From Brockia lithotrophica (GTDB taxonomy: Bacteria; Bacillota; Bacilli; Thermicanales; DSM-22653): DNA of 50,165 bases. Below the pieces are notes generated by a model. It did no database searches. It saw nothing but the letters and a program-made list of their open reading frames with translations, and was not told the DNA's origin. The stretch spans positions 1-50,165 of the forward strand of contig PEBW01000009.1 in NCBI GenBank assembly GCA_003050565.1. The letters run 5' to 3'. Below are positions 1-50,165 of this stretch, piece by piece. A program made the translations under genes and the position numbers. The first letter of the stretch is position 1. Each line of letters begins with the position of its first letter.

Positions 1-259
1 CCGTTACCCCACCAACTAGCTGATGGGACGCAGGCCCCTCCGCAGGCGGGCTCCTCACCCTTTCCTCCGCTAAGCATGCGCCCAGCGGATGTATCCAGGA
101 TTAGCCCCGGTTTCCCAGGGTTGTCCCAGTCCTGCGGGTAGGTTACCTACGCGTTACTCACCCGTCCGCCGCTGGGAAGCTTGCGCTACCCCGCTCGACT
201 TGCATGTATTAGGCGCGCCGCCAGCGTTCGTCCTGAGCCAGGATCAAACTCTCCGCTAA
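1..259 (-). rRNA. 16S ribosomal RNA, 5' end (partial)
   Basis: The minus strand reads the universal 16S start: the 27F primer site (AGAGTTTGATCCTGGCTCAG) lies at 252-233 and is followed by the usual variable and conserved blocks of the 5' domain, including the GTGAGTAACGCGT signature near 160. The mature 5' end should lie about seven bases upstream of the primer site, near 259. The gene runs off the left edge, so only about the first 260 nt are present. It is driven by the promoter at 438-466. Confidence 0.97.
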
Positions 260-390
260 ATCCCCGGCCCGCTCGCCCACTCCGGCTCCCCCTCCTAGAG
301 TCGCCCTCGCGAACAAGCCGACCGTCCCCTCGGTGCCCTAGAACCCTAACGCCCTAAGACACCCTCTCCGTCCTTCTAGGGCTCGTGTAG

Positions 391-412
391 GCTGTTCTGT
401 TTTCAAGGAGCC
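391..412 (-). promoter_or_regulatory. boxA-like antitermination element in the rRNA leader
   Basis: On the minus strand the leader between the rRNA promoter and 16S contains CTTGAAAACAGAACAGC. This resembles the TTTGAAAACTGAACA blocks of Bacillota rRNA leaders and spacers that load the Nus antitermination complex. The assignment rests on motif resemblance only. No gene is visible elsewhere in the leader (260-437). Confidence 0.5.
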
Positions 413-437
413 TTCGCCTCTCGCGACAGCAATAGAT

Positions 438-466
438 ACTATAGCAGGGGGCGCAGAGGATGTCAA
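438..466 (-). promoter_or_regulatory. Sigma-A promoter of the rRNA operon
   Basis: The minus strand carries a perfect -35 TTGACA (466-461), a 17-bp spacer and -10 TATAGT (443-438), with a TGC extended -10. Transcription would begin near 431 and give a leader of about 170 nt before 16S. Hexamers and spacing are close to ideal, as expected for rRNA. Confidence 0.9.
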
Positions 467-514
467 GGGGGAGGAACGAAGATCGTCTCTCTTTTTTTTC
501 CTCCCTCCATTTGC

Positions 515-1315
515 TCAACCGTCCCCGAGGAATTTCTCGCGAACGCGCTGCCAGAAGGGAAACGGGCGGTAGCGGGCAAAACGAACCTTTTCTTCCGCTA
601 CCTTGCCGCGGATCCGCCGAACCCGCGCGATGTGGTGGGCGCGGCCGTCAACGCCGACGAGGAGCTCGCGTCCCTCGTCGAGGGGAAAGAGGTCGAGCAC
701 GTGATGGCTCGGAATCACGAGGGACCGACCGAGCGTCCGGTACTCGATGTTGTTTACACCTGCGATTTCGGACAGCTGGAGGACTTCGAGGGAAGGGTGG
801 ATTACGCTGCCTCCCACGGAGTGGGTGTACGCCGTCGAACCGGAAGGAGTGGCGAGGATGAGTCCGTCGCCGCGAAACGTCTCGAATCGCTTGGCGTTAA
901 GCCAAACGTCAAGCACGAGCGTGCGGAGGGAGGGACTCCGGACGATGATCTCGTTGAGGGCGAGAAAACGGGTGTACGCCCCGTCCTCGTTTTCGATTTC
1001 CACCCGCACGAGCGGATACTCCACGATTCGCGGGGTTTCGTGGAGGATGAGCTCGATGAGCCAGGCGACCTCGTGGCGCTTCCAGTCGGCGTAAAACCCA
1101 AGGCGCCCCGTGTGCAAGCCCACAAAGGCCACTTGCGGGTACTTCGGATAGTACGTGTGAAAGGCCTCGAGCATCGTGCCGTCTCCGCCCACGGCGACGC
1201 ACAGTTCCGGATACTCGCTCTCGCTCCAACCCTCTTCTAAAAGCGCGTCGCGAATCCTCTCGGCGAGCTTTTCGCTGTCCCCGTCTCCCCGCGTCACGAG
1301 AGCAAACGTCTTCAC
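515..1315 (-). CDS. nadK: NAD kinase
   Basis: Phosphorylates NAD+ to NADP+ in the cytoplasm and so supplies the NADP pool used by, for example, the nearby zwf product. The nucleotide-binding motif GGDGT lies at about residues 43-47 of the 266-residue product. The family blocks LNEIIVRS and GDGLILATPSGSTAY follow, then the C-terminal VDG segment. I place the start at the GTG at 1315, although the frame is open further upstream. That GTG follows a GAGGGGG ribosome binding site at correct spacing, the first residues (VKTFALVTRG) align with the start of Bacillus NadK, and the length equals the Bacillus enzyme. The gene lies about 100 bp after cysK on the same strand. Confidence 0.95.
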   Translation of the reverse strand: MKTFALVTRGDGDSEKLAERIRDALLEEGWSESEYPELCVAVGGDGTMLEAFHTYYPKYPQVAFVGLHTGRLGFYADWKRHEVAWLIELILHETPRIVEYPLVRVEIENEDGAYTRFLALNEIIVRSPSLRTLVLDVWLNAKRFETFRGDGLILATPSGSTAYTHSVGGSVIHPSLEVLQLSEIAGVNNIEYRTLGRSLVIPSHHVLDLFPLDEGRELLVGVDGRAHHIARVRRIRGKVAEEKVRFARYRPFPFWQRVREKFLGDG

Positions 1316-1378
1316 CTTCGTCCCCCTCAGCCGGCCGTTCTCCCACATCCCCGGACTTTCGGCAAGTCGTGGCAAGTT

Positions 1379-1409
1379 GGCAAATCTCGCCCTCGTTCGG
1401 AGATTTGCC
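1379..1409 (-). terminator. Intergenic hairpin between cysK and nadK
   Basis: A perfect 10-bp inverted repeat, GGCAAATCTC (1379-1388) and GAGATTTGCC (1400-1409), with an 11-nt loop begins 9 bases after the cysK stop codon. No U-tract follows, so it may be an attenuating or mRNA-stabilising hairpin rather than a full terminator. Confidence 0.45.
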
Positions 1410-1417
1410 TCCCGGAC

Positions 1418-2359
1418 TTACGACCCCCTTGGCACCAAACGTTGTTCCCACGCGCTCAGGTAGCGCTCGCCCCCATCCGGAGCGAGGGCGATCACCGCAC
1501 TGCCCGGCGGAAGCGCACGGGCGATCCCTTCGGCGGCGAAGAGAGCCGCACCGGACGAAGGGCCGAGAAAGATTCCCTCTGTTCGCGCGACGCGGAGCAC
1601 CGTTGCGTACGCGTCTTCGTCGGAAACGGCAACGACCTCGTCCACGGCGTCTCGAGGATACAGGGGTGGGACAAACCCCGCGCCGATCCCGTAAATCGCG
1701 TGTTTTCCGGCCGTTCCCCCGGACAGCACCGGGGAGCTCCGGGGTTCCACGGCAACGAGCTTGAGGTCCGGGCGAAAGGGACGAAGTCCTTCTACGAGTC
1801 CCCGCAGAGTACCGGCAGTCCCCACACCCACGACCACCGCGCGAACGTCCCCCAAGGCACCCATTTGGGCAAGCAGCTCACGTGCCGTAGTGGTCGCGTG
1901 CGAAAGAGGATTCGCCGGGTTGTCGAACTGCGAGACAAGAAAGGCGTCGGGAAGATCCCGAGCGATCCTTTCTGCCTCGCGTACGGCCCCCTCCATCCCT
2001 AAGTCCGCCGGTGTGAGCACGACCTCCGCTCCGTACACCTCGAGGAGGAGGCGGCGCTCGCGCGGCATGTGTTCCGGCATGACGAGCACGAGCCGGTAGC
2101 CCTTTACCGCGGCGACGACCGCAAGGCCGATGCCCGTGTTACCGGAAGACGCCTCGACGAGTGTCGTCTTGCCCGGGCGAATCCGACCTTCCGCTTCCGC
2201 CCGTTCGATCATCGCCCGCGCCGGCCGATCTTTCACGCTTCCTCCGGGGTTGTGGGTTTCGAGCTTTACGTAGATCCGGCGTCCTTCCGGGGAAAAACGC
2301 TTGAGGCGAACGATGGGCGTATGCCCGATGAGGTCAAGGGAATCTTCGATCACGCGCAT
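1418..2359 (-). CDS. cysK: Cysteine synthase (O-acetylserine sulfhydrylase family)
   Basis: A fold-type II PLP enzyme that makes L-cysteine from O-acetylserine and sulfide. The 313-residue product has the PLP-lysine motif NPGGSVKDRPA (Lys about 43), the substrate loop EASSGNTGIGLA, the phosphate-cup run VGVGTAGTLRG and the C-terminal PSSGAAL block. The ATG at 2359 is preferred over an upstream in-frame start at 2407: GAGGAG lies 10 bases before it, and its first residues (MRVIEDSLDLIGHTPIVRL) match the family N-terminus. CysM, or a cystathionine beta-synthase-like enzyme without a regulatory domain, is possible. The CysK/CysM family itself is certain. Confidence 0.9.
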   Translation of the reverse strand: MRVIEDSLDLIGHTPIVRLKRFSPEGRRIYVKLETHNPGGSVKDRPARAMIERAEAEGRIRPGKTTLVEASSGNTGIGLAVVAAVKGYRLVLVMPEHMPRERRLLLEVYGAEVVLTPADLGMEGAVREAERIARDLPDAFLVSQFDNPANPLSHATTTARELLAQMGALGDVRAVVVGVGTAGTLRGLVEGLRPFRPDLKLVAVEPRSSPVLSGGTAGKHAIYGIGAGFVPPLYPRDAVDEVVAVSDEDAYATVLRVARTEGIFLGPSSGAALFAAEGIARALPPGSAVIALAPDGGERYLSAWEQRLVPRGS

Positions 2360-2490
2360 CCGGTTACCGCTCCTCACGCACAAAGGCTTGCCGCGATTTC
2401 CGTGCACATCGCGGAATTCGTCTCGAAGGCGTCCGGCACCGCAGGACCTATGTATTTGGCATCATTGTAGTACACCGAGTCAGGAACGGA

Positions 2491-2530
2491 AAAGCCGCGC
2501 GGGTGTAGGGGTTGCAATCCCGCGCTTTTT
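2491..2530. terminator. Terminator-like hairpin after the cyclase gene
   Basis: GCGCGGG (2497-2503) pairs with CCCGCGC (2519-2525) over a 15-nt loop. It is followed by T5 on the plus strand and by GGCTTTT on the minus strand, where it lies about 45 bases downstream of the cyclase stop codon. It would separate the cyclase and cysK transcription units. Confidence 0.5.
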
Positions 2531-2571
2531 GGACCATTCCTCGGAGTTTCCGCGGAGGCGAGCGTTTCCCG

Positions 2572-3306
2572 TCATGCCAACGACCCCCTCCTCTTGGAAA
2601 AATAGGCGACGAGCTCCGGATCGTCTACGAGCACGGCCCGAACGGGCGACGCCTCGACGTCTACAAGGGGGAGGGGCAGAGCGAAAAAGGCGTATACCCC
2701 CTCGGGGACCATAGCGAGGTTCAACCCCTCGTAGATCGCAATCCCGCGTTCTAAGAGGGTTTTGTGCGTTGGGTGGCCGGGTTGATCGCGCTCGATCCCG
2801 AGCGCGTCAATCCCCACGCCCCGAACCCCCAAATTCGCCAGAAACTCTGCGCCGTCTGCGGCGAGGTAAGGAAAGTCCCAGAGGAAGCGCTCGACGAGCG
2901 AGCTCCGCGTCCGTAGGAGGATAAAGGTCCCGCGAAGTTCCCCGCGCCAGGCTTCTTCTCGTTCGGAAGACGGCGTGGCGGCGGGGAGCGCGACGAGGGC
3001 ATGCAGGCGTTCGCGCAAGACTTCGGTGTCGATCCTGCCTTCCCGATCGGCGAAGTCCACCACGTACGCGAGGCCGAAAAAGCGTTCGGGGTTAAGCGCG
3101 TGAACCGCGGGACCTCTCGGAAGCATGTGGAGCGGAGCGTCGAGGTGCGTGCCCGTGTGGGCGTCCAGATCGAGGCGCGTTTCTCGGGCGCCGCTTCCGT
3201 CGGCGGTGAAGTCGCGGACGATCGTGAAACGCGGTCGCTTTTCCGCTTTTTCCTTATACGTGAACATCTCCGGGTGGACGGGACGCGTCACGTCGTACAC
3301 GCGCAC
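2572..3306 (-). CDS. Cyclase-family metal hydrolase (kynurenine formamidase-like)
   Basis: The 244-residue product has the cyclase-family metal-binding signature HTGTHLDAPLH at about residues 50-60 and the typical opening YDVTRPVHPEM. It ends with a conserved GVYAFFALPLPL core strand. Members are manganese- or zinc-dependent amidohydrolases that include kynurenine formamidase (KynB), but many genomic copies have unknown substrates. No kynurenine-pathway neighbour is visible, so the substrate is open. The start is the GTG at 3306, with AGGAGG seven bases upstream. Confidence 0.75.
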   Translation of the reverse strand: MRVYDVTRPVHPEMFTYKEKAEKRPRFTIVRDFTADGSGARETRLDLDAHTGTHLDAPLHMLPRGPAVHALNPERFFGLAYVVDFADREGRIDTEVLRERLHALVALPAATPSSEREEAWRGELRGTFILLRTRSSLVERFLWDFPYLAADGAEFLANLGVRGVGIDALGIERDQPGHPTHKTLLERGIAIYEGLNLAMVPEGVYAFFALPLPLVDVEASPVRAVLVDDPELVAYFSKRRGSLA

Positions 3307-3412
3307 CGGACGTCCTCCTTTCTACACGGATCGAAAAGGGAACACGCCGCACCGAATCGTATGGACTCACTTCCCCACCGCTGTGCGAAAGACGCGTCCC
3401 GAGAGGGGTCGT

Positions 3413-4936
3413 TCACGGAAGGACGGGCGCCCGCTCGTCCACGAGGGAGGTGAACGGAAGCCCGTGCCTGCGGGCGATGCGCTGGGCTTCCGCCGGACCT
3501 TCCGACCCTGCAGGGTAAAAGGCGAGACCTTCCTCACCGGCCGCGGAAAAGAATTCGGCGACGGGGTCGACCCAACGCCAGGCGGCCTCCACTTCGTCCC
3601 AGCGGGTGAAGTTCGTAGGATCGCCTACGACGACGTCGTAGAGGAGGCGCTCGTACGCCTCGGGGGTATTGAAGCCTATGGCCTCGCCGCGGGAGAGCTC
3701 CATGGCCGTCGGGACGAGTTGGAAGGGCGAGCGCGACGCGCGCACGTTGAAGGTGAGGAAAACCCCCTCGTCCGGCTGCACGCGAAGCACGAGGCGGTTG
3801 GGGGTGAGTTCTTCGCCCTCGATCCCGGAAAGCGCCTTCACCGTCGGCGGAAGGTTGCGAAAGTGGATCACGATGTCTGTCCTCTTGCGCGCCAGGCGCT
3901 TGCCCGTGCGCACGAGGAAGGGAACGCCCCACCAGCGGAAGTTTTCGAGGAAGAGCACGGCCGCCACGTAGGTTTCCGTCGTTGAAGTGGGTTTCCCAAT
4001 CTCCTCGCGGTACCCGGGGACGGCCTCCCCGAGGGTGACACCCGGGCGATATTGCCCGCGGACGACGAAGAGGGGGACTTCTTCCGGGCGGTAGACCCGG
4101 AGGCTCCGGAGGGCCTTCACCTTTTCGTCGCGGATTGCCTCGGGTTCGAAGCGGCCGGGCGGCTCCATGGCCACCATGGCAACCATCTGAAGGATGTGGT
4201 TTTGTACCATGTCCCTGAGCGCGCCGGCCGCCTCGTAGTACCCCTTGCGGTCGCCCACGCCGACCGTCTCGGCGGCGGTGATCTCCACTTGGGCGATGTA
4301 GTGGCGGTTCCAGAGAGGTTCAAAGAGGAGGTTGGCGAAACGGAGGACGGCGATGTTTTGCACCATCGCCTTTCCCAAGTAGTGATCGATGCGGTAGATG
4401 TCCCGTTCGTCAAAGGCTTCGAGAAGCGCGGCGTTGAGCTCGCGGGCGGAGCGAAGGTCCCAACCGAAGGGCTTTTCGATCACCACGCGGCGAAACCCGC
4501 TTCCCTCGAGAAGGCCGCTCGTCTTGAGACCCTGGGCAATGGGAGCGAAGTGCTGCGGGGCGATGGAGAGGTAAAACACGCGGTTGCCGGGTAGGGAAAA
4601 CCTCTCCTCGACCCCGGCGATGCGGGCCGCGAGTTTCGCGGTCGTTTCGGCGTCGCCCACATCCGCGGACAGAAAGGAAAAGCGCTCCAAAAACGAGCGT
4701 GCCGCTTCTCCGTACAGGGCGAAGGGGCGGTACTCGTTTACCGCCTTGCGTACGAACTCGCGGTAGGCTTCGTCGTCGAACGGGCGGCGGGATACCCCGA
4801 GCACGGCCATGCGTCCTCGGAGCTCCCCTCCTTTCCAGAGTTCGTAGAGGGCGGGGTAGAGCTTGCGACGGGCGAGATCTCCCGTCGCCCCGAAAAAGAC
4901 GAAGAGTACGTGGGGTACGTCTACCTGTCGATACAC
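3413..4936 (-). CDS. zwf: Glucose-6-phosphate 1-dehydrogenase
   Basis: Oxidises glucose-6-phosphate to 6-phosphogluconolactone with NADP+, the first step of the oxidative pentose phosphate pathway. The N-terminal dinucleotide motif FGATGDLARRKLYPAL and the substrate-site signature RIDHYLGKAMVQN are both present, and the 507-residue length fits the family. I choose the GTG at 4936, which has a run of G residues as ribosome binding site eight bases upstream and about 13 residues before the FGATGD motif, as in homologues. An in-frame ATG at 4996 would add 20 residues of unlikely sequence. The gene is at the left border of the tRNA-Leu insertion site and appears undamaged. Confidence 0.95.
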   Translation of the reverse strand: MYRQVDVPHVLFVFFGATGDLARRKLYPALYELWKGGELRGRMAVLGVSRRPFDDEAYREFVRKAVNEYRPFALYGEAARSFLERFSFLSADVGDAETTAKLAARIAGVEERFSLPGNRVFYLSIAPQHFAPIAQGLKTSGLLEGSGFRRVVIEKPFGWDLRSARELNAALLEAFDERDIYRIDHYLGKAMVQNIAVLRFANLLFEPLWNRHYIAQVEITAAETVGVGDRKGYYEAAGALRDMVQNHILQMVAMVAMEPPGRFEPEAIRDEKVKALRSLRVYRPEEVPLFVVRGQYRPGVTLGEAVPGYREEIGKPTSTTETYVAAVLFLENFRWWGVPFLVRTGKRLARKRTDIVIHFRNLPPTVKALSGIEGEELTPNRLVLRVQPDEGVFLTFNVRASRSPFQLVPTAMELSRGEAIGFNTPEAYERLLYDVVVGDPTNFTRWDEVEAAWRWVDPVAEFFSAAGEEGLAFYPAGSEGPAEAQRIARRHGLPFTSLVDERAPVLP

Positions 4937-5057
4937 GTCGCCGGCCCCCCCTGCAAACGACGATGGAGGAAAAAGCAAAGGGCCTCCTACGATCATCGTA
5001 CCTCAGAACCCGCAAAATATCTCGCGGGAGATTCTCAAATCGGTAAGGAGACGAAAA

Positions 5058-5083
5058 CACGCCCCCTTGCAAGGGGGCGTGTG
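5058..5083 (-). terminator. Perfect palindromic terminator, original 3' boundary of the tRNA cluster
   Basis: A 26-bp perfect palindrome built on ACACGCCCCCTTG and its complement. On the minus strand it is followed by TTTTCG. It lies downstream of the tRNA-Leu 3' fragment at 5200-5257, so it was probably the native terminator of the tRNA cluster before the element separated them. Confidence 0.7.
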
Positions 5084-5116
5084 GCTTTCGACTCTCCCGA
5101 AATCAAGCGCACGGGC

Positions 5117-5257
5117 TTCCCCGAGTCGCGTGGGTCTAAAGGCCCGTTTCCGCGAAACCCATTTCCTTCCAAAACCGCAAAGCCGCACAGATTCTAAGCT
5201 GGTGCCGGTGACAGGAGTCGAACCTGCACGGGGGGTCACCCCACGCGATTTTGAGTC
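5117..5257. repeat. Left 141-bp direct repeat (attachment site)
   Basis: Identical to 14109-14249 except for one base (T at 5136, G at 14128). The repeat contains the 3' part of tRNA-Leu(CAA) from the anticodon loop to CCA (5257-5200) plus 83 bp of DNA beyond the tRNA. The two copies lie exactly 8,992 bp apart in the same orientation and bound the element. The partial tRNA copy is here and the complete one is at the right end. Confidence 0.9.
5200..5257 (-). pseudogene. tRNA-Leu(CAA) 3' fragment displaced by the element
   Basis: Covers the anticodon loop, variable arm, T-arm, acceptor 3' strand and CCA of the tRNA that is complete at 14192-14279. Identity stops abruptly at 5257/14249. It cannot fold as a tRNA and is the leftover original 3' end of the target gene. 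Confidence 0.88.
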
Positions 5258-5408
5258 CCTATTCTTTTAATTGCGAATACCCGCAGCAAATCAAGGAATT
5301 TGGAGGGAGTCGAGTTAGTTTTCAATTTTGCGCCGAGTGAGGCAAAAAGGAATACGATAACCCAACTCGATTCATCAGGGGATGCCCAAAAGATGGGAGG
5401 GGTATACC

Positions 5409-6320
5409 GTGAACCGCCCGTCGTGGTCTGAAGCACTCGCCGAATTTCTTCTCCACAAGCGCGCGGAAGGAATTCGCGAGGAAACCTTGCGGGGATACGA
5501 ACGGCACGTGAAGCAGTTTTTCAACCGGTATCCCCGGGCGTGGGAAGACATGTCCGCCCTGAGGCAATCGGCTTTTGAATGGTTGTCAGAACCCGTGAAA
5601 CCGGCGACGTACAACCTCCGGCTCGTGTATGTCCGCGCCTTCCTGAAGTGGTGTCGCGAACAAGGTTACGTGGACGACAATCCCCTTCAGAAGTTCAAGC
5701 GCCGAAAGGCGGATCCCCGCATCGTAGAGCTTTCGGAAGAGACGCTAAGGGAACTTCTTCAACTTCCCGACCAAAAAACATTTTCCGGGCTCCGAGACTA
5801 TGCCCTTCTGCTTCTCACGCTTGATACGGGCATTCGCCCGAATGAGGCGTTTCAACTACTCCCAGAAGATTTCGACTTTCGAACGCTCAGCGTGCACATT
5901 CGCGCCGAAGTATCCAAGACGAAAACCTTACGTGTTCTTCCCATCTCTCCACAGACGGCGCAGGCGGTTCGAAAGCTCCTCAAAGCACACCATCCGGACT
6001 GGAATGCTAAGACGCCGGTCTTTTGCACATTCGACGGTCGCCCGCTTAACCGGTATACCTGGAATGAACGGCTGAATATGTACAGTGAGCGCCTTGGCGT
6101 CAAAATCCGACCTTACGATCTCCGCCATGCGTTTGCCCTGCTTTTTCTTCGCCAGGGCGGACATGCCTTCGCGCTTCAAAGAATCTTGGGGCACGCCGAC
6201 ATGAGCATGACGAAGCGCTACGTCGCCCTTACACAAGAAGACCTGAAAAACATCCACGCCGTGGCGACGCCCCTCAGTGTAGTCTTAAAATCTCCTCACC
6301 CGCGGAGGAGAAAGCTGTGA
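5409..6320 (+). CDS. int: Tyrosine recombinase / integrase of the element
   Basis: Catalyses integration into and excision from tRNA-Leu. The 303-residue product has an N-terminal SAM-like core-binding domain (about 5-95) and a C-terminal catalytic domain. The catalytic Arg is in DTGIRPNEA (about 143), the Lys in the SKTKTLRV beta-hairpin (about 172), then YDLRHAF (Tyr-Asp-Leu-Arg-His replaces the usual His-x-x-Arg-His, about 236-240), LGHADMS (His about 262) and the nucleophile Tyr in KRYV (about 271). I choose the GTG at 5409 because GGGAGGGG stands six bases before it; the ATG at 5382 has no spaced site. The gene points away from the adjacent left repeat into the element. No excisionase gene is recognisable. 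Confidence 0.92.
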   Translation: MNRPSWSEALAEFLLHKRAEGIREETLRGYERHVKQFFNRYPRAWEDMSALRQSAFEWLSEPVKPATYNLRLVYVRAFLKWCREQGYVDDNPLQKFKRRKADPRIVELSEETLRELLQLPDQKTFSGLRDYALLLLTLDTGIRPNEAFQLLPEDFDFRTLSVHIRAEVSKTKTLRVLPISPQTAQAVRKLLKAHHPDWNAKTPVFCTFDGRPLNRYTWNERLNMYSERLGVKIRPYDLRHAFALLFLRQGGHAFALQRILGHADMSMTKRYVALTQEDLKNIHAVATPLSVVLKSPHPRRRKL

Positions 6321-6546
6321 AAACCTTTGCACAACGAAGAGGAGCAGGGGGAGGTTACCACGGATGTGTGCGGGGGGAATTTCTGGGGGAATTAACGGAG
6401 GTGCCTACTTGTCCCGATACTTGGACTTGGAGCGGATGGAGTTCTATCTTTCCACGCAAGGGGAGATGAAGGACGCTCTCCCCCCCTACTTCCCTCCGTG
6501 GAGAGGGAAAAACAGGTAGATCCGCCTCCTCTAGGTCATAACCTTG

Positions 6547-6563
6547 TTACCCAGATTGGGTAA
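6547..6563. promoter_or_regulatory. Palindrome TTACCCA-GAT-TGGGTAA upstream of the cargo promoter
   Basis: A perfect 7-bp inverted repeat with a 3-bp spacer, about 29 bp upstream of the -35 element at 6592. Its symmetry and position suit a dimeric regulator-binding site. No second copy was noticed, so the role is inference. Confidence 0.4.
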
Positions 6564-6591
6564 GTCCACAAGTAGGCGAGGTTAAAAGTAG

Positions 6592-6620
6592 TTGATCCCA
6601 TAAACGAGGCACGGTATAAT
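6592..6620 (+). promoter_or_regulatory. Sigma-A promoter for the membrane-anchored cargo gene
   Basis: TTGATC (6592-6597), a 17-bp spacer and a perfect TATAAT (6615-6620), about 35 bp before the start codon at 6655. A strong constitutive-looking promoter. Confidence 0.8.
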
Positions 6621-6654
6621 AGTCTTTGAAGAATTTTACAAGGAGGCGATGTGT

Positions 6655-8262
6655 ATGAGCAGTTTCATTGAAAGTGTGAAAACTTGGCTCAAGAACCACC
6701 CCCGGATCCTTCGTTTCGGAATTCCCACCCTCGCCCTTGTTCTGGTCGCACTTGGAGCATTCTTCCTCCTTCACGGGAAGGGCGGGGAAAGTGCCGGCGC
6801 CCCGGTGGCTACCCAAGAAGAGGTTGCTGCCTACTTGAAGGAGCAGGAGCGCCTGCGCGCCGAAAACTGTTGCCTCGCCGTAAAGCTTCCCGTTCCCGAA
6901 GGGTGGGAAGTGCCCGAACATCTCAAGTCTAAGGCTCCCCAGGCGGTGCCTCCCGTAGAGGGAGCTTCTACGCCCTTTGTCAAGGAATACTGGCTGAACT
7001 TGCTTACGGACGAGGCGTTGGAGATTTTTAACAAGCTTCCGAAGACGCGGGAGGAAAAGGAGAAAATCCGCAACCGCGTTCTTCTTACGGGAGATGCGAC
7101 ACAGGAAGAAAAGGATATTTACAACCTGTTTGCCGATTATCCGCATCCGGTGTATATCTGGATGAGGGAGTTTCTGAGAACCGAAGAAGAACTCCAAAAA
7201 CAGCAAGAAGAATTTCTCTCCCTCTTCGAGCGGGCAAAGCAAGGAGACCCGGACGCCATCGGGCGGCTCGGTCGTTTCAAACCCGAAGATCCGGAGAATC
7301 AAAAGCCTCACCCCGAAGGATTTCCGAAGTCCCTCCTGGATGCGTGGAAGGAGCGCCTCTCCCGCTACTCGATTACGTTTCTGGGGTTCTACGCATACCC
7401 CCGAGAGGTGCCGGAATCCACGGCGGAGCTTCTAATGCTGGAAAACGACCACGATTTCAGCTCGGATGGGGATGATCTCGTGCAGGCGATGGACGAGTAT
7501 TACAAGGAACCCAAGGTTTCTCTGGACGAGATCGATGCACACCTCCACACTTTTTCTTCCGAAGAATTGTCTGAAAAGAAGTTCTTGTACGCCGACGAAT
7601 GGGTTAAGCGTGAGCCGTGGCATATCATAAGTTTTTTCCCCAACCCTTCGGACATTTCGGCGGGAGAATATTACTATCCTAAGTTTATCCTCGTCGACTA
7701 CTCCTTCGACGAGAGCGGCAAGCTCAACTCCTTCACCTTCCGCCCGATCGGGACGCGCGCCCTCTACCGCATCGACATCGAAAATCCCGTAGGAAGCGTC
7801 GTAAAATCTTTCGAATGGCGCGGCCCGGCGGATCTCGCGAAGGATACGATTTCGTTCGAATTCGCGGACAAAGATCACGAAGACCTCCTCCGCACGCTCG
7901 TACAGTACAGAGTTCCCGTGGGAATTGATTTGATCCCGTTTAGGGAGCATTTCAACGGACAAGTGAGATTTCTCGAACAAGACCCGAGCAAGATGGTGTT
8001 CTTCTTCGACTACAAAGCCTACGCTCCCGACAACATCCTTGTCACCGCCCGCGGGGGAGACTTCGAGTTCGTAGTGGGAGGGTATTCCCCCGACACGCCG
8101 CACCCGATCCTTCCGGAAGTCTTCCTCGGAGTACACGAACTCGACAAGTACCATCCGGAGTTGCGGGGTCAGTTGCAGACGCCCCTCTTCTGGAAGAAGC
8201 ACCCGACCGTTCAAGACCGCAAGCAGTGGGGATGGGGGGCTCTCGGTATCGACGAATACTAA
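6655..8262 (+). CDS. Membrane-anchored protein of unknown function (element cargo)
   Basis: A 535-residue product that I do not recognise. Residues 1-20 are basic and amphipathic (SVKTWLKNHPRILR). One hydrophobic segment follows at about 21-39 and the remaining 490 residues are hydrophilic, so it is probably a signal anchor with the bulk outside the cell. Residues about 45-75 are charged and possibly coiled; a Cys-Cys pair lies near residue 75. Acidic stretches and a FEWRGPADLAKD-type mixed region suggest a soluble alpha/beta domain in the C-terminal half. No catalytic motif or sortase signal is seen. The ATG at 6655 is chosen because AAGGAGG lies eight bases upstream; the ATG at 6649 is too close. 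It has its own promoter and terminator, so it is a single-gene unit. Confidence 0.8.
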   Translation: MSSFIESVKTWLKNHPRILRFGIPTLALVLVALGAFFLLHGKGGESAGAPVATQEEVAAYLKEQERLRAENCCLAVKLPVPEGWEVPEHLKSKAPQAVPPVEGASTPFVKEYWLNLLTDEALEIFNKLPKTREEKEKIRNRVLLTGDATQEEKDIYNLFADYPHPVYIWMREFLRTEEELQKQQEEFLSLFERAKQGDPDAIGRLGRFKPEDPENQKPHPEGFPKSLLDAWKERLSRYSITFLGFYAYPREVPESTAELLMLENDHDFSSDGDDLVQAMDEYYKEPKVSLDEIDAHLHTFSSEELSEKKFLYADEWVKREPWHIISFFPNPSDISAGEYYYPKFILVDYSFDESGKLNSFTFRPIGTRALYRIDIENPVGSVVKSFEWRGPADLAKDTISFEFADKDHEDLLRTLVQYRVPVGIDLIPFREHFNGQVRFLEQDPSKMVFFFDYKAYAPDNILVTARGGDFEFVVGGYSPDTPHPILPEVFLGVHELDKYHPELRGQLQTPLFWKKHPTVQDRKQWGWGALGIDEY

Positions 8263-8269
8263 CGAATTT

Positions 8270-8297
8270 CCCGGGCGTCCGCGCCCGGGGTTTTTTT
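8270..8297 (+). terminator. Intrinsic terminator after the membrane-anchored cargo gene
   Basis: CCCGGGCG (8270-8277), loop TCCG, CGCCCGGG (8282-8289), then a run of seven T. It begins eight bases after the stop codon. Confidence 0.93.
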
Positions 8298-8300
8298 ATT

Positions 8301-8343
8301 TTGGAAAGGGTTTGTCGTTTTGTATAATATAATTTGGTATAAT
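8301..8343 (+). promoter_or_regulatory. Promoter region of the secreted cargo gene
   Basis: Two TATAAT hexamers, at 8323-8328 and 8338-8343. The first has TTGGAA at 8301-8306 with a 16-bp spacer. The second has only a poor -35 (TTGTCG at 8312, 20-bp spacer). One or both may be used. Confidence 0.6.
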
Positions 8344-8363
8344 GCTAAAGGAGGTGATTCGAT

Positions 8364-9158
8364 GTGCTGAAGAAAGCTATTGCCGTTTTTATCACTTTAT
8401 CCCTTATCGTTTCCATTCTTCCGATACCCGCTTTTTCTGCTTTTGCGGCTACGAATACGCAGACGGTAAACATTCCCATTCAAAATTCCGGATCTCCGAT
8501 ATCCGGGGTCGCGTATTTGCCGCCTACGAACACGTCTCCGGAAGTGAAATTTGTGGTTGAATTTAGTAGAGTAAGGCTCAAACTAGTCCCTCTTCCCGAC
8601 GGGCAGAGATTGTTTTTGGATGAAATACAAAACAATCTTTCTGTACTTTCTGTAAATCCGGAGAATGATTTTGCACAAGAATTTGCAAACCAAATGGTAA
8701 ATTGGATTAAAAATAACACGGGCGGTACATTTTCTTACGGCTTGAAATCTTATTCCGGTCTCCCCTACGACATCTGGAATGTCGGCGTCGGCAGTAGCGA
8801 TCCCGGCATGGTAGGGAGAGATTTTGTGTATAATAATACGTTTTATACCGAAATCACCCTCCCAGACGGGCAAAAAGCCCACATTCGAGGCACAAAGGCC
8901 GTGATGAAATTCACGACCGGAGGATTTGTTCTTGGTGGCAATCCTGAAAAAGTCCGTGATGGAGGTATAGTCTACCCCGACAGCAAAATCGTCGCCACCC
9001 TCACCATTACGTACAACGGCATTTACGTCTACCCTAATTCCGCTCCGAAAAAACTTACTTCCTACTATCCCGTGATCCGCAACAAACAGGTTTCCTTCAA
9101 CGTTGCGGGGAAACAGTTTTCGGACGTTTTGAAGGATGGAGTCGACTCCTTTTTCTGA
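8364..9158 (+). CDS. Secreted protein of unknown function (element cargo)
   Basis: A 264-residue product with a classical signal peptide: MLKK, then a hydrophobic core (about 5-22) and a likely cleavage site after AFA near residue 28. The mature part is rich in Asn, Tyr, Thr, Gly and Val, has no cysteine and looks all-beta. It has no lipobox, LPxTG or other anchoring motif, and I do not recognise the family. The start is the GTG at 8364, nine bases after a near-perfect AAGGAGGTGAT; the reading frame excludes the overlapping ATG at 8362. The gene is more AT-rich than the chromosome, which suggests foreign origin. Export of two neighbouring products suggests a surface role for this element. Confidence 0.8.
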   Translation: MLKKAIAVFITLSLIVSILPIPAFSAFAATNTQTVNIPIQNSGSPISGVAYLPPTNTSPEVKFVVEFSRVRLKLVPLPDGQRLFLDEIQNNLSVLSVNPENDFAQEFANQMVNWIKNNTGGTFSYGLKSYSGLPYDIWNVGVGSSDPGMVGRDFVYNNTFYTEITLPDGQKAHIRGTKAVMKFTTGGFVLGGNPEKVRDGGIVYPDSKIVATLTITYNGIYVYPNSAPKKLTSYYPVIRNKQVSFNVAGKQFSDVLKDGVDSFF

Positions 9159-9163
9159 GGTAC

Positions 9164-9192
9164 TTGACATATGCACGAGGTCTGGGTATATT
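9164..9192 (+). promoter_or_regulatory. Sigma-A promoter of the 141-residue protein gene
   Basis: Perfect TTGACA (9164-9169), a 17-bp spacer and TATATT (9187-9192). It starts five bases after the stop codon of the secreted protein gene. Confidence 0.85.
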
Positions 9193-9203
9193 CTACTTAG
9201 GAG

Positions 9204-9229
9204 TTGGGCACACCTATTTTGGACACACC
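9204..9229. promoter_or_regulatory. Tandem 11-bp repeats, candidate operator
   Basis: TTGGGCACACC (9204-9214) and TTGGACACACC (9219-9229) are direct repeats differing at one base and spaced 15 bp apart. They begin about five bases after the expected transcription start of the promoter at 9164-9192, where a bound repressor would block initiation or early elongation. Function is inferred from position. Confidence 0.45.
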
Positions 9230-9259
9230 AAAACTAACTCTTGAAGGAGGATATCCTAG

Positions 9260-9685
9260 ATGGCATGGGAAGTTGTCGATGTGAAACTTCCTCGCGGTCG
9301 TGGATCGGAAGAAGGTGCGTATATCCGCGTAAGTCGTACGGGAGCAGCTTCTCTCAGTCGCGCAGCCGTTGAAGTTCTTGGGAATCCCGACTATGTGACG
9401 ATCCTCATCGACCGAAGCCGTGATCTCTTCGCAATTCGTGCCGCAAAGGCGGAAGAAGCCGGAGCTCGAATGCTCCGTCGGGCGGCAGTAGGTTACACCA
9501 AAACCATGCGATTTGCCAACCTTCTCCGCATCGCAGGGGTTCGGAAGCGTGTTGGCAATGTCTCACTCGAATACTCTGAAGAAGACGGGCTTCTTGTAGG
9601 GAAGTTAGAGGATATCCGAAACCTTCCTCCGGCGAATGAGCCGTCCCCACGCAAGAGGGGAGAGGGAGGAGAGGAAATTTCCTAG
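9260..9685 (+). CDS. Small protein of unknown function, possibly a DNA-binding regulator
   Basis: A 141-residue product. Residues about 20-60 (YIRVSRTGAASLSRAAVEVLG, then a short beta segment LFAIRAA) have the strand-turn-helix-strand look of swapped-hairpin AbrB-like or related domains; this is a weak resemblance, not a recognition. The middle is basic (RMLRRAAVGYTKTMRFANLLR), and the tail is charged and probably disordered. AAGGAGG stands nine bases before the ATG at 9260. Because the strong promoter is followed at once by tandem repeats, I suspect an autoregulated control gene of the element, but a structural or cargo role is equally open. Confidence 0.7.
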   Translation: MAWEVVDVKLPRGRGSEEGAYIRVSRTGAASLSRAAVEVLGNPDYVTILIDRSRDLFAIRAAKAEEAGARMLRRAAVGYTKTMRFANLLRIAGVRKRVGNVSLEYSEEDGLLVGKLEDIRNLPPANEPSPRKRGEGGEEIS

Positions 9686-9729
9686 AAAGGCAGTTGGTTT
9701 ATCCCCTCTAAAGTCTTCTGAAAACCTAC

Positions 9730-9763
9730 AAAAGGCGGTTCATTCGATCCGCCTTTTGTTTTT
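9730..9763 (+). terminator. Intrinsic terminator after the 141-residue protein gene
   Basis: AAAAGGCGG (9730-9738) pairs with CCGCCTTTT (9749-9757) over a 10-nt loop and is followed by GTTTTT. Confidence 0.9.
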
Positions 9764-9820
9764 GGTGTAGGAAATGTTTCATATTTTTCGTTTACTTAGA
9801 TCTTTTTGGGAAATACATGT

Positions 9821-9829
9821 GGTATAATG
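9821..9829 (+). promoter_or_regulatory. -10 region for the small AT-rich genes
   Basis: TATAAT at 9824-9829, preceded by a T-rich stretch but no clear -35. It lies about 92 bp upstream of the ATG at 9922. Confidence 0.45.
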
Positions 9830-9921
9830 AGGATGGACGTACTCCCCTTGATGTACGTCGGGGAAAGAAGTAAGAACATCTAAACTACTCTTTAGGTAAA
9901 CCGGAAAGAGAGGGATTTTTC

Positions 9922-10140
9922 ATGGGACGTGAAAATTTTGCAAAGCCAGAATACCAAAAGTTTATTTTTACCTTACTAGAAAAATATACTGCAGAAGAAA
10001 TTCACGCACTTAAGTTTTATCTTGCGTATAAGTATGAAGAATATACTAAAGAATTACCAAAAGGTTTACTTGGAAAAAGAAATCCGGAAATTTTCGATCT
10101 GCCTCCGGAAGAACTTGAAAATATTCTTAAAGATTTTTAA
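9922..10140 (+). CDS. Small hypothetical protein, upstream half of a possibly split gene
   Basis: A 72-residue, Lys/Glu/Tyr-rich, predicted helical protein with no recognised family. It is much more AT-rich than the chromosome. A GAGAGGGA-type site precedes the ATG at 9922. The frame stops at TAA (10138-10140), yet the same frame resumes immediately and stays open to 10275 with similar composition. The ancestral protein may therefore have been about 117 residues, and this could be the first part of a gene broken by a nonsense mutation. Confidence 0.6.
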   Translation: MGRENFAKPEYQKFIFTLLEKYTAEEIHALKFYLAYKYEEYTKELPKGLLGKRNPEIFDLPPEELENILKDF

Positions 10141-10158
10141 CCTAAAAAATACATTCAC

Positions 10159-10275
10159 ATGATTGAAGAACAAAAGAAAAGATGGGAAGAGATTAAGCAA
10201 AAACACAAGAGTATTCTAGAAAACGCAGAAAAAGAAAAGCTCGCCAAAAAGAGAAAGAAAGAAAGAAGATGTTAA
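10159..10275 (+). CDS. 38-codon basic ORF in frame with the preceding gene
   Basis: Starts at the ATG at 10159, encodes a Lys/Glu/Arg-rich helix (MIEEQKKRWEEIKQKHKSIL start) and ends at TAA 10273-10275. There is no ribosome binding site and it is in the same frame as 9922-10140, 18 bases after that stop. It is either a downstream fragment of one interrupted gene or a coincidental open stretch in AT-rich DNA. Confidence 0.35.
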   Translation: MIEEQKKRWEEIKQKHKSILENAEKEKLAKKRKKERRC

Positions 10276-10433
10276 TAACCTTACGATTTTTGATTTTCTT
10301 CCACCCGAGGATAAGAAAAACTTCTTATAAACGTACTTGAGTCGCGTCATATAACAAACATAAAACACTTAAAATAAAAAGCATTGGAAATTTCATATTA
10401 ACTAAATCATCCTTTGCACGCGGGGAGACCCTT

Positions 10434-10768
10434 GGAGGAGATAGAATGCTCGGGAGGAGATCATGGAGGAGATTCTGAAATCCATCTCCTCCGTTTAAAT
10501 TATCGCATTTATGCGGGTTTGAGACTATTCGGAGGAGATGGAGGGGATAGTTGTAGATGTTTATCTCTTGTTTGCAGATAACTTCTCCACGCGAGAGGGG
10601 ATGATTTTATCCTATAAATTTTTCCTCAAGAAAATAAAAAATATCTCCTCCATCTCCTCCAATATCTCCCTTCTCCGCGTGGAGACTGGAAGTTTGGCGG
10701 AGGAAATGGAAAATAACATCTCCCCCACTATCAACTATATCTCCTCCGTCTATCTTCTAATCTCCTCC
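10434..10768. repeat. Iteron array, candidate replication origin of the element
   Basis: The 9-mer GGAGGAGAT occurs exactly nine times in 335 bp. Plus-strand copies start at 10434, 10453, 10465 and 10531; complementary copies (ATCTCCTCC) start at 10484, 10643, 10652, 10739 and 10760. One-mismatch copies start at 10540, 10699 and 10718. The copies form two clusters, 10434-10548 and 10643-10768, on either side of a stretch of about 95 bp with a strongly AT-rich core at 10602-10644. This two-cluster layout around a possible DNA-unwinding element, just upstream of a primase/ATPase gene, suggests an origin with Rep-binding sites. Confidence 0.75.
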
Positions 10769-11128
10769 GCCTAATATAATTGCAAGACTAAGCACCCTTC
10801 ATGTAAACCGAACGGAATCTTTCGGAATCGAGAATGATACTTCCTAAAGTACACCTCCTTCCCCTTCCGATCGAGTTTTCCGGATTTGCAGGAATTGCTC
10901 ACAACCCTATATGTAAACCCCACGCATCGTGGGTAGTCGAGTCTTGCCCCCCTAACTCTTGAACGGCGTAACGCTTGGGTTGGTCGGAGAAACCGCGTTT
11001 GCTTTGCGGGAAGGAGAATTCGTGATAAAATGATATGTGGGGTTCACCCATAAAGCGTCGAACCAACGGAGAAACTTCGCTCCCAACAACCTTCTTCGAA
11101 CCGCGAGAAAAATTTTTTCGTTAGGGTA
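10769..11128. other. Non-coding interval between iterons and the replication gene
   Basis: No credible gene. It holds a 6-bp inverted repeat with a 3-base loop (CCCACG-CAT-CGTGGG, 10919-10933) and a direct repeat ATGTAAACC (starting at 10801 and 10911). It may be leader or regulatory DNA for the replication gene. I also saw no gene between 10276 and 10433. Confidence 0.4.
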
Positions 11129-11156
11129 TTGACTTAGTAGATAGACGTGGTATAAT
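11129..11156 (+). promoter_or_regulatory. Sigma-A promoter of the primase-polymerase/ATPase gene
   Basis: TTGACT (11129-11134), a 16-bp spacer and a perfect TATAAT (11151-11156), about 41 bp before the ATG at 11198. Confidence 0.8.
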
Positions 11157-11197
11157 AGTGTCGGAAACCTTAGAATGATCTTGTTGGGGGGATTCGT

Positions 11198-13714
11198 ATG
11201 AACACCAAAAAATATTTCCCTCACGAACTGCGTGTAATGGAAAGGTGGATTTTCTGGCGAATGGTGGACAGGAACGGACGGAAGACGAAAGTCCCTGTCG
11301 GGGAGGATGGACACCCTATCTCCCTGAAAGATGAACGGCATTGGAAGACGCTGGATGAGCTCGAGAGGATGAAAAACGATTCCCTTCACGACGGGGTAGG
11401 GTTTGTATTCACGGCAAAAGACGGACTGATAGGAATTGACCTCGACAACGCCTTTGAGAATCCGTTCGACGCGAAATCTGTTAAGCCCTGGGCTCGGGAA
11501 ATTTTGGAGCGCTTTCGCGAGGCGTATATCACGTGGAGCCCTTCGGGAAAAGGCGTCCACATCATCCTCCTCGGCACGTGGGGACAAGGGCATAGGAGGA
11601 AGCTTGGCGACGGTGGGATTGAGGTTTACGCGGACAAGAGGTTTTTCACCATGACCGGGCTGCTGGTCGAAGGATACAGCACGCCTAAACTCGTCGAGGC
11701 TCCAGAGGCTCTGGAGTGGCTTGGGAATCGGTATTTCGGCGAGGAGGAGGTGAAGAAAGGCATGAAGGGTGTTGGTGTGGTGTCGAATGCACCGATTACC
11801 CGTGCCGAGGTGCCTCCAGGGCTACCGGACAGCGTACATGAGTTGCGCCGAGCCTTGGAGAACGGCAAGACCAGCGAGGAGGAGATTTTACCTCTCCTTC
11901 TCGCTGCACTTCCGCTTGCCGGTGAACTCGGGAAACGGGCGATGCGGCTCATCCAGGGCGATGCAGAAGCTCTTGCGGAGTTTCTGAACGACCAATCCTC
12001 CATTGAACAATCTCTTGCCAACGCCTTCGCCGTGGTTACCGGCGGCGACCATGGGATGATCATCAAACTCCTTACGCTTTTCTCCCCACGATGGGAAAAG
12101 CACGAAAAACTCGAGCGCGAGGATTACCTAGAGCGCACCGCAGCCGAAGCTGTGGACTGGTATTATACCACGCACCGTCGGAAGATTGAAGTAAAGCATG
12201 GCGTACTCGACCATGAAGTACGCAATGCAGCCTTGGAGGCACTCCAATGGCGCTATGAGGGGCGACTCTTCCTCTACGGAGATGCGCCTGTAATCTTAGA
12301 GGGCGATCGCCTCCACACCCTTGATCCGGTACGTCTCTCCTTGCTCCTTGCAGACGCGGCGATCTTTCAACGCGGAGCTAAGGGGAGGCAAATCGACCCT
12401 CCGGATAGGCTGGTAAGGGCTTTACTCGAGTATGTCAAGATGCGGAATGTGTGGCCCAACCTTCGCGGCATCGTTCAGGCGCCGCTTGTCTTCGACAACG
12501 GTCGCGTGGTGAATAAGAACGGGTATGACCCCGATTCGGAACTCCTCTTCGTAAACTTGCCGCCCATCGACATACCAAGTTCTCCCACGAAAAACGACGC
12601 GATGGAGGCTTACGGGAGAATCGTCTCTATGCTCGACTTTGCTTTCGCAACTCCTTCTGACGAATCCGCCGCCGTCGCCTACCTCCTCACCGTCCTTCTC
12701 CGACCTGCAATATCCTTGGCTCCACTCTTCCTGATCACCGCTCCAAAACCGGGAAGCGGGAAAACGACGTTAGCACAGGTTGGAGGAGTCGTAGCTTACG
12801 GGCGGATACCAGAAGTTCATCCGGAACCCGGGAATGAAGAAGAATCCCGCAAGCGCATCGATGCATCGCTTCTCGAAGGTCGTACGCTTATCATCCTGGA
12901 CAACCTACACCGCGACATCCGCTTGCCTACCCTCGAAGCGACGCTCACCTCTGAGATGGTCACCATCCGTCCTCTCGGGCGCTCGGAAACGCGCACCGTG
13001 CCGAATACCGCCACTTTCGTCGCCACGGGCAACAATATCGCGCCGAGAGACGATATGCAACGTCGAACGGTCGTAATTCGCATCGAAGGGCGGTCAGAAC
13101 CCATGTTCTCAGAAACGACGGAGGGACGGAAACAGTCGTTCTTACACGAAATCCTCTCCCGCCGCAATGAGCTCCTTTCCGCCCTTCTCACCATAGTCCT
13201 TGCATACCATCGTGCGGGAAAGCCAAACGTGCAAGCCATCTCCTTCCCCTCGTTCGAGGAGTGGGCACAAATGGTTCGCGACCCGCTCGTATGGCTCGGG
13301 GCAGCCGATCCCGTGGAGACGGTTCAAAGAACGATTGAGGAGGATGAATACAGGGCGGCTTTGACAGCCATGTTCGAGATTTTGCATGAGGAGTTTGGCT
13401 CTAATCAATTTTCCTCCCGAGAGGTTGCAAATCGCTTCAATAGTTTAGTACAAACGAACAAAACAAACTCAGACGGACGTACCGATTTGATTCTCGAGCT
13501 AGCTTCCCGACTGAAGATGACCAATCGCTTCGAAGAGTTCGACTCAACGCTGATAGGATACAAGCTTCGCGAGTGGAGGGATCAGGTACACGGCGGTTTT
13601 AAGCTCGTCCGTGTGGGGACGGGGCACGGCAAGATGACGAAGTGGCAACTCGTGCAGGTTGCCACGGCGGAGGATGAAGTAAGGGAATCTCTGTCAGAAA
13701 AAGTTTATGAATAA
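11198..13714 (+). CDS. Primase-polymerase / AAA+ ATPase fusion, replication initiator of the element
   Basis: An 838-residue protein with two recognisable parts. Residues about 10-160 match the archaeo-eukaryotic primase-polymerase type seen in phage NrS-1 polymerase: an opening WIFWRMVDRNGRKTKVPV, the metal-binding GIDLD (Asp81, Asp83), SPSGKGVHI (114-122, with His121) and EVYADKRFFTMTG (142-154). Residues about 480-640 form a P-loop ATPase with Walker A PKPGSGKTT (517-524), Walker B TLIILDN (563-569) and a sensor-like ATFVATGNN. About 200-470 is an unassigned linker and helical region; the tail (710-830) may hold a winged helix. It probably primes and unwinds DNA at the adjacent iteron origin. 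A strong promoter and a G-rich ribosome binding site precede the ATG. Confidence 0.88.
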   Translation: MNTKKYFPHELRVMERWIFWRMVDRNGRKTKVPVGEDGHPISLKDERHWKTLDELERMKNDSLHDGVGFVFTAKDGLIGIDLDNAFENPFDAKSVKPWAREILERFREAYITWSPSGKGVHIILLGTWGQGHRRKLGDGGIEVYADKRFFTMTGLLVEGYSTPKLVEAPEALEWLGNRYFGEEEVKKGMKGVGVVSNAPITRAEVPPGLPDSVHELRRALENGKTSEEEILPLLLAALPLAGELGKRAMRLIQGDAEALAEFLNDQSSIEQSLANAFAVVTGGDHGMIIKLLTLFSPRWEKHEKLEREDYLERTAAEAVDWYYTTHRRKIEVKHGVLDHEVRNAALEALQWRYEGRLFLYGDAPVILEGDRLHTLDPVRLSLLLADAAIFQRGAKGRQIDPPDRLVRALLEYVKMRNVWPNLRGIVQAPLVFDNGRVVNKNGYDPDSELLFVNLPPIDIPSSPTKNDAMEAYGRIVSMLDFAFATPSDESAAVAYLLTVLLRPAISLAPLFLITAPKPGSGKTTLAQVGGVVAYGRIPEVHPEPGNEEESRKRIDASLLEGRTLIILDNLHRDIRLPTLEATLTSEMVTIRPLGRSETRTVPNTATFVATGNNIAPRDDMQRRTVVIRIEGRSEPMFSETTEGRKQSFLHEILSRRNELLSALLTIVLAYHRAGKPNVQAISFPSFEEWAQMVRDPLVWLGAADPVETVQRTIEEDEYRAALTAMFEILHEEFGSNQFSSREVANRFNSLVQTNKTNSDGRTDLILELASRLKMTNRFEEFDSTLIGYKLREWRDQVHGGFKLVRVGTGHGKMTKWQLVQVATAEDEVRESLSEKVYE

Positions 13715-13867
13715 AGGTACGTTTTGAATTAAGCACAATATACCGGATGCCGTGCTTGCCACGTATACTACCTCACGGGAACATTCTGCCGGCGATCCTT
13801 CGTTACCGTCTTGTCCTCGTAACGCACTTTCGCCCGACCCTCCACCTGCATGCTTCGGATATGCTAA

Positions 13868-13918
13868 AACCGCCCCATCGGAGGGGCGGTTATTGTTTGC
13901 CGGGCACGATTTGCCCGG
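13868..13918. terminator. Tandem hairpins at the right end of the element
   Basis: AACCGCCCC (13868-13876) pairs with GGGGCGGTT (13883-13891); a second stem, CCGGGCA (13900-13906) with TGCCCGG (13912-13918), follows. On the minus strand the first stem runs directly into TTTTAGC. The pair would stop the replication transcript and also the tRNA-operon transcript entering from the right. Confidence 0.7.
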
Positions 13919-14108
13919 GTTATAACATAAATGAAATATTTTTCTAAGCCTAGCCCTGTGTTCTTGTTCCTGACTCCACGCACGAGGAAGGCGCTTTTTT
14001 AGAACAAATGTTCAAAAATGAAAAGCGGAAGAAGGGTTGACACCCTATCCTCCTTCAGGTTAAGCTAGAACTGCTTCACTCGATTCACCAAAGGAAGGGT
14101 TGCTCCCT
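13919..14108. other. Right border interval with a LexA-type palindrome
   Basis: No gene seen here, and none between 13715 and 13867. GAACAAATGTTC at 14002-14013 fits the Gram-positive LexA core GAAC-N4-GTTC. No start codon or clear promoter lies beside it, and one such match per 50 kb is expected by chance. Near 14095-14112 the sequence AAAGGAAGGGTTGCTCCCTTT can form a weak hairpin just beyond the attachment repeat. Confidence 0.35.
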
Positions 14109-14249
14109 TTCCCCGAGTCGCGTGGGGCTAAAGGCCCGTTTCCGCGAAACCCATTTCCTTCCAAAACCGCAAAGCCGCACAGATTCTAAGCTGGTGCCGG
14201 TGACAGGAGTCGAACCTGCACGGGGGGTCACCCCACGCGATTTTGAGTC
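14109..14249. repeat. Right 141-bp direct repeat (attachment site)
   Basis: Matches 5117-5257 with one mismatch. Here the repeat joins the 5' part of the tRNA to make a complete tRNA-Leu(CAA). The element-borne 3' end therefore restored the target gene. Confidence 0.9.
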
Positions 14250-14279
14250 GCGCGCGTCTGCCAATTCCGCCACACCGGC
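14192..14279 (-). tRNA. tRNA-Leu(CAA), integration target
   Basis: A class II tRNA of 88 nt with encoded CCA. The acceptor stem GCCGGTG pairs with CACCGGC, the anticodon loop is CTCAAAA with anticodon CAA, and there is a long variable arm (GTGGGGTGACCCCCC region). It is the last gene of the cluster, and its 3' two-thirds come from the element's attachment site. Confidence 0.95.
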
Positions 14280-14284
14280 AAACG

Positions 14285-14361
14285 TGGCGCGCCCGGAGGG
14301 ACTCGAACCCCCAGCCTTCTGATCCGTAGTCAGATGCTCTCTCCAATTGAGCTACGGGCGC
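14285..14361 (-). tRNA. tRNA-Arg(ACG)
   Basis: A 77-nt cloverleaf. The acceptor stem GCGCCCG pairs with CGGGCGC, the anticodon loop is CTACGGA with anticodon ACG (to be read as inosine after TadA editing), the T-arm is standard and CCA is encoded. Confidence 0.95.
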
Positions 14362-14428
14362 ACGGACGACACGTCGTTCCCGCGTCTCCCCGGAGATGCC
14401 TTGACTTTCTTCCTGATTTTCTTCCCGG

Positions 14429-14517
14429 TGGTGCCGGGGACCGGACTTGAACCGGCACGGTAGGCTCCTACCCCAGGATTTTAAGTCCCGTGCGTCTACC
14501 TGTTCCGCCACCCCGGC
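14429..14517 (-). tRNA. tRNA-Leu(TAA)
   Basis: An 89-nt class II tRNA. The acceptor stem GCCGGGG pairs with CCCCGGC, the anticodon TAA is in the loop ACTTAAAATC, and there is a long variable arm and encoded CCA. Confidence 0.95.
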
Positions 14518-14522
14518 AGCCG

Positions 14523-14598
14523 TGGTGCCGGCGAGAGGACTCGAACCTCCAGCCTGCCGCTTACAAGGCGGCTGCTCTACCGATTGAGCTACACCGGC
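14523..14598 (-). tRNA. tRNA-Thr(TGT)
   Basis: A 76-nt cloverleaf. The acceptor stem GCCGGTG pairs with CGCCGGC, the anticodon loop is CTTGTAA (TGT), and CCA is encoded. Confidence 0.95.
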
Positions 14599-14638
14599 GC
14601 CGTCTTTTACGCTCCGATTTTGCCGCGCGGGCGCGAGA

Positions 14639-14714
<76 letters not shown>

Positions 14715-14721
14715 GTAAGGT

Positions 14722-14797
14722 TGGCGGTGCTGACGGGACTTGAACCCGCGATCTCCGGTGTGACAGACCGGTGTGTTAACCCCTACACCACAGCACC
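14722..14797 (-). tRNA. tRNA-Asp(GTC)
   Basis: A 76-nt cloverleaf. The acceptor stem GGTGCTG pairs with CAGCACC, the discriminator is G, the anticodon loop is CTGTCAC (GTC), and CCA is encoded. Confidence 0.95.
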
Positions 14798-14813
14798 GCG
14801 ATAGATACATCTT

Positions 14814-14890
<77 letters not shown>

Positions 14891-14893
14891 GTA

Positions 14894-14969
14894 TGGTGGA
14901 CGATGGAGGATTCGAACCTCCGACCTCTTGCGTGTGAAGCAAGCGCTCTCCCGCCTGAGCTAATCGTCC
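14894..14969 (-). tRNA. tRNA-Val(CAC)
   Basis: A 76-nt cloverleaf. The acceptor stem GGACGAT pairs with ATCGTCC, the anticodon loop is TTCACAC (CAC), and CCA is encoded. Confidence 0.93.
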
Positions 14970-14990
14970 ACGTGCGCCACGGTTTAAGAA

Positions 14991-15042
14991 ATGGCCCCTC
15001 GGGGAATCGAACCCCGAACATCCTCTTGGTTGGGGCATAGGA
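14991..15042 (-). pseudogene. Broken tRNA, probably a tRNA-Glu remnant
   Basis: Between tRNA-Ser and tRNA-Val, where Bacillota clusters of this order normally hold tRNA-Glu, lies a 52-nt piece. It has a perfect T-arm (CGGGG-TTCGATT-CCCCG) followed by AGGGGCCA, the 3' acceptor strand and discriminator typical of tRNA-Glu. The anticodon arm is missing. A short upstream GCCCCAACCAAGAGG could be residual acceptor and D-arm sequence. It cannot form a normal cloverleaf. Assignment to Glu rests on synteny and the acceptor sequence. Confidence 0.6.
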
Positions 15043-15135
15043 TGGCGGATAGGGTGGGATTCGAACCCACGGTACGGCTTTTGGCCGTACACACGATTTC
15101 CAATCGTGCCCCTTCGACCACTCGGGCACCTATCC
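15043..15135 (-). tRNA. tRNA-Ser(GGA)
   Basis: A 93-nt class II tRNA. The acceptor stem GGATAGG pairs with CCTATCC, the anticodon GGA is in GATTGGAAATC, the long variable arm is GTACGGCCAAAAGCCGTAC, and CCA is encoded. Confidence 0.96.
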
Positions 15136-15137
15136 GT

Positions 15138-15212
15138 TGGCTCCGCAGGCAGGATTCGAACCTGCAACCCTCCGGTTAACAGCCGGATGCTCTACCGTTG
15201 AGCTACTGCGGA
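15138..15212 (-). tRNA. tRNA-Asn(GTT)
   Basis: A 75-nt cloverleaf. The acceptor stem TCCGCAG pairs with CTGCGGA, the anticodon GTT is in GCTGTTAACC, and CCA is encoded. It is the first gene of the cluster. Confidence 0.96.
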
Positions 15213-15237
15213 ATGCGACTTCGGAACGGCACGTTTA

Positions 15238-15266
15238 ATCATACCACGGACGAGAGGCTTCCGCAA
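15238..15266 (-). promoter_or_regulatory. Promoter of the tRNA cluster
   Basis: The minus strand reads TTGCGG (15266-15261), a 17-bp spacer and TATGAT (15243-15238), about 26 bases before the first tRNA. No other promoter is obvious in the cluster, so the tRNAs are probably one transcript. Confidence 0.6.
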
Positions 15267-15385
15267 GAGGGAGGCCTCCCTTTCTCGCGCGAACCCGTGT
15301 CTGAAGCACTCCGAAAGGAAATGAAAGCGCCGGTTTGCTAAGCTTACACGTGGAGACTACCACGCAGGTAAGGGTGGGATCGTCC

Positions 15386-16600
15386 ATGTTGGACCCTCAC
15401 GCTCGCGAAGCGGAAACGCGGCCTTCCGCGGACGTGCACTCCTCTGAACCGCGCGTCCTCATCGTCACGGAAAAGACCTTAGGGGAGGGACACCGAAGCG
15501 CCGCGCGCGCCCTCGCCGAGGCGTTCCGCCGTCTCGTACCCGGCCTCTCCCCCGTCGTCGCCACGACGCTCCCCGCCCACGTCGAGTGGGTGTTCAACGC
15601 CGTGTACGGTCACACCCTGACGAAAAACCCCGCCCTCTGGGGGGCGGCATACGATACGGAGCTTTGGACCGGTCCCATCGTGAAACCGATCGTCTCCAAC
15701 CCGATGCGCCGAAACGCCCGACACCTCGTAGCCCGTTACAAGCCGCACATCGTCCTCTCCACGCACGCCCTCCCGGTGCACGCCTTTGCCCGCATGCGCA
15801 AGCGCGGGGCGCCCTACGTCCTCGGTGTGGCAATCACCGATTTCGGGGGAAACAGCTTCTGGACGGATAGATACGTGGACGCCTTCTTCGTCGCCAACGA
15901 AGAAACCGGACGCCGTATTGCCGCCCGTTACCGCCTACCCGAAGAGCGCTTCGTTCCCACGGGGATCCCGATTCATCCCGTCTTTGCGGCGGGGGAGGAA
16001 GAAAGGCGGCGGCGGCGGGAAGAGAAGAGGCGGGAACTCGGGATCGGAGAAGAACCCCTCATCCTCCTCTTCGGCGGCGGCGAAGGGCTGTTCGACTTCC
16101 CTTCGCTCATTCACGCCCTCGACAAACTCGCGCTGCCGTTTTCCCTCCTCGTGCTCACCGGACGCAATACCTACCTCCGGGAAACCCTCCGGACCTTGCG
16201 CGGATCTCTGCGCCACAAGCTACTCCCCTACGGTTTCCTCGAGGATCCGCAGGAGATCTTTGACATCTACCTTGCCGGAGACCTCCTGATCAGCAAGGCC
16301 GGAGGGCTCACCGTATCCGAGGCGCTTGCCGTAGGGCTTCCGATGGTCCTGCACCGCCCGATCCCCGGACAGGAGTCGCGCAACACGGACTACCTCCTGG
16401 AAAAGGAGGCCGCCCTCTACGCCCCAAGGGCGGATATCCTCCTGCGCACGGTCGAATTTCTCCTTCGGGAACCCGAACGCCGACGAGAGCTCGCCGAACG
16501 GGCGCGCGCCCTCGGAAAGCCGGACGCGGCGCTGCGCATTGCCCGTCACATGCTCGCCCTGTACGCCGAATCTCGAAAGCCCGCCCAGACGTCCCCCTGA
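15386..16600 (+). CDS. Processive diacylglycerol glycosyltransferase (UgtP/MGDG synthase-like, GT28)
   Basis: Transfers sugar from a UDP-sugar to diacylglycerol to make membrane glycolipids, which also anchor lipoteichoic acid in many Bacillota. The N-terminal MGDG-synthase block TLGEGHRSAARALAEAF (acceptor side) is followed by the GT-B nucleotide-sugar domain with LFGGGEGLFDF and the donor motif SKAGGLTVSEALAVGLPMVL, then PIPGQESRN. The product is 404 residues from the ATG at 15386, which has a GGGTGGGA site upstream; the frame is open to a TTG at 15335. It converges on perR with four bases between the stop codons. The exact sugar and acceptor cannot be told. Confidence 0.85.
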   Translation: MLDPHAREAETRPSADVHSSEPRVLIVTEKTLGEGHRSAARALAEAFRRLVPGLSPVVATTLPAHVEWVFNAVYGHTLTKNPALWGAAYDTELWTGPIVKPIVSNPMRRNARHLVARYKPHIVLSTHALPVHAFARMRKRGAPYVLGVAITDFGGNSFWTDRYVDAFFVANEETGRRIAARYRLPEERFVPTGIPIHPVFAAGEEERRRRREEKRRELGIGEEPLILLFGGGEGLFDFPSLIHALDKLALPFSLLVLTGRNTYLRETLRTLRGSLRHKLLPYGFLEDPQEIFDIYLAGDLLISKAGGLTVSEALAVGLPMVLHRPIPGQESRNTDYLLEKEAALYAPRADILLRTVEFLLREPERRRELAERARALGKPDAALRIARHMLALYAESRKPAQTSP

Positions 16601-16604
16601 CGAC

Positions 16605-17225
16605 CTACAGTTCTTCCTCTCCGCGCTTGCGCCGCAGGGGTACAACCCCTTTGCGCTGGCATTCCGGGCAGATTCCGTAAATCACGAGCTTGTGGTCGAG
16701 GACCCGATAGCCCAGACGGCGGGCGGCCTCGTCCTCCACTTCGACGTAGGGCGTGTAGGGTAGGTCTTCCACCTTACCGCAGTCTACGCACACGACGTGG
16801 TAGTGGTCTTCCGGATTGGCGTCGTAGCGGCTCGCCTGGTCCCCGAAGGTGAGCTCCTGGATGATCCCGGCTTCCTTAAAGACTTTGAGGTTGTTGTACA
16901 CGGTCGCCACGCTCATGCTTGGGTACTCGGAAGCCAGCGCCTGGTAAATTTCTTCGGCCGTCGGATGCTCGTGGTGGGTGTAGAGGTAATTCAAGATGGC
17001 GTAACGCTGCGGCGTCATCCGCACACCGAGCGAGCGCAACCGCTCCACAGCGCGTTCCACGGCGAGAACGTGTCCCCTTTGGCCGTACGCTTCGCCTGCC
17101 CCTGCCGTCGCCTCGTCTCCGTCTGCGGGCCCCGCTTCCCCAGCGCGCCCGTTCTTCGGCGACTCCGCGGTTTCCCAAACTTCCGTCTGGAAGACTTCCG
17201 CAGTCTCGTGCTCCGTCTTTCGCAT
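16605..17225 (-). CDS. perR: Peroxide-responsive repressor PerR (Fur family)
   Basis: Metal-dependent repressor of peroxide-defence genes. After an unusual N-terminal extension of about 52 residues rich in Ala, Gly and Glu, the product aligns with Bacillus PerR. It has the winged helix GVRMTPQRYAILNYL and SVATVYNNLKVF, the regulatory-metal ligands (HPTAEEI His, RYD Asp, DHYH two His, and Asp in KVEDL where Fur has Glu) and the structural zinc pairs CVDC and CPEC. AAGGGGG lies eight bases before the ATG at 17225, which supports the long form; an internal GTG at 17060 would give a standard-length protein but has a poorly spaced site. Its neighbours bcp and gsaB match the Bacillus perR locus. 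Confidence 0.92.
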   Translation of the reverse strand: MRKTEHETAEVFQTEVWETAESPKNGRAGEAGPADGDEATAGAGEAYGQRGHVLAVERAVERLRSLGVRMTPQRYAILNYLYTHHEHPTAEEIYQALASEYPSMSVATVYNNLKVFKEAGIIQELTFGDQASRYDANPEDHYHVVCVDCGKVEDLPYTPYVEVEDEAARRLGYRVLDHKLVIYGICPECQRKGVVPLRRKRGEEEL

Positions 17226-17347
17226 CCCGTTCGCCCCCTTGCTCCCCAGCCGGAATGGACGTCTGCGCGTTCGGATGAGTCATATGAGAATGAAAACCTC
17301 TATCACTACAAGGTTAAAGAAAAAACACTTCTCGCTTCTTCTAGGAT

Positions 17348-17366
17348 ACGCCGCCTGCGGCGGCGT
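17348..17366. terminator. GC-rich hairpin between perR and nth
   Basis: A perfect 8-bp stem, ACGCCGCC (17348-17355) and GGCGGCGT (17359-17366), with a TGC loop, about 35 bases after the nth stop on the minus strand. There is no adjacent T-run; a TTTTTT stretch lies about 20 bases further on. It is a weak terminator candidate. Confidence 0.4.
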
Positions 17367-17400
17367 GTCAAGGGGAAAGGAAGAAAACCTTGCCGACGGA

Positions 17401-18135
17401 CTACGGCGCCGAAAGGTCGGCCGTGCCCCGGGCCGGTCGAACTTCGCCGCTCCGCCAGGCGCGGCACGCCGGACGCAGGGGACAAATGTGGCACTTTGGA
17501 AATCTTGCGTGGCACACTCTCCGGCCGTGCCAGATCAGGGCATGGTGGAGGACGATCCACAGGCGTTTGGGCACGATTCGCGTGATCTCCCGTTCGATGA
17601 CCCCGGGGTTCGCGGAGGTCGTGAGCCCCAAACGGCGGGCGACGCGGCGGATGTGGGTGTCCACGGCAAAGGCCGGGATCGCAAAGGCGTTGGCCGCCAC
17701 GACGTTGGCCGTCTTGCGTCCCACGCCGGGAAGCGCCGTGAGCGAGTCGACATCCGCGGGTACCTCTCCCCCGTAGCGCTCCACGAGCTCCCGTGCCAAC
17801 GCGACGAGCCGTTCGGCCTTGATCCGGTAGAGACCGAGCGCGCGAAGGATGGGGTATAGCTCCTCTGGGGAAGCCGCAGACAACGCGCGGGCGTCGGGGT
17901 AACGCCGGAAGAGCTCGGGGGTTACGGCGTTGACCTTGGCGTCCGTCGTCTGGGCGGAAAGCACCGTGGCCACGAGGAGTTCGTAAGGGTTGCGGTAGAC
18001 GAGTTCGCAGCGCGCATCGGGGTAGAGGTCGAGGAGCCCCTGCACGATCTCCCGTACGGGAACGCGGTAGGCGCGAAGGGGTCGGAAAGACGTGCGGAGC
18101 CTGGCGCGCCCCTTGACCCGGCCGCTCCCGCTCAT
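17401..18135 (-). CDS. nth: Endonuclease III
   Basis: DNA glycosylase/AP lyase that removes oxidised pyrimidines. The 244-residue product has the family blocks NPYELLVATVLSAQTTD, the helix-hairpin-helix LPGVGRKTANVV (with the catalytic Lys), the catalytic Asp in FAVDTHIRRVARRLG, and an iron-sulfur cluster loop with C-x6-C-x2-C-x5-C spacing near the C-terminus (CHARFPKCHICPLRPAC). The ATG at 18135 overlaps the bcp stop codon as ATGA and has GGGGGAAG upstream, so it is translationally coupled to bcp. Confidence 0.95.
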   Translation of the reverse strand: MSGSGRVKGRARLRTSFRPLRAYRVPVREIVQGLLDLYPDARCELVYRNPYELLVATVLSAQTTDAKVNAVTPELFRRYPDARALSAASPEELYPILRALGLYRIKAERLVALARELVERYGGEVPADVDSLTALPGVGRKTANVVAANAFAIPAFAVDTHIRRVARRLGLTTSANPGVIEREITRIVPKRLWIVLHHALIWHGRRVCHARFPKCHICPLRPACRAWRSGEVRPARGTADLSAP

Positions 18136-18623
18136 TTTGCTTCCCCCGGGGAAGATATGTGGGCATCGAGGGCTTCCAGCACGCGCTCCACGTGTCCGTC
18201 GACACGTACGTTCGTCCACGCGCGCACGACGCGGCCCTCGGGATCCAGGAGAAAGGTACTCCGCACGACGCCGAGGCGGCGCTTCCCGTACGATACCTTT
18301 TCCTGGAGGGCGCCGTATGCGTCGATCACGGCGCGCTCGGGATCGGACAACAGGGGAAAGGGAAGGCCGAGCTTGACGGCAAACTTCGCGTGGCTCTCCA
18401 CGCTGTCCGGCGAAAGGCCGAGGACCTCGGCGCCACGAGCGCGGAATTCCGCGTACCGGTCGCGAAACGCCTCCGCTTCGCGCGTGCAGCCGGAGGTGAA
18501 GTCCTTGGGGTAGATGTAGAGCACGAGGTAGCGGCCGCGGAACTCTTCCAGCGTCCGCTCCCGTCCTTCTTGATCCTTTAGGCGGAAGGTGGGGGCTTCC
18601 ATCCCCGCCTCGAGCTTGGGCAT
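18132..18623 (-). CDS. bcp: Peroxiredoxin Bcp (thiol peroxidase, PrxQ type)
   Basis: Reduces hydrogen and organic peroxides. The 163-residue thioredoxin-fold protein has the peroxidatic motif YPKDFTSGCTREAEAF (Cys about 47). The resolving cysteine found five residues later in many PrxQ proteins is absent (the sequence is CTREAEAF), so it would work as a 1-Cys enzyme or use another resolving thiol. The start is the ATG at 18623, eight bases after AAGGAGG; the upstream ATG at 18650 has no site. The bcp gene next to perR is a conserved arrangement (ygaF in B. subtilis). Confidence 0.92.
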   Translation of the reverse strand: MPKLEAGMEAPTFRLKDQEGRERTLEEFRGRYLVLYIYPKDFTSGCTREAEAFRDRYAEFRARGAEVLGLSPDSVESHAKFAVKLGLPFPLLSDPERAVIDAYGALQEKVSYGKRRLGVVRSTFLLDPEGRVVRAWTNVRVDGHVERVLEALDAHISSPGEAK

Positions 18624-18740
18624 GACCGCCGCCTCCTTGCGCGGAAACAAGTTGTACGACTATCCTACCGCACCCAAGCACCGATGAAAAGAGAGAAAGG
18701 ATGCGGCCGTACCGCCGCCGCAAACCGGCGGCCCCCGTCC

Positions 18741-18769
18741 TTGACAAGCGCTCTTCGATTCGGCAGAAT
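18741..18769 (+). promoter_or_regulatory. Sigma-A promoter of the zinc peptidase gene
   Basis: Perfect TTGACA (18741-18746), a 17-bp spacer and CAGAAT (18764-18769), about 27 bases before the start at 18797. Confidence 0.65.
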
Positions 18770-18796
18770 TTAGGAAGAGAAAGGGGGGGATGGAAC

Positions 18797-19489
18797 GTGA
18801 CGTTCTTCTACACGCCGTGGACGCCCGTTCTCTTCGTGGCCTTCCTCCTCTCCTTAGGGGCACAGCTCCTCGTGCAAAGTCGCTTTGCGCGCTACGGACA
18901 AATCCCGGCTTCCCGCGGGCTCACCGGCCGAAGCGTGGCCGAGGCCATCCTCCGCCAAAACGGTTTGTACGACGTCGCCGTAGAGCCCGTCCCGGGGAGC
19001 CTGAGCGATCACTACGATCCTACGGAGCGCGTGGTGCGCCTCTCGGAGGGCGTATACGACACGGCAAGCATCGCGGCAGTTGCCGTTGCAGCCCACGAGG
19101 TCGGACACGCCATCCAGCACGGAACGAACTACCCGCTCCTCGTCCTCCGGCATCGCCTCGTACCCGTGCTCAACATCACCTCCGGACTCGCACCTTGGCT
19201 CATCCTTGCCGGGATCTTGTTCAAGGCCTCCGAGCTCTTCCTCCTCGGAGTGCTCTTCTTTGCCGGCGTCGTCCTCTTCCACCTCGTGACTTTGCCCGTG
19301 GAATTCGATGCCAGCCGCCGCGCCCTGAGGGAGCTCGAGCGGCTCGGCTTCGTCTCCCCTGCGGAGCTCCCGGGAGCCAGGAAAGTTCTCACGGCCGCGG
19401 CGCTCACGTACGTCGCCGCGGCGACCATCGCCGCCCTGCAACTTTTCGAGTACATCTGGATCTTTTCCCAGGGGCAAGACGAAGCGTAG
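18797..19489 (+). CDS. Membrane zinc metallopeptidase (YugP family)
   Basis: A 230-residue integral membrane protein with an N-terminal hydrophobic segment (about 6-20), a cytoplasmic or surface domain carrying the zinc motif AAHEVGHAIQH (about 99-109), then two adjacent hydrophobic helices (about 120-170) and a further C-terminal helix. This matches the neutral zinc metallopeptidase family of B. subtilis YugP (about 225 residues), whose substrate is unknown. The GTG at 18797 is chosen because a G-rich site precedes it. The ATG at 18790 belongs to another frame. Confidence 0.85.
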   Translation: MTFFYTPWTPVLFVAFLLSLGAQLLVQSRFARYGQIPASRGLTGRSVAEAILRQNGLYDVAVEPVPGSLSDHYDPTERVVRLSEGVYDTASIAAVAVAAHEVGHAIQHGTNYPLLVLRHRLVPVLNITSGLAPWLILAGILFKASELFLLGVLFFAGVVLFHLVTLPVEFDASRRALRELERLGFVSPAELPGARKVLTAAALTYVAAATIAALQLFEYIWIFSQGQDEA

Positions 19490-19599
19490 CCCTTTGCCCT
19501 TCCCGGAGACTTGCGTCGCCGCCGTTCGGGGGCGCGACGGGAAACGCAAAATGCTACGAAGAAGGACCGATACGCACCCGGCAGGGGAGCATCCGGACG

Positions 19600-20892
19600 A
19601 TGTACCTGACGAATGAGGAATGGTTTACCCGAGCGGAAGGGCTCTTTCCGGGGGGCGTAAATTCTCCCGCACGCGCGTACGCGGCTGTCGGGGGAACGCC
19701 CCCCGTATTCGTGCGCGGCGAAGGTGCCTACGTGTACGACGTCGAGGGCAGGCGCTACATCGACTACCTCGCCGCCTACGGACCCCTCATCCTCGGACAC
19801 GCCCGCCCGGAAATCGTCGCGGCGATCACTCGGGCGGCAAGCGAAGGTACGGTTCTCGGAACGACGACGACGTACGAGGTGGAGTTCGCCGAACGCCTCC
19901 AAAGCGCCGTCCCCTCCCTCGAGCGCCTGCGCTTTACGACGAGCGGAACGGAAGGCGTGATGAGCGCCATCCGCGTTGCCCGGGCCTTCACCGGCCGGAC
20001 GAAGCTTGTCAAGTTTTCGGGTTGCTACCACGGCCACTCCGATCCCGTGCTCGGCGATGCGGGATCGGGCACGGCCACCGTAGGGCTAAGCCACGTCGCG
20101 GGGGTCCCGGCAGAGACGCTACGGGACGTGTGGAGTCTCCCGTACAACGACCCGGAAACGCTGCGGACGACCATGCGCAAGAACGGGGAAAGCGTGGCTG
20201 CCGTCCTCGTCGAACCCGTAGTGGGAAATTTCGGCATCGTCCCACCGGAGCCGGAATTCCTCAGGACGATCCACGAAGAGGCGGCACGGGCAGGTGCCCT
20301 CGTGATCTACGACGAGGTGATCACCGCCTTCCGCTTTACCTACGGCGCAGTCCAAAGCCTGCTTGGGTACACGCCCGACCTCACGGTCCTCGGCAAGATC
20401 ATTGGCGGCGGGGTACCCATCGGCGCCTTCGGCGGACGGAAGGAAATCCTCGACCTCCTTGCGCCCCTGGGCCCTACCTTTCAGGCGGGGACCTTTGCCG
20501 GCAATCCGCTGGCCGTACGGGCGGGTCTCGCCCTGCTCGACGTGCTCGCGAAAGAACCTCCATACGCGGAGCTCGAGCGAAAGGCGAAACACCTGGCGGA
20601 AGGACTCACGGCTGCGGCGCGGCGCTACCGCCTTCCCTTCACCGTAAACCGGTACGGCGGCGCGTTTTCCACGCACTTCGTAGACGGGCCGGTGCGTACG
20701 TACGCGGACGCCCGCCGGGCAGACGACCGCCTCTTTTCTCGCTTCTTCCACGGGCTTCGGGAACGCGGGATTCTCATCGCCCCCTCGAAGTACGAAGCGT
20801 GGTTTACCATGGTTCCCCACACGTGGGAAGATGTGGAATCTACCCTCCGGGCGGCAGAGGACGTCTTTGCCGAACTCGCCCGCATCGCCTAA
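19600..20892 (+). CDS. gsaB: Glutamate-1-semialdehyde 2,1-aminomutase, GsaB/HemL2 type
   Basis: PLP enzyme that converts glutamate-1-semialdehyde to 5-aminolevulinate for tetrapyrrole synthesis. The product has 430 residues, the usual length. Typical motifs are YLAAYGPLILGHA, GCYHGHSD, VVGNFGIVPP, YDEVITAFRF and the PLP-lysine segment LTVLGKIIGGGVPIGAFGG (Lys266). The C-terminal APSKYEAWF and the wording of several motifs fit the GsaB paralogue rather than HemL in a hem operon, and no other hem gene is nearby. In B. subtilis gsaB also lies beside bcp and perR. The ATG at 19600 follows GGGGAG by ten bases. Confidence 0.92.
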   Translation: MYLTNEEWFTRAEGLFPGGVNSPARAYAAVGGTPPVFVRGEGAYVYDVEGRRYIDYLAAYGPLILGHARPEIVAAITRAASEGTVLGTTTTYEVEFAERLQSAVPSLERLRFTTSGTEGVMSAIRVARAFTGRTKLVKFSGCYHGHSDPVLGDAGSGTATVGLSHVAGVPAETLRDVWSLPYNDPETLRTTMRKNGESVAAVLVEPVVGNFGIVPPEPEFLRTIHEEAARAGALVIYDEVITAFRFTYGAVQSLLGYTPDLTVLGKIIGGGVPIGAFGGRKEILDLLAPLGPTFQAGTFAGNPLAVRAGLALLDVLAKEPPYAELERKAKHLAEGLTAAARRYRLPFTVNRYGGAFSTHFVDGPVRTYADARRADDRLFSRFFHGLRERGILIAPSKYEAWFTMVPHTWEDVESTLRAAEDVFAELARIA

Positions 20893-21115
20893 CGGTGAAA
20901 GCTCGTTTTCCGGGGGGCCGTGGCGCGGAACGCCTACCCTTACACGACGCCCGTGGGCCACGGCGGATGTTCGAAAAAAGGAGATCCTGCATAGCGCGCA
21001 GGCGTCGGCGCACAATAGCAATAAAGGTGAACACGATAGCCCGTCGCGCGGCCGGGCCGGGATGCGCAGCACCTTCCCGAGAACGCAAACTAAAACCATG
21101 CCCATGTTGGAAAGA

Positions 21116-21145
21116 TTGTTTTTCTCGCTCCAAGAGGTGTATACT
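21116..21145 (+). promoter_or_regulatory. Sigma-A promoter of sodA
   Basis: TTGTTT (21116-21121), an 18-bp spacer and TATACT (21140-21145), about 48 bases before the sodA start. The rest of 20893-21193 shows no gene and no clear terminator for gsaB. Confidence 0.65.
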
Positions 21146-21193
21146 GGAAGTAGACCGGCGGACGAAGGGTTCGCCGAAAAGGAGGTTGGTGGG

Positions 21194-21823
21194 ATGTTTA
21201 CCCTGCCCGCTTTGCCGTACGCATACGACGCCCTCGAGCCGTATATTGACGCCAAGACGATGGACGTGCACTACAACGGGCACCACGGAGGTTACGTGAA
21301 GAACCTGAACGCCGCACTCGAAAAGTACCCGGAGTGGCAGGACAAAGACCTCGTGACGATCCTCCAGTCGCTCGACCAGATTCCCGAAGACATCCGCACC
21401 GCGGTGCGAAACAACGGCGGCGGCCACTACAACCACGCCTTCTGGTGGCCCTTGCTCCGGAAAAACCCCGGAGGACGTCCTACGGGAAGGCTCCTTTCGG
21501 ACATCGAGGCGCAGTTCGGCAGTTTCGAAAACTTTCAGGAAGAGTTCAAAAAGGTGGCCATGGCGCGTTTCGGGAGCGGCTGGGCTTGGGCGCTGTACGA
21601 AAACGGGCGCATCGTGATCGTCTCCACGCCCAACCAGGACAACCCGGTGATGGAAAAGCGGATCCCCTTCTTCGGGCTCGACGTGTGGGAACACGCCTAC
21701 TACTTGAAGCACCAAAACCGCCGCGACTTGTACATCGCGGACTTTTGGAACGTCGTGGATTGGGAGGAAGTTGGCCGCCGCTACGAAATCGCCCGGAGCG
21801 GAAAGTTGCCCTTTACCCTGTAG
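21194..21823 (+). CDS. sodA: Superoxide dismutase (Mn/Fe)
   Basis: Dismutates superoxide in the cytoplasm. The 209-residue product has all four metal ligands of the family: His in MDVHYNGHHGGYV, His in GGHYNHAFWW, and Asp and His in FFGLDVWEHAYYLKHQNRR. The metal cannot be fixed from sequence alone. The ATG at 21194 follows AAGGAGG at about ten bases. The gene has its own promoter and a strong terminator. Confidence 0.96.
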   Translation: MFTLPALPYAYDALEPYIDAKTMDVHYNGHHGGYVKNLNAALEKYPEWQDKDLVTILQSLDQIPEDIRTAVRNNGGGHYNHAFWWPLLRKNPGGRPTGRLLSDIEAQFGSFENFQEEFKKVAMARFGSGWAWALYENGRIVIVSTPNQDNPVMEKRIPFFGLDVWEHAYYLKHQNRRDLYIADFWNVVDWEEVGRRYEIARSGKLPFTL

Positions 21824-21841
21824 TCCGCGCCCCAAAAATAA

Positions 21842-21880
21842 GGAGAAAGGCCGGTGCGTGCGCACCGGCCTTTCTCCTTT
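21842..21880. terminator. Bidirectional terminator between sodA and mutY
   Basis: A perfect 17-bp inverted repeat, GGAGAAAGGCCGGTGCG (21842-21858) and its complement (21861-21877), with a two-base loop, between two convergent genes. Confidence 0.9.
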
Positions 21881-21901
21881 ACCGCACCTTTCTCACGGAT
21901 T

Positions 21902-23056
21902 CTACCAAAAAGGGGCGAAGCGTTCTTCTACCTTGCGGAAGACGCGGGGCATGGGCACGCGGACGAGCTCCTCGGGGAGAAACCACCGCGTTTCCCAGCC
22001 GTCCTCTGCGAGAAGACGAACGAGGTCTTCCCGCGCCCTACCGCACGTGGCCGACGATGCGGGAGGCACCCGGAGCCTGAGAATCCAAAGCCGGTGGGTA
22101 AAGGCGTGCTCCACGGTACCGATGAAGGCGAAGTCCGCACAACAGCTCCCGGCCTCGGCCGATGCAGAGGAAAGGTGGGGGAAGTGCCACAGGCGCGCGA
22201 GGAGGCCCGTATCGCGCCGCACGAGCAGAATCCCGGCCTCGGTTCGGCACAGGTACACGTCGCGCTCCTCCAGAGGTCGAGGCCTCGGGCTCGCGGGCCG
22301 GGGGTAACGCGTAGGCTCACCGGAGCGCCGGGCGGCGCACTCGTCCTGCAAAGGGCACTCCGGACAGCGGGGAGACCGAGGCGTACACACCGTCTCCCCC
22401 AGCTCCATGAGCGCCTCGTTGAAGGTTCCCGGCAGCTCAGGCGGGATGTAGGTGCGGAGGAGGTCGCGCACCCGGCGCACGAACCCGGGGTCGTCCTTAG
22501 GTCCCTCCCAGGCGAAGAGACGCGCGACCACGCGCTGCGCGTTTCCGTCCACGGCGGGTTCGGGAAGTCCGAGAAGTTTTGCGGCCAGGAGGCCCGAGAG
22601 GTAGGGGCCGATGCCGGGAAGCTCGTTCCATGACCGAGGGTCGCGGGGAAACTTCCCGCCGTGGCGCTCGACGACGGTGCGGGCGAGGCTGTGAAGGTAC
22701 GTGGCCCGGCGGTAAAACCCGATTCCCTGCCAGAAACGAAGGACCTCTTCCTCGGGCGCGCGGGCGAGCTCGTCCCAGTTGGGGAAGCGCTCGAGAAAGC
22801 GCCGGAAGTACCCTTCTGCGGCGCGCACGCGCGTGCGCATGAGGAGGAACTCGCTCACGACGGTTCGGTAGACGTCTGCCTCCTCCGAAAGCGGCGCACT
22901 TCCCGGAGTACGCCACGGCAAGGGGCGGCGGTGGGCGCCGTACCACGCAAGCAGCGTTTCCGGCCAGGAGGGAGTTTTGTCCCCTTCCCGGACGTCGTTT
23001 CCCGACCCGCGGGCGGCGGACTGCACGTCGGAATGGCGGTGTTTTGTCTTCTTCAC
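21902..23056 (-). CDS. mutY: A/G-specific adenine glycosylase-like protein (MutY family)
   Basis: A 384-residue protein with MutY architecture: LPWR (45-48), the helix-hairpin-helix ELPGIGPYLSG, the catalytic Asp in AVDGNAQRVVAR (Asp170), an iron-sulfur loop (Cys224, 231, 234, 240; C-x6-C-x2-C-x5-C) and a C-terminal Nudix-like domain with HAFTHRLW, which recognises 8-oxoG in true MutY. The catalytic Glu69 is present, but the nearly invariant MLQQTQV is LLMRTRV here and GLGYYARA is GIGFYRRA, so specificity may differ. The GTG at 23056 has AAGGAG overlapping the sfsA stop. It is the third gene of ddl-sfsA-mutY. Confidence 0.8.
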   Translation of the reverse strand: MKKTKHRHSDVQSAARGSGNDVREGDKTPSWPETLLAWYGAHRRPLPWRTPGSAPLSEEADVYRTVVSEFLLMRTRVRAAEGYFRRFLERFPNWDELARAPEEEVLRFWQGIGFYRRATYLHSLARTVVERHGGKFPRDPRSWNELPGIGPYLSGLLAAKLLGLPEPAVDGNAQRVVARLFAWEGPKDDPGFVRRVRDLLRTYIPPELPGTFNEALMELGETVCTPRSPRCPECPLQDECAARRSGEPTRYPRPASPRPRPLEERDVYLCRTEAGILLVRRDTGLLARLWHFPHLSSASAEAGSCCADFAFIGTVEHAFTHRLWILRLRVPPASSATCGRAREDLVRLLAEDGWETRWFLPEELVRVPMPRVFRKVEERFAPFW

Positions 23057-23062
23057 ACGTCC

Positions 23063-23872
23063 CTACTCCTTTCTCCCACGATGCTGCCCGGCGCGGCCCT
23101 CCTCCAACACCGGAACCTCTCCCAGCACGCGCACGCCGCGCGGAGTCGGTTCGGTGAGAAGGGCGCGCATGCGCACGCCCGCCCGCCGTGCGGCGCGAAA
23201 AGCTTCGGCAAAGCGCGGATCGATGTGCGCGGCGGGGGCGACGGCGTGGGCGTCCGCCCGCCCCACCACGAAAAGCGCCAGGGCGCCCTGCCCGGCCTCC
23301 GCAAGCTCCGCCAGCGCAAGGAGGTGGCGCCGCCCGCGGTCCGTGACGGCATCGGGAAAGTACCCGATTCCCTCGAGCACGTAGGTGACGCTCTTCACCT
23401 CCACCCAGAGCGGCGGTAAGCCGTCAACACCCGGGACGTACAGGTCAAAGCGGTGGGCGCCATGGGCCACCTGGCGGAAGATGCGGAGACCTTCGGAAGA
23501 GGAGCGGCCGTACGCGCAACGAAGCCACCATGAGCCGACGAGTTCCGCTACACGGGCATCCACCGTGGCATAGCCGCCACGGGGCAGTTCTGCGAGGACG
23601 GCGCGGTAATTCGTCTTCCGAGGTTTCGCCGCCCGAGGGGCGGGCGATACGGGGAAGAGCCAGACTGTTCCGCCGGGGTGAAGCACGGTCTCGAGTCGAC
23701 CGGGATCGGGAAGGTGGACGGAAAAGGGGGGCGTCCCCTCCTCACCTTCTCCCCCGGCGGCGAGCATGAGAAAACGGTTCGGACGTGCGAGAAAGCGCGC
23801 CCGAACGAGGGGAGAAAAGACCACGGCGTAGCCGGAACAGTCGGTTCCTTCGGCGTAGGGAGGCGCCCCCAT
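23063..23872 (-). CDS. sfsA: SfsA-family nuclease
   Basis: Homologue of SfsA, named for sugar fermentation stimulation and classed as a DNA/RNA-binding nuclease with a restriction-like fold. The 269-residue product has the family blocks RPNRFLML, HLPDPGRLETVL, WVEVKSVTYV (catalytic Glu-x-Lys core) and FPDAVTDRGRRHLLALAEL. The ATG at 23872 shares its A with the ddl stop codon (TGATG) and has GGAGGAG 11 bases upstream, so translation is coupled to ddl. No functional link to cell-wall synthesis is known. Confidence 0.9.
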   Translation of the reverse strand: MGAPPYAEGTDCSGYAVVFSPLVRARFLARPNRFLMLAAGGEGEEGTPPFSVHLPDPGRLETVLHPGGTVWLFPVSPAPRAAKPRKTNYRAVLAELPRGGYATVDARVAELVGSWWLRCAYGRSSSEGLRIFRQVAHGAHRFDLYVPGVDGLPPLWVEVKSVTYVLEGIGYFPDAVTDRGRRHLLALAELAEAGQGALALFVVGRADAHAVAPAAHIDPRFAEAFRAARRAGVRMRALLTEPTPRGVRVLGEVPVLEEGRAGQHRGRKE

Positions 23873-24924
23873 CACGTGCGCTCCTCCGCACCGCCGGAGG
23901 AGTCCTCGAGGGCGAGGGCGACGAGGCGGTCGATGAGCGCCGTGTAGGAAAGCCCCGTGGCTTCCCAAAGCTTCGGGTACATGCTCTGCGAGGTGAATCC
24001 CGGGATCGTGTTGACCTCGTTCACGTAAATCTCCCCCGTCTCCCGGTGAAGGAAGAAGTCCACGCGGGCAAACCCCCGGGCATCCAACGCGCGAAATGCC
24101 CGAAGCGCGAGGGAGCGGAAGCGTTCGACGAGCGCTTCGTCCAGAGGTGCGGGGATGAGGAGGTCCGTCTTCCCCGGCGTGTACTTGGCCTCGTAGTCGT
24201 AAAACTCATTGTGGGGGACGACTTCCCCGGGCACGCTGGCCTGAGGATCTTCGTTGCCGAGGACGGCGACTTCGATCTCCCGGGCGGGGACAAAGGCCTC
24301 CACGACGACCTTGCGGTCGTAGCGCAGAGCCTCTTCGACGGCCGTGGGAAGGTCTGCGGGACGATTTACCTTCCGAATCCCCACGCTCGACCCGAGGTTT
24401 GCCGGCTTCACGAACAAGGGAAGTCCGAGTTCCTCGAGAAGGGTTAGGACGATCGTCTCGGGGTCCTTCGTCCAGACGCGCTGCGTGAAGTCGCGATAGG
24501 GAACCTGCGGGAGGCCGAAGGCGGCAAAGAGGCGCTTCATGAGCACCTTGTCCATTCCCGCCGCGGAAGCGGCGACGCCGGAGCCCACATAGGGGATCCC
24601 CAGGAGCGTGAGGTATCCCTGCACCGTGCCGTCCTCGCCGTGCGGGCCGTGGAGAAGGGGGAAGGCGACATCGGCCTCTTGAAGGGCCGAGCACCCGACC
24701 TTCGGCCGCCGGCGCGTTTCAACGGGGGGTGGAGGCTCCCCCTCGAGCAAGGGAAACGAGCGCTCGGGCGGATGCCAGGACCCACCGCGATCGATGTACA
24801 CGGGGATGAGTTCGTAGCGTTCGCGGTCGAGGACGCGGTAGACATTTCGGGCGGAAGCGAGGGAAACCTCGTGTTCGGCGGAACGCCCCCCAAAGAGGAG
24901 GGCGAGCTTGATGCGCGCGCGCAT
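23872..24924 (-). CDS. ddl: D-alanine--D-alanine ligase
   Basis: ATP-grasp enzyme that makes the D-Ala-D-Ala dipeptide of peptidoglycan precursors. The 350-residue product starts MRARIKLALLFGGRSAEHEVSLASA. It contains PLLHGPHGEDGTVQG, the ATP-binding FVKPANLGSSVGI, VEAFVPAREIEVAVLGN and the C-terminal VNEVNTIPGFTSQSMYPKLWEATG. The start is the ATG at 24924, with GGCGGGG about seven bases upstream; the longer open frame upstream is not conserved. It is the first gene of ddl-sfsA-mutY and diverges from fumC. Confidence 0.95.
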   Translation of the reverse strand: MRARIKLALLFGGRSAEHEVSLASARNVYRVLDRERYELIPVYIDRGGSWHPPERSFPLLEGEPPPPVETRRRPKVGCSALQEADVAFPLLHGPHGEDGTVQGYLTLLGIPYVGSGVAASAAGMDKVLMKRLFAAFGLPQVPYRDFTQRVWTKDPETIVLTLLEELGLPLFVKPANLGSSVGIRKVNRPADLPTAVEEALRYDRKVVVEAFVPAREIEVAVLGNEDPQASVPGEVVPHNEFYDYEAKYTPGKTDLLIPAPLDEALVERFRSLALRAFRALDARGFARVDFFLHRETGEIYVNEVNTIPGFTSQSMYPKLWEATGLSYTALIDRLVALALEDSSGGAEERT

Positions 24925-25053
24925 GGCAGTCCCCGCCTTCGTACGTCTTGATGCGTCGGGCCGACCCTTTCTCTTTTCCCTACGCGTATTGTACCTTAAG
25001 AAAGAACTACCCCGTTGCGTCGGGGATGTGGGAGGGAGCCACGTCCCGGTTCG

Positions 25054-25083
25054 GACCGCGGACCCGACGCCAGCGGTCTTTTT
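25054..25083 (+). terminator. Hairpin with T5 just upstream of fumC
   Basis: GACCGC (25054-25059) pairs with GCGGTC (25073-25078), followed by TTTTT (25079-25083) and then 27 bases to the fumC start. It may end an upstream transcript or act as an attenuator in the fumC leader. Confidence 0.5.
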
Positions 25084-25110
25084 CACCCCATCTTCCCGGG
25101 AGGAGAGAAG

Positions 25111-26586
25111 ATGACCCGGCCAAACGAAAAGACAACCCCCGCCTTCGATCCCCAAAGCTCGAAGCACGTCCCCGAAGCCGCCGAAATCCCTTCGGAGGTG
25201 CTTTGGGGGCCGCACACGGAGCGCACGCGCCACCTTTTCCCCCTGGGCGGTGAACGCGGGGAGATGCGCATGCCCTTGGAGGTCGTTTACGCCATCGCCT
25301 TGGTCAAAAAAGCCGCCGCCCGCGTCTGGGCGCGCCGCGGTGCGTTTTCTCCCGCGAAGGCGGAAGCCATTGCCGCCGCCGCAGACGAGATCCTCGCCGG
25401 GCGTCACGACGGCCAATTTCCCCTTCCCGTGTGGCAAACGGGCTCGGGCACGCACACGCACATCAACGTCAACGAGGTCATCTCCCAACGGGCTAACGAG
25501 CTCCTAGCCGCCCGAGGCGCCGACGAACGCGTGCATCCGTACGACGACGTAAACCGCGGCCAGAGCTCCAACGACGTCTTCCCCACCGCCGTACACATCG
25601 CCGCGCGCACGCTCGCCGAGCAGCGGCTCTTCCCCGCCCTCGAGGAGTTCCTCGCCGTTTTGTGGGAAAAGGCGTGTGCCTACCGCTCTACGGTGAAGCT
25701 CGGGCGCACGCACCTCATGGACGCCGTGCCCCTCACCTTCGGGCAAGAGATCTCCGGATGGGCGGCGCTCGTGGAGGCCGACCTTCGCCGGATCCGGGAA
25801 GCGGCAGAGGAACTGGAGGAGCTCGCCCTCGGGGGGACGGCCGTAGGTACGGGGCTCAACGCGCCCGACGGGTTTGCCGAGGAAGTCGTCGAAGAGCTCG
25901 CCCGCCTCACGGGCTTCCCTCTTCGGCGGGCGGGAAACCCCTTCGCCGCCCTGTCCGGGCAAAACGCGCTCGCCCGCTTCCACGGCGCCCTACGCGTCCT
26001 CGCCGCCGACCTCTTCAAAATCGCCGGAGACGTCCGCCTACTCGCCAGCGGTCCGCGGGGCGGGCTAGGCGAAATCCGCTTGCCGGCAAACGAAGCCGGA
26101 AGTTCGATCATGCCCGGCAAGGTGAATCCCACCCAGGCCGAAATGCTCCAGATGGTCGCCGTTCAGGTCATGGGCTACGACGCCGCCGTCGGCTTTGCCG
26201 CAGCTTTGGGACAGTTGGAGCTTACGACGTTCCGCCCCCTCGTGGCGTACAACGTCCTCACGTCGCTCAAACTCTTGGCCGACGCCGTCCGCGCCTTTAC
26301 CGCCTTTGCCCTTCGGGGACTCGAAGCCGACGAGCGGGCGATGCGGGGACACCTTTCTCGCTCGCTCATGCTCGTCACCGCCCTCTCGCCGCGCATCGGC
26401 TACGAACGGGCGGCGGAGGTCGCCCGCCTCGCGCACCGCGAAGGGATCACCCTGCGCGAAGCCGCCGCACGCCTCGGCGTCCTCTCCCCGGAAGAATTCG
26501 ACCAACTCGTGCGTCCCGAAGACATGGTCGGAACCTTCCTCGTCCGCGAGGCGGGCCTCTGCGGCGACGAAGGAACCCCGGGCTAA
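25111..26586 (+). CDS. fumC: Class II fumarate hydratase
   Basis: Interconverts fumarate and malate in the citric acid cycle. The 491-residue product has the superfamily signature [16 protein letters not shown], the substrate-site run [17 protein letters not shown] and the C-terminal fumarase-type [17 protein letters not shown]. The B-site region reads [13 protein letters not shown] where most fumarases have GSGTQSNMN. Aspartase is an alternative but fits the C-terminus less well. GGAGGAG precedes the ATG at 25111. The first 20 or so residues are extra compared with short homologues. The stop codon overlaps that of the convergent threonine dehydratase. Confidence 0.9.
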
Positions 26587-27701
26587 CGCCGGATCAGCGA
26601 GCAAAAGAGTTCCGGATCTACGTTGCCGCCGGAGATCACGGCGATGAGGCGGCCACCTTCACCGGGAGCGGCGGCCCTGCCGCCCCGCCCTTCCCGCACG
26701 GCAAACGCCCCGGCAAGGGCTACGGCGCCGGAAGGCTCGGCGACGAGCCGTGCCTCCAGGAAAAGACGGCGAAGGGCTGCGGCGATCTCCTCCTCGCTCA
26801 CCGTGACCAGGGCGTCGACGTACCTCTGGACGAGAGGAAAGGTGAACGCCCCGGGCATTTCCGCCCGCAGGCCGTCGGCCATCGTCTCGATCGTCTCGCG
26901 GCGCACGCGGTATCCCGCCTCGAGGGAACGGCGCGTGTCGTCCGCTCCCTCGGGCTCTACGCCGACGACGCGCACGCCGGAAAAGCGCGCTTTGACCGCC
27001 GTGGCGATCCCGGCGATAAGTCCACCTCCGCCCACGGGGACGAGGAGAACGTCCCCCGTCCGCAAGAAGGAGAAGAGTTCGAGGGCGAGCGTCCCCTGCC
27101 CGGCGACGACCCGCGGATCGTCGTACGGGTAGACGATTTCCGCCTCCCTCTCTGCGGCGATGCTTTCCGCCTCTTCGAGGCGTTCCGAAGAGCGGGCCCC
27201 GACCTGCACGATCTCCGCCCCCAACGCCGCGATCGCCTCCCGCTTCACCGCGGGAATCGTCTCGGGGACGACGACCGTGGCCTTGAGGCCGAAGAGCTTC
27301 GCCGCGAACGCCACGGCGCGTCCGTGGTTGCCCGAAGACGGGGTGACGACGTGGCGAACGCCCCGACGCGCCGCGTCGGCGACCGCTACCAAAGCGCCGC
27401 GAATCTTAAACGCGCCGATCGGCTGCAGGGATTCGAGCTTGAGCCAGATCTCCGCTTCCCCCCGCTTGGTAACGGGTGACTCCTTCTCGTTCGAAGCGTC
27501 CGGCCCCTGAAAGGGCAACATTCCCCGCGCCGGCAGCGCGTCCTCGGTAGGGGGAAGACCGCCCGATATGGAAGCGCTTTCCCAAAGACGGACGAGCGGC
27601 GTAGGCGGGAGGTACTTGTGCACGGTCTCCGCGGCGGCGGCAATCCACGAAAGGCCCCAGGCGGGGGTGAGCGTGTCGGGGTGAGGAACCTCAGCGGACA
27701 T
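26583..27701 (-). CDS. Threonine/serine dehydratase (PLP, no ACT domain)
   Basis: A fold-type II PLP enzyme that deaminates threonine to 2-oxobutyrate, or serine to pyruvate. The 372-residue product has PLP lysine in [11 protein letters not shown], the [13 protein letters not shown] loop, the phosphate-binding [11 protein letters not shown] and a final VISGGNVDP. The C-terminal ACT-like regulatory domain of biosynthetic IlvA is missing, so a catabolic (TdcB-like) enzyme or serine racemase-like role is likely. Residues about 45-80 are a low-similarity insert not seen in most homologues. The start is uncertain between the ATG at 27701 and the GTG at 27710; GGAGGAGG lies just upstream of both. 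Confidence 0.85.
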
Positions 27702-27796
27702 GGATGCCACGGCCTCCTCCTAGATCCCGGGATTTTGCTGCCGTTTGCTACTTCGACGGGTTTCGAACATCGGGCGATGACCAACCGACCCCACTC

Positions 27797-27805
27797 ACTA
27801 TAGCA
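27797..27805 (-). promoter_or_regulatory. Extended -10 promoter of the threonine dehydratase gene
   Basis: The minus strand reads TGCTATAGT (27805-27797), an extended -10, about 96 bases before the start. No clear -35 is present. Confidence 0.45.
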
Positions 27806-27928
27806 CACGAGGATGGCACACGCGACCGGGCGTTCACCTCCCTTTGCACCGAAGCGGCACCCACACATGCGGGCGGCCGCTGCGCCGCATACGTTGGCAG
27901 CGCAGTCGGGACAAAGGGGGGAATCTAC

Positions 27929-28294
27929 ATGGCCGTACACTACGCACATGCCCGGGCGTTTGTGGGGCGACCGGTGTACGTGGTGACCGCCGACGGCCGA
28001 CGCCACACGGGGATCGTCCACGCTGTGACGCCCACGCACCTCTACCTGCGTCCGATCCGGATGGCCAATCCCGGCGGAAGGACGTGGCCCTACCCGCCTA
28101 CTCTCGTCGCGAACCGATCCGCGGAAGAGGAAGGACCTTCCGTAGAACCGCTCGCCCCGGCAAATGGGGAGGGGTTTACCCTCGAACCGGCACAATACCG
28201 CAGGGGCTGGGCACCGTGGTGGCCAGGGTACGAGGCGGCGCTCATCGCCCTCCCGCTCTTTGCCATCCTCACCCTCGGCCTCCTCTTCGTCTGA
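27929..28294 (+). CDS. Small membrane protein with an Sm-like N-terminal segment, unknown function
   Basis: A 121-residue product. Residues about 8-42 (FVGRPVYVVTADGRRHTGIVHAVTPTHLYLRPI) have the strand pattern of small Sm-like domains found in uncharacterised Bacillota proteins. The middle is proline-rich and probably disordered. One hydrophobic helix (about 102-121) ends the protein, so it is probably tail-anchored. AAAGGGGGG lies about eight bases before the ATG. It diverges from the threonine dehydratase and converges on spoVAE. I cannot assign a function. Confidence 0.7.
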   Translation: MAVHYAHARAFVGRPVYVVTADGRRHTGIVHAVTPTHLYLRPIRMANPGGRTWPYPPTLVANRSAEEEGPSVEPLAPANGEGFTLEPAQYRRGWAPWWPGYEAALIALPLFAILTLGLLFV

Positions 28295-28346
28295 ACGAGG
28301 GCGCGGGAAAAACGCCGTAAAGAAAGGCTTCCGCAGGCACACGCGA

Positions 28347-28374
28347 ACGAGGCGACCCCGAAGGGTCGCCTCGT
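28347..28374. terminator. Bidirectional hairpin between the small membrane protein gene and spoVAE
   Basis: A perfect 12-bp stem, ACGAGGCGACCC (28347-28358) and GGGTCGCCTCGT (28363-28374), with loop CGAA, between convergent genes. No T-run adjoins it. Confidence 0.6.
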
Positions 28375-28480
28375 CGATTCCCAAGGAGTGGACGAACCCC
28401 CTTCCCGCTTTTCTTCCCCAAAAAGCGCCAGCCGCCCGAGGTAAGCGAGGACGAACTTCATCCTCTCCAGACAAGGGCTT

Positions 28481-28837
28481 TTACCCCCTTTCCCGCGGGC
28501 GAAACACGAGGGTGGCGAGGAAGCTGAACAGGATGGCCGAGGAGATTCCCGCGCTCGTGATTTCGAACATCCCCGTGATCACGCCGACGATCCCGTAGCG
28601 CTCCACTTCGTCCAGAGCCCCGCGAACGAGCGAGTATCCAAAGCTCGACACGGGAACGCTCGCGCCAGCACCGGCGAACTGCAAGAGGGGTTCGTAGAGT
28701 CCAAGACCGGCAAGGACCGCACCGAGGACCACGAGGGTCACCGTCGTGTGCGCCGGCGTAAGGCGGACGACGTCCAGGAGAATCTGGCCCAGAACGCTGA
28801 AGAGACCGCCGACGAGAAACGCCATGAGGTAGAGCAT
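28481..28837 (-). CDS. spoVAE: Stage V sporulation protein AE (SpoVAE)
   Basis: Membrane component of the SpoVA channel that imports dipicolinic acid into the forespore and releases it at germination. The 118-residue protein is mostly hydrophobic helices and matches SpoVAE in the blocks GQILLDVVRLTPAH, GLYEPLLQFAGAGASVPVSSFG and GMFEITSAGISSAILF. The ATG at 28837 is preferred because it aligns with the family N-terminus (MLYLMAFLVGG) and a G-rich site stands at proper distance; the ATG at 28849 is too close to GGGAGGG. It is the last gene of spoVAC-spoVAD-spoVAE. Confidence 0.93.
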   Translation of the reverse strand: MLYLMAFLVGGLFSVLGQILLDVVRLTPAHTTVTLVVLGAVLAGLGLYEPLLQFAGAGASVPVSSFGYSLVRGALDEVERYGIVGVITGMFEITSAGISSAILFSFLATLVFRPRERG

Positions 28838-28871
28838 CGGTACCCCCATCCCTCCCGGAAAAAGCTCGCCC

Positions 28872-29891
28872 TCAAACCTGCTCTCGTTCGAGGGTAACCG
28901 CGTGGGCGATACCCGGAATGCTCTCGCCCTGCTGTACGGAAAGCGTGGAGTGAAGGGCCCCCGTGGCGAGGAGGAGGACGCGACGCAAACGACCGTCGGC
29001 CATTTCGGGGACGAGGTGTCCGTAGTAGACGATGGCCGAACTCGCGGCGCCGCTGCCGCCGGCGAGGACGTTCTGGCGGCTGCGGTCGTAGATCATGAGC
29101 CCGGCGTCCTGCACACGCTCCGGATCGAAGGAGAGGCCGGCCTCGCGCATGAGGTCGAGGAAGATCTTGCGCCCGACCTCTCCGAGGTCCCCGGTGACGA
29201 TGAGATCGTAGTCTCCCGGGGAAAGCCCTACGTCCGCGAGGTGGGAGCGCAGCGTATCCACGGCGGCGGGGGCCATGGCCGCCCCCATGTTCATGGCATC
29301 CGTGATCCCCATGTCCACGACGCGCCCCACCGTCGCGGCGCGGATGCGAACGGGGAGGCCCGTGGGCCGCACGACGGCTACGCCGGCACCCGTCACCGTC
29401 GTCTGGGCGGTAGGGGGCTTCTGACCCCCGTATTCTGTCGGCTGGCGAAACTGCCGTTCGGCGGCGAGGTTGTGACTCACGGCCCCCGTGAGGACCGTGC
29501 CGGCAGCTCCCGAAGCCACGAGGAGCGCGGCCAAGGCGAGGCCGCCCGTCGACGTGGCACATGCGCTGTACAACCCGAGGTACGGAACGCCGAGGGAACG
29601 CGCGGTGTAGGCGGTGGAGACGATCTGGTTCAAGAGGTCGCCGCCGACGAAAAGGTCGATGTCCCCCGGCGCGAGGGATCCCTTGCGGAGGGCGATGGCT
29701 ACCGCAGACTCCAAGAGGGCTCGCTCGGCGCGTTCAAAGGTCTTTTCCCCTACGTACGGGTCCTCGTACGCTCGGTCGAGTACCCTACCCAAAGGACCCT
29801 CCTTTTCCCGCGGACCGCCCACCGTGGCCGTGACGAAGATCGCCGGGGGGTGAGAGAATACCCAGGTCCTCCCTTGCCGCAAGACGAGCAC
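28872..29891 (-). CDS. spoVAD: Stage V sporulation protein AD (SpoVAD)
   Basis: Soluble dipicolinate-binding partner of the SpoVA channel, with a thiolase-like fold. The 339-residue length equals that of the Bacillus protein, and the blocks GDIDLFVGGDLLNQ, AERQFRQPTEYGGQKPPTAQTTVTG, MGITDAMNMGAAMAPAA and YDLIVTGDLGEVG are characteristic. The start is a GTG at 29891 or a TTG at 29882, both close to AAGGAGGAGG; the frame is open further upstream but not conserved. spoVAC ends about 40 bp upstream. Expression should be forespore-specific, but I see no clear sigma-G promoter. Confidence 0.94.
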   Translation of the reverse strand: MLVLRQGRTWVFSHPPAIFVTATVGGPREKEGPLGRVLDRAYEDPYVGEKTFERAERALLESAVAIALRKGSLAPGDIDLFVGGDLLNQIVSTAYTARSLGVPYLGLYSACATSTGGLALAALLVASGAAGTVLTGAVSHNLAAERQFRQPTEYGGQKPPTAQTTVTGAGVAVVRPTGLPVRIRAATVGRVVDMGITDAMNMGAAMAPAAVDTLRSHLADVGLSPGDYDLIVTGDLGEVGRKIFLDLMREAGLSFDPERVQDAGLMIYDRSRQNVLAGGSGAASSAIVYYGHLVPEMADGRLRRVLLLATGALHSTLSVQQGESIPGIAHAVTLEREQV

Positions 29892-29931
29892 ACCTCCTCC
29901 TTCCCTCCGTCCGCCGCCGGGCGGCGCACCC

Positions 29932-30423
29932 TCATCCTCCGACCGCACCACGGACGAGGAGCTCTGCGAGAGAGCGGACAAGGACGACGGCAAAGGCAGA
30001 GACAACACCGAACACGATCACGGGTCCGGCCACCTTGAACATGTTGCCGCCCACGCCGAGGACGTACCCCTCGCTCCGGTGGTCGAGGGCAGAAGAGGCC
30101 ATCGTATTGGCAAAGCCGGTGACGGGTACGATGGCCCCCGCGCCTCCCCATTGGCCGATGCGGTCGTACCACCCGAGACCCGTGAGGAGCACGGCGAAAA
30201 AGATGAGCGTCGCCACGGTGGGGTTGTTTGCCTCCTTCGGAGAGAAGTGAAACACGTGGACGTAGAAGTCGGTGACGAGTTGCCCGAAGAGGGAGATCGC
30301 CCCCCCGACGAGGAAGGCGCGCAGGGAATTCAAAAGAACGGGCCGCGGGGTTTCCCGATCGCGGGCAAGCCTTTGGTACGCCTCGGGATCGCTGAGGACG
30401 TCGCGCGTGAGCGGATGCTCCAA
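29932..30423 (-). CDS. spoVAC: Stage V sporulation protein AC (SpoVAC)
   Basis: Forespore membrane protein of the dipicolinate channel; in Bacillus it behaves as a mechanosensitive channel. The 163-residue product has a polar N-terminus and four or so hydrophobic helices, with the conserved stretches LRAFLVGGAISLFGQ, GGAGAIVPVTGFANTMASSALDHRSEG and GGNMFKVAGPVIVFGV. The start codon is a TTG at 30423, eight bases after AGGAGG. It is the first gene of the spoVA cluster here. spoVAA, spoVAB and spoVAF are not in the window. Confidence 0.94.
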   Translation of the reverse strand: MEHPLTRDVLSDPEAYQRLARDRETPRPVLLNSLRAFLVGGAISLFGQLVTDFYVHVFHFSPKEANNPTVATLIFFAVLLTGLGWYDRIGQWGGAGAIVPVTGFANTMASSALDHRSEGYVLGVGGNMFKVAGPVIVFGVVSAFAVVLVRSLAELLVRGAVGG

Positions 30424-30462
30424 ACGAACCCCCTCCTTTCGGTCCTTTCGCCCACTCGGAAC

Positions 30463-30514
30463 AAAAAACCGCCGCCCGCTTCGCCCTCTTAGGTTGGGCG
30501 ACCGGTGCGGCGGT
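30463..30514 (-). terminator. Intrinsic terminator after rsuA
   Basis: On the minus strand ACCGCCGC (30514-30507) pairs with GCGGCGGT (30475-30468) across a long loop and is followed by TTTTTT. It ends the pgi-rsuA unit and separates it from spoVAC. Confidence 0.8.
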
Positions 30515-30524
30515 CATACCGGGA

Positions 30525-31304
30525 TCAGGCGAGGTCGACGAGGGTTCGCAGGTCTTCCTCCTCCGCAGAGGTGAGGAGGCGCGCTTCGCCTTCTCGGAGA
30601 TCTCCGAGCGCGAGGGGGCCGAAGCGGACGCGGTGGAGGGCGAGCACCTCTTTCCCGCGCGCCCGGAACATGCGCTTCACCTGGTGGTAGCGGCCTTCCG
30701 TGAGGACGACCTCGACGACGCTCTCCGCCGCAGAGGAATCCTCGATCTCCCGCGCCCAGCGTAGAACCACGGGATCCTCGGCGAGGGATTGCCCCTCGAG
30801 GATCCGGAGCTCGGCGGGGCGCGTCCGTGTTCCGTCTTCTAAAGCCACCCCGCGGGCGAAGGCCTCGCGATCGCGTTCGTCGACGCGGCCGAGCACCCGC
30901 ACGTGATACACCTTGGGCACCCGCCAGCGCGGTGACGTGAGGCGGTGGGCGAGGACACCGTCGTCGGTGAGGAGGAGAAGACCCGTGGTGTCCACGTCCA
31001 GTCGCCCTACGGGAAAGAGCTCGCGGTGGAGAAATTCTTCGGGCACGAGCTCGAGGACGGTGGGGTAGCGGGCGTCCCGCGTCGCGGATACGTACCCCTT
31101 GGGCTTGTACACGAGGAGGGTGAGGGACGGGCGGTAGGTCACGGCCTCTCCCTCGACGGCGACCTCGTCTTCTTCGGGCGAGACGCGCGTCGCCGGGTCC
31201 CGGACGACTACGCCGTTTACCGTCACCAACCCTCCCCGAAGCAGGCGATGGACTTCCTTGCGCGTTCCGTAGCCGGAACGGGCGAGCAGGCGATCGAGAC
31301 GCAT
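30525..31304 (-). CDS. rsuA: Ribosomal small-subunit pseudouridine synthase (RsuA family)
   Basis: Makes pseudouridine in rRNA, most likely position 516 of 16S. The 259-residue product has an N-terminal S4 RNA-binding domain (MRLDRLLARSGYGTRKEVHRLLRGGLVTVNG) and the catalytic motif GRLDVDTTGLLLLTDDG, followed by the conserved TEGRYHQVKRMF. The S4 opening favours RsuA over RluB/E/F, but the family members are hard to tell apart. The start is an ATG at 31304 or a TTG at 31313, which is better spaced after GGGGAG. It lies 24-32 bp after pgi, depending on the start, so the two are probably cotranscribed. Confidence 0.88.
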   Translation of the reverse strand: MRLDRLLARSGYGTRKEVHRLLRGGLVTVNGVVVRDPATRVSPEEDEVAVEGEAVTYRPSLTLLVYKPKGYVSATRDARYPTVLELVPEEFLHRELFPVGRLDVDTTGLLLLTDDGVLAHRLTSPRWRVPKVYHVRVLGRVDERDREAFARGVALEDGTRTRPAELRILEGQSLAEDPVVLRWAREIEDSSAAESVVEVVLTEGRYHQVKRMFRARGKEVLALHRVRFGPLALGDLREGEARLLTSAEEEDLRTLVDLA

Positions 31305-31336
31305 CTCGTGCAAGACAACTCCCCCTCCCCGCTTGT

Positions 31337-32659
31337 CTATTCCGCACCTCCGAGGAGCCGGCGGGTGTGGCGTTTGTACGCCTCGACGCCAGGCTGATCG
31401 AAGGGGTTCACGCCGAGAAGGGTGGCGCTCACGGCCACAGCGACTTCGAAAAAGGCAAACGCTTCCCCGAGGGCCTCCGGCGAACGCTCGCGCAGGCGCA
31501 GTTCCACGAGAGGAATCCCTCCCTCCGTGTGGGCGCGCACGACACCTGCGAGCGTCGCTTCGAGGACGTCGCGCAAGGTTCGGCCGGCGAGGTACCCCCA
31601 GTGGGGGTCCTCCGGCGCAAAGGGCAAGGTGAGCCGTTCCTCTTCCTCCACGACGAAAAGGGTCTCCAGGAGGTGGCGGCGGCCGTCCTGCAAGTACTGC
31701 CCGAGAGAGTGGAGGTCTCGGGTGTAGACCGCGGAGGCGGGATAGAGGGCTCGCCCGTCCTTCCCTTCGCTCTCCCCGAAAAGCTGCTTCCACCACTCGG
31801 CAAAGCCTTCGAGCGTCGGGTCCCCGACGGCGAGGACCTCGACGACGTACCCCTTGAGGTACAAGAGGTACCTGAGGAGCCCGTAGCGTAAAGCGGGGTT
31901 TTCGGCGTCGGGCTCCCTGTAGCGGACGAATCCTTCGCGCGCTCCGGCGAGAAGGCGACGCGGCGAAATTCCCGCCAGCGCCAAGGGGACGAGCCCGACG
32001 GGGGTGAGGACGGAAAAGCGTCCCCCGACGTCTCGAGGCACGGCAAAGGTGCGGTATCCCCTGCGGTTCGCCTGTTCGCGGAGCACGCCCGCCTCCGGGT
32101 CGGTGATCGCCACGACACTCCGAGGTCCTTGGGGAAGAGCCCCGGCGCGTTCCAGGGCATCTTCGAGCCACGCGAAGACGACCGCCGGTTCGAGCGTCGT
32201 CCCCGACTTGGAAACGACGACGAGGGCCACGCGCTTCCCCGCAAGGCGTTCGCGGAGCGACGCGTGGTAAAAACTCCCGAGGTGGTGGCCGGCAAAGTAT
32301 ACCTCCGGACATCCCGGAAGGGCAGCGGCAAACGGCGGGCGCAAGAACTCGAGAACGGCCCGCGTTCCCGCGTACGATCCGCCGATGCCCACGACGACGA
32401 CGGCCTCAACCTCGCGGCAAAGTTCTTCGGCCGTCGACTCGATTTCCGCAAGGAGGTCTTCCGACGTCTCCTCCGGGAGGCGGAGCCACCCGAGACCTTC
32501 TTTTCCGTCCTCGGCCCGGCGCACGAGATCGGCGAGTACCTCTGCCGCCCGAGAAATTCCCCGGATCTCCTCCGACTCCGCCACGAATGGGCGAACGCCG
32601 GCAAACGACGCGCGCAGCCGACCACCGGAGGCGTTGCTTCGACCTTGCACGCGATTCAC
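31337..32659 (-). CDS. pgi: Glucose-6-phosphate isomerase
   Basis: Interconverts glucose-6-phosphate and fructose-6-phosphate, linking zwf and the glycolytic genes in this window. The 440-residue product is the shorter type common in Bacillota. Motifs are VVGIGGSYAGTRAV, VVSKSGTTLEP, the signature DVGGRFSVLTPVGLVPLALAG and the C-terminal GVNPFDQPGVEAYK. The start may be the GTG at 32659 or a GTG nine bases later that is better spaced after GAGGTGA. Confidence 0.95.
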   Translation of the reverse strand: MNRVQGRSNASGGRLRASFAGVRPFVAESEEIRGISRAAEVLADLVRRAEDGKEGLGWLRLPEETSEDLLAEIESTAEELCREVEAVVVVGIGGSYAGTRAVLEFLRPPFAAALPGCPEVYFAGHHLGSFYHASLRERLAGKRVALVVVSKSGTTLEPAVVFAWLEDALERAGALPQGPRSVVAITDPEAGVLREQANRRGYRTFAVPRDVGGRFSVLTPVGLVPLALAGISPRRLLAGAREGFVRYREPDAENPALRYGLLRYLLYLKGYVVEVLAVGDPTLEGFAEWWKQLFGESEGKDGRALYPASAVYTRDLHSLGQYLQDGRRHLLETLFVVEEEERLTLPFAPEDPHWGYLAGRTLRDVLEATLAGVVRAHTEGGIPLVELRLRERSPEALGEAFAFFEVAVAVSATLLGVNPFDQPGVEAYKRHTRRLLGGAE

Positions 32660-32829
32660 CTCGTTTGTACGGGTTGTCGCCTTTCAGAACACACGGGCAC
32701 CCACGCCAGCTTCAGCTTACCGCATTTCGCCGGCCAAGGGCAGCGGTCGGAGCGAAGCTCCCTCGGCCGAAGCGACGCTTGCACGCGCGTCCGCGGGAAA
32801 GTACGCTGAAGACAGCTTCGGATTTCCCA

Positions 32830-32973
32830 GGAGTCGAGCGGGGGACGGAGGGGATCATCTTGGGCTGCACAGAAATAGGCCTCCTCCTCCCCGATGCCAA
32901 CGATCTCTCCGTCCCCGCCTTCGACACGACGCTCATCCACGCTCAGGCGGCCGTAGGGTGGTTCCTCAGTTGA
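32830..32973 (+). pseudogene. Aspartate/glutamate racemase remnant (C-terminal part)
   Basis: An open stretch without a plausible start encodes about 47 residues that match the C-terminus of aspartate racemase-family proteins: GIILGCTEIGLLL, which carries the second catalytic Cys, then VPAFDTTLIHAQAAV and a stop at 32971-32973. The first 180 or so residues of the family are absent; upstream to pgi I see no homology in any frame. It is most likely a decayed gene left between pgi and ubiD. Confidence 0.65.
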
Positions 32974-33005
32974 TGCGCACTTCCCATTCCGAGGGGGGGA
33001 AACGC

Positions 33006-34901
33006 GTGTTCCGCGACCTGCGCGAATACCTCGAAGCTCTGCGGCGGGAAGGCGACCTCGTGGACATCGACGTCCCCGTCGACCCCCGCCTGGAAATCGC
33101 CGAAATCCACCGCCGGGTGATCGCCGAGGGCGGGCCGGCCCTCCTCTTCCGCCAGCCGAAACACAGCCCCTTCCCGGTGGTCACCAACCTCTTCGGGACG
33201 CCCCGCAGGCTCGAGCTCGCCTTCGGCGGAAGGCCGGAAAACCTCGTCCGCGACCTCGTCTCCTTCGTCACGGAAAACTTCCCTCCGAGCCTGCGCGATC
33301 TGTGGGAAAGGCGAGGTCTTCTGGGGGCGCTGGCGCGCATCGGCACGCGGGAAGGGCCGAGCGAGCGTGCGCCGGTCACGGAGGTCGTCGACGCCGCCTT
33401 CGACCTCACCCGTCTCCCCGCCCTCACCTCGTGGCCCATGGACGGCGGCCCCTTCCTCACCCTCCCTCTCGTGTACACGGAAGACCCCCGCGGACGCGGG
33501 TCGAACCTCGGCATGTACCGGATGCAAATCAAAGGGCCGACGCGCACGGGGATGCACTGGCAGATCCACCGCGGGGGCGGCTTCCACTACCACGCCGCAG
33601 AGGAGGAAAACCGCCCCCTCCCGGTGTCCGTGTTCCTCGGCGGCCCGCCCGCCCTCGTAATCGCGGCGATCGCCCCGCTCCCCGAAAACGTTTCGGAGCT
33701 CCTCCTCGCCTCCCTCCTCATGGGCGACAAGATCCCGATCGTCCGGATCCCGGACCACCCCCACCCCCTCATCGCCACGGCGGAATTCGCCCTTTTGGGC
33801 GTAGTACCGCCCCACGTGCGCGAGCCCGAGGGCCCCTTCGGCGACCACTACGGGTACTACTCCCTCGTCCACGACTTCCCCGTCTTCGACCTGCGTCTCG
33901 TCGCCCACCGAAGGGACGCCGTATTCCCCGCGACCGTCGTCGGAAAACCGCGGCAAGAAGACTACTACATCGGCGAATACCTCCAGCGTCTCCTCGCCCC
34001 CTTCTTCCCCCTCGTCATGCCCGGCGTGCGGGCCCTCTGGAGTTACGGCGAAGCGGGCTTTCATCCCGTGGCGGCGGCCGTACTGCGCGAATCCTACCCG
34101 CGGGAGGCATTTGCCCACGCCCTGCGCCTCCTCGGAGAGGGGCAGCTCACCCTCACGAAGTTCCTTCTCGCCACGGACGCCGACGTCGACGTGCGGGACT
34201 TCCGCACCGTCCTCACCGCCGTACTCGCGCGCTTCGCGCCCGAAAGGGATCTCTACGTCTTCGCCGAGACGGCCATGGACACCCTCGACTACACGGGGCG
34301 GAAGTTGAACCACGGGAGCAAGGCGGTCCTTCTCGGCGTAGGCGAACCCCTGCGGAAGCTCGGAGAGGTTCCCCCCGCTTCCCTCCTCCGCCGGCTCCCG
34401 CGCGGTGCGGAGGACGCGTACGCCTTTGCCCCGGGAACGCTCGTCGTCCACGGCCCGGAATTCGTGGAAGATCCCGCCTTTCCCCAAGCCCTCCTCGACG
34501 CGCTCGCCGAACCTGACGACGCCGCGGAAGGGCCATCTGCCGCAGTCGGCGGCGCAGCGCACGCGTCCCCTCGAAACGGCGGACCTGCAGGAGAAGACGC
34601 CGCGAAGGGCGGGACACCCGAAGGCGGGGAGTTCGAAGCGTGGCCTCTCGTCGTCCTCGTAGACCGGAAAGCCGGGGACCTCCGAGATCCCCGCCTCTTC
34701 CTGTGGACGGTCTTCACCCGCTTCGATCCCGCCCACGACCTCTACGCCCGTTTCGCGATCCACAAGCACCGACCGGCCTACCGCCTCCCTCTCGTCGTCG
34801 ACGCTCGCATGAAGCCCTTCTACCCTCCGGAAGTCGAACCGGACCCGGAGACGGTGCGCCTCGTCGATCGCCGCTGGCGCGAGTACTTCCCCAAAGGTTA
34901 G
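33006..34901 (+). CDS. UbiD-family prenylated-FMN decarboxylase
   Basis: A 631-residue member of the UbiD (de)carboxylase family. Cofactor and substrate motifs include GSNLGMYRMQIKGPTRTGMHWQIHRGGGFHY and the catalytic REPEGPFGDHYGYYS (Glu and Asp positions as in E. coli UbiD). A region of about 45 Ala/Gly/Pro/Glu-rich residues (about 505-550) interrupts the C-terminal domain and looks like a disordered insert. Possible roles are the menaquinone-pathway decarboxylase or decarboxylation of an aromatic acid; the prenyltransferase UbiX is not in the window. The GTG at 33006 follows a long G-run at six bases; an in-frame ATG at 32973 is less well placed. Confidence 0.85.
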   Translation: MFRDLREYLEALRREGDLVDIDVPVDPRLEIAEIHRRVIAEGGPALLFRQPKHSPFPVVTNLFGTPRRLELAFGGRPENLVRDLVSFVTENFPPSLRDLWERRGLLGALARIGTREGPSERAPVTEVVDAAFDLTRLPALTSWPMDGGPFLTLPLVYTEDPRGRGSNLGMYRMQIKGPTRTGMHWQIHRGGGFHYHAAEEENRPLPVSVFLGGPPALVIAAIAPLPENVSELLLASLLMGDKIPIVRIPDHPHPLIATAEFALLGVVPPHVREPEGPFGDHYGYYSLVHDFPVFDLRLVAHRRDAVFPATVVGKPRQEDYYIGEYLQRLLAPFFPLVMPGVRALWSYGEAGFHPVAAAVLRESYPREAFAHALRLLGEGQLTLTKFLLATDADVDVRDFRTVLTAVLARFAPERDLYVFAETAMDTLDYTGRKLNHGSKAVLLGVGEPLRKLGEVPPASLLRRLPRGAEDAYAFAPGTLVVHGPEFVEDPAFPQALLDALAEPDDAAEGPSAAVGGAAHASPRNGGPAGEDAAKGGTPEGGEFEAWPLVVLVDRKAGDLRDPRLFLWTVFTRFDPAHDLYARFAIHKHRPAYRLPLVVDARMKPFYPPEVEPDPETVRLVDRRWREYFPKG

Positions 34902-34935
34902 CCCCCCGAAGACCCGCCCCCGGCCTCGAACGGCA

Positions 34936-34967
34936 AAACCCCGGAAGTCCTGCGACTTCCGGGGTTT
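34936..34967. terminator. Bidirectional terminator between ubiD and smpB
   Basis: A perfect 14-bp stem, AAACCCCGGAAGTC (34936-34949) and GACTTCCGGGGTTT (34954-34967), with loop CTGC. It touches the smpB stop codon on the minus strand. Confidence 0.9.
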
Positions 34968-35428
34968 CACCGATTCTTCGTCTTCAGGGTGCGCTCGATT
35001 TCGCGGCGAACCGCGCGCTCGCGCAGCGCTTCGCGCTTGTCGTGCAGCTTCTTCCCTTTGGCCAGACCGATTTCCAACTTGATCCATCTTCCCTTGCCGT
35101 AGAGGGAGAGGGGGACGATCGTATACCCCTCCGTTTGCACCTTGCCCATGAGGCGCTCGATTTCGCGGCGGTGCATGAGGAGCTTCCGCGTACGCGTCGG
35201 ATCGGGGACAAAGGCCGACGCCTTTTCGTACGGGCTGATGTGCATCCCCACAACGTACGCCTCGCCGTCGCGGATGCGGACATAGCTGTCGCGCAGGTTT
35301 ACGCGCCCCTGGCGCACCGCCTTGACCTCGGAACCGAGAAGGGAAATCCCCGCCTCGTAGCGCTCCTCGATGTGGTAGTCGTGAAAGGCCTTGCGGTTTT
35401 CCGCGAACACGCGCCGTTCCCCGCCCAT
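34967..35428 (-). CDS. smpB: SsrA-binding protein SmpB
   Basis: Delivers tmRNA to stalled ribosomes for trans-translation. The 153-residue beta-barrel protein has the conserved AENRKAFHDYHIEERYEAGI, LLGSEVKAVRQGRVNLRDSYV and the basic C-terminal tail GKKLHDKREALRERAVRREIER. GGGAGGT lies eight bases before the ATG at 35428. It follows rnr by 90 bp; RNase R and SmpB act together in tmRNA-linked decay. The tmRNA gene itself is not visible in the window. Confidence 0.96.
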   Translation of the reverse strand: MGGERRVFAENRKAFHDYHIEERYEAGISLLGSEVKAVRQGRVNLRDSYVRIRDGEAYVVGMHISPYEKASAFVPDPTRTRKLLMHRREIERLMGKVQTEGYTIVPLSLYGKGRWIKLEIGLAKGKKLHDKREALRERAVRREIERTLKTKNR

Positions 35429-35518
35429 GCCTCCCCACCTCCCCGAAACGTCCCGCGGCGGACCGAGGACCGAACCGAAGTCCGATCCGGATTCCCTTGC
35501 GGTCGGCGAAACTCCGGC

Positions 35519-37957
35519 TCACTTCCGGCGCTTCTTCCGTTTTTGGGCGCCCTTTCCGCGTTCGTGGTCGGCGAACTCGGCGGGCACCGGCCCTTTTCTC
35601 CCCCGCGACGAAGCATCCCCGGCAAGACCGCCTTCGGCAAAGTACGCGTCCCGTTCCCGGACGGCTTTCGGCGTAGAGCTTCGCCGCGCGCCGTCGAAGT
35701 GGGGTTTTCCCCGGGCAAAACCGGACGGCGCACGGCCCGGAGCGCCGTCGTCGGGACGGATCACCTTGACGCGGCGCTTCGCCTGCCCCAAGGGGCGGTC
35801 GGGGAGCTCCTCTTCTGCCAAGGCGAAGTCGATCGTCCGCTCCTCGAGATGAACGCCGACGCACGTCACCCGTATGGGGTCGCCGATGCGGTACACCTTG
35901 CCTGTGTGCTCGCCGACGAGGATCATCTCCTTCTCGTGAAAGACGTAGTAGTCGTCGGTCATGTAGCTCAGGTGGACGAGACCCTCGATCGTGTTCGGCA
36001 GGCGGACGAAGAGGCCGAAGGACGTCACGCCGCTCACGACGCCGTCGAACGTCTCCCCGACGTGCGCCTGCATGTACTCCGCCTTCTTGTACGCCTCCGT
36101 TTCCCACTCTGCCTCCATCGCCACGCGCTCGCGCGTGGACGTGTGCTTGGCCGCCTCGTCGAGCCATTCGACAAGGCGCTCCCGCTCCGCGGCGTCGGGA
36201 ATGCGACCGTGGAAGGCGTAGCGGCGGAGTAAGCGGTGGACGATGAGATCGGGGTATCGCCGGATGGGGGCCGTAAAGTGCGTGTAGTGCGTTGCCGCAA
36301 GGCCAAAGTGCCCGAGGTTTTCCGCGGCGTACCGCGCGCGCTGCATGCTCCGGAGGAGGAGCGTGGAGATGACCATCTCTTCCGGCTCCCCCCGCGCCTC
36401 CTCGAGGACGGCCTGAAGTTGCTTCGGCGTCACACCCCCGGGACGGGCGCGTACTACGTAGCCGAGGTTGGCGAGGAACTCGAAGAATCCCCGCATTTTT
36501 TCCGGGTCCGGAGGTTCGTGCACGCGGTAGAGAAACGGGAGGTCCGCCGCTTCGGCCCACTCCGCAATCGCCTCGTTGGCCACGAGCATGAAGTCCTCGA
36601 TCAACCGCTCCCCCTCGCCGCGTTCGCGGCGGTGCACGTCGATCGGCTTCCCGTCGTCGCCCAGGACGATGCGCGCCTCGTCGAGGTCGAAGTCGATCGC
36701 CCCCCGCGCCCTACGCCGCGCGCGGATCTTACGCGCAAGTTCGGCCATGGCGAAGAGGTTTTCGCGGAACCTCTCGTACACCTCGCGCGAGGTAAAGGCG
36801 TCCTCCGCCTCTTCTCCGGAAAGGAGTCGATTCACGGAGGTGTAGGTCATCCGCGCCCGCGAGCGAATCACGCTCGGAAAGAACTCGTAGCGAAGGCGGC
36901 GCCCCTCCGCATCGAAGTCCAGGAGCACGCTGATCGCGAGCCGGTCCTCCCCGGGGTTGAGGCTGGCGATCCCGTTGGAAAGCGTGTGGGGAAGCATGGG
37001 GATCACGCGGTCGACGAGGTATACGCTCGTACCGCGGAGGTACGCTTCGCGGTCGAGTGCCGTCCCCTCGCGCACGTAGGCGCTCACGTCCGCGATGTGC
37101 ACCCCGAGACGCCAGCCGCCTCGGGGAAGGGGTTCGATGTGCACGGCATCGTCGAAGTCCTTGGCGTCTTCGCCGTCGATCGTGAACACGTCTACCTCGC
37201 GGAGGTCCCTCCGACCCACCAAGTCTTCCTCGCGTACGCGGTCGGGCAGTCGAGCGGCCTCTTCGAGGACGTCCTCGGGAAACGCCTCGGGAAGTTCGTA
37301 CTTCCGGACGATGGAGAGGATGTCCACGCCCGGATCGTCCTTGTGTCCGAGGATTTCCACGACGCGCCCCACGGCGGGACGGCGGTCGTCCGGGTATTCG
37401 AGGATCTCGACGACCACTTTGTGACCGGGAACGGCACCGCGGCGCTCTCGCGGCGCGACCGTGATCGCCCCCGGGATTCGGAGATCGTCCGGGACGACGT
37501 AACCGAGGCGTGCTTCTTCTTCGTAGGTCCCCACGACGCGGCGGAAGGCGCGGCGCAGGATCCTTACGACCTCCCCCTCCACCTTACGGCCGTTTCCGCC
37601 GGTCCCCGATTTGCGCACGAGCACCACGTCTCCCGGCCACGCCCCGTGAAGGTTCGCCGCCGGGACGTAGACGTCCGGCTCGCCTTCTCGATCGGGGAGA
37701 AGGAAGGCGTATCCCCGGGTGTGCACTTCGAGCCTGCCGCGGACGAGGTTCATCTGTTCCGGAAGGCCGTAGCGCCGAGAACGCGTGCGCACGATCTCGC
37801 CCTCCTCGACGAGGCGAGAAAGAACTTCCCGCACGGCCGCCTCCGAAATCCCTCGCGCGGCCAGGAGCTCGACGAGTTCCGACGAAGCCAGAGGGCGAGC
37901 GGCCTGTCGAACGGCTCCCACGACGGCCTGCGCTACCGGGTCTTCGGACAAAACCAC
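35519..37957 (-). CDS. rnr: Ribonuclease R
   Basis: A 3'-5' exoribonuclease that degrades structured RNA. The 812-residue product contains an N-terminal winged-helix segment (about 5-65), cold-shock-type domains, the RNB catalytic core (GEDAKDFDDAVHI with catalytic Asp residues, DVSAYVREGTALDREAYLRGTSVYLVDRVIPMLP, FTAPIRRYPDLIVHR), an S1 domain (VGETFDGVVSGVTSFGLFV) and a very basic C-terminal tail. The start is the GTG at 37957, eight bases after AGGAGGT. It lies between secG and smpB, as in Bacillus. Confidence 0.96.
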   Translation of the reverse strand: MVLSEDPVAQAVVGAVRQAARPLASSELVELLAARGISEAAVREVLSRLVEEGEIVRTRSRRYGLPEQMNLVRGRLEVHTRGYAFLLPDREGEPDVYVPAANLHGAWPGDVVLVRKSGTGGNGRKVEGEVVRILRRAFRRVVGTYEEEARLGYVVPDDLRIPGAITVAPRERRGAVPGHKVVVEILEYPDDRRPAVGRVVEILGHKDDPGVDILSIVRKYELPEAFPEDVLEEAARLPDRVREEDLVGRRDLREVDVFTIDGEDAKDFDDAVHIEPLPRGGWRLGVHIADVSAYVREGTALDREAYLRGTSVYLVDRVIPMLPHTLSNGIASLNPGEDRLAISVLLDFDAEGRRLRYEFFPSVIRSRARMTYTSVNRLLSGEEAEDAFTSREVYERFRENLFAMAELARKIRARRRARGAIDFDLDEARIVLGDDGKPIDVHRRERGEGERLIEDFMLVANEAIAEWAEAADLPFLYRVHEPPDPEKMRGFFEFLANLGYVVRARPGGVTPKQLQAVLEEARGEPEEMVISTLLLRSMQRARYAAENLGHFGLAATHYTHFTAPIRRYPDLIVHRLLRRYAFHGRIPDAAERERLVEWLDEAAKHTSTRERVAMEAEWETEAYKKAEYMQAHVGETFDGVVSGVTSFGLFVRLPNTIEGLVHLSYMTDDYYVFHEKEMILVGEHTGKVYRIGDPIRVTCVGVHLEERTIDFALAEEELPDRPLGQAKRRVKVIRPDDGAPGRAPSGFARGKPHFDGARRSSTPKAVRERDAYFAEGGLAGDASSRGRKGPVPAEFADHERGKGAQKRKKRRK

Positions 37958-38030
37958 CGGAATTCACCTCCTCGTTCGATTTTCAGGATTTCCCCAACGC
38001 CGGCTTCTGACCCCGCGGGCCAGTCCCTCG

Positions 38031-38070
38031 GAAAAACGATCGGGCGGGCCGCCCGGGGCCCGCCCGATCG
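38031..38070 (-). terminator. Intrinsic terminator between secG and rnr
   Basis: A perfect 14-bp stem, CGATCGGGCGGGCC (38037-38050) and GGCCCGCCCGATCG (38057-38070). On the minus strand it is followed by TTTTTC. It suggests that secG is transcribed alone or that readthrough into rnr is limited. Confidence 0.85.
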
Positions 38071-38081
38071 CTCACGCGACG

Positions 38082-38315
38082 TCAGCGCAAGAAGTACACG
38101 AGGACGAACGCGAGCACCATGAAGGCAACCGCAAGCCAGCGCGTAGCGCGGGCCAGCGTCCCTTCGAGACCGCGCGCCTTTTGGCGGCCAAAGAGGTGCT
38201 CCGCCCCCCCCGTGATCGCATCGCTCAGACCTGCGCTTCGCCCCGGTTGTAACAAGATCGTGGCAATCAGGGCGAGGCTAACGAGCACGAGCAAGACCTC
38301 GAGCGCCGTCTTCAC
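38082..38315 (-). CDS. secG: Protein translocase subunit SecG
   Basis: Small auxiliary membrane subunit of the SecYEG channel. The 77-residue protein has two hydrophobic helices (about 4-24 and 53-75) separated by a Gly-rich cytoplasmic loop with LLQPGRSAGLSDAITGGAEHLFGR, as in other SecG proteins. The start is one of two adjacent GTG codons (38315 or 38318) after GGGAGG; the longer open frame upstream is not SecG-like. Confidence 0.92.
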   Translation of the reverse strand: MKTALEVLLVLVSLALIATILLQPGRSAGLSDAITGGAEHLFGRQKARGLEGTLARATRWLAVAFMVLAFVLVYFLR

Positions 38316-38383
38316 CACCGGACCTCCCCCCGCCCACACGCGAAAACCGCCCACGGAAAAGGTCGAACCCATGCGTACGGTAC

Positions 38384-38412
38384 ATTTTATCACGGTATCC
38401 ACTGCACCACAA
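38384..38412 (-). promoter_or_regulatory. Sigma-A promoter of secG
   Basis: The minus strand reads TTGTGG (38412-38407), a 17-bp spacer and TAAAAT (38389-38384), about 68 bases before the SecG start and directly after the eno stop codon. Confidence 0.7.
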
Positions 38413-38424
38413 GGACGAGACGGC

Positions 38425-39717
<1,293 letters not shown>

Positions 39718-39771
39718 TCAGGCTGGCAATCTCTCTGCACCTTGCGCCGCCCGACGGTTCGAATCGTCGCC

Positions 39772-41334
39772 CTACTCCCGCTCCGACCGCGCGCCCACCT
39801 CGCGCAAGATGAGCGACGTTCCCGTCATCTCCGGCGGTTTGGGAATCCCCATCACGTCGAGCATCGTGGGAACGACGTCGCCGAGAACGCCGCCCTCCCT
39901 CAGGCGAATTCCCTCAAGGGTGACGATGAACGGAACCGGGCTCAGCGTGTGCTGGGTAAAGGGTTCCCCTTCCGGCGTGAGCACCATGTCCGCATTTCCG
40001 TGGTCGGCGGTGATGAAGGCGACACCCCCGAGGGCGAGGACGGCGTCCAGCACGCGCCCGAGGTTTTCGTCCACCGCCTCCACCGCCCGGATGGCGGGTT
40101 CGAGCTTGCCGGAATGCCCGACCATGTCCGGGTTGGCGAAGTTCAGGACGACGACGTCGGGGGGGTCCCTCCGGAGAATTTCCAGGAGCGCGTCGGCCAC
40201 CTCGTAGGCGCTCATCTCCGGCTTGAGGTCGTACGTGGCGACCTTGGGGGAGGGGATGAGCACGCGGCGCTCACCCGGGAAGGGTTCCTCGCGGCCGCCG
40301 CTGAAGAAGTACGTGACGTGGGCGTACTTCTCCGTCTCGGCGATGCGGAGCTGCGAGAGTCCCGCCTCCGCCCAGACCTCCCCGGCCGTGCGCACGAGGT
40401 GCTCCGGCGGAAAGGCGACGCGCACGGGAAGGTTTGCCTCGTACTCCGTCATCGTGACGACGTACAGGTCCTTCGGACGCTCCGGCCCGCGGTCGAACCC
40501 GTGAAACTCCTCGTCTACGAGGGCGTGCACGAGTTGGCGCGCCCGGTCCGGACGGAAGTTGAAGAAGATCACCGCGTCGCCGTCCTGAAGGCGGACCCGC
40601 GGACGACCTTCGTCGTCCACCAGAACGCGAGGGCGCAAGAACTCGTCGGTCTCGCCTGCGGCGTACGCTTCGTCGAGGGCGGAGAGAGGGTCTCGGGTGG
40701 GAATCCCTTCGCCGTAGACGATCGCGCGGTACGCCTGTTCCGTCCGCTCCCATCGGCGGTCGCGGTCCATGGCGTAGTAGCGTCCGATGAGGGTGGCAAG
40801 CGTCCCCACGCCCGAAGACGACGTCACCTCGAGAAGGCGCGCCACGTCGCCCTTCCCGCTGGTGGGAAGGACGTCCCGCCCGTCGAGGAAGGCGTGCACG
40901 TAGACGCGGCCGAATCCCTGGCGCCGGGCAAAGTCGAGGAGGGCAAAGAGATGGCGCATGTGGCTGTGCACGCCCCCCGGGGAGAGGAGCCCCATGAGGT
41001 GGAGGTTCCTTCCCCGATCCCGGGCGGTGCGAACGGCGTGTACGAAGGCAGGGATTTCGAAGAAGGTCCCGTCCTCGATCGCGCGATCGATGCGCAAAAG
41101 GTCCTGGTATACGGTGCGCCCGGCGCCGAGGTTGAGGTGACCCACCTCCGAGTTCCCCATCTGTCCCTCGGGAAGCCCCACAGCCGGACCGGAAGCCCGA
41201 AGGAGCGTGTGCGGGTAGGTACTCCAGTAGCGATCGAAGTTCGGCGTGCGGGCGAGGGCGACGGCATTGCCGTACGTCTCCTCCCGCATCCCCCATCCGT
41301 CCAACACGACGAGGAGGTAAGGCCCCTTCCCCAT
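39772..41334 (-). CDS. gpmI: 2,3-bisphosphoglycerate-independent phosphoglycerate mutase
   Basis: Interconverts 3- and 2-phosphoglycerate using two manganese ions, an alkaline-phosphatase-superfamily enzyme typical of spore formers. The 520-residue product has the metal site LLVVLDGWG, the phosphoserine motif GQMGNSEVGH, VYVHAFLDGRD, FFNFRPDRARQ and the C-terminal ITADHGNADMVL. The ATG at 41334 is preferred over 41361 because AAAGGAG lies eight bases before it. The tpiA and eno neighbours are about 105 and 66 bp away. Confidence 0.97.
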   Translation of the reverse strand: MGKGPYLLVVLDGWGMREETYGNAVALARTPNFDRYWSTYPHTLLRASGPAVGLPEGQMGNSEVGHLNLGAGRTVYQDLLRIDRAIEDGTFFEIPAFVHAVRTARDRGRNLHLMGLLSPGGVHSHMRHLFALLDFARRQGFGRVYVHAFLDGRDVLPTSGKGDVARLLEVTSSSGVGTLATLIGRYYAMDRDRRWERTEQAYRAIVYGEGIPTRDPLSALDEAYAAGETDEFLRPRVLVDDEGRPRVRLQDGDAVIFFNFRPDRARQLVHALVDEEFHGFDRGPERPKDLYVVTMTEYEANLPVRVAFPPEHLVRTAGEVWAEAGLSQLRIAETEKYAHVTYFFSGGREEPFPGERRVLIPSPKVATYDLKPEMSAYEVADALLEILRRDPPDVVVLNFANPDMVGHSGKLEPAIRAVEAVDENLGRVLDAVLALGGVAFITADHGNADMVLTPEGEPFTQHTLSPVPFIVTLEGIRLREGGVLGDVVPTMLDVMGIPKPPEMTGTSLILREVGARSERE

Positions 41335-41439
41335 CCCCTCATCTCCTTTCGTGCCCCACACGACGGGCGACCTTTCGCGGCGCGGAGGTCGAAACCCTTT
41401 GTTCCCTACCGTACCGGATTTTGCGGGCGGAGGCCAGCT

Positions 41440-42207
41440 CTACCCCTTTCGCCACGCTTCGAGGGCGTTTTGGGCGAGGCGGAAAAAGACGTCCGCCTCG
41501 AGGCTCTTGGAGCCTACGAGCGCTCCGTCGGAAACCCCGGGTCGCACGAATCCCCCTACGTTGTCCGGATCTACGCTTCCGCCGTAGACGATGGGAACGC
41601 CGTCTGCGGGCGCGCCGAATCGCTCGCGTAAGTACGCGCGGATGCGCGCGACGGCCTGCGCCGCATCTTCGGGGGTCGCCGGAATGCCCGTTCCGATTGC
41701 CCATACGGGCTCGTAGGCGACGACGAACGTTCCGGGAAACGCCTCGCGCTCCCCGAGTACCCCGTCCAACTGGCGAAGGAGCACCTCGTCCGTCCTGCCC
41801 GTCCGCCGCTCCTCCGCCGTTTCCCCGACGCAGAGGACGGGAACGAACCCGCGGGCGACGAGGGCGTCGAACTTCCGCCGGAGGAAGGCGTCCTCCTCTC
41901 CCAGGATGTGCCGCCGCTCCGAGTGACCGACGAGTACGTAGCGCACGCCGAGCTCCGCGAGCATAGGGGGAGAGATCTCCCCCGTAAACGCCCCCCCGTC
42001 TTCCGGGTAGACGTTTTGCGCCCCGAGGGAGGCCCCTACGAGCGCTTCCCCAACCGCGGCCAGGGCCGTAAAGGGCGGGAAGAGGACTGCTTCGGCCTCT
42101 TCCCCTAGGGGGGATTCCTCCACGAGGGAATTCCAGCGGGCGACGTACTCCCGCGCTTCGCGGACGGTCTTGTGCATTTTCCAGTTCGCGCCAAGCCAGG
42201 GCTTCAC
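41440..42207 (-). CDS. tpiA: Triosephosphate isomerase
   Basis: Interconverts dihydroxyacetone phosphate and glyceraldehyde 3-phosphate. The 255-residue TIM barrel has [23 protein letters not shown] (catalytic His), [11 protein letters not shown] (catalytic Glu, loop 6) and [11 protein letters not shown]. The GTG at 42207 is chosen because GAGGTG precedes it by six bases and the first residues then match the family start. It begins ten bases after the pgk stop, so the two are closely coupled. Confidence 0.97.
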
Positions 42208-42217
42208 GCCCACCACC

Positions 42218-43399
42218 TCACGCGTCCGGGAGGACGGCGATGCCCGGAAGCTCCTTGCCTTCGAGAAATTCGAGCGTCGCCCCCCCACCCGTGGAGAGAT
42301 GGGACACCTTGTCTTCTACTCCCGCAAGCTTCACGGCAGCGAGGGAATCGCCTCCACCGATCACGGAATACGCGCCGCTTTCGGCCACCGCGCGGGCGAC
42401 GGCGATCGTCCCTTCGGCAAACGGGGAGAGTTCGAAGACGCCCATGGGGCCGTTCCACACGATTGTCCGCGCACCCCGGAGCCTTTCACGATAGAGCTCC
42501 CGCGTCCGAGGGCCGATGTCGCCGATCCGGCCGTCCGCAGGAACCTCCTCTACGGGGACGACCTGCGTCTCCGCCGTCTCAGAAATCTCCGCGGCCACTA
42601 CGGCATCCACGGGGAGAAGAAGGTCTACGCCGAGCGCCTCCGCGTCGCACAAAAGGCGGCGGGCGACATCCACGCCATCGGGTTCGTACAAACTCAGGCC
42701 CACCTCGTATCCCCGGGCGACGAGGAAGGTGTTGGCAATACCCCCGCCTACGAGAAGGGCGTCCACGCGCCCCAGGAGGTTTTCGATCACGCCGATCTTA
42801 TCGGCGATCTTCGCCCCGCCCAAGATGGCGACGAACGGACGCTCCGGTTGTTCCAGAACCCGCCGGAGAACCTCGACTTCGCGGGCGAGAAGGAATCCCG
42901 AAACGGAAGGGAGAAGGCGCGCCACTCCTTCCGTGGAAGCGTGGGCGCGGTGCGCCGTCCCGAAGGCGTCATTCACGTACACGTCCGCAAGGCGGGCCAG
43001 ACGGGCTGCAAAATCCGGATCGTTTTTCGTCTCCTCGGGGTAGTAGCGGACGTTTTCCAGAAGGAGCACCTCGCCGGGGCGGAGTTCCTCCGCCATACGT
43101 TCGACCTCCGGACCTACGACGTCCGGCGCAAGCTTCACCGGCCGGCCCAGGAGCTCCTCGAGGCGGGCGCGTACGGGCGCCAGAGAAAATTCCGGAGCAA
43201 AAGGGGCCTTCGGCCGCCCCAGGTGGCTCACGAGGATCACGCGGGCCCCTTCCCGAAGGAGGTATTCGATCGTAGGAAGAGCTTCCCGGATCCGGCGGTC
43301 GTCCGCGATCACCCCGTCTTTGACCGGTACGTTGAAGTCGACGCGGACGAGGACGCGTTTCCCGCGCACGTCGATGTCGCGTACCGTCTTCTTGGCCAT
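42218..43399 (-). CDS. pgk: Phosphoglycerate kinase
   Basis: Makes ATP from 1,3-bisphosphoglycerate. The 393-residue product has [25 protein letters not shown], the hinge-region [32 protein letters not shown] and the nucleotide-binding [15 protein letters not shown]. The ATG at 43399 has GGAGG about five bases upstream. It has its own promoter at 43465-43492 in addition to possible readthrough from gap. Confidence 0.97.
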
Positions 43400-43464
43400 G
43401 ATCCTCCCCCCTACCGTGACCAGGTCTTCCGCGCTCGGCGGTTCATCGTTGCGCACCGAGTCAA

Positions 43465-43492
43465 ATTTTACTATACTTTTCGCACGAGGCAA
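43465..43492 (-). promoter_or_regulatory. Probable promoter of pgk
   Basis: The minus strand reads TTGCCT (43492-43487), a 16-bp spacer and TAAAAT (43470-43465); an overlapping TATAGT is also present. It lies about 65 bases before the pgk start. Confidence 0.55.
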
Positions 43493-43545
43493 AAGGGACG
43501 GGCCACGCCGGGGGGAAAGGCCCGCGTCCCGGCCGACGCGTTTGC

Positions 43546-44586
<1,041 letters not shown>

Positions 44587-44588
44587 TC

Positions 44589-44617
44589 ATGGTAGGCGAT
44601 CTCGACCCTTGCGACAA
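44589..44617 (-). promoter_or_regulatory. Probable promoter of gap
   Basis: The minus strand reads TTGTCG (44617-44612), a 17-bp spacer and TACCAT (44594-44589), about 32 bases before the gap start. Confidence 0.5.
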
Positions 44618-44699
44618 ATCCCACCACGTTTACGTTTGCTTGGAGGCGTCCGAAACATGCGCGCGGCGTGACCCAACCCACCGGAAATATACCCCAAGA

Positions 44700-44740
44700 G
44701 AGGGTGAGGCGCAAGGAAAAGACCCTTGCGTCCCACCCTC
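44700..44740. repeat. Long inverted repeat between gap and tRNA-Arg
   Basis: A 17-pair stem (44700-44716 with 44724-44740; one mismatch, one G-T pair) with a 7-nt loop. No T-run follows on either strand. Its right arm contains the -35 of the tRNA-Arg promoter, so it may be a regulatory site as well as a fold. Confidence 0.6.
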
Positions 44741-44754
44741 CGGCGTGCTATAAT
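44726..44754 (+). promoter_or_regulatory. Sigma-A promoter of tRNA-Arg(CCG)
   Basis: TTGCGT (44726-44731), a 17-bp spacer and TATAAT (44749-44754) with a TGC extended -10, 25 bases before the mature tRNA. Confidence 0.8.
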
Positions 44755-44779
44755 GCCCTTTGCACCCGGAAAACGGCGC

Positions 44780-44854
44780 GCCCCCGTAGCTCAGTGGATA
44801 GAGCAATGGCCTCCGGAGCCATGTGCGGGGGTTCGATTCCCTCCGGGGGCGCCA
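44780..44854 (+). tRNA. tRNA-Arg(CCG)
   Basis: A 75-nt cloverleaf. The acceptor stem GCCCCCG pairs with CGGGGGC, the discriminator is G and CCA is encoded. The anticodon loop is CTCCGGA with anticodon CCG. A run of seven T directly after the gene probably helps termination. A tRNA-Arg also lies near clpP and crh in Bacillus. Confidence 0.95.
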
Positions 44855-44921
44855 TTTTTTTGGCAAAAGGATTCTAAAGATTTTAAATATGTAAAACTCC
44901 TGCCCGGAAACTTGCTTTCCC

Positions 44922-45209
44922 CTACCGCGTGTCGAGGAGGAACTCTTCCCGCGCAAAGTGGGTAAGGCGGTCGCTCAGGCTTTCGAGGTAGAGAAGGCGG
45001 TGCCTGTGGACCACGACCGTGCGATCCAAGCCGAGCCCCGTACGGGCGCGCACGATGAGCGCGTCGTCGTCGACGAGGTTGAGGATCGTCCCGCCGACCT
45101 CGACGGGGCGACCGTCCCCCTGAAGGTAAGCGAGGTACACCCTCTCCCCGCGGGCGATCCATTCCCGGATCCTCAGGGAATCCCACAACGTTCCTCGCCC
45201 TCCCCGCAT
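44922..45209 (-). CDS. Small hypothetical protein
   Basis: A 95-residue product from the ATG at 45209, with AGGAAGAG about ten bases upstream; the frame is open to a TTG at 45299. The core REWIARGERVYLAYLQGDGRPVEVGGTILNLVDDDALIV has alternating strands like a small beta-barrel. It recalls the Sm-like segment of the protein at 27929-28294, but the similarity is only in pattern. No cysteines or membrane segments are present. It ends before the tRNA-Arg on the opposite strand. I do not recognise it. Confidence 0.5.
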   Translation of the reverse strand: MRGGRGTLWDSLRIREWIARGERVYLAYLQGDGRPVEVGGTILNLVDDDALIVRARTGLGLDRTVVVHRHRLLYLESLSDRLTHFAREEFLLDTR

Positions 45210-45245
45210 CCGGGAATCTCTTCCTGGGTATACTTTCTCCGTTCC

Positions 45246-45301
45246 TTTTGAGAAATCCTTCCTCTGATCCAAAACTTGTCTGAATTTCCGACTTCTCAAA
45301 A
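45246..45301. repeat. 9-bp inverted repeat upstream of the small hypothetical gene
   Basis: TTTTGAGAA (45246-45254) and TTCTCAAAA (45293-45301) are perfect complements separated by 38 bp, between the small minus-strand gene and the clpP promoter. Possibly an operator pair or leader stem; no further support. Confidence 0.3.
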
Positions 45302-45389
45302 CGGAAGGCGTGCCGAGGCGAAAAGGCCCGGGTCGGGACGCGGTTTCGAGGCTATAGGAGGCAAGGGGAGCAGAATTCTTTTACCTTTA

Positions 45390-45419
45390 TTGACTTATTG
45401 GGGGGAGGGAAGGTACAAT
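45390..45419 (+). promoter_or_regulatory. Sigma-A promoter of clpP
   Basis: TTGACT (45390-45395), an 18-bp spacer and TACAAT (45414-45419), about 34 bases before the start. I do not see a CtsR heptamer repeat (GGTCAAA) nearby. Confidence 0.7.
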
Positions 45420-45452
45420 GGAAAGCGAAACCGGAAAGGACGGTGAAAGCAC

Positions 45453-46058
45453 GTGATCATCCCTACGGTAGTAGAACGATCCGGGCGCGGGGAACGCGCG
45501 TACGACATCTACTCGCGCCTGCTCAAGGACCGGATCATCTTCCTCGGTACGCCGATCGACGACGACGTGGCCAACCTCGTCGTCGCCCAACTCCTCTACC
45601 TCGCGGCGGAAGATCCCGAAAAGGACATTTCCCTGTACATCAACAGCCCCGGCGGATCGATCACCGCGGGCCTCGCCATCTACGACACGATGAAGTTCGT
45701 CCGGCCTCCCGTAAACACGATCTGCGTGGGGATGTGCGCATCCATGGGGGCGTTCCTCCTCGCGGCGGGGACTCCGGGGAAACGCTTCGCCCTCCCCAAC
45801 AGCGAGATCATGATCCACCAACCGTGGGGAGGGGCGGAAGGCCAGGCAACGGACATCGCGATCCATGCGCGGCGAATTCTGCGCATGCGCGATCGTCTCA
45901 ACAGCCTCCTCGCCGAGATGACGGGACAACCCCTGGAGCGCATCGCCCAGGATACGGAGCGCGACCGCTTCCTCACCGCGGAGGAGGCGCGGGAGTACGG
46001 GATCATCGACCACGTGATCACGCGACCCACGGACGTCCGCCTGGAACACGCTTCGTAA
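45453..46058 (+). CDS. clpP: ATP-dependent Clp protease proteolytic subunit
   Basis: Serine protease barrel that works with Clp ATPases. The 201-residue product has the catalytic triad Ser97 ([11 protein letters not shown]), His122 ([10 protein letters not shown]) and Asp171 (TERDRFL). It also has the conserved [14 protein letters not shown] and the C-terminal EYGIIDHVI. The start is a GTG at 45453, with GGTGA about seven bases upstream. It has its own promoter and terminator and is followed by convergent crh. Confidence 0.97.
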
Positions 46059-46066
46059 TTCCTTCC

Positions 46067-46109
46067 AAATGCCGAGGGGCGCACCAGTTCGGTGCGCCCC
46101 TCGGCATTT
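46067..46109. terminator. Strong bidirectional terminator between clpP and crh
   Basis: A perfect 19-bp stem, AAATGCCGAGGGGCGCACC (46067-46085) and its complement (46091-46109), with loop AGTTC, between convergent genes. Confidence 0.92.
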
Positions 46110-46124
46110 CCGGCAACGCTCTTC

Positions 46125-46391
46125 CTACACTTCCACGGGATATTCATGGGAGAGGAACTTCGCGAGGGCCGTCACCGCCTCTTCGGCATCGGGTCCATCT
46201 GCAAGGAGGACGACTTCTTCGCCGGCGGCAAGGGCAAGTCCCATGACGCCCATGATGCTCTTGGCGTTCACGCGGTGCTCGCCACGTTCGAGGTACACGT
46301 TGGCGCGAAAGCGATTCGCCTGCTGCACGAAGCGGGCGGCCGATCGGGCGCGAAGGCCTCCGTGCAGGCGAATCGTCACCGGTCTCGTCAC
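46125..46391 (-). CDS. crh: HPr-like catabolite repression protein Crh
   Basis: A regulatory HPr homologue that, when phosphorylated on serine by HPr kinase, is a corepressor of CcpA. The 88-residue product keeps the regulatory Ser (VNAKSIMGVMGLA, Ser45, equivalent to Ser46). At the position of the PTS-phosphorylated His15 of HPr it has Arg (GGLRARSAARF), where Bacillus Crh has Gln, so it cannot take part in sugar phosphotransfer. The start is a GTG at 46391 after AAAGGTGG. It is the last gene of the rapZ-yvcK-whiA-crh run. Confidence 0.92.
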   Translation of the reverse strand: MTRPVTIRLHGGLRARSAARFVQQANRFRANVYLERGEHRVNAKSIMGVMGLALAAGEEVVLLADGPDAEEAVTALAKFLSHEYPVEV

Positions 46392-46446
46392 CAGGGCCAC
46401 CTTTCGTCCCTCGCTTTCCTGCGAGAAAACCACGGAACTAAGGGTA

Positions 46447-47442
46447 TTATACACCGTTGGGTTTTTCCCGCGCGACCTTCGGATGAAGTCGGCGGGCGAT
46501 CTCGAGAAGCCTCCGCATGCGGTGGTTGACGCCGGACTTCCCGATCGGACCCGAACGCACGTACCTCCCCAGTTCGGCAAGGCTGACTTCGGGATGCGCA
46601 AGCCGAGCCTCGGCAATTTCCCGCAAGGCGGGGGGAAGGGAAGCGAGTCCCACGGTGCGCTCGATGGTGCGAATCGCCTCGATTTGGCGCAGGCTCGCTT
46701 CGATCGACTTGGCGACGTTTGCCGTTTCTCCGTTCACGAGGCGGTTGACCTGGCCTTTGAGCTCCTTGAACGCCCGGGCATCCTCGAGCTCGAGAACCCC
46801 GTGCGTGGATTCGACGACGCGAAGAAATTCGACGATTTCCTCGACGTCCTTCAGGTAGAGGACGGGACTCCCGCGGCGGGAGATCTCCTTGAAGTGCAGG
46901 GAAAAGGCGCCGCCGACTTCCCGAAGGACCTCGGCCGCCTCCTCCGTAGGGACGACGAGCTCCAGGTGGTAGGGGTGCGACTTCGGATCGCTCACCGTCC
47001 CGCGGGCGAGAAAGGCTCCGCGGAGGAAGGAACGTCGGCAAGCGAGGGAGCGATGTCGACGCAGAAACCTTCGCGCGAGGACCGGGGGAGAGGGTTCTCC
47101 CGGGAGTCGGATTTCCGTACGCTCCGCCTTCGAAGACAGGGCAAACAGACGGAGCACGTCGGCGTCGCTCAAGCGCAGGAAGTAGCGGCGACGCTTTCGC
47201 AAGCGCCTCCCCGACTCGACGACGAGCCCAGGGGCGACGCCAAACCCGCGCAGGCGGTGGTACATTGTACGGGCAACGGCGGCGTTTTCCGTGAGGAGGA
47301 CGAACCCATCGCCTTCCCGCACCGCCGCGAGAAGAAAGAACCCGAGAATTTCCCCCAGCGGACAGTCGGCGCGGAGGGTACCTGCGCGGTGTACGAGCTC
47401 TCCCTTGACGACCTCCGTAAACGACGTGCCCAGTTCTCTCAC
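46447..47442 (-). CDS. whiA: Sporulation/cell division regulator WhiA
   Basis: A DNA-binding protein that affects cell division and chromosome segregation in Bacillus and controls sporulation genes in Streptomyces. The 331-residue product has an N-terminal domain of LAGLIDADG-endonuclease type (CPLGEILGFFLLAAVREG, SCRRSFLRGAFLARGTVSDPKSHPYHLE) and a C-terminal helix-turn-helix (LREIAEARLAHPEVSLAELG, SGVNHRMRRLLEIA). The GTG at 47442 overlaps the yvcK stop as GTGA, so it is translationally coupled. The longer open frame upstream is yvcK read in another frame. Confidence 0.94.
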   Translation of the reverse strand: MRELGTSFTEVVKGELVHRAGTLRADCPLGEILGFFLLAAVREGDGFVLLTENAAVARTMYHRLRGFGVAPGLVVESGRRLRKRRRYFLRLSDADVLRLFALSSKAERTEIRLPGEPSPPVLARRFLRRHRSLACRRSFLRGAFLARGTVSDPKSHPYHLELVVPTEEAAEVLREVGGAFSLHFKEISRRGSPVLYLKDVEEIVEFLRVVESTHGVLELEDARAFKELKGQVNRLVNGETANVAKSIEASLRQIEAIRTIERTVGLASLPPALREIAEARLAHPEVSLAELGRYVRSGPIGKSGVNHRMRRLLEIARRLHPKVAREKPNGV

Positions 47443-48401
47443 CCCCCGACCGGCTCGCCCAAGAGCCCGAGCAACGCCTCCCCTACCTTTTCGCCGTCGT
47501 GGCGGTAGTACGTATCCCCCATCTGGGCAAAGTCTCCCCGGATCACGAGGTATCCTTCGCGTTCGAGGACCTCTCCGTCGTCGCGAACGGGAAATTGTCC
47601 CCCTGCCGCGTAACGCGCGGCGACCTCCGGGGGAACCTCTCCCGTGTGGACGAGCACGGCGTCGAAGCAACGCCCACCTACGTGAGCCTCTACCGCCCGG
47701 AGGTGGCCGACAACGCCCAATCCGTCCGTCTCCCCTGGTTGGGTCATGAGGTTGACGACGTAGACCTTTGGTGCGCGCGTGCGACACAGGGCGTCCCGGA
47801 GCGCCGGGACGAGGAGGTTGGGGATCAAGCTCGTGAACAGACTGCCCGGGCCGAGGAGCACGAGTTCCGCCTGGAGGATCGCGTCTACGGCCTCGGGAAG
47901 GGCCGGGGGCGCCTCGGGAAGGAGGAACACGCGGCGAATCCGCTTCCCTACTTCGGGAATCCGCGACTCTCCGACGACGACCGTACCGTCCTCGAATTCC
48001 GCGGCGAGGTTGACGTTCGCATTGGCTGCGGGCAAAACCTTCCCGCGCACGCGCAGGATCCGGCTGAGCTCGAACACGGCGCGGGAAAAATCGCCGTAGA
48101 TTTCCGTGAGGGCTGCGAGCAAGAGGTTTCCCACGCTGTGGCCGTTCAATGCGCCGTCGGTGTGGAAGCGATACGCCATGAGCCGATCAAGGGGGGCTTC
48201 TGCCTCGGCAAGGGCGGTGAGGACGTTTCGCACGTCGCCCGGGGCCGGAATCCCGAGCTCTTCTCGCAGGCGACCCGTCGATCCACCGTCGTCGGCAACG
48301 GTAACAATGGCCGTGATCTCAAAGGGACCGCGCTTGAGCCCTCGCAAAAGCTGGGAAAGCCCCGAACCGCCGCCCATGGCGACGACGCGAAAGGTACGCA
48401 T
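47439..48401 (-). CDS. yvcK: Gluconeogenesis/cell-morphology factor YvcK
   Basis: A UDP-sugar-binding protein of the CofD-like family that is needed for growth and shape on gluconeogenic substrates in Bacillus. The 320-residue product has the characteristic VVAMGGGSGLSQLLRGLK, VTVADDGGSTGRLREELG, PAPGDVRNVLTALA, LNGHSVGNLLLAALTEI and LVLLGPGSLFTSLIPNLLV. GAGAGGGGAG stands eight bases before the ATG at 48401. It lies between rapZ and whiA, the conserved order in Bacillota. Confidence 0.95.
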   Translation of the reverse strand: MRTFRVVAMGGGSGLSQLLRGLKRGPFEITAIVTVADDGGSTGRLREELGIPAPGDVRNVLTALAEAEAPLDRLMAYRFHTDGALNGHSVGNLLLAALTEIYGDFSRAVFELSRILRVRGKVLPAANANVNLAAEFEDGTVVVGESRIPEVGKRIRRVFLLPEAPPALPEAVDAILQAELVLLGPGSLFTSLIPNLLVPALRDALCRTRAPKVYVVNLMTQPGETDGLGVVGHLRAVEAHVGGRCFDAVLVHTGEVPPEVAARYAAGGQFPVRDDGEVLEREGYLVIRGDFAQMGDTYYRHDGEKVGEALLGLLGEPVGG

Positions 48402-48477
48402 CTCCCCGGCTCCCCTCTCTTCGTCGCGTGATGTGCTTCTGCACGTCGCCCCGATCCCGGGATCTCCAGACGGACGG

Positions 48478-49383
48478 TCATTCGGGAGGGGCGCACGCCG
48501 AAGATCGCTCGGCTCGCTCGCCTTCCTCCCGGCGGATGTCGCGGTGAAATTGGCGCACTTCATACGTATCCGAAAGCCGGGCGGCAAGTTCCTCGGCAAT
48601 CGCCACCGAACGATGGCGTCCGCCCGTACAACCGACGGCGATGACGACTTCCGGTTTCCCCTCCCGCTCGTAGCGGGGGAGGAGAAAGCGGAGGAGGTCT
48701 TCTACCCGGGAAACGAACTCAGATGCATCGGGATCCGCCAATACGTACTCCCGCACCTTAGGATCGCACCCCGTGAGCGGACGAAGTCCGGGGACGTAGT
48801 GCGGGTTGCGCAAAAAGCGCACGTCGAATACGAGGTCGGCGTCCAACGGGAGGCCGTACTTAAAGCCGAAGGTGATCACGTGCACCTGGACCCGGCTCCG
48901 TTCGGCGCGCAACGCATGACGGAAGAGGATCTCCCGCAGTTCCTCTGGGCGCAGGTGCGTCGTGTCGAAGACGAGGTCGGCTTTCGCCCGAAGTTCTTCG
49001 AGGATCGCGCGCTCGCGGCGAACGGCGTCCAGAAGAGAGCCTTCGTCCGCGATGGGATGACGCCGCCGCGTCTCCTTGTACCTTCGCACGAGAACTTCGT
49101 CGCTCGCCTCGAAAAAGAGGATCATGGGGCGAATGCCCAGACGCAAAAGATCCGCGTGCCCCTCTTTCCAAGCGGCGAGAAGGCCGCGCCCGCGGGCGTC
49201 GATTACGACGGCGACGTTTCGGATCCTTCCTTCGGCGCGGATCACGAGCTCGCCGAGCTTTCCCAAAAGAGAAGGAGGGAGGTTGTCGACGCAGAAAAAC
49301 CCCGCTTCCTCAAGGCTTCGCAGGGCCACCGTCTTCCCCGCCCCCGACAGTCCGGAGAGGAGGAAAAAGCGCACGTCTTCCAT
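48478..49383 (-). CDS. rapZ: RNase adapter / nucleotide-binding protein RapZ (YvcJ)
   Basis: GTP/ATP-binding protein; in E. coli RapZ it directs decay of the small RNA GlmZ, while the Bacillus YvcJ role is linked to competence. The 301-residue product has Walker A GLSGAGKT (11-18), CVDNLPPSLLGKL, FFEASDEVLVRRYKETRRRHP and the C-terminal domain with FGFKYGLPLDADLVFDVRFLRNPHY and IAVGCTGGRHRSVAIAEELA. The ATG at 49383 follows GGGAGG. It begins about 195 bp after the Nudix gene; that interval holds only short imperfect hairpins. Confidence 0.95.
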   Translation of the reverse strand: MEDVRFFLLSGLSGAGKTVALRSLEEAGFFCVDNLPPSLLGKLGELVIRAEGRIRNVAVVIDARGRGLLAAWKEGHADLLRLGIRPMILFFEASDEVLVRRYKETRRRHPIADEGSLLDAVRRERAILEELRAKADLVFDTTHLRPEELREILFRHALRAERSRVQVHVITFGFKYGLPLDADLVFDVRFLRNPHYVPGLRPLTGCDPKVREYVLADPDASEFVSRVEDLLRFLLPRYEREGKPEVVIAVGCTGGRHRSVAIAEELAARLSDTYEVRQFHRDIRREEGERAERSSACAPPE

Positions 49384-49577
49384 CGTCCGTCTCCCTCCCA
49401 CCCGTGGTCCCGCGGATTTTCCCACTACGGCTTCTCGACACCCCGGCTCTTCGTCCACGTCGAGGAGGGCTCTCCGTAAGGAGCCTCCGAATGCGAGAAG
49501 GAAGCCTCCTCTCGGGCTTCTTCTTGCACTTCCGCAGGGGGCTCCCCAGACGCGAGGGACAAGGGCGTGCCGGAACC

Positions 49578-50039
49578 TCATACGAAAAGGGTTCCCGTGA
49601 GGCGGTGGGCGACGAGGGTGTAGTCTTCCCGGTAGAGAAACTCGCCGTGGAGAAACGACTCTCTTCCCAAAAGTTCGAGAATTGCGCGCCGATCGCCGTC
49701 GGGCATGGGAAGAAAATCGAGGTGCTCGACCTTCTGCCAGGCAAGGCTCCCCTCCCGACAGAGGAAGTCCACGTCGCCTTCCCAACGAGAAACTTCGAAC
49801 GTGTATAGCTTTCGCTCTTCCTTGACGTTGTCGACGAACCGGAGGAGGAACTCTCCCCGAAGGCGCATCTCGAGCGGCAGAAGCCCCGTCTCTTCGAAAA
49901 CCTCGCGGACGACGCCTTCTTCCGGAGATTCTCCCGGCTCGAGTTTCCCTCCGGGCAAAAACCAGAAGCCCGTGCTCGGCTTGCGGATCATGAGAATTCC
50001 TTCCGGTGAGCGCAGGAGGGCGTTCACGATGGTCTTCAT
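49578..50039 (-). CDS. Nudix hydrolase (YvcI-like)
   Basis: A 153-residue protein with a complete Nudix box, from GGKLEPGESPEEG to REVFEETGLL, in the canonical G-x5-E-x7-REVxEExGL spacing. It hydrolyses nucleoside diphosphates linked to another group; the family member YvcI of B. subtilis occupies the same place next to rapZ, but its substrate cannot be inferred from sequence. The ATG at 50039 follows GAGGTGA by six bases; an in-frame start at 50099 is unlikely. Confidence 0.9.
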   Translation of the reverse strand: MKTIVNALLRSPEGILMIRKPSTGFWFLPGGKLEPGESPEEGVVREVFEETGLLPLEMRLRGEFLLRFVDNVKEERKLYTFEVSRWEGDVDFLCREGSLAWQKVEHLDFLPMPDGDRRAILELLGRESFLHGEFLYREDYTLVAHRLTGTLFV

Positions 50040-50061
50040 GCCGGTCACCTCACCGCCCTCT

Positions 50062-50070
50062 ACTATAGCA
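50062..50070 (-). promoter_or_regulatory. Extended -10 promoter of the nudix-rapZ-yvcK-whiA-crh run
   Basis: The minus strand reads TGCTATAGT (50070-50062), about 23 bases before the Nudix start. No good -35 is visible. Nothing else is seen to the right edge of the window. Confidence 0.5.
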
Positions 50071-50165
50071 CCATCTCCTTTCGGGTACCACGTGCCCAAA
50101 GACTCCGGAGAAGCTCCTTGGGGTTCTCCTTTGTACGTGCGACGTGCAGGCGGGTACGGACAAAA

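Follow-up and report, generated by a model that had tools for sequence, protein, structure and literature searches.

Integrated elements that occupy tRNA genes, carry AEP primases and contain neither phage nor conjugation genes have been described as cryptic integrated MGEs (class iii, Kazlauskas et al. 2018, PMC5862659). The same study marks the PrimPol-PV1 supergroup by an arginine in motif IV. Phage satellites offer a second point of comparison. In every PICI examined, two iteron sets flank an AT-rich region immediately 3′ of the replication gene, and according to the authors no other known bacterial replicon has this layout (PMC6092414). The smaller PICMIs get by with an integrase, a regulator and a primase. 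They need AlpA, mostly adjoin fis, and have a primase model made of DUF3987 and DUF5906 (PMC10803314). At the level of single proteins, the closest described systems are the primase-polymerase of phage NrS-1 and PriRep1 of SaPI5, in which an AEP domain is followed by a helicase domain (PMC10516667).

Here we describe an integrated unit in a tRNA-Leu(caa) gene of a heat-loving bacterium. We analysed a stretch of 50,165 bp (the window), which is one contig (G000:C9) of a 12-contig genome of 1,687,502 bp, probably a metagenome assembly. The initial annotation had delimited the element as positions 5117-14249; because that interval holds both repeat copies, one unit measures 8,992 bp, the spacing of the repeats. 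Its gene content points to a small integrative replicon of the cryptic or satellite-like kind, which we consider a likely identification. The features are as follows.

5117-5257, no strand: left direct repeat (attL), comprising the 3′ 58 bp of tRNA-Leu and 83 bp beyond
5382-6320, plus strand: tyrosine integrase of 312 aa (PF00589, Phage_integrase, 2.6e-27), 87% identical to that of the sibling element
6592-6620: promoter-like site for p537
6649-8262, plus strand: p537, predicted membrane-anchored surface protein related to Tad-locus proteins, with an N-terminal TM helix at about residues 18-40
8269-8290, plus strand: terminator-like hairpin after p537, common to the chromosomal paralogue
8364-9158, plus strand: p264, signal-peptide protein; its longer relatives (399-965 aa) correspond to it in their N-terminal portion
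9260-9685, plus strand: p141, accessory gene, absent in the sibling
9922-10140, plus strand: p72, small AT-rich ORF, absent in the sibling
10159-10275, plus strand: lysine-rich ORF of 38 aa, doubtful as a gene
10434-10768, no strand: replication-origin-like array of 12 GGAGGAGAT iterons, orientation +++-++ / --+---
10549-10642, no strand: AT-rich centre of the array, presumed melting site (32% GC; 15% GC over 40 bp from 10604)
11129-11156, plus strand: promoter-like site 5′ of the primase-helicase, also in the sibling (11/12 matches)
11198-13714, plus strand: AEP primase-polymerase fused to a P-loop (DUF5906) helicase, 838 aa
13868-13891, plus strand: terminator-like hairpin 3′ of the primase-helicase
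13996-14108, no strand: right-end non-coding segment kept in the sibling, presumed integrase arm sites
14109-14249, no strand: right direct repeat (attR), one mismatch against the left copy
14192-14279, minus strand: tRNA-Leu(caa), the intact target gene, made whole again by the copy of its 3′ part that the element brings; first in a cluster of 10 tRNAs

The proposed integrase and tRNA-Leu borders were borne out by the PF00589 match and by a direct repeat of 141 bp, 99% identical between its copies, at an intact tRNA-Leu(caa). Flanking direct repeats produced by a tyrosine or serine integrase, at a tRNA gene or another site, are also a feature of cryptic integrated MGEs. The attR copy lies within the intact gene and completes it. 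The 58 tRNA bases of the repeat stop two bases beyond TTTTGAG in the anticodon loop, an end that fits a tyrosine-recombinase crossover probably located in this motif. Between the repeats GC content is 38-57%, against about 64% outside, and every confident gene of the element reads rightward. The part of the repeat outside the tRNA gene (83 bp, 5117-5199) resembles the right end of a sibling element in a second species and not the left flank in the sibling genome. Since its counterpart there occurs only at the element's right end, these 83 bp are probably element sequence. The simplest reading would make them a scar of an earlier or tandem insertion, a possible sign of past activity. An Rfam scan returned nothing but tRNAs above family thresholds. 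Comparison of the element DNA with CRISPR spacers in 21 genomes returned homologues and chance-length matches only, and therefore no sign of CRISPR immunity to the element.

The primase-polymerase/ATPase that had been read from the ORFs proved to be an 838-aa fused primase-helicase. It matches DUF5906 in Pfam and several PHROG primases. Its primase domain aligned to the NrS-1 primase and also matched 7ola; these are its nearest relatives among solved structures, a point on which it differs from the cryptic integrated MGE comparison. Motifs I (GIDLD), II (SGKGVH) and III (IEVYADKRFF), which are part of the description of AEP primases in cryptic integrated MGEs, are conserved with respect to NrS-1. 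The Walker A (GSGKTT) and Walker B (LIILDN) motifs are legible and invariant in the sibling. The domain order is that of NrS-1 and SaPI5 PriRep1, whereas identity outside the genus is only about 28-34% and the element is integrated and without virion genes. Both the integrase and the primase genes are intact, with dN/dS against the sibling of about 0.08 and 0.23, respectively, and therefore both appear to be selected for function. Searches of viral contigs with the primase, the p537 family, p72 and the integrase yielded no useful relative, apart from one weak N-terminal primase match, and two primase scans of genome contigs came back empty.

Judged by sequence, the element fits the published description of cryptic integrated MGEs, its placement in PrimPol-PV1 aside: it shares with them the integrase, the repeats at a tRNA gene, the AEP primase with a helicase domain, and a gene content without conjugation or phage structural homologues. 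The suggestion that it belongs to an undescribed family does not hold as far as the kind is concerned, since the literature already contains cryptic elements that carry AEP primases and are integrated in tRNA genes (PMC5862659). The general kind is known; what is unusual is its combination with a PICI-like origin and with a constant surface pair related to Tad-locus proteins, the latter setting the element apart from the cryptic integrated MGEs.

The origin-like array that had been noted stood up to analysis as 12 iterons in mirrored sets. Nine copies of GGAGGAGAT are exact and three carry one mismatch, all within 335 bp, while chance would give about 14.5 such matches across the whole 50-kb window. 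Their order is its own reverse complement, with inner spacings of 47, 9, 103, 9 and 47. The sibling array retains 12/12 iterons in identical order and orientation, with nearly equal spacings. In the window 8 of 12 sites obey the symmetry, a modest degree that about 1% of random arrays reach; the sibling shows it more strongly, with 10 of 12 sites (1 in 20,000). GGAGG is Shine-Dalgarno-like, and single copies also occur elsewhere. We rejected the reading of the array as mere ribosome-binding-like sequence on the grounds of 12 mirrored copies in 335 bp and their conservation in the sibling.

This layout raises the possibility of a true phage satellite (PICI-, PICMI- or P4-like), in which a helper phage would induce excision and replication and would package the element. 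Several features agree with PICIs and SaPIs: the integrase together with a fused primase-helicase (in PICIs the primase and replication initiator are fused in some cases), the two mirrored iteron sets around an AT-rich region (PMC6092414), the small size, and the absence of structural or lytic genes. The element also resembles PICMIs in being very small, with int, a primase and a few unknown genes and no capsid remodelling genes, and PICMIs show that so short a gene set can suffice (PMC10803314). However, the array lies 5′ and not 3′ of the replication gene, the element has a single direction of transcription, and its length is about 9 kb against about 15 kb. No match to an Stl/Rpr or AlpA regulator or to an excisionase was found in any ORF with Pfam, PHROGs or NCBIfam, by which a diverged regulator might be missed; nor did these databases give a match to TerS in the element. 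In PICMIs int, alpA and the primase are co-localised, but here AlpA has no match, and the element sits in tRNA-Leu and not beside fis. No helper was found, and phage records and the viral contigs searched contained no related element. The genomes of two species of the genus (G000 and G001) contain no HK97-type capsid gene, which weakens the case for a resident helper prophage but not for a virulent helper. We regard the satellite reading as possible, if rather doubtful. The element would work like a PICI-type replicon, but we do not class it as a PICI because the regulator and excisionase tested for and the position of the origin did not agree with one. A PICI-type origin without PICI regulators or packaging genes, as judged by profile searches, raises the question of whether this layout is a hallmark of satellites or extends to a wider class of integrated replicons.

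Capsid, terminase, relaxase, secretion and defence families were all without a match in the element ORFs tested (Pfam, PHROGs, NCBIfam, PADLOC). The claim that capsid, terminase, relaxase and secretion genes are missing was thereby upheld, and the unknown genes showed no homology to capsid, terminase or relaxase proteins that would have spoken against it. No relaxase or conjugation apparatus that would indicate an ICE or IME was matched, and no capsid, terminase or tail gene that would indicate a prophage. PADLOC found no defence cargo. The sequence therefore supports the initial annotation's picture of an integrated element that has its own replication genes, would be self-replicating, and carries no recognisable transfer or virion genes. 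Such content would also suit a plasmid-like integrative element that spreads without any phage, by natural transformation or by mobilisation in trans. Relatives of the primase-helicase are common on small non-mobilisable plasmids (121 of the 132 plasmid records with a match), and cryptic integrated elements of such gene content are known. Set against this, neither an oriT nor a relaxase was recognised, and the PICI-type origin layout is unusual for plasmids. We consider the plasmid-like reading plausible, short of probable.

Among 61 sampled genomes, the only full-length relative of the primase-helicase (67% identity) was found in the one other species of the genus in the sample (G001). This sibling element lies in the same tRNA cluster, and the two share the order integrase, p537-like gene, p264-like gene, array and primase-helicase; p141 and p72 are missing from it. 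Divergence between the siblings differs by module: dS is 0.76 for the integrase, 1.05 for the primase and 2.7 or saturated for the cargo, all above the 0.45 of zwf, a flanking host gene. Therefore, either the elements have a history beyond plain inheritance with the chromosome, or individual modules have been exchanged on their own. The sibling is too diverged, module by module, for a fixed vertical island, so the alternative that the region is fixed in all relatives did not find support. The comparison covers one sibling, whose left junction crosses a run of N, within the sampled genomes. In the sibling, the repeat takes in the whole of tRNA-Leu plus 34 bp of tRNA-Arg next to it, and by its sequence the target may be either gene. 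Because of the run of N and the reach into tRNA-Arg, the left att of the sibling was not used as evidence. Two tRNA-Leu copies flank this run of N (L007 6500-6599) at the left end of the sibling; it probably marks a scaffolding join by which one tRNA was duplicated.

The sibling also bears on whether the element is a decayed, immobile remnant of a larger prophage or conjugative element. The lack of transfer genes would suit a remnant, as would p264, which is shorter than its relatives and whose sibling homologue is broken in frame. On the other hand, the near identity of the repeats, the intact array, an integrase and a primase that are intact and under purifying selection, and the same compact core in the sibling all argue against decay of the element as a whole, and we find a remnant improbable. 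The cargo, in turn, may be decaying, because p264 is shortened and the signal peptide of the sibling homologue is out of frame. In that homologue (L007 9688-11002) the reading frame changes at a run of A, so that signal peptide and mature part are in different frames; assembly error, decay and phase variation are possible explanations.

The p537 and p264 genes are the only non-replication genes common to both sibling elements. They had been described as two exported unknown proteins. Export holds for p264, which has a signal peptide, but p537 appears to be anchored in the membrane by its N-terminal TM segment (both segments were read directly from sequence), and as a pair they are not arbitrary unknowns, being conserved in the sibling and related to proteins of Tad pilus loci. 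Relatives of p537 occur in 4 of 399 genomes of the class, and p537 had no match in phage or plasmid records. AlphaFold models were poor (mean pLDDT 57 for p537 and 51 for p264); in Foldseek searches against PDB and viral structures the best E-value was 0.057, and a profile of the p537 family found no solved relative. From their signals, anchors and gene neighbourhoods we infer a surface role for both proteins. The small gene p141, previously put forward as a possible regulator, matched no regulator family. Both species carry chromosomal paralogues of it, 57-58% identical, adjoining a second cluster of tRNA genes (L065 15752-16168 and L066 16204-16704). Beyond these two species the p141 family was not found among 300 genomes, and phages gave no match.

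The p537 family and its partner family, to which p264 and an 846-aa protein belong, are found together inside Tad-type pilus loci of two more distant genomes (G005 and G072). One of these loci (L032) encodes a TadE, a Flp-like pilin (below the cut-off), a prepilin peptidase, a T2SSE ATPase and a T2SSF protein, and the other (L044) a prepilin peptidase and a TadE-like protein just below the cut-off. Common to both are a long exported protein (31% identity over 777 aa) and a protein of 437-460 aa (54%). The 846-aa protein that partners p537 in the window genome shows a relationship both to the long protein of L032 (9e-13 to 7e-13) and to the sibling's p264 homologue (1.5e-5). The link from p264 to the long proteins thus runs through a chain, from the sibling homologue to the 846-aa protein to the L032 protein. 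The N-terminal module of the p537 domain differs by place, being a TM helix, Cu_amine_oxidN1 or CW_binding_2, and therefore this would be a surface domain with exchangeable anchors. The relatives in Tad loci come with Cu_amine_oxidN1 or CW_binding_2 anchors and with pilus genes, whereas the element has neither. TadE (PF07811) had no match in either genome of the genus and three in G005. Therefore, the pair would either work without a Tad pilus or be a relic of one.

The conservation of this pair in both siblings and its kinship with pilus-locus proteins could also mean that it is itself the transfer device, acting in spread by cell-cell contact or linked to vesicles. However, chromosomal genes that do not belong to the element encode members of the same families, and within the genus neither a pilin nor TadE accompanies the pair. 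We consider this role very improbable.

The outer part of p537 has evidently moved between the element and the chromosome. A chromosomal gene of the same genome (G000:C3:11168-12646) matches codons 71-537 plus the terminator at 93% identity (dS 0.118), but shows no relation to the first 70 codons. Compared with the divergence of zwf between the species, the value of 0.12 is low, and the sequences indicate that a recent recombination in the window lineage exchanged the outer part of p537. Pilus-locus surface genes that have turned into mobile cargo and are exchanged with the chromosome would represent a possible route to surface variation in thermophiles.

Based on these findings, we propose that Int would excise a circle by recombining both repeats, probably at TTTTGAG. 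The primase-helicase would then bind the iterons, melt the AT-rich centre and prime both strands, and a host DNA polymerase would copy the circle. Without transfer machinery of its own, the element would reach new cells passively, through packaging by a helper phage, natural transformation, vesicles, or a ride on another element or a conjugative partner; its movement may depend on a helper. The constant cargo would be a two-gene surface module of membrane-anchored p537 and secreted p264, akin to the pair of Tad pilus loci and swapped with host copies by recombination. Its likeliest effect would be an altered host surface, in attachment or in phage adsorption. A bolder reading, which we put forward as speculative and on balance unlikely, is that of a new satellite-like replicon lineage of deep-branching thermophilic Bacillota, which would combine a PICI-type origin with an NrS-1-type primase-helicase and spread interchangeable surface alleles. 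If true, surface alleles would recombine with chromosomal copies and change host attachment or phage recognition.

Some further loci were observed alongside. A chromosomal p537 paralogue neighbours the tmRNA gene in the interval from ppdK to the cobalt-transport genes (L028 10662-11013 and 11227-12924; G000:C3). In the other species (L031) the ppdK-cbi interval carries different alleles of the p537 family and gave no tmRNA match, so this position looks like a variable locus. In the window genome, a second p537-like gene is paired with the 846-aa exported protein near a contig end (L030 2951-7171, G000:C1), and this pair adjoins an IS607-like serine recombinase and a broken TnpB-like gene. Another integrated region, in G005 (L034 8484-14957), encodes a 903-aa primase; it also has a tyrosine integrase gene that a transposase seems to have interrupted.

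What the first reader, a model, noticed from the sequence alone, without database searches (positions are those of the whole stretch)
10434..10768. Nine exact 9-bp iterons in two clusters around an AT-rich core
GGAGGAGAT occurs nine times (four on one strand, five on the other) within 335 bp, with three more one-mismatch copies. The two clusters flank an AT-rich stretch, and a strong replication-gene promoter lies about 360 bp downstream. The layout resembles the origins of staphylococcal pathogenicity islands, where Rep-binding iterons flank a melting region. The motif also equals the core of a Shine-Dalgarno site, so the initiator must distinguish it by arrangement.
Basis: partly seen in the sequence, partly recalled or inferred. 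Interest (0 to 1): 0.75.

Follow-up and report, generated by a model that had tools for sequence, protein, structure and literature searches.

The report
Mobile element's two-armed replication origin
The repeated 9-base motif is almost certainly the replication start site of a small mobile DNA element sitting in a tRNA gene; the same two-armed layout, written in quite different repeat sequences, recurs beside related replication genes in phages and genomic islands, so the layout seems to matter more than the letters.

Summary
They lie in a 9.0-kb integrated element (141-bp att repeats 5117-5257/14109-14249, right copy in tRNA-Leu(CAA)) carrying a tyrosine integrase and an 838-aa AEP primase plus D5-type helicase Rep. 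A second element at the same tRNA in a same-genus genome (Rep 66% identical) keeps all 12 sites, in order and orientation (iterons 89% identical, spacers 48%), and the AT-rich core. Rep's C-terminal half models well (pLDDT 87); the best structural match is the SaPI5 primase-helicase. Many relatives carry their own, different iterons in two opposed arms, and several lineages repeat the same plan: 9-bp tandem pairs beside the core, flipped copies, about six sites per arm. So this is a PICI/SaPI-type Rep origin, best read as a loading platform for two helicase hexamers. It differs from PICI origins in lying upstream of rep rather than just downstream, and the element is not a PICI by gene content. 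The one-site-per-subunit (6+6) idea is inference. Binding and replication are untested.

The parts
5258..14249 (.). integrated mobile element, 8,992 bp, GC 39-56% per kb for most of its length in about 65% GC surroundings
   Evidence: att repeats, composition
5117..5257 (.). left att direct repeat (3' half of tRNA-Leu plus flank)
   Evidence: 141 bp, 1 mismatch to 14109-14249
14109..14249 (.). right att direct repeat, running into tRNA-Leu(CAA)
14192..14279 (-). tRNA-Leu(CAA), integration target
   Evidence: ARAGORN, Rfam
5382..6320 (+). tyrosine integrase, 312 aa
   Evidence: PF00589 2.6e-27; 87% identical in sister element
6649..8262 (+). cargo: conserved 537-aa membrane-anchored-looking protein of unknown function
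   Evidence: 44% identical in sister element; no family match
8364..9158 (+). cargo: 264-aa protein with signal-peptide-like N-terminus
   Evidence: 49% identical over 228 aa to the 399-aa protein of the sister
10434..10548 (.). left iteron arm, six sites: 10434+, 10453+, 10465+, 10484-, 10531+, 10540+
10584..10593 (.). left arm of inverted repeat TCTCCACGCG just outside the AT core
   Evidence: I19; conserved in sister
10600..10642 (.). AT-rich core, probable melting region
   Evidence: least stable stretch of the origin in both species
10643..10768 (.). right iteron arm, six sites: 10643-, 10652-, 10699+, 10718-, 10739-, 10760-
10676..10685 (.). right arm of inverted repeat CGCGTGGAGA
   Evidence: I19; conserved in sister
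10780..11110 (.). stretch between origin and promoter, mostly absent from the sister element; single copy in genome
11129..11156 (+). rep promoter TTGACT-N16-TATAAT
   Evidence: conserved in sister
11198..13714 (+). Rep: AEP primase-polymerase (about 1-180), helical linker, D5/SF3-type AAA+ helicase (about 500-640), C-terminal winged-helix-like domain (about 717-820)

Best explanation
10434-10768 is the replication origin of a 9.0-kb element integrated in tRNA-Leu(CAA). After excision by its tyrosine integrase, the element's Rep binds the GGAGGRGAT iterons, most likely with its C-terminal winged-helix domain. The two arms, pointing towards each other, each assemble one Rep ring, so that two helicase hexamers face the AT-rich core, melt it (10600-10642) and unwind outwards; the primase domain then primes synthesis and the host polymerase copies the circle. 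Shown: iteron clustering, conservation of every site, AT core, element boundaries, Rep homology and predicted fold, recurrence of the layout beside related Reps. Inferred: Rep binding, hexamer loading, roughly one iteron per subunit, excision and replication.
For: Extreme clustering. The sister element in G001 at the same tRNA keeps all 12 sites in order and orientation, iteron columns 89% vs spacers 48% identical, AT core and promoter kept. Rep = AEP primase (NrS-1, SaPI5) + D5-type helicase with best fold match SaPI5 primase-helicase, then poxvirus D5/E5 and NrS-1; matches include PriRep1 with dsDNA (7pds, Z 12.6 over model 4-492). In 13 of 27 Rep lineages a cluster of at least five identical 8-mers flanks rep (11 downstream, 2 upstream), against 9 of 1007 control segments. 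The ordered plan of the window (inner 9-bp pairs, flipped copy in each arm) is matched by 1 of 20,000 permutations of its own intervals and orientations; G001 0, L141 6, L148-type 6-13, L126/L127 about 50. SaPI Rep binds its iterons through its C-terminal domain (PMC7581432).
Against: No binding, excision or replication data. Published PICI/SaPI origins are 3' of rep; this is 5'. No iteron cluster was found for 14 of 27 lineages by this scan (shorter iterons, cut flanks or none). A 13th, weaker site (10594) blurs the 6+6 count, and with an 8-mer key the automatic split gave 6+7 and a poor permutation value (399/2000). The layout features were chosen after looking at the data.
Confidence: 0.87

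Rival explanations
1. The iterons are mainly a regulatory array: Rep or another element protein binds them to repress rep transcription (autoregulation, copy-number control), and the true origin lies elsewhere.
For: They lie upstream of the rep promoter on the same side; iteron plasmids often use such repeats for both origin and control (established knowledge).
Against: The promoter is 361 bp away here and 81 bp in the sister, while the inner geometry is fixed; the layout around an AT core recurs downstream of rep in relatives, where it cannot sit at the rep promoter. No second repeat cluster was found beside rep.
Confidence: 0.07
2. The array is a centromere-like partition site bound by a segregation protein.
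For: Clustered short repeats are typical of partition sites (established knowledge).
Against: No ParA/ParB/ParM-type gene was recognised in the element; two opposed arms around an AT-rich core are not usual for such sites; the same layout accompanies rep in relatives.
Confidence: 0.02
3. The layout is degenerate: a decayed, no longer functional origin in a fossil element.
For: The element is integrated, and the 264-aa cargo protein lacks the C-terminal part seen in the sister.
Against: att repeats differ by one base in 141, int and rep are open reading frames, all 12 iterons are within one mismatch.
Confidence: 0.04

Closest known systems
SaPI / PICI replication origins (PMC6092414; SaPI Rep background in PMC7581432)
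   Same: Two iteron sets flanking an AT-rich region beside a rep gene; initiator of the same primase-helicase kind as SaPI5 Rep (best fold match).
   Different: Origin is 5' of rep instead of immediately 3'; int and rep on the same strand; element 9.0 kb rather than about 15 kb; no PICI regulatory, packaging or interference gene recognised.
NrS-1-type phage primase-polymerase-helicases (PDB 6a9w, 6k9a, 6lrb)
   Same: N-terminal AEP domain (E about 5e-15) and C-terminal helicase fold.
   Different: Found here in a small integrated element; the helicase half matches Pfam DUF5906.
SCCmec Cch2 helicase with its putative origin (PMC7581432)
   Same: D5-family helicase with a C-terminal domain that binds direct repeats next to its gene.
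   Different: Primase is separate there, only three short iterons, downstream of the gene.
Primase-helicase loci of phage contigs (L126, L127, L148/L185 type, L141, L046)
   Same: Iteron plan with opposed arms and inner 9-bp tandem copies, mostly with flipped copies; Reps about 25-35% identical.
   Different: Entirely different iteron sequences; cluster downstream of or overlapping the 3' end of rep. L121 is the one other case with the cluster upstream, but its plan is simpler.

Membership tests
SaPI5/NrS-1-type primase-helicase initiators | N-terminal AEP primase-polymerase domain with catalytic DxD, SxH-like and basic motifs | tested here: met
   D81/D83, SPSGKGVH (H121), R148 conserved in alignments; PDB hits E about 1e-14; fold match to NrS-1 N300
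SaPI5/NrS-1-type primase-helicase initiators | C-terminal D5/SF3-type AAA+ helicase | tested here: met
   Walker A GSGKTT, Walker B LIILDN, arginine R623; model pLDDT 87, top matches 7ola/7om0 Z 14.7/14.1, D5, NrS-1; generic AAA+ rings score about 11
SaPI5/NrS-1-type primase-helicase initiators | C-terminal domain binds the iterons | not testable with these tools
   winged-helix-like helices and strands predicted at about 717-820; binding needs an experiment
[quoted passage not shown]
PICI-type replication origin | origin immediately 3' of the initiator gene | tested here: not met
   iterons end 429 bp before the rep start codon; no cluster 3' of rep
Phage-inducible chromosomal island (Gram-positive PICI) | int transcribed opposite to the rep module, with a divergent regulator pair | tested here: not met
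   int and rep both on the + strand in both elements; no regulator family recognised
Phage-inducible chromosomal island (Gram-positive PICI) | packaging or phage-interference genes | tested here: inconclusive
   none recognised by Pfam, PHROGs, PADLOC, NCBIfam, but cargo is of unknown function
Phage-inducible chromosomal island (Gram-positive PICI) | induction by a helper phage | not testable with these tools
   needs experiment
Phage-inducible chromosomal island (Gram-positive PICI) | size typically about 15 kb | tested here: not met
   8,992 bp
Integrative element in a tRNA gene | integrase next to one end and direct repeats, one inside a tRNA gene | tested here: met

The most novel reading that the evidence does not exclude
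The arrangement itself is the conserved signal: primase-D5-helicase initiators use a fixed plan of about six iterons per arm (inner 9-bp tandem copies, a spacer, one or two flipped copies, outer copies), one site per subunit of two facing hexamers, while the iteron sequence is freely replaced and the whole origin can move from one side of rep to the other. The plan would then not be exclusive to PICIs, as stated in PMC6092414, but general to phages, islands and integrated elements with such Reps.
Probability: 0.4. Interest if true: 0.72.

Novelty: new variant of a known kind. Interest (0 to 1): 0.55.

Why it matters
It places a PICI-type origin in an element that is not a PICI and upstream of the gene, and shows the same layout in phage contigs with unrelated repeat sequences. 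[quoted passage not shown] the data here argue that it follows the initiator type instead. A fixed plan with changing repeat sequence would let origins be predicted from geometry in hundreds of uncharacterised replicons, and makes the question of how self-loading hexameric helicases are placed in facing pairs directly testable with a compact 335-bp DNA and one protein.

Tried and rejected
Sequence scans of genome contigs with the Rep and with the Rep pair found no relative, so the host organism could not be named. The literature query on a guessed host name was not used. Shine-Dalgarno or coding explanation of the repeats: the copies lie on both strands, the ORF 10538-10774 has no start codon in the sister at the same place, and clustering is far above background. 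RNA element: only miRNA models far below their gathering scores matched at the iterons. DnaA boxes: only two-mismatch sites. The 331-bp stretch between origin and promoter as a repeat element: single copy in the genome. First structure job for whole Rep gave a poor helicase half (pLDDT under 50 for 412 residues); its dynein and ClpB matches were ignored; the C-terminal half refolded with 22 closer relatives was good. An 8-mer-based automatic arm split mis-split the window because of the weak site at 10594 and was replaced by 9-mer consensus sites. Sister-genome extra tRNA-Leu copies were rejected as a feature: the contig has a run of N between them.

Full report
OBSERVATION. The host genome (1.69 Mb, 12 contigs) holds 104 copies in all; no other listed place has more than two within 400 bp. 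The expected number per 335 bp is 0.019 (Poisson P = 8e-22) and random sequences with the local dinucleotide make-up reach two at most.

THE ELEMENT. GC falls from about 65% to mostly 39-56% between about 5.1 and 14.1 kb. A 141-bp direct repeat with one mismatch bounds it (5117-5257, 14109-14249); the right copy runs into tRNA-Leu(CAA), at the edge of a ten-tRNA cluster. Inside are a tyrosine integrase, two cargo genes of unknown function, small ORFs, the iterons, and an 838-aa Rep. This is an 8,992-bp integrated element.

COMPARATIVE TEST. A same-genus genome (G001) has an element at the same tRNA-Leu, with integrase 87%, cargo 44% and 49%, and Rep 66% identical. Upstream of its rep, twelve sites match the twelve of the window one by one in order and orientation; eleven fall in the same alignment column and one is shifted by one base by the aligner. 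Consensus GGAGGRGAT. Iteron columns are 89% identical and spacers 48%. The two 9-bp tandem pairs beside the core (103 and 104 bp apart), the flipped copy 47-48 bp outside the inner pair on each side, the CCACGCG/CGCGTGG arms, the AT core and the promoter are all kept. The distance to the promoter is not (361 vs 81 bp).

THE INITIATOR. Residues 15-164 match the NrS-1 primase (E about 5e-15) and residues 7-182 the SaPI5 primase-helicase (7ola, E 1.5e-13). The predicted N-terminal domain is NrS-1-like. The C-terminal half (331-838), modelled with 22 phage-contig relatives, has pLDDT 87 and pTM 0.80; best alignments are SaPI5 primase-helicase (Z 14.7, 14.1), poxvirus D5/E5, NrS-1 C-terminal region and PriRep1 with dsDNA, with generic AAA+ rings such as MCM and E1 at about 11. 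Four helices and two strands at about 717-820 look like a winged helix. In SaPIs the C-terminal domain of Rep recognises the iterons (PMC7581432), so the same is proposed here.

RELATIVES HAVE THEIR OWN TWO-ARMED ITERONS. I scanned the flanks of related rep genes from genomes and viral contigs. At 50% single linkage there are 27 Rep lineages; 13 have at least five identical 8-mers within about 400 bp beside rep, 11 downstream and 2 upstream (the window's lineage and L121). Control segments gave 9 of 1007. Iteron sequences differ completely: TATACCCA (L033), GTCCTAAA (L126), ACGTCCTTA (L127), AGGTTCAC (L185), AAACCCGC (L141), CCTGTTAC (L039), GGGTGATA (L121). Several share a common plan: window >19>12>19<47>9> |103| <9<47>19<21<21<; L126 >20>12>65>9>10> |94| <9<10<37>17<21<; L202 >20>18<37>9>9> |65| <9<9<37>12>17< (arrows turned to one convention; sites with up to one mismatch). 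Counts are 6+6 in the window, G001, L126, L127 and many of the L148 type, otherwise mostly 5 to 7 per arm in that group; other lineages (L039, L046, L218, L033, L048 and the large SaPI-like group) show fewer or differently split sites. Permuting each locus's own intervals and orientations reproduces the window's features in 1 of 20,000 trials, G001 0, L141 6, L148-type 6-13, L126/L127 about 50; L121, L218 and L046 do not stand out. The features were defined after inspection, and the L148 type is one large related group, so these are descriptive figures.

MECHANISM. Most likely two Rep rings assemble on the two opposed arms, face the AT core, melt it and unwind outwards after the element has excised; the primase domain starts synthesis. 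That about six sites per arm equals the six subunits of a ring is an attractive reading, not a result; [quoted passage not shown]

FILING. Initiator: a member of the SaPI5/NrS-1 primase-helicase type. Origin: PICI-type two-armed iteron origin, but 5' of rep where PICI origins are immediately 3' (PMC6092414). Element: not filed as a PICI, since int-rep orientation, origin position and size do not fit and no packaging or regulatory gene was recognised. [quoted passage not shown] the present element and about 45-50 kb viral contigs with the same layout suggest it goes with the initiator type. Whether those contigs are full phages was only partly checked (replication-type genes near rep).

LIMITS. 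No experiment. Short iterons (5-6 bp, as in many SaPIs) would escape the 8-mer scan, so 14 lineages without a cluster are not evidence of absence.

Noticed in passing
G000:C3 about 9000-13000 (L219 about 4000-8000): A second AT-rich island in the same genome carries a copy of the 537-aa cargo gene (92.6% DNA identity over 1,479 bp) without rep, iterons or tRNA nearby.
   Followed up: partly
window 8364-9158: The 264-aa cargo protein ends where its sister's 399-aa homologue continues for about 170 residues, so it may be truncated.
   Followed up: partly
window 10780-11110: About 280 bp between origin and promoter missing from the sister element, with imperfect inverted repeats (10908-10928/11032-11052) and a 21-bp direct repeat; single copy in the genome, no RNA family match. 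Possible control RNA or remnant of another element.
   Followed up: partly
L185 7361-7616 and other L148-type loci: In this phage-contig group the whole iteron array lies inside the 3' end of the rep coding sequence, so the origin also encodes the protein's C-terminal tail.
   Followed up: no
L150 8744-10291 (-): A reverse-transcriptase-like gene (PHROG 1423, E 6e-28) next to the primase-helicase module of a viral contig.
   Followed up: no
L045 2902-2951: Short tandem array of GCTTACAGCA-like units near a 296-aa primase-only relative.
   Followed up: no
L007 6408-6690: Two tRNA-Leu(CAA) copies on either side of a run of N at the left end of the sister element; probably a scaffold artefact.
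   Followed up: partly
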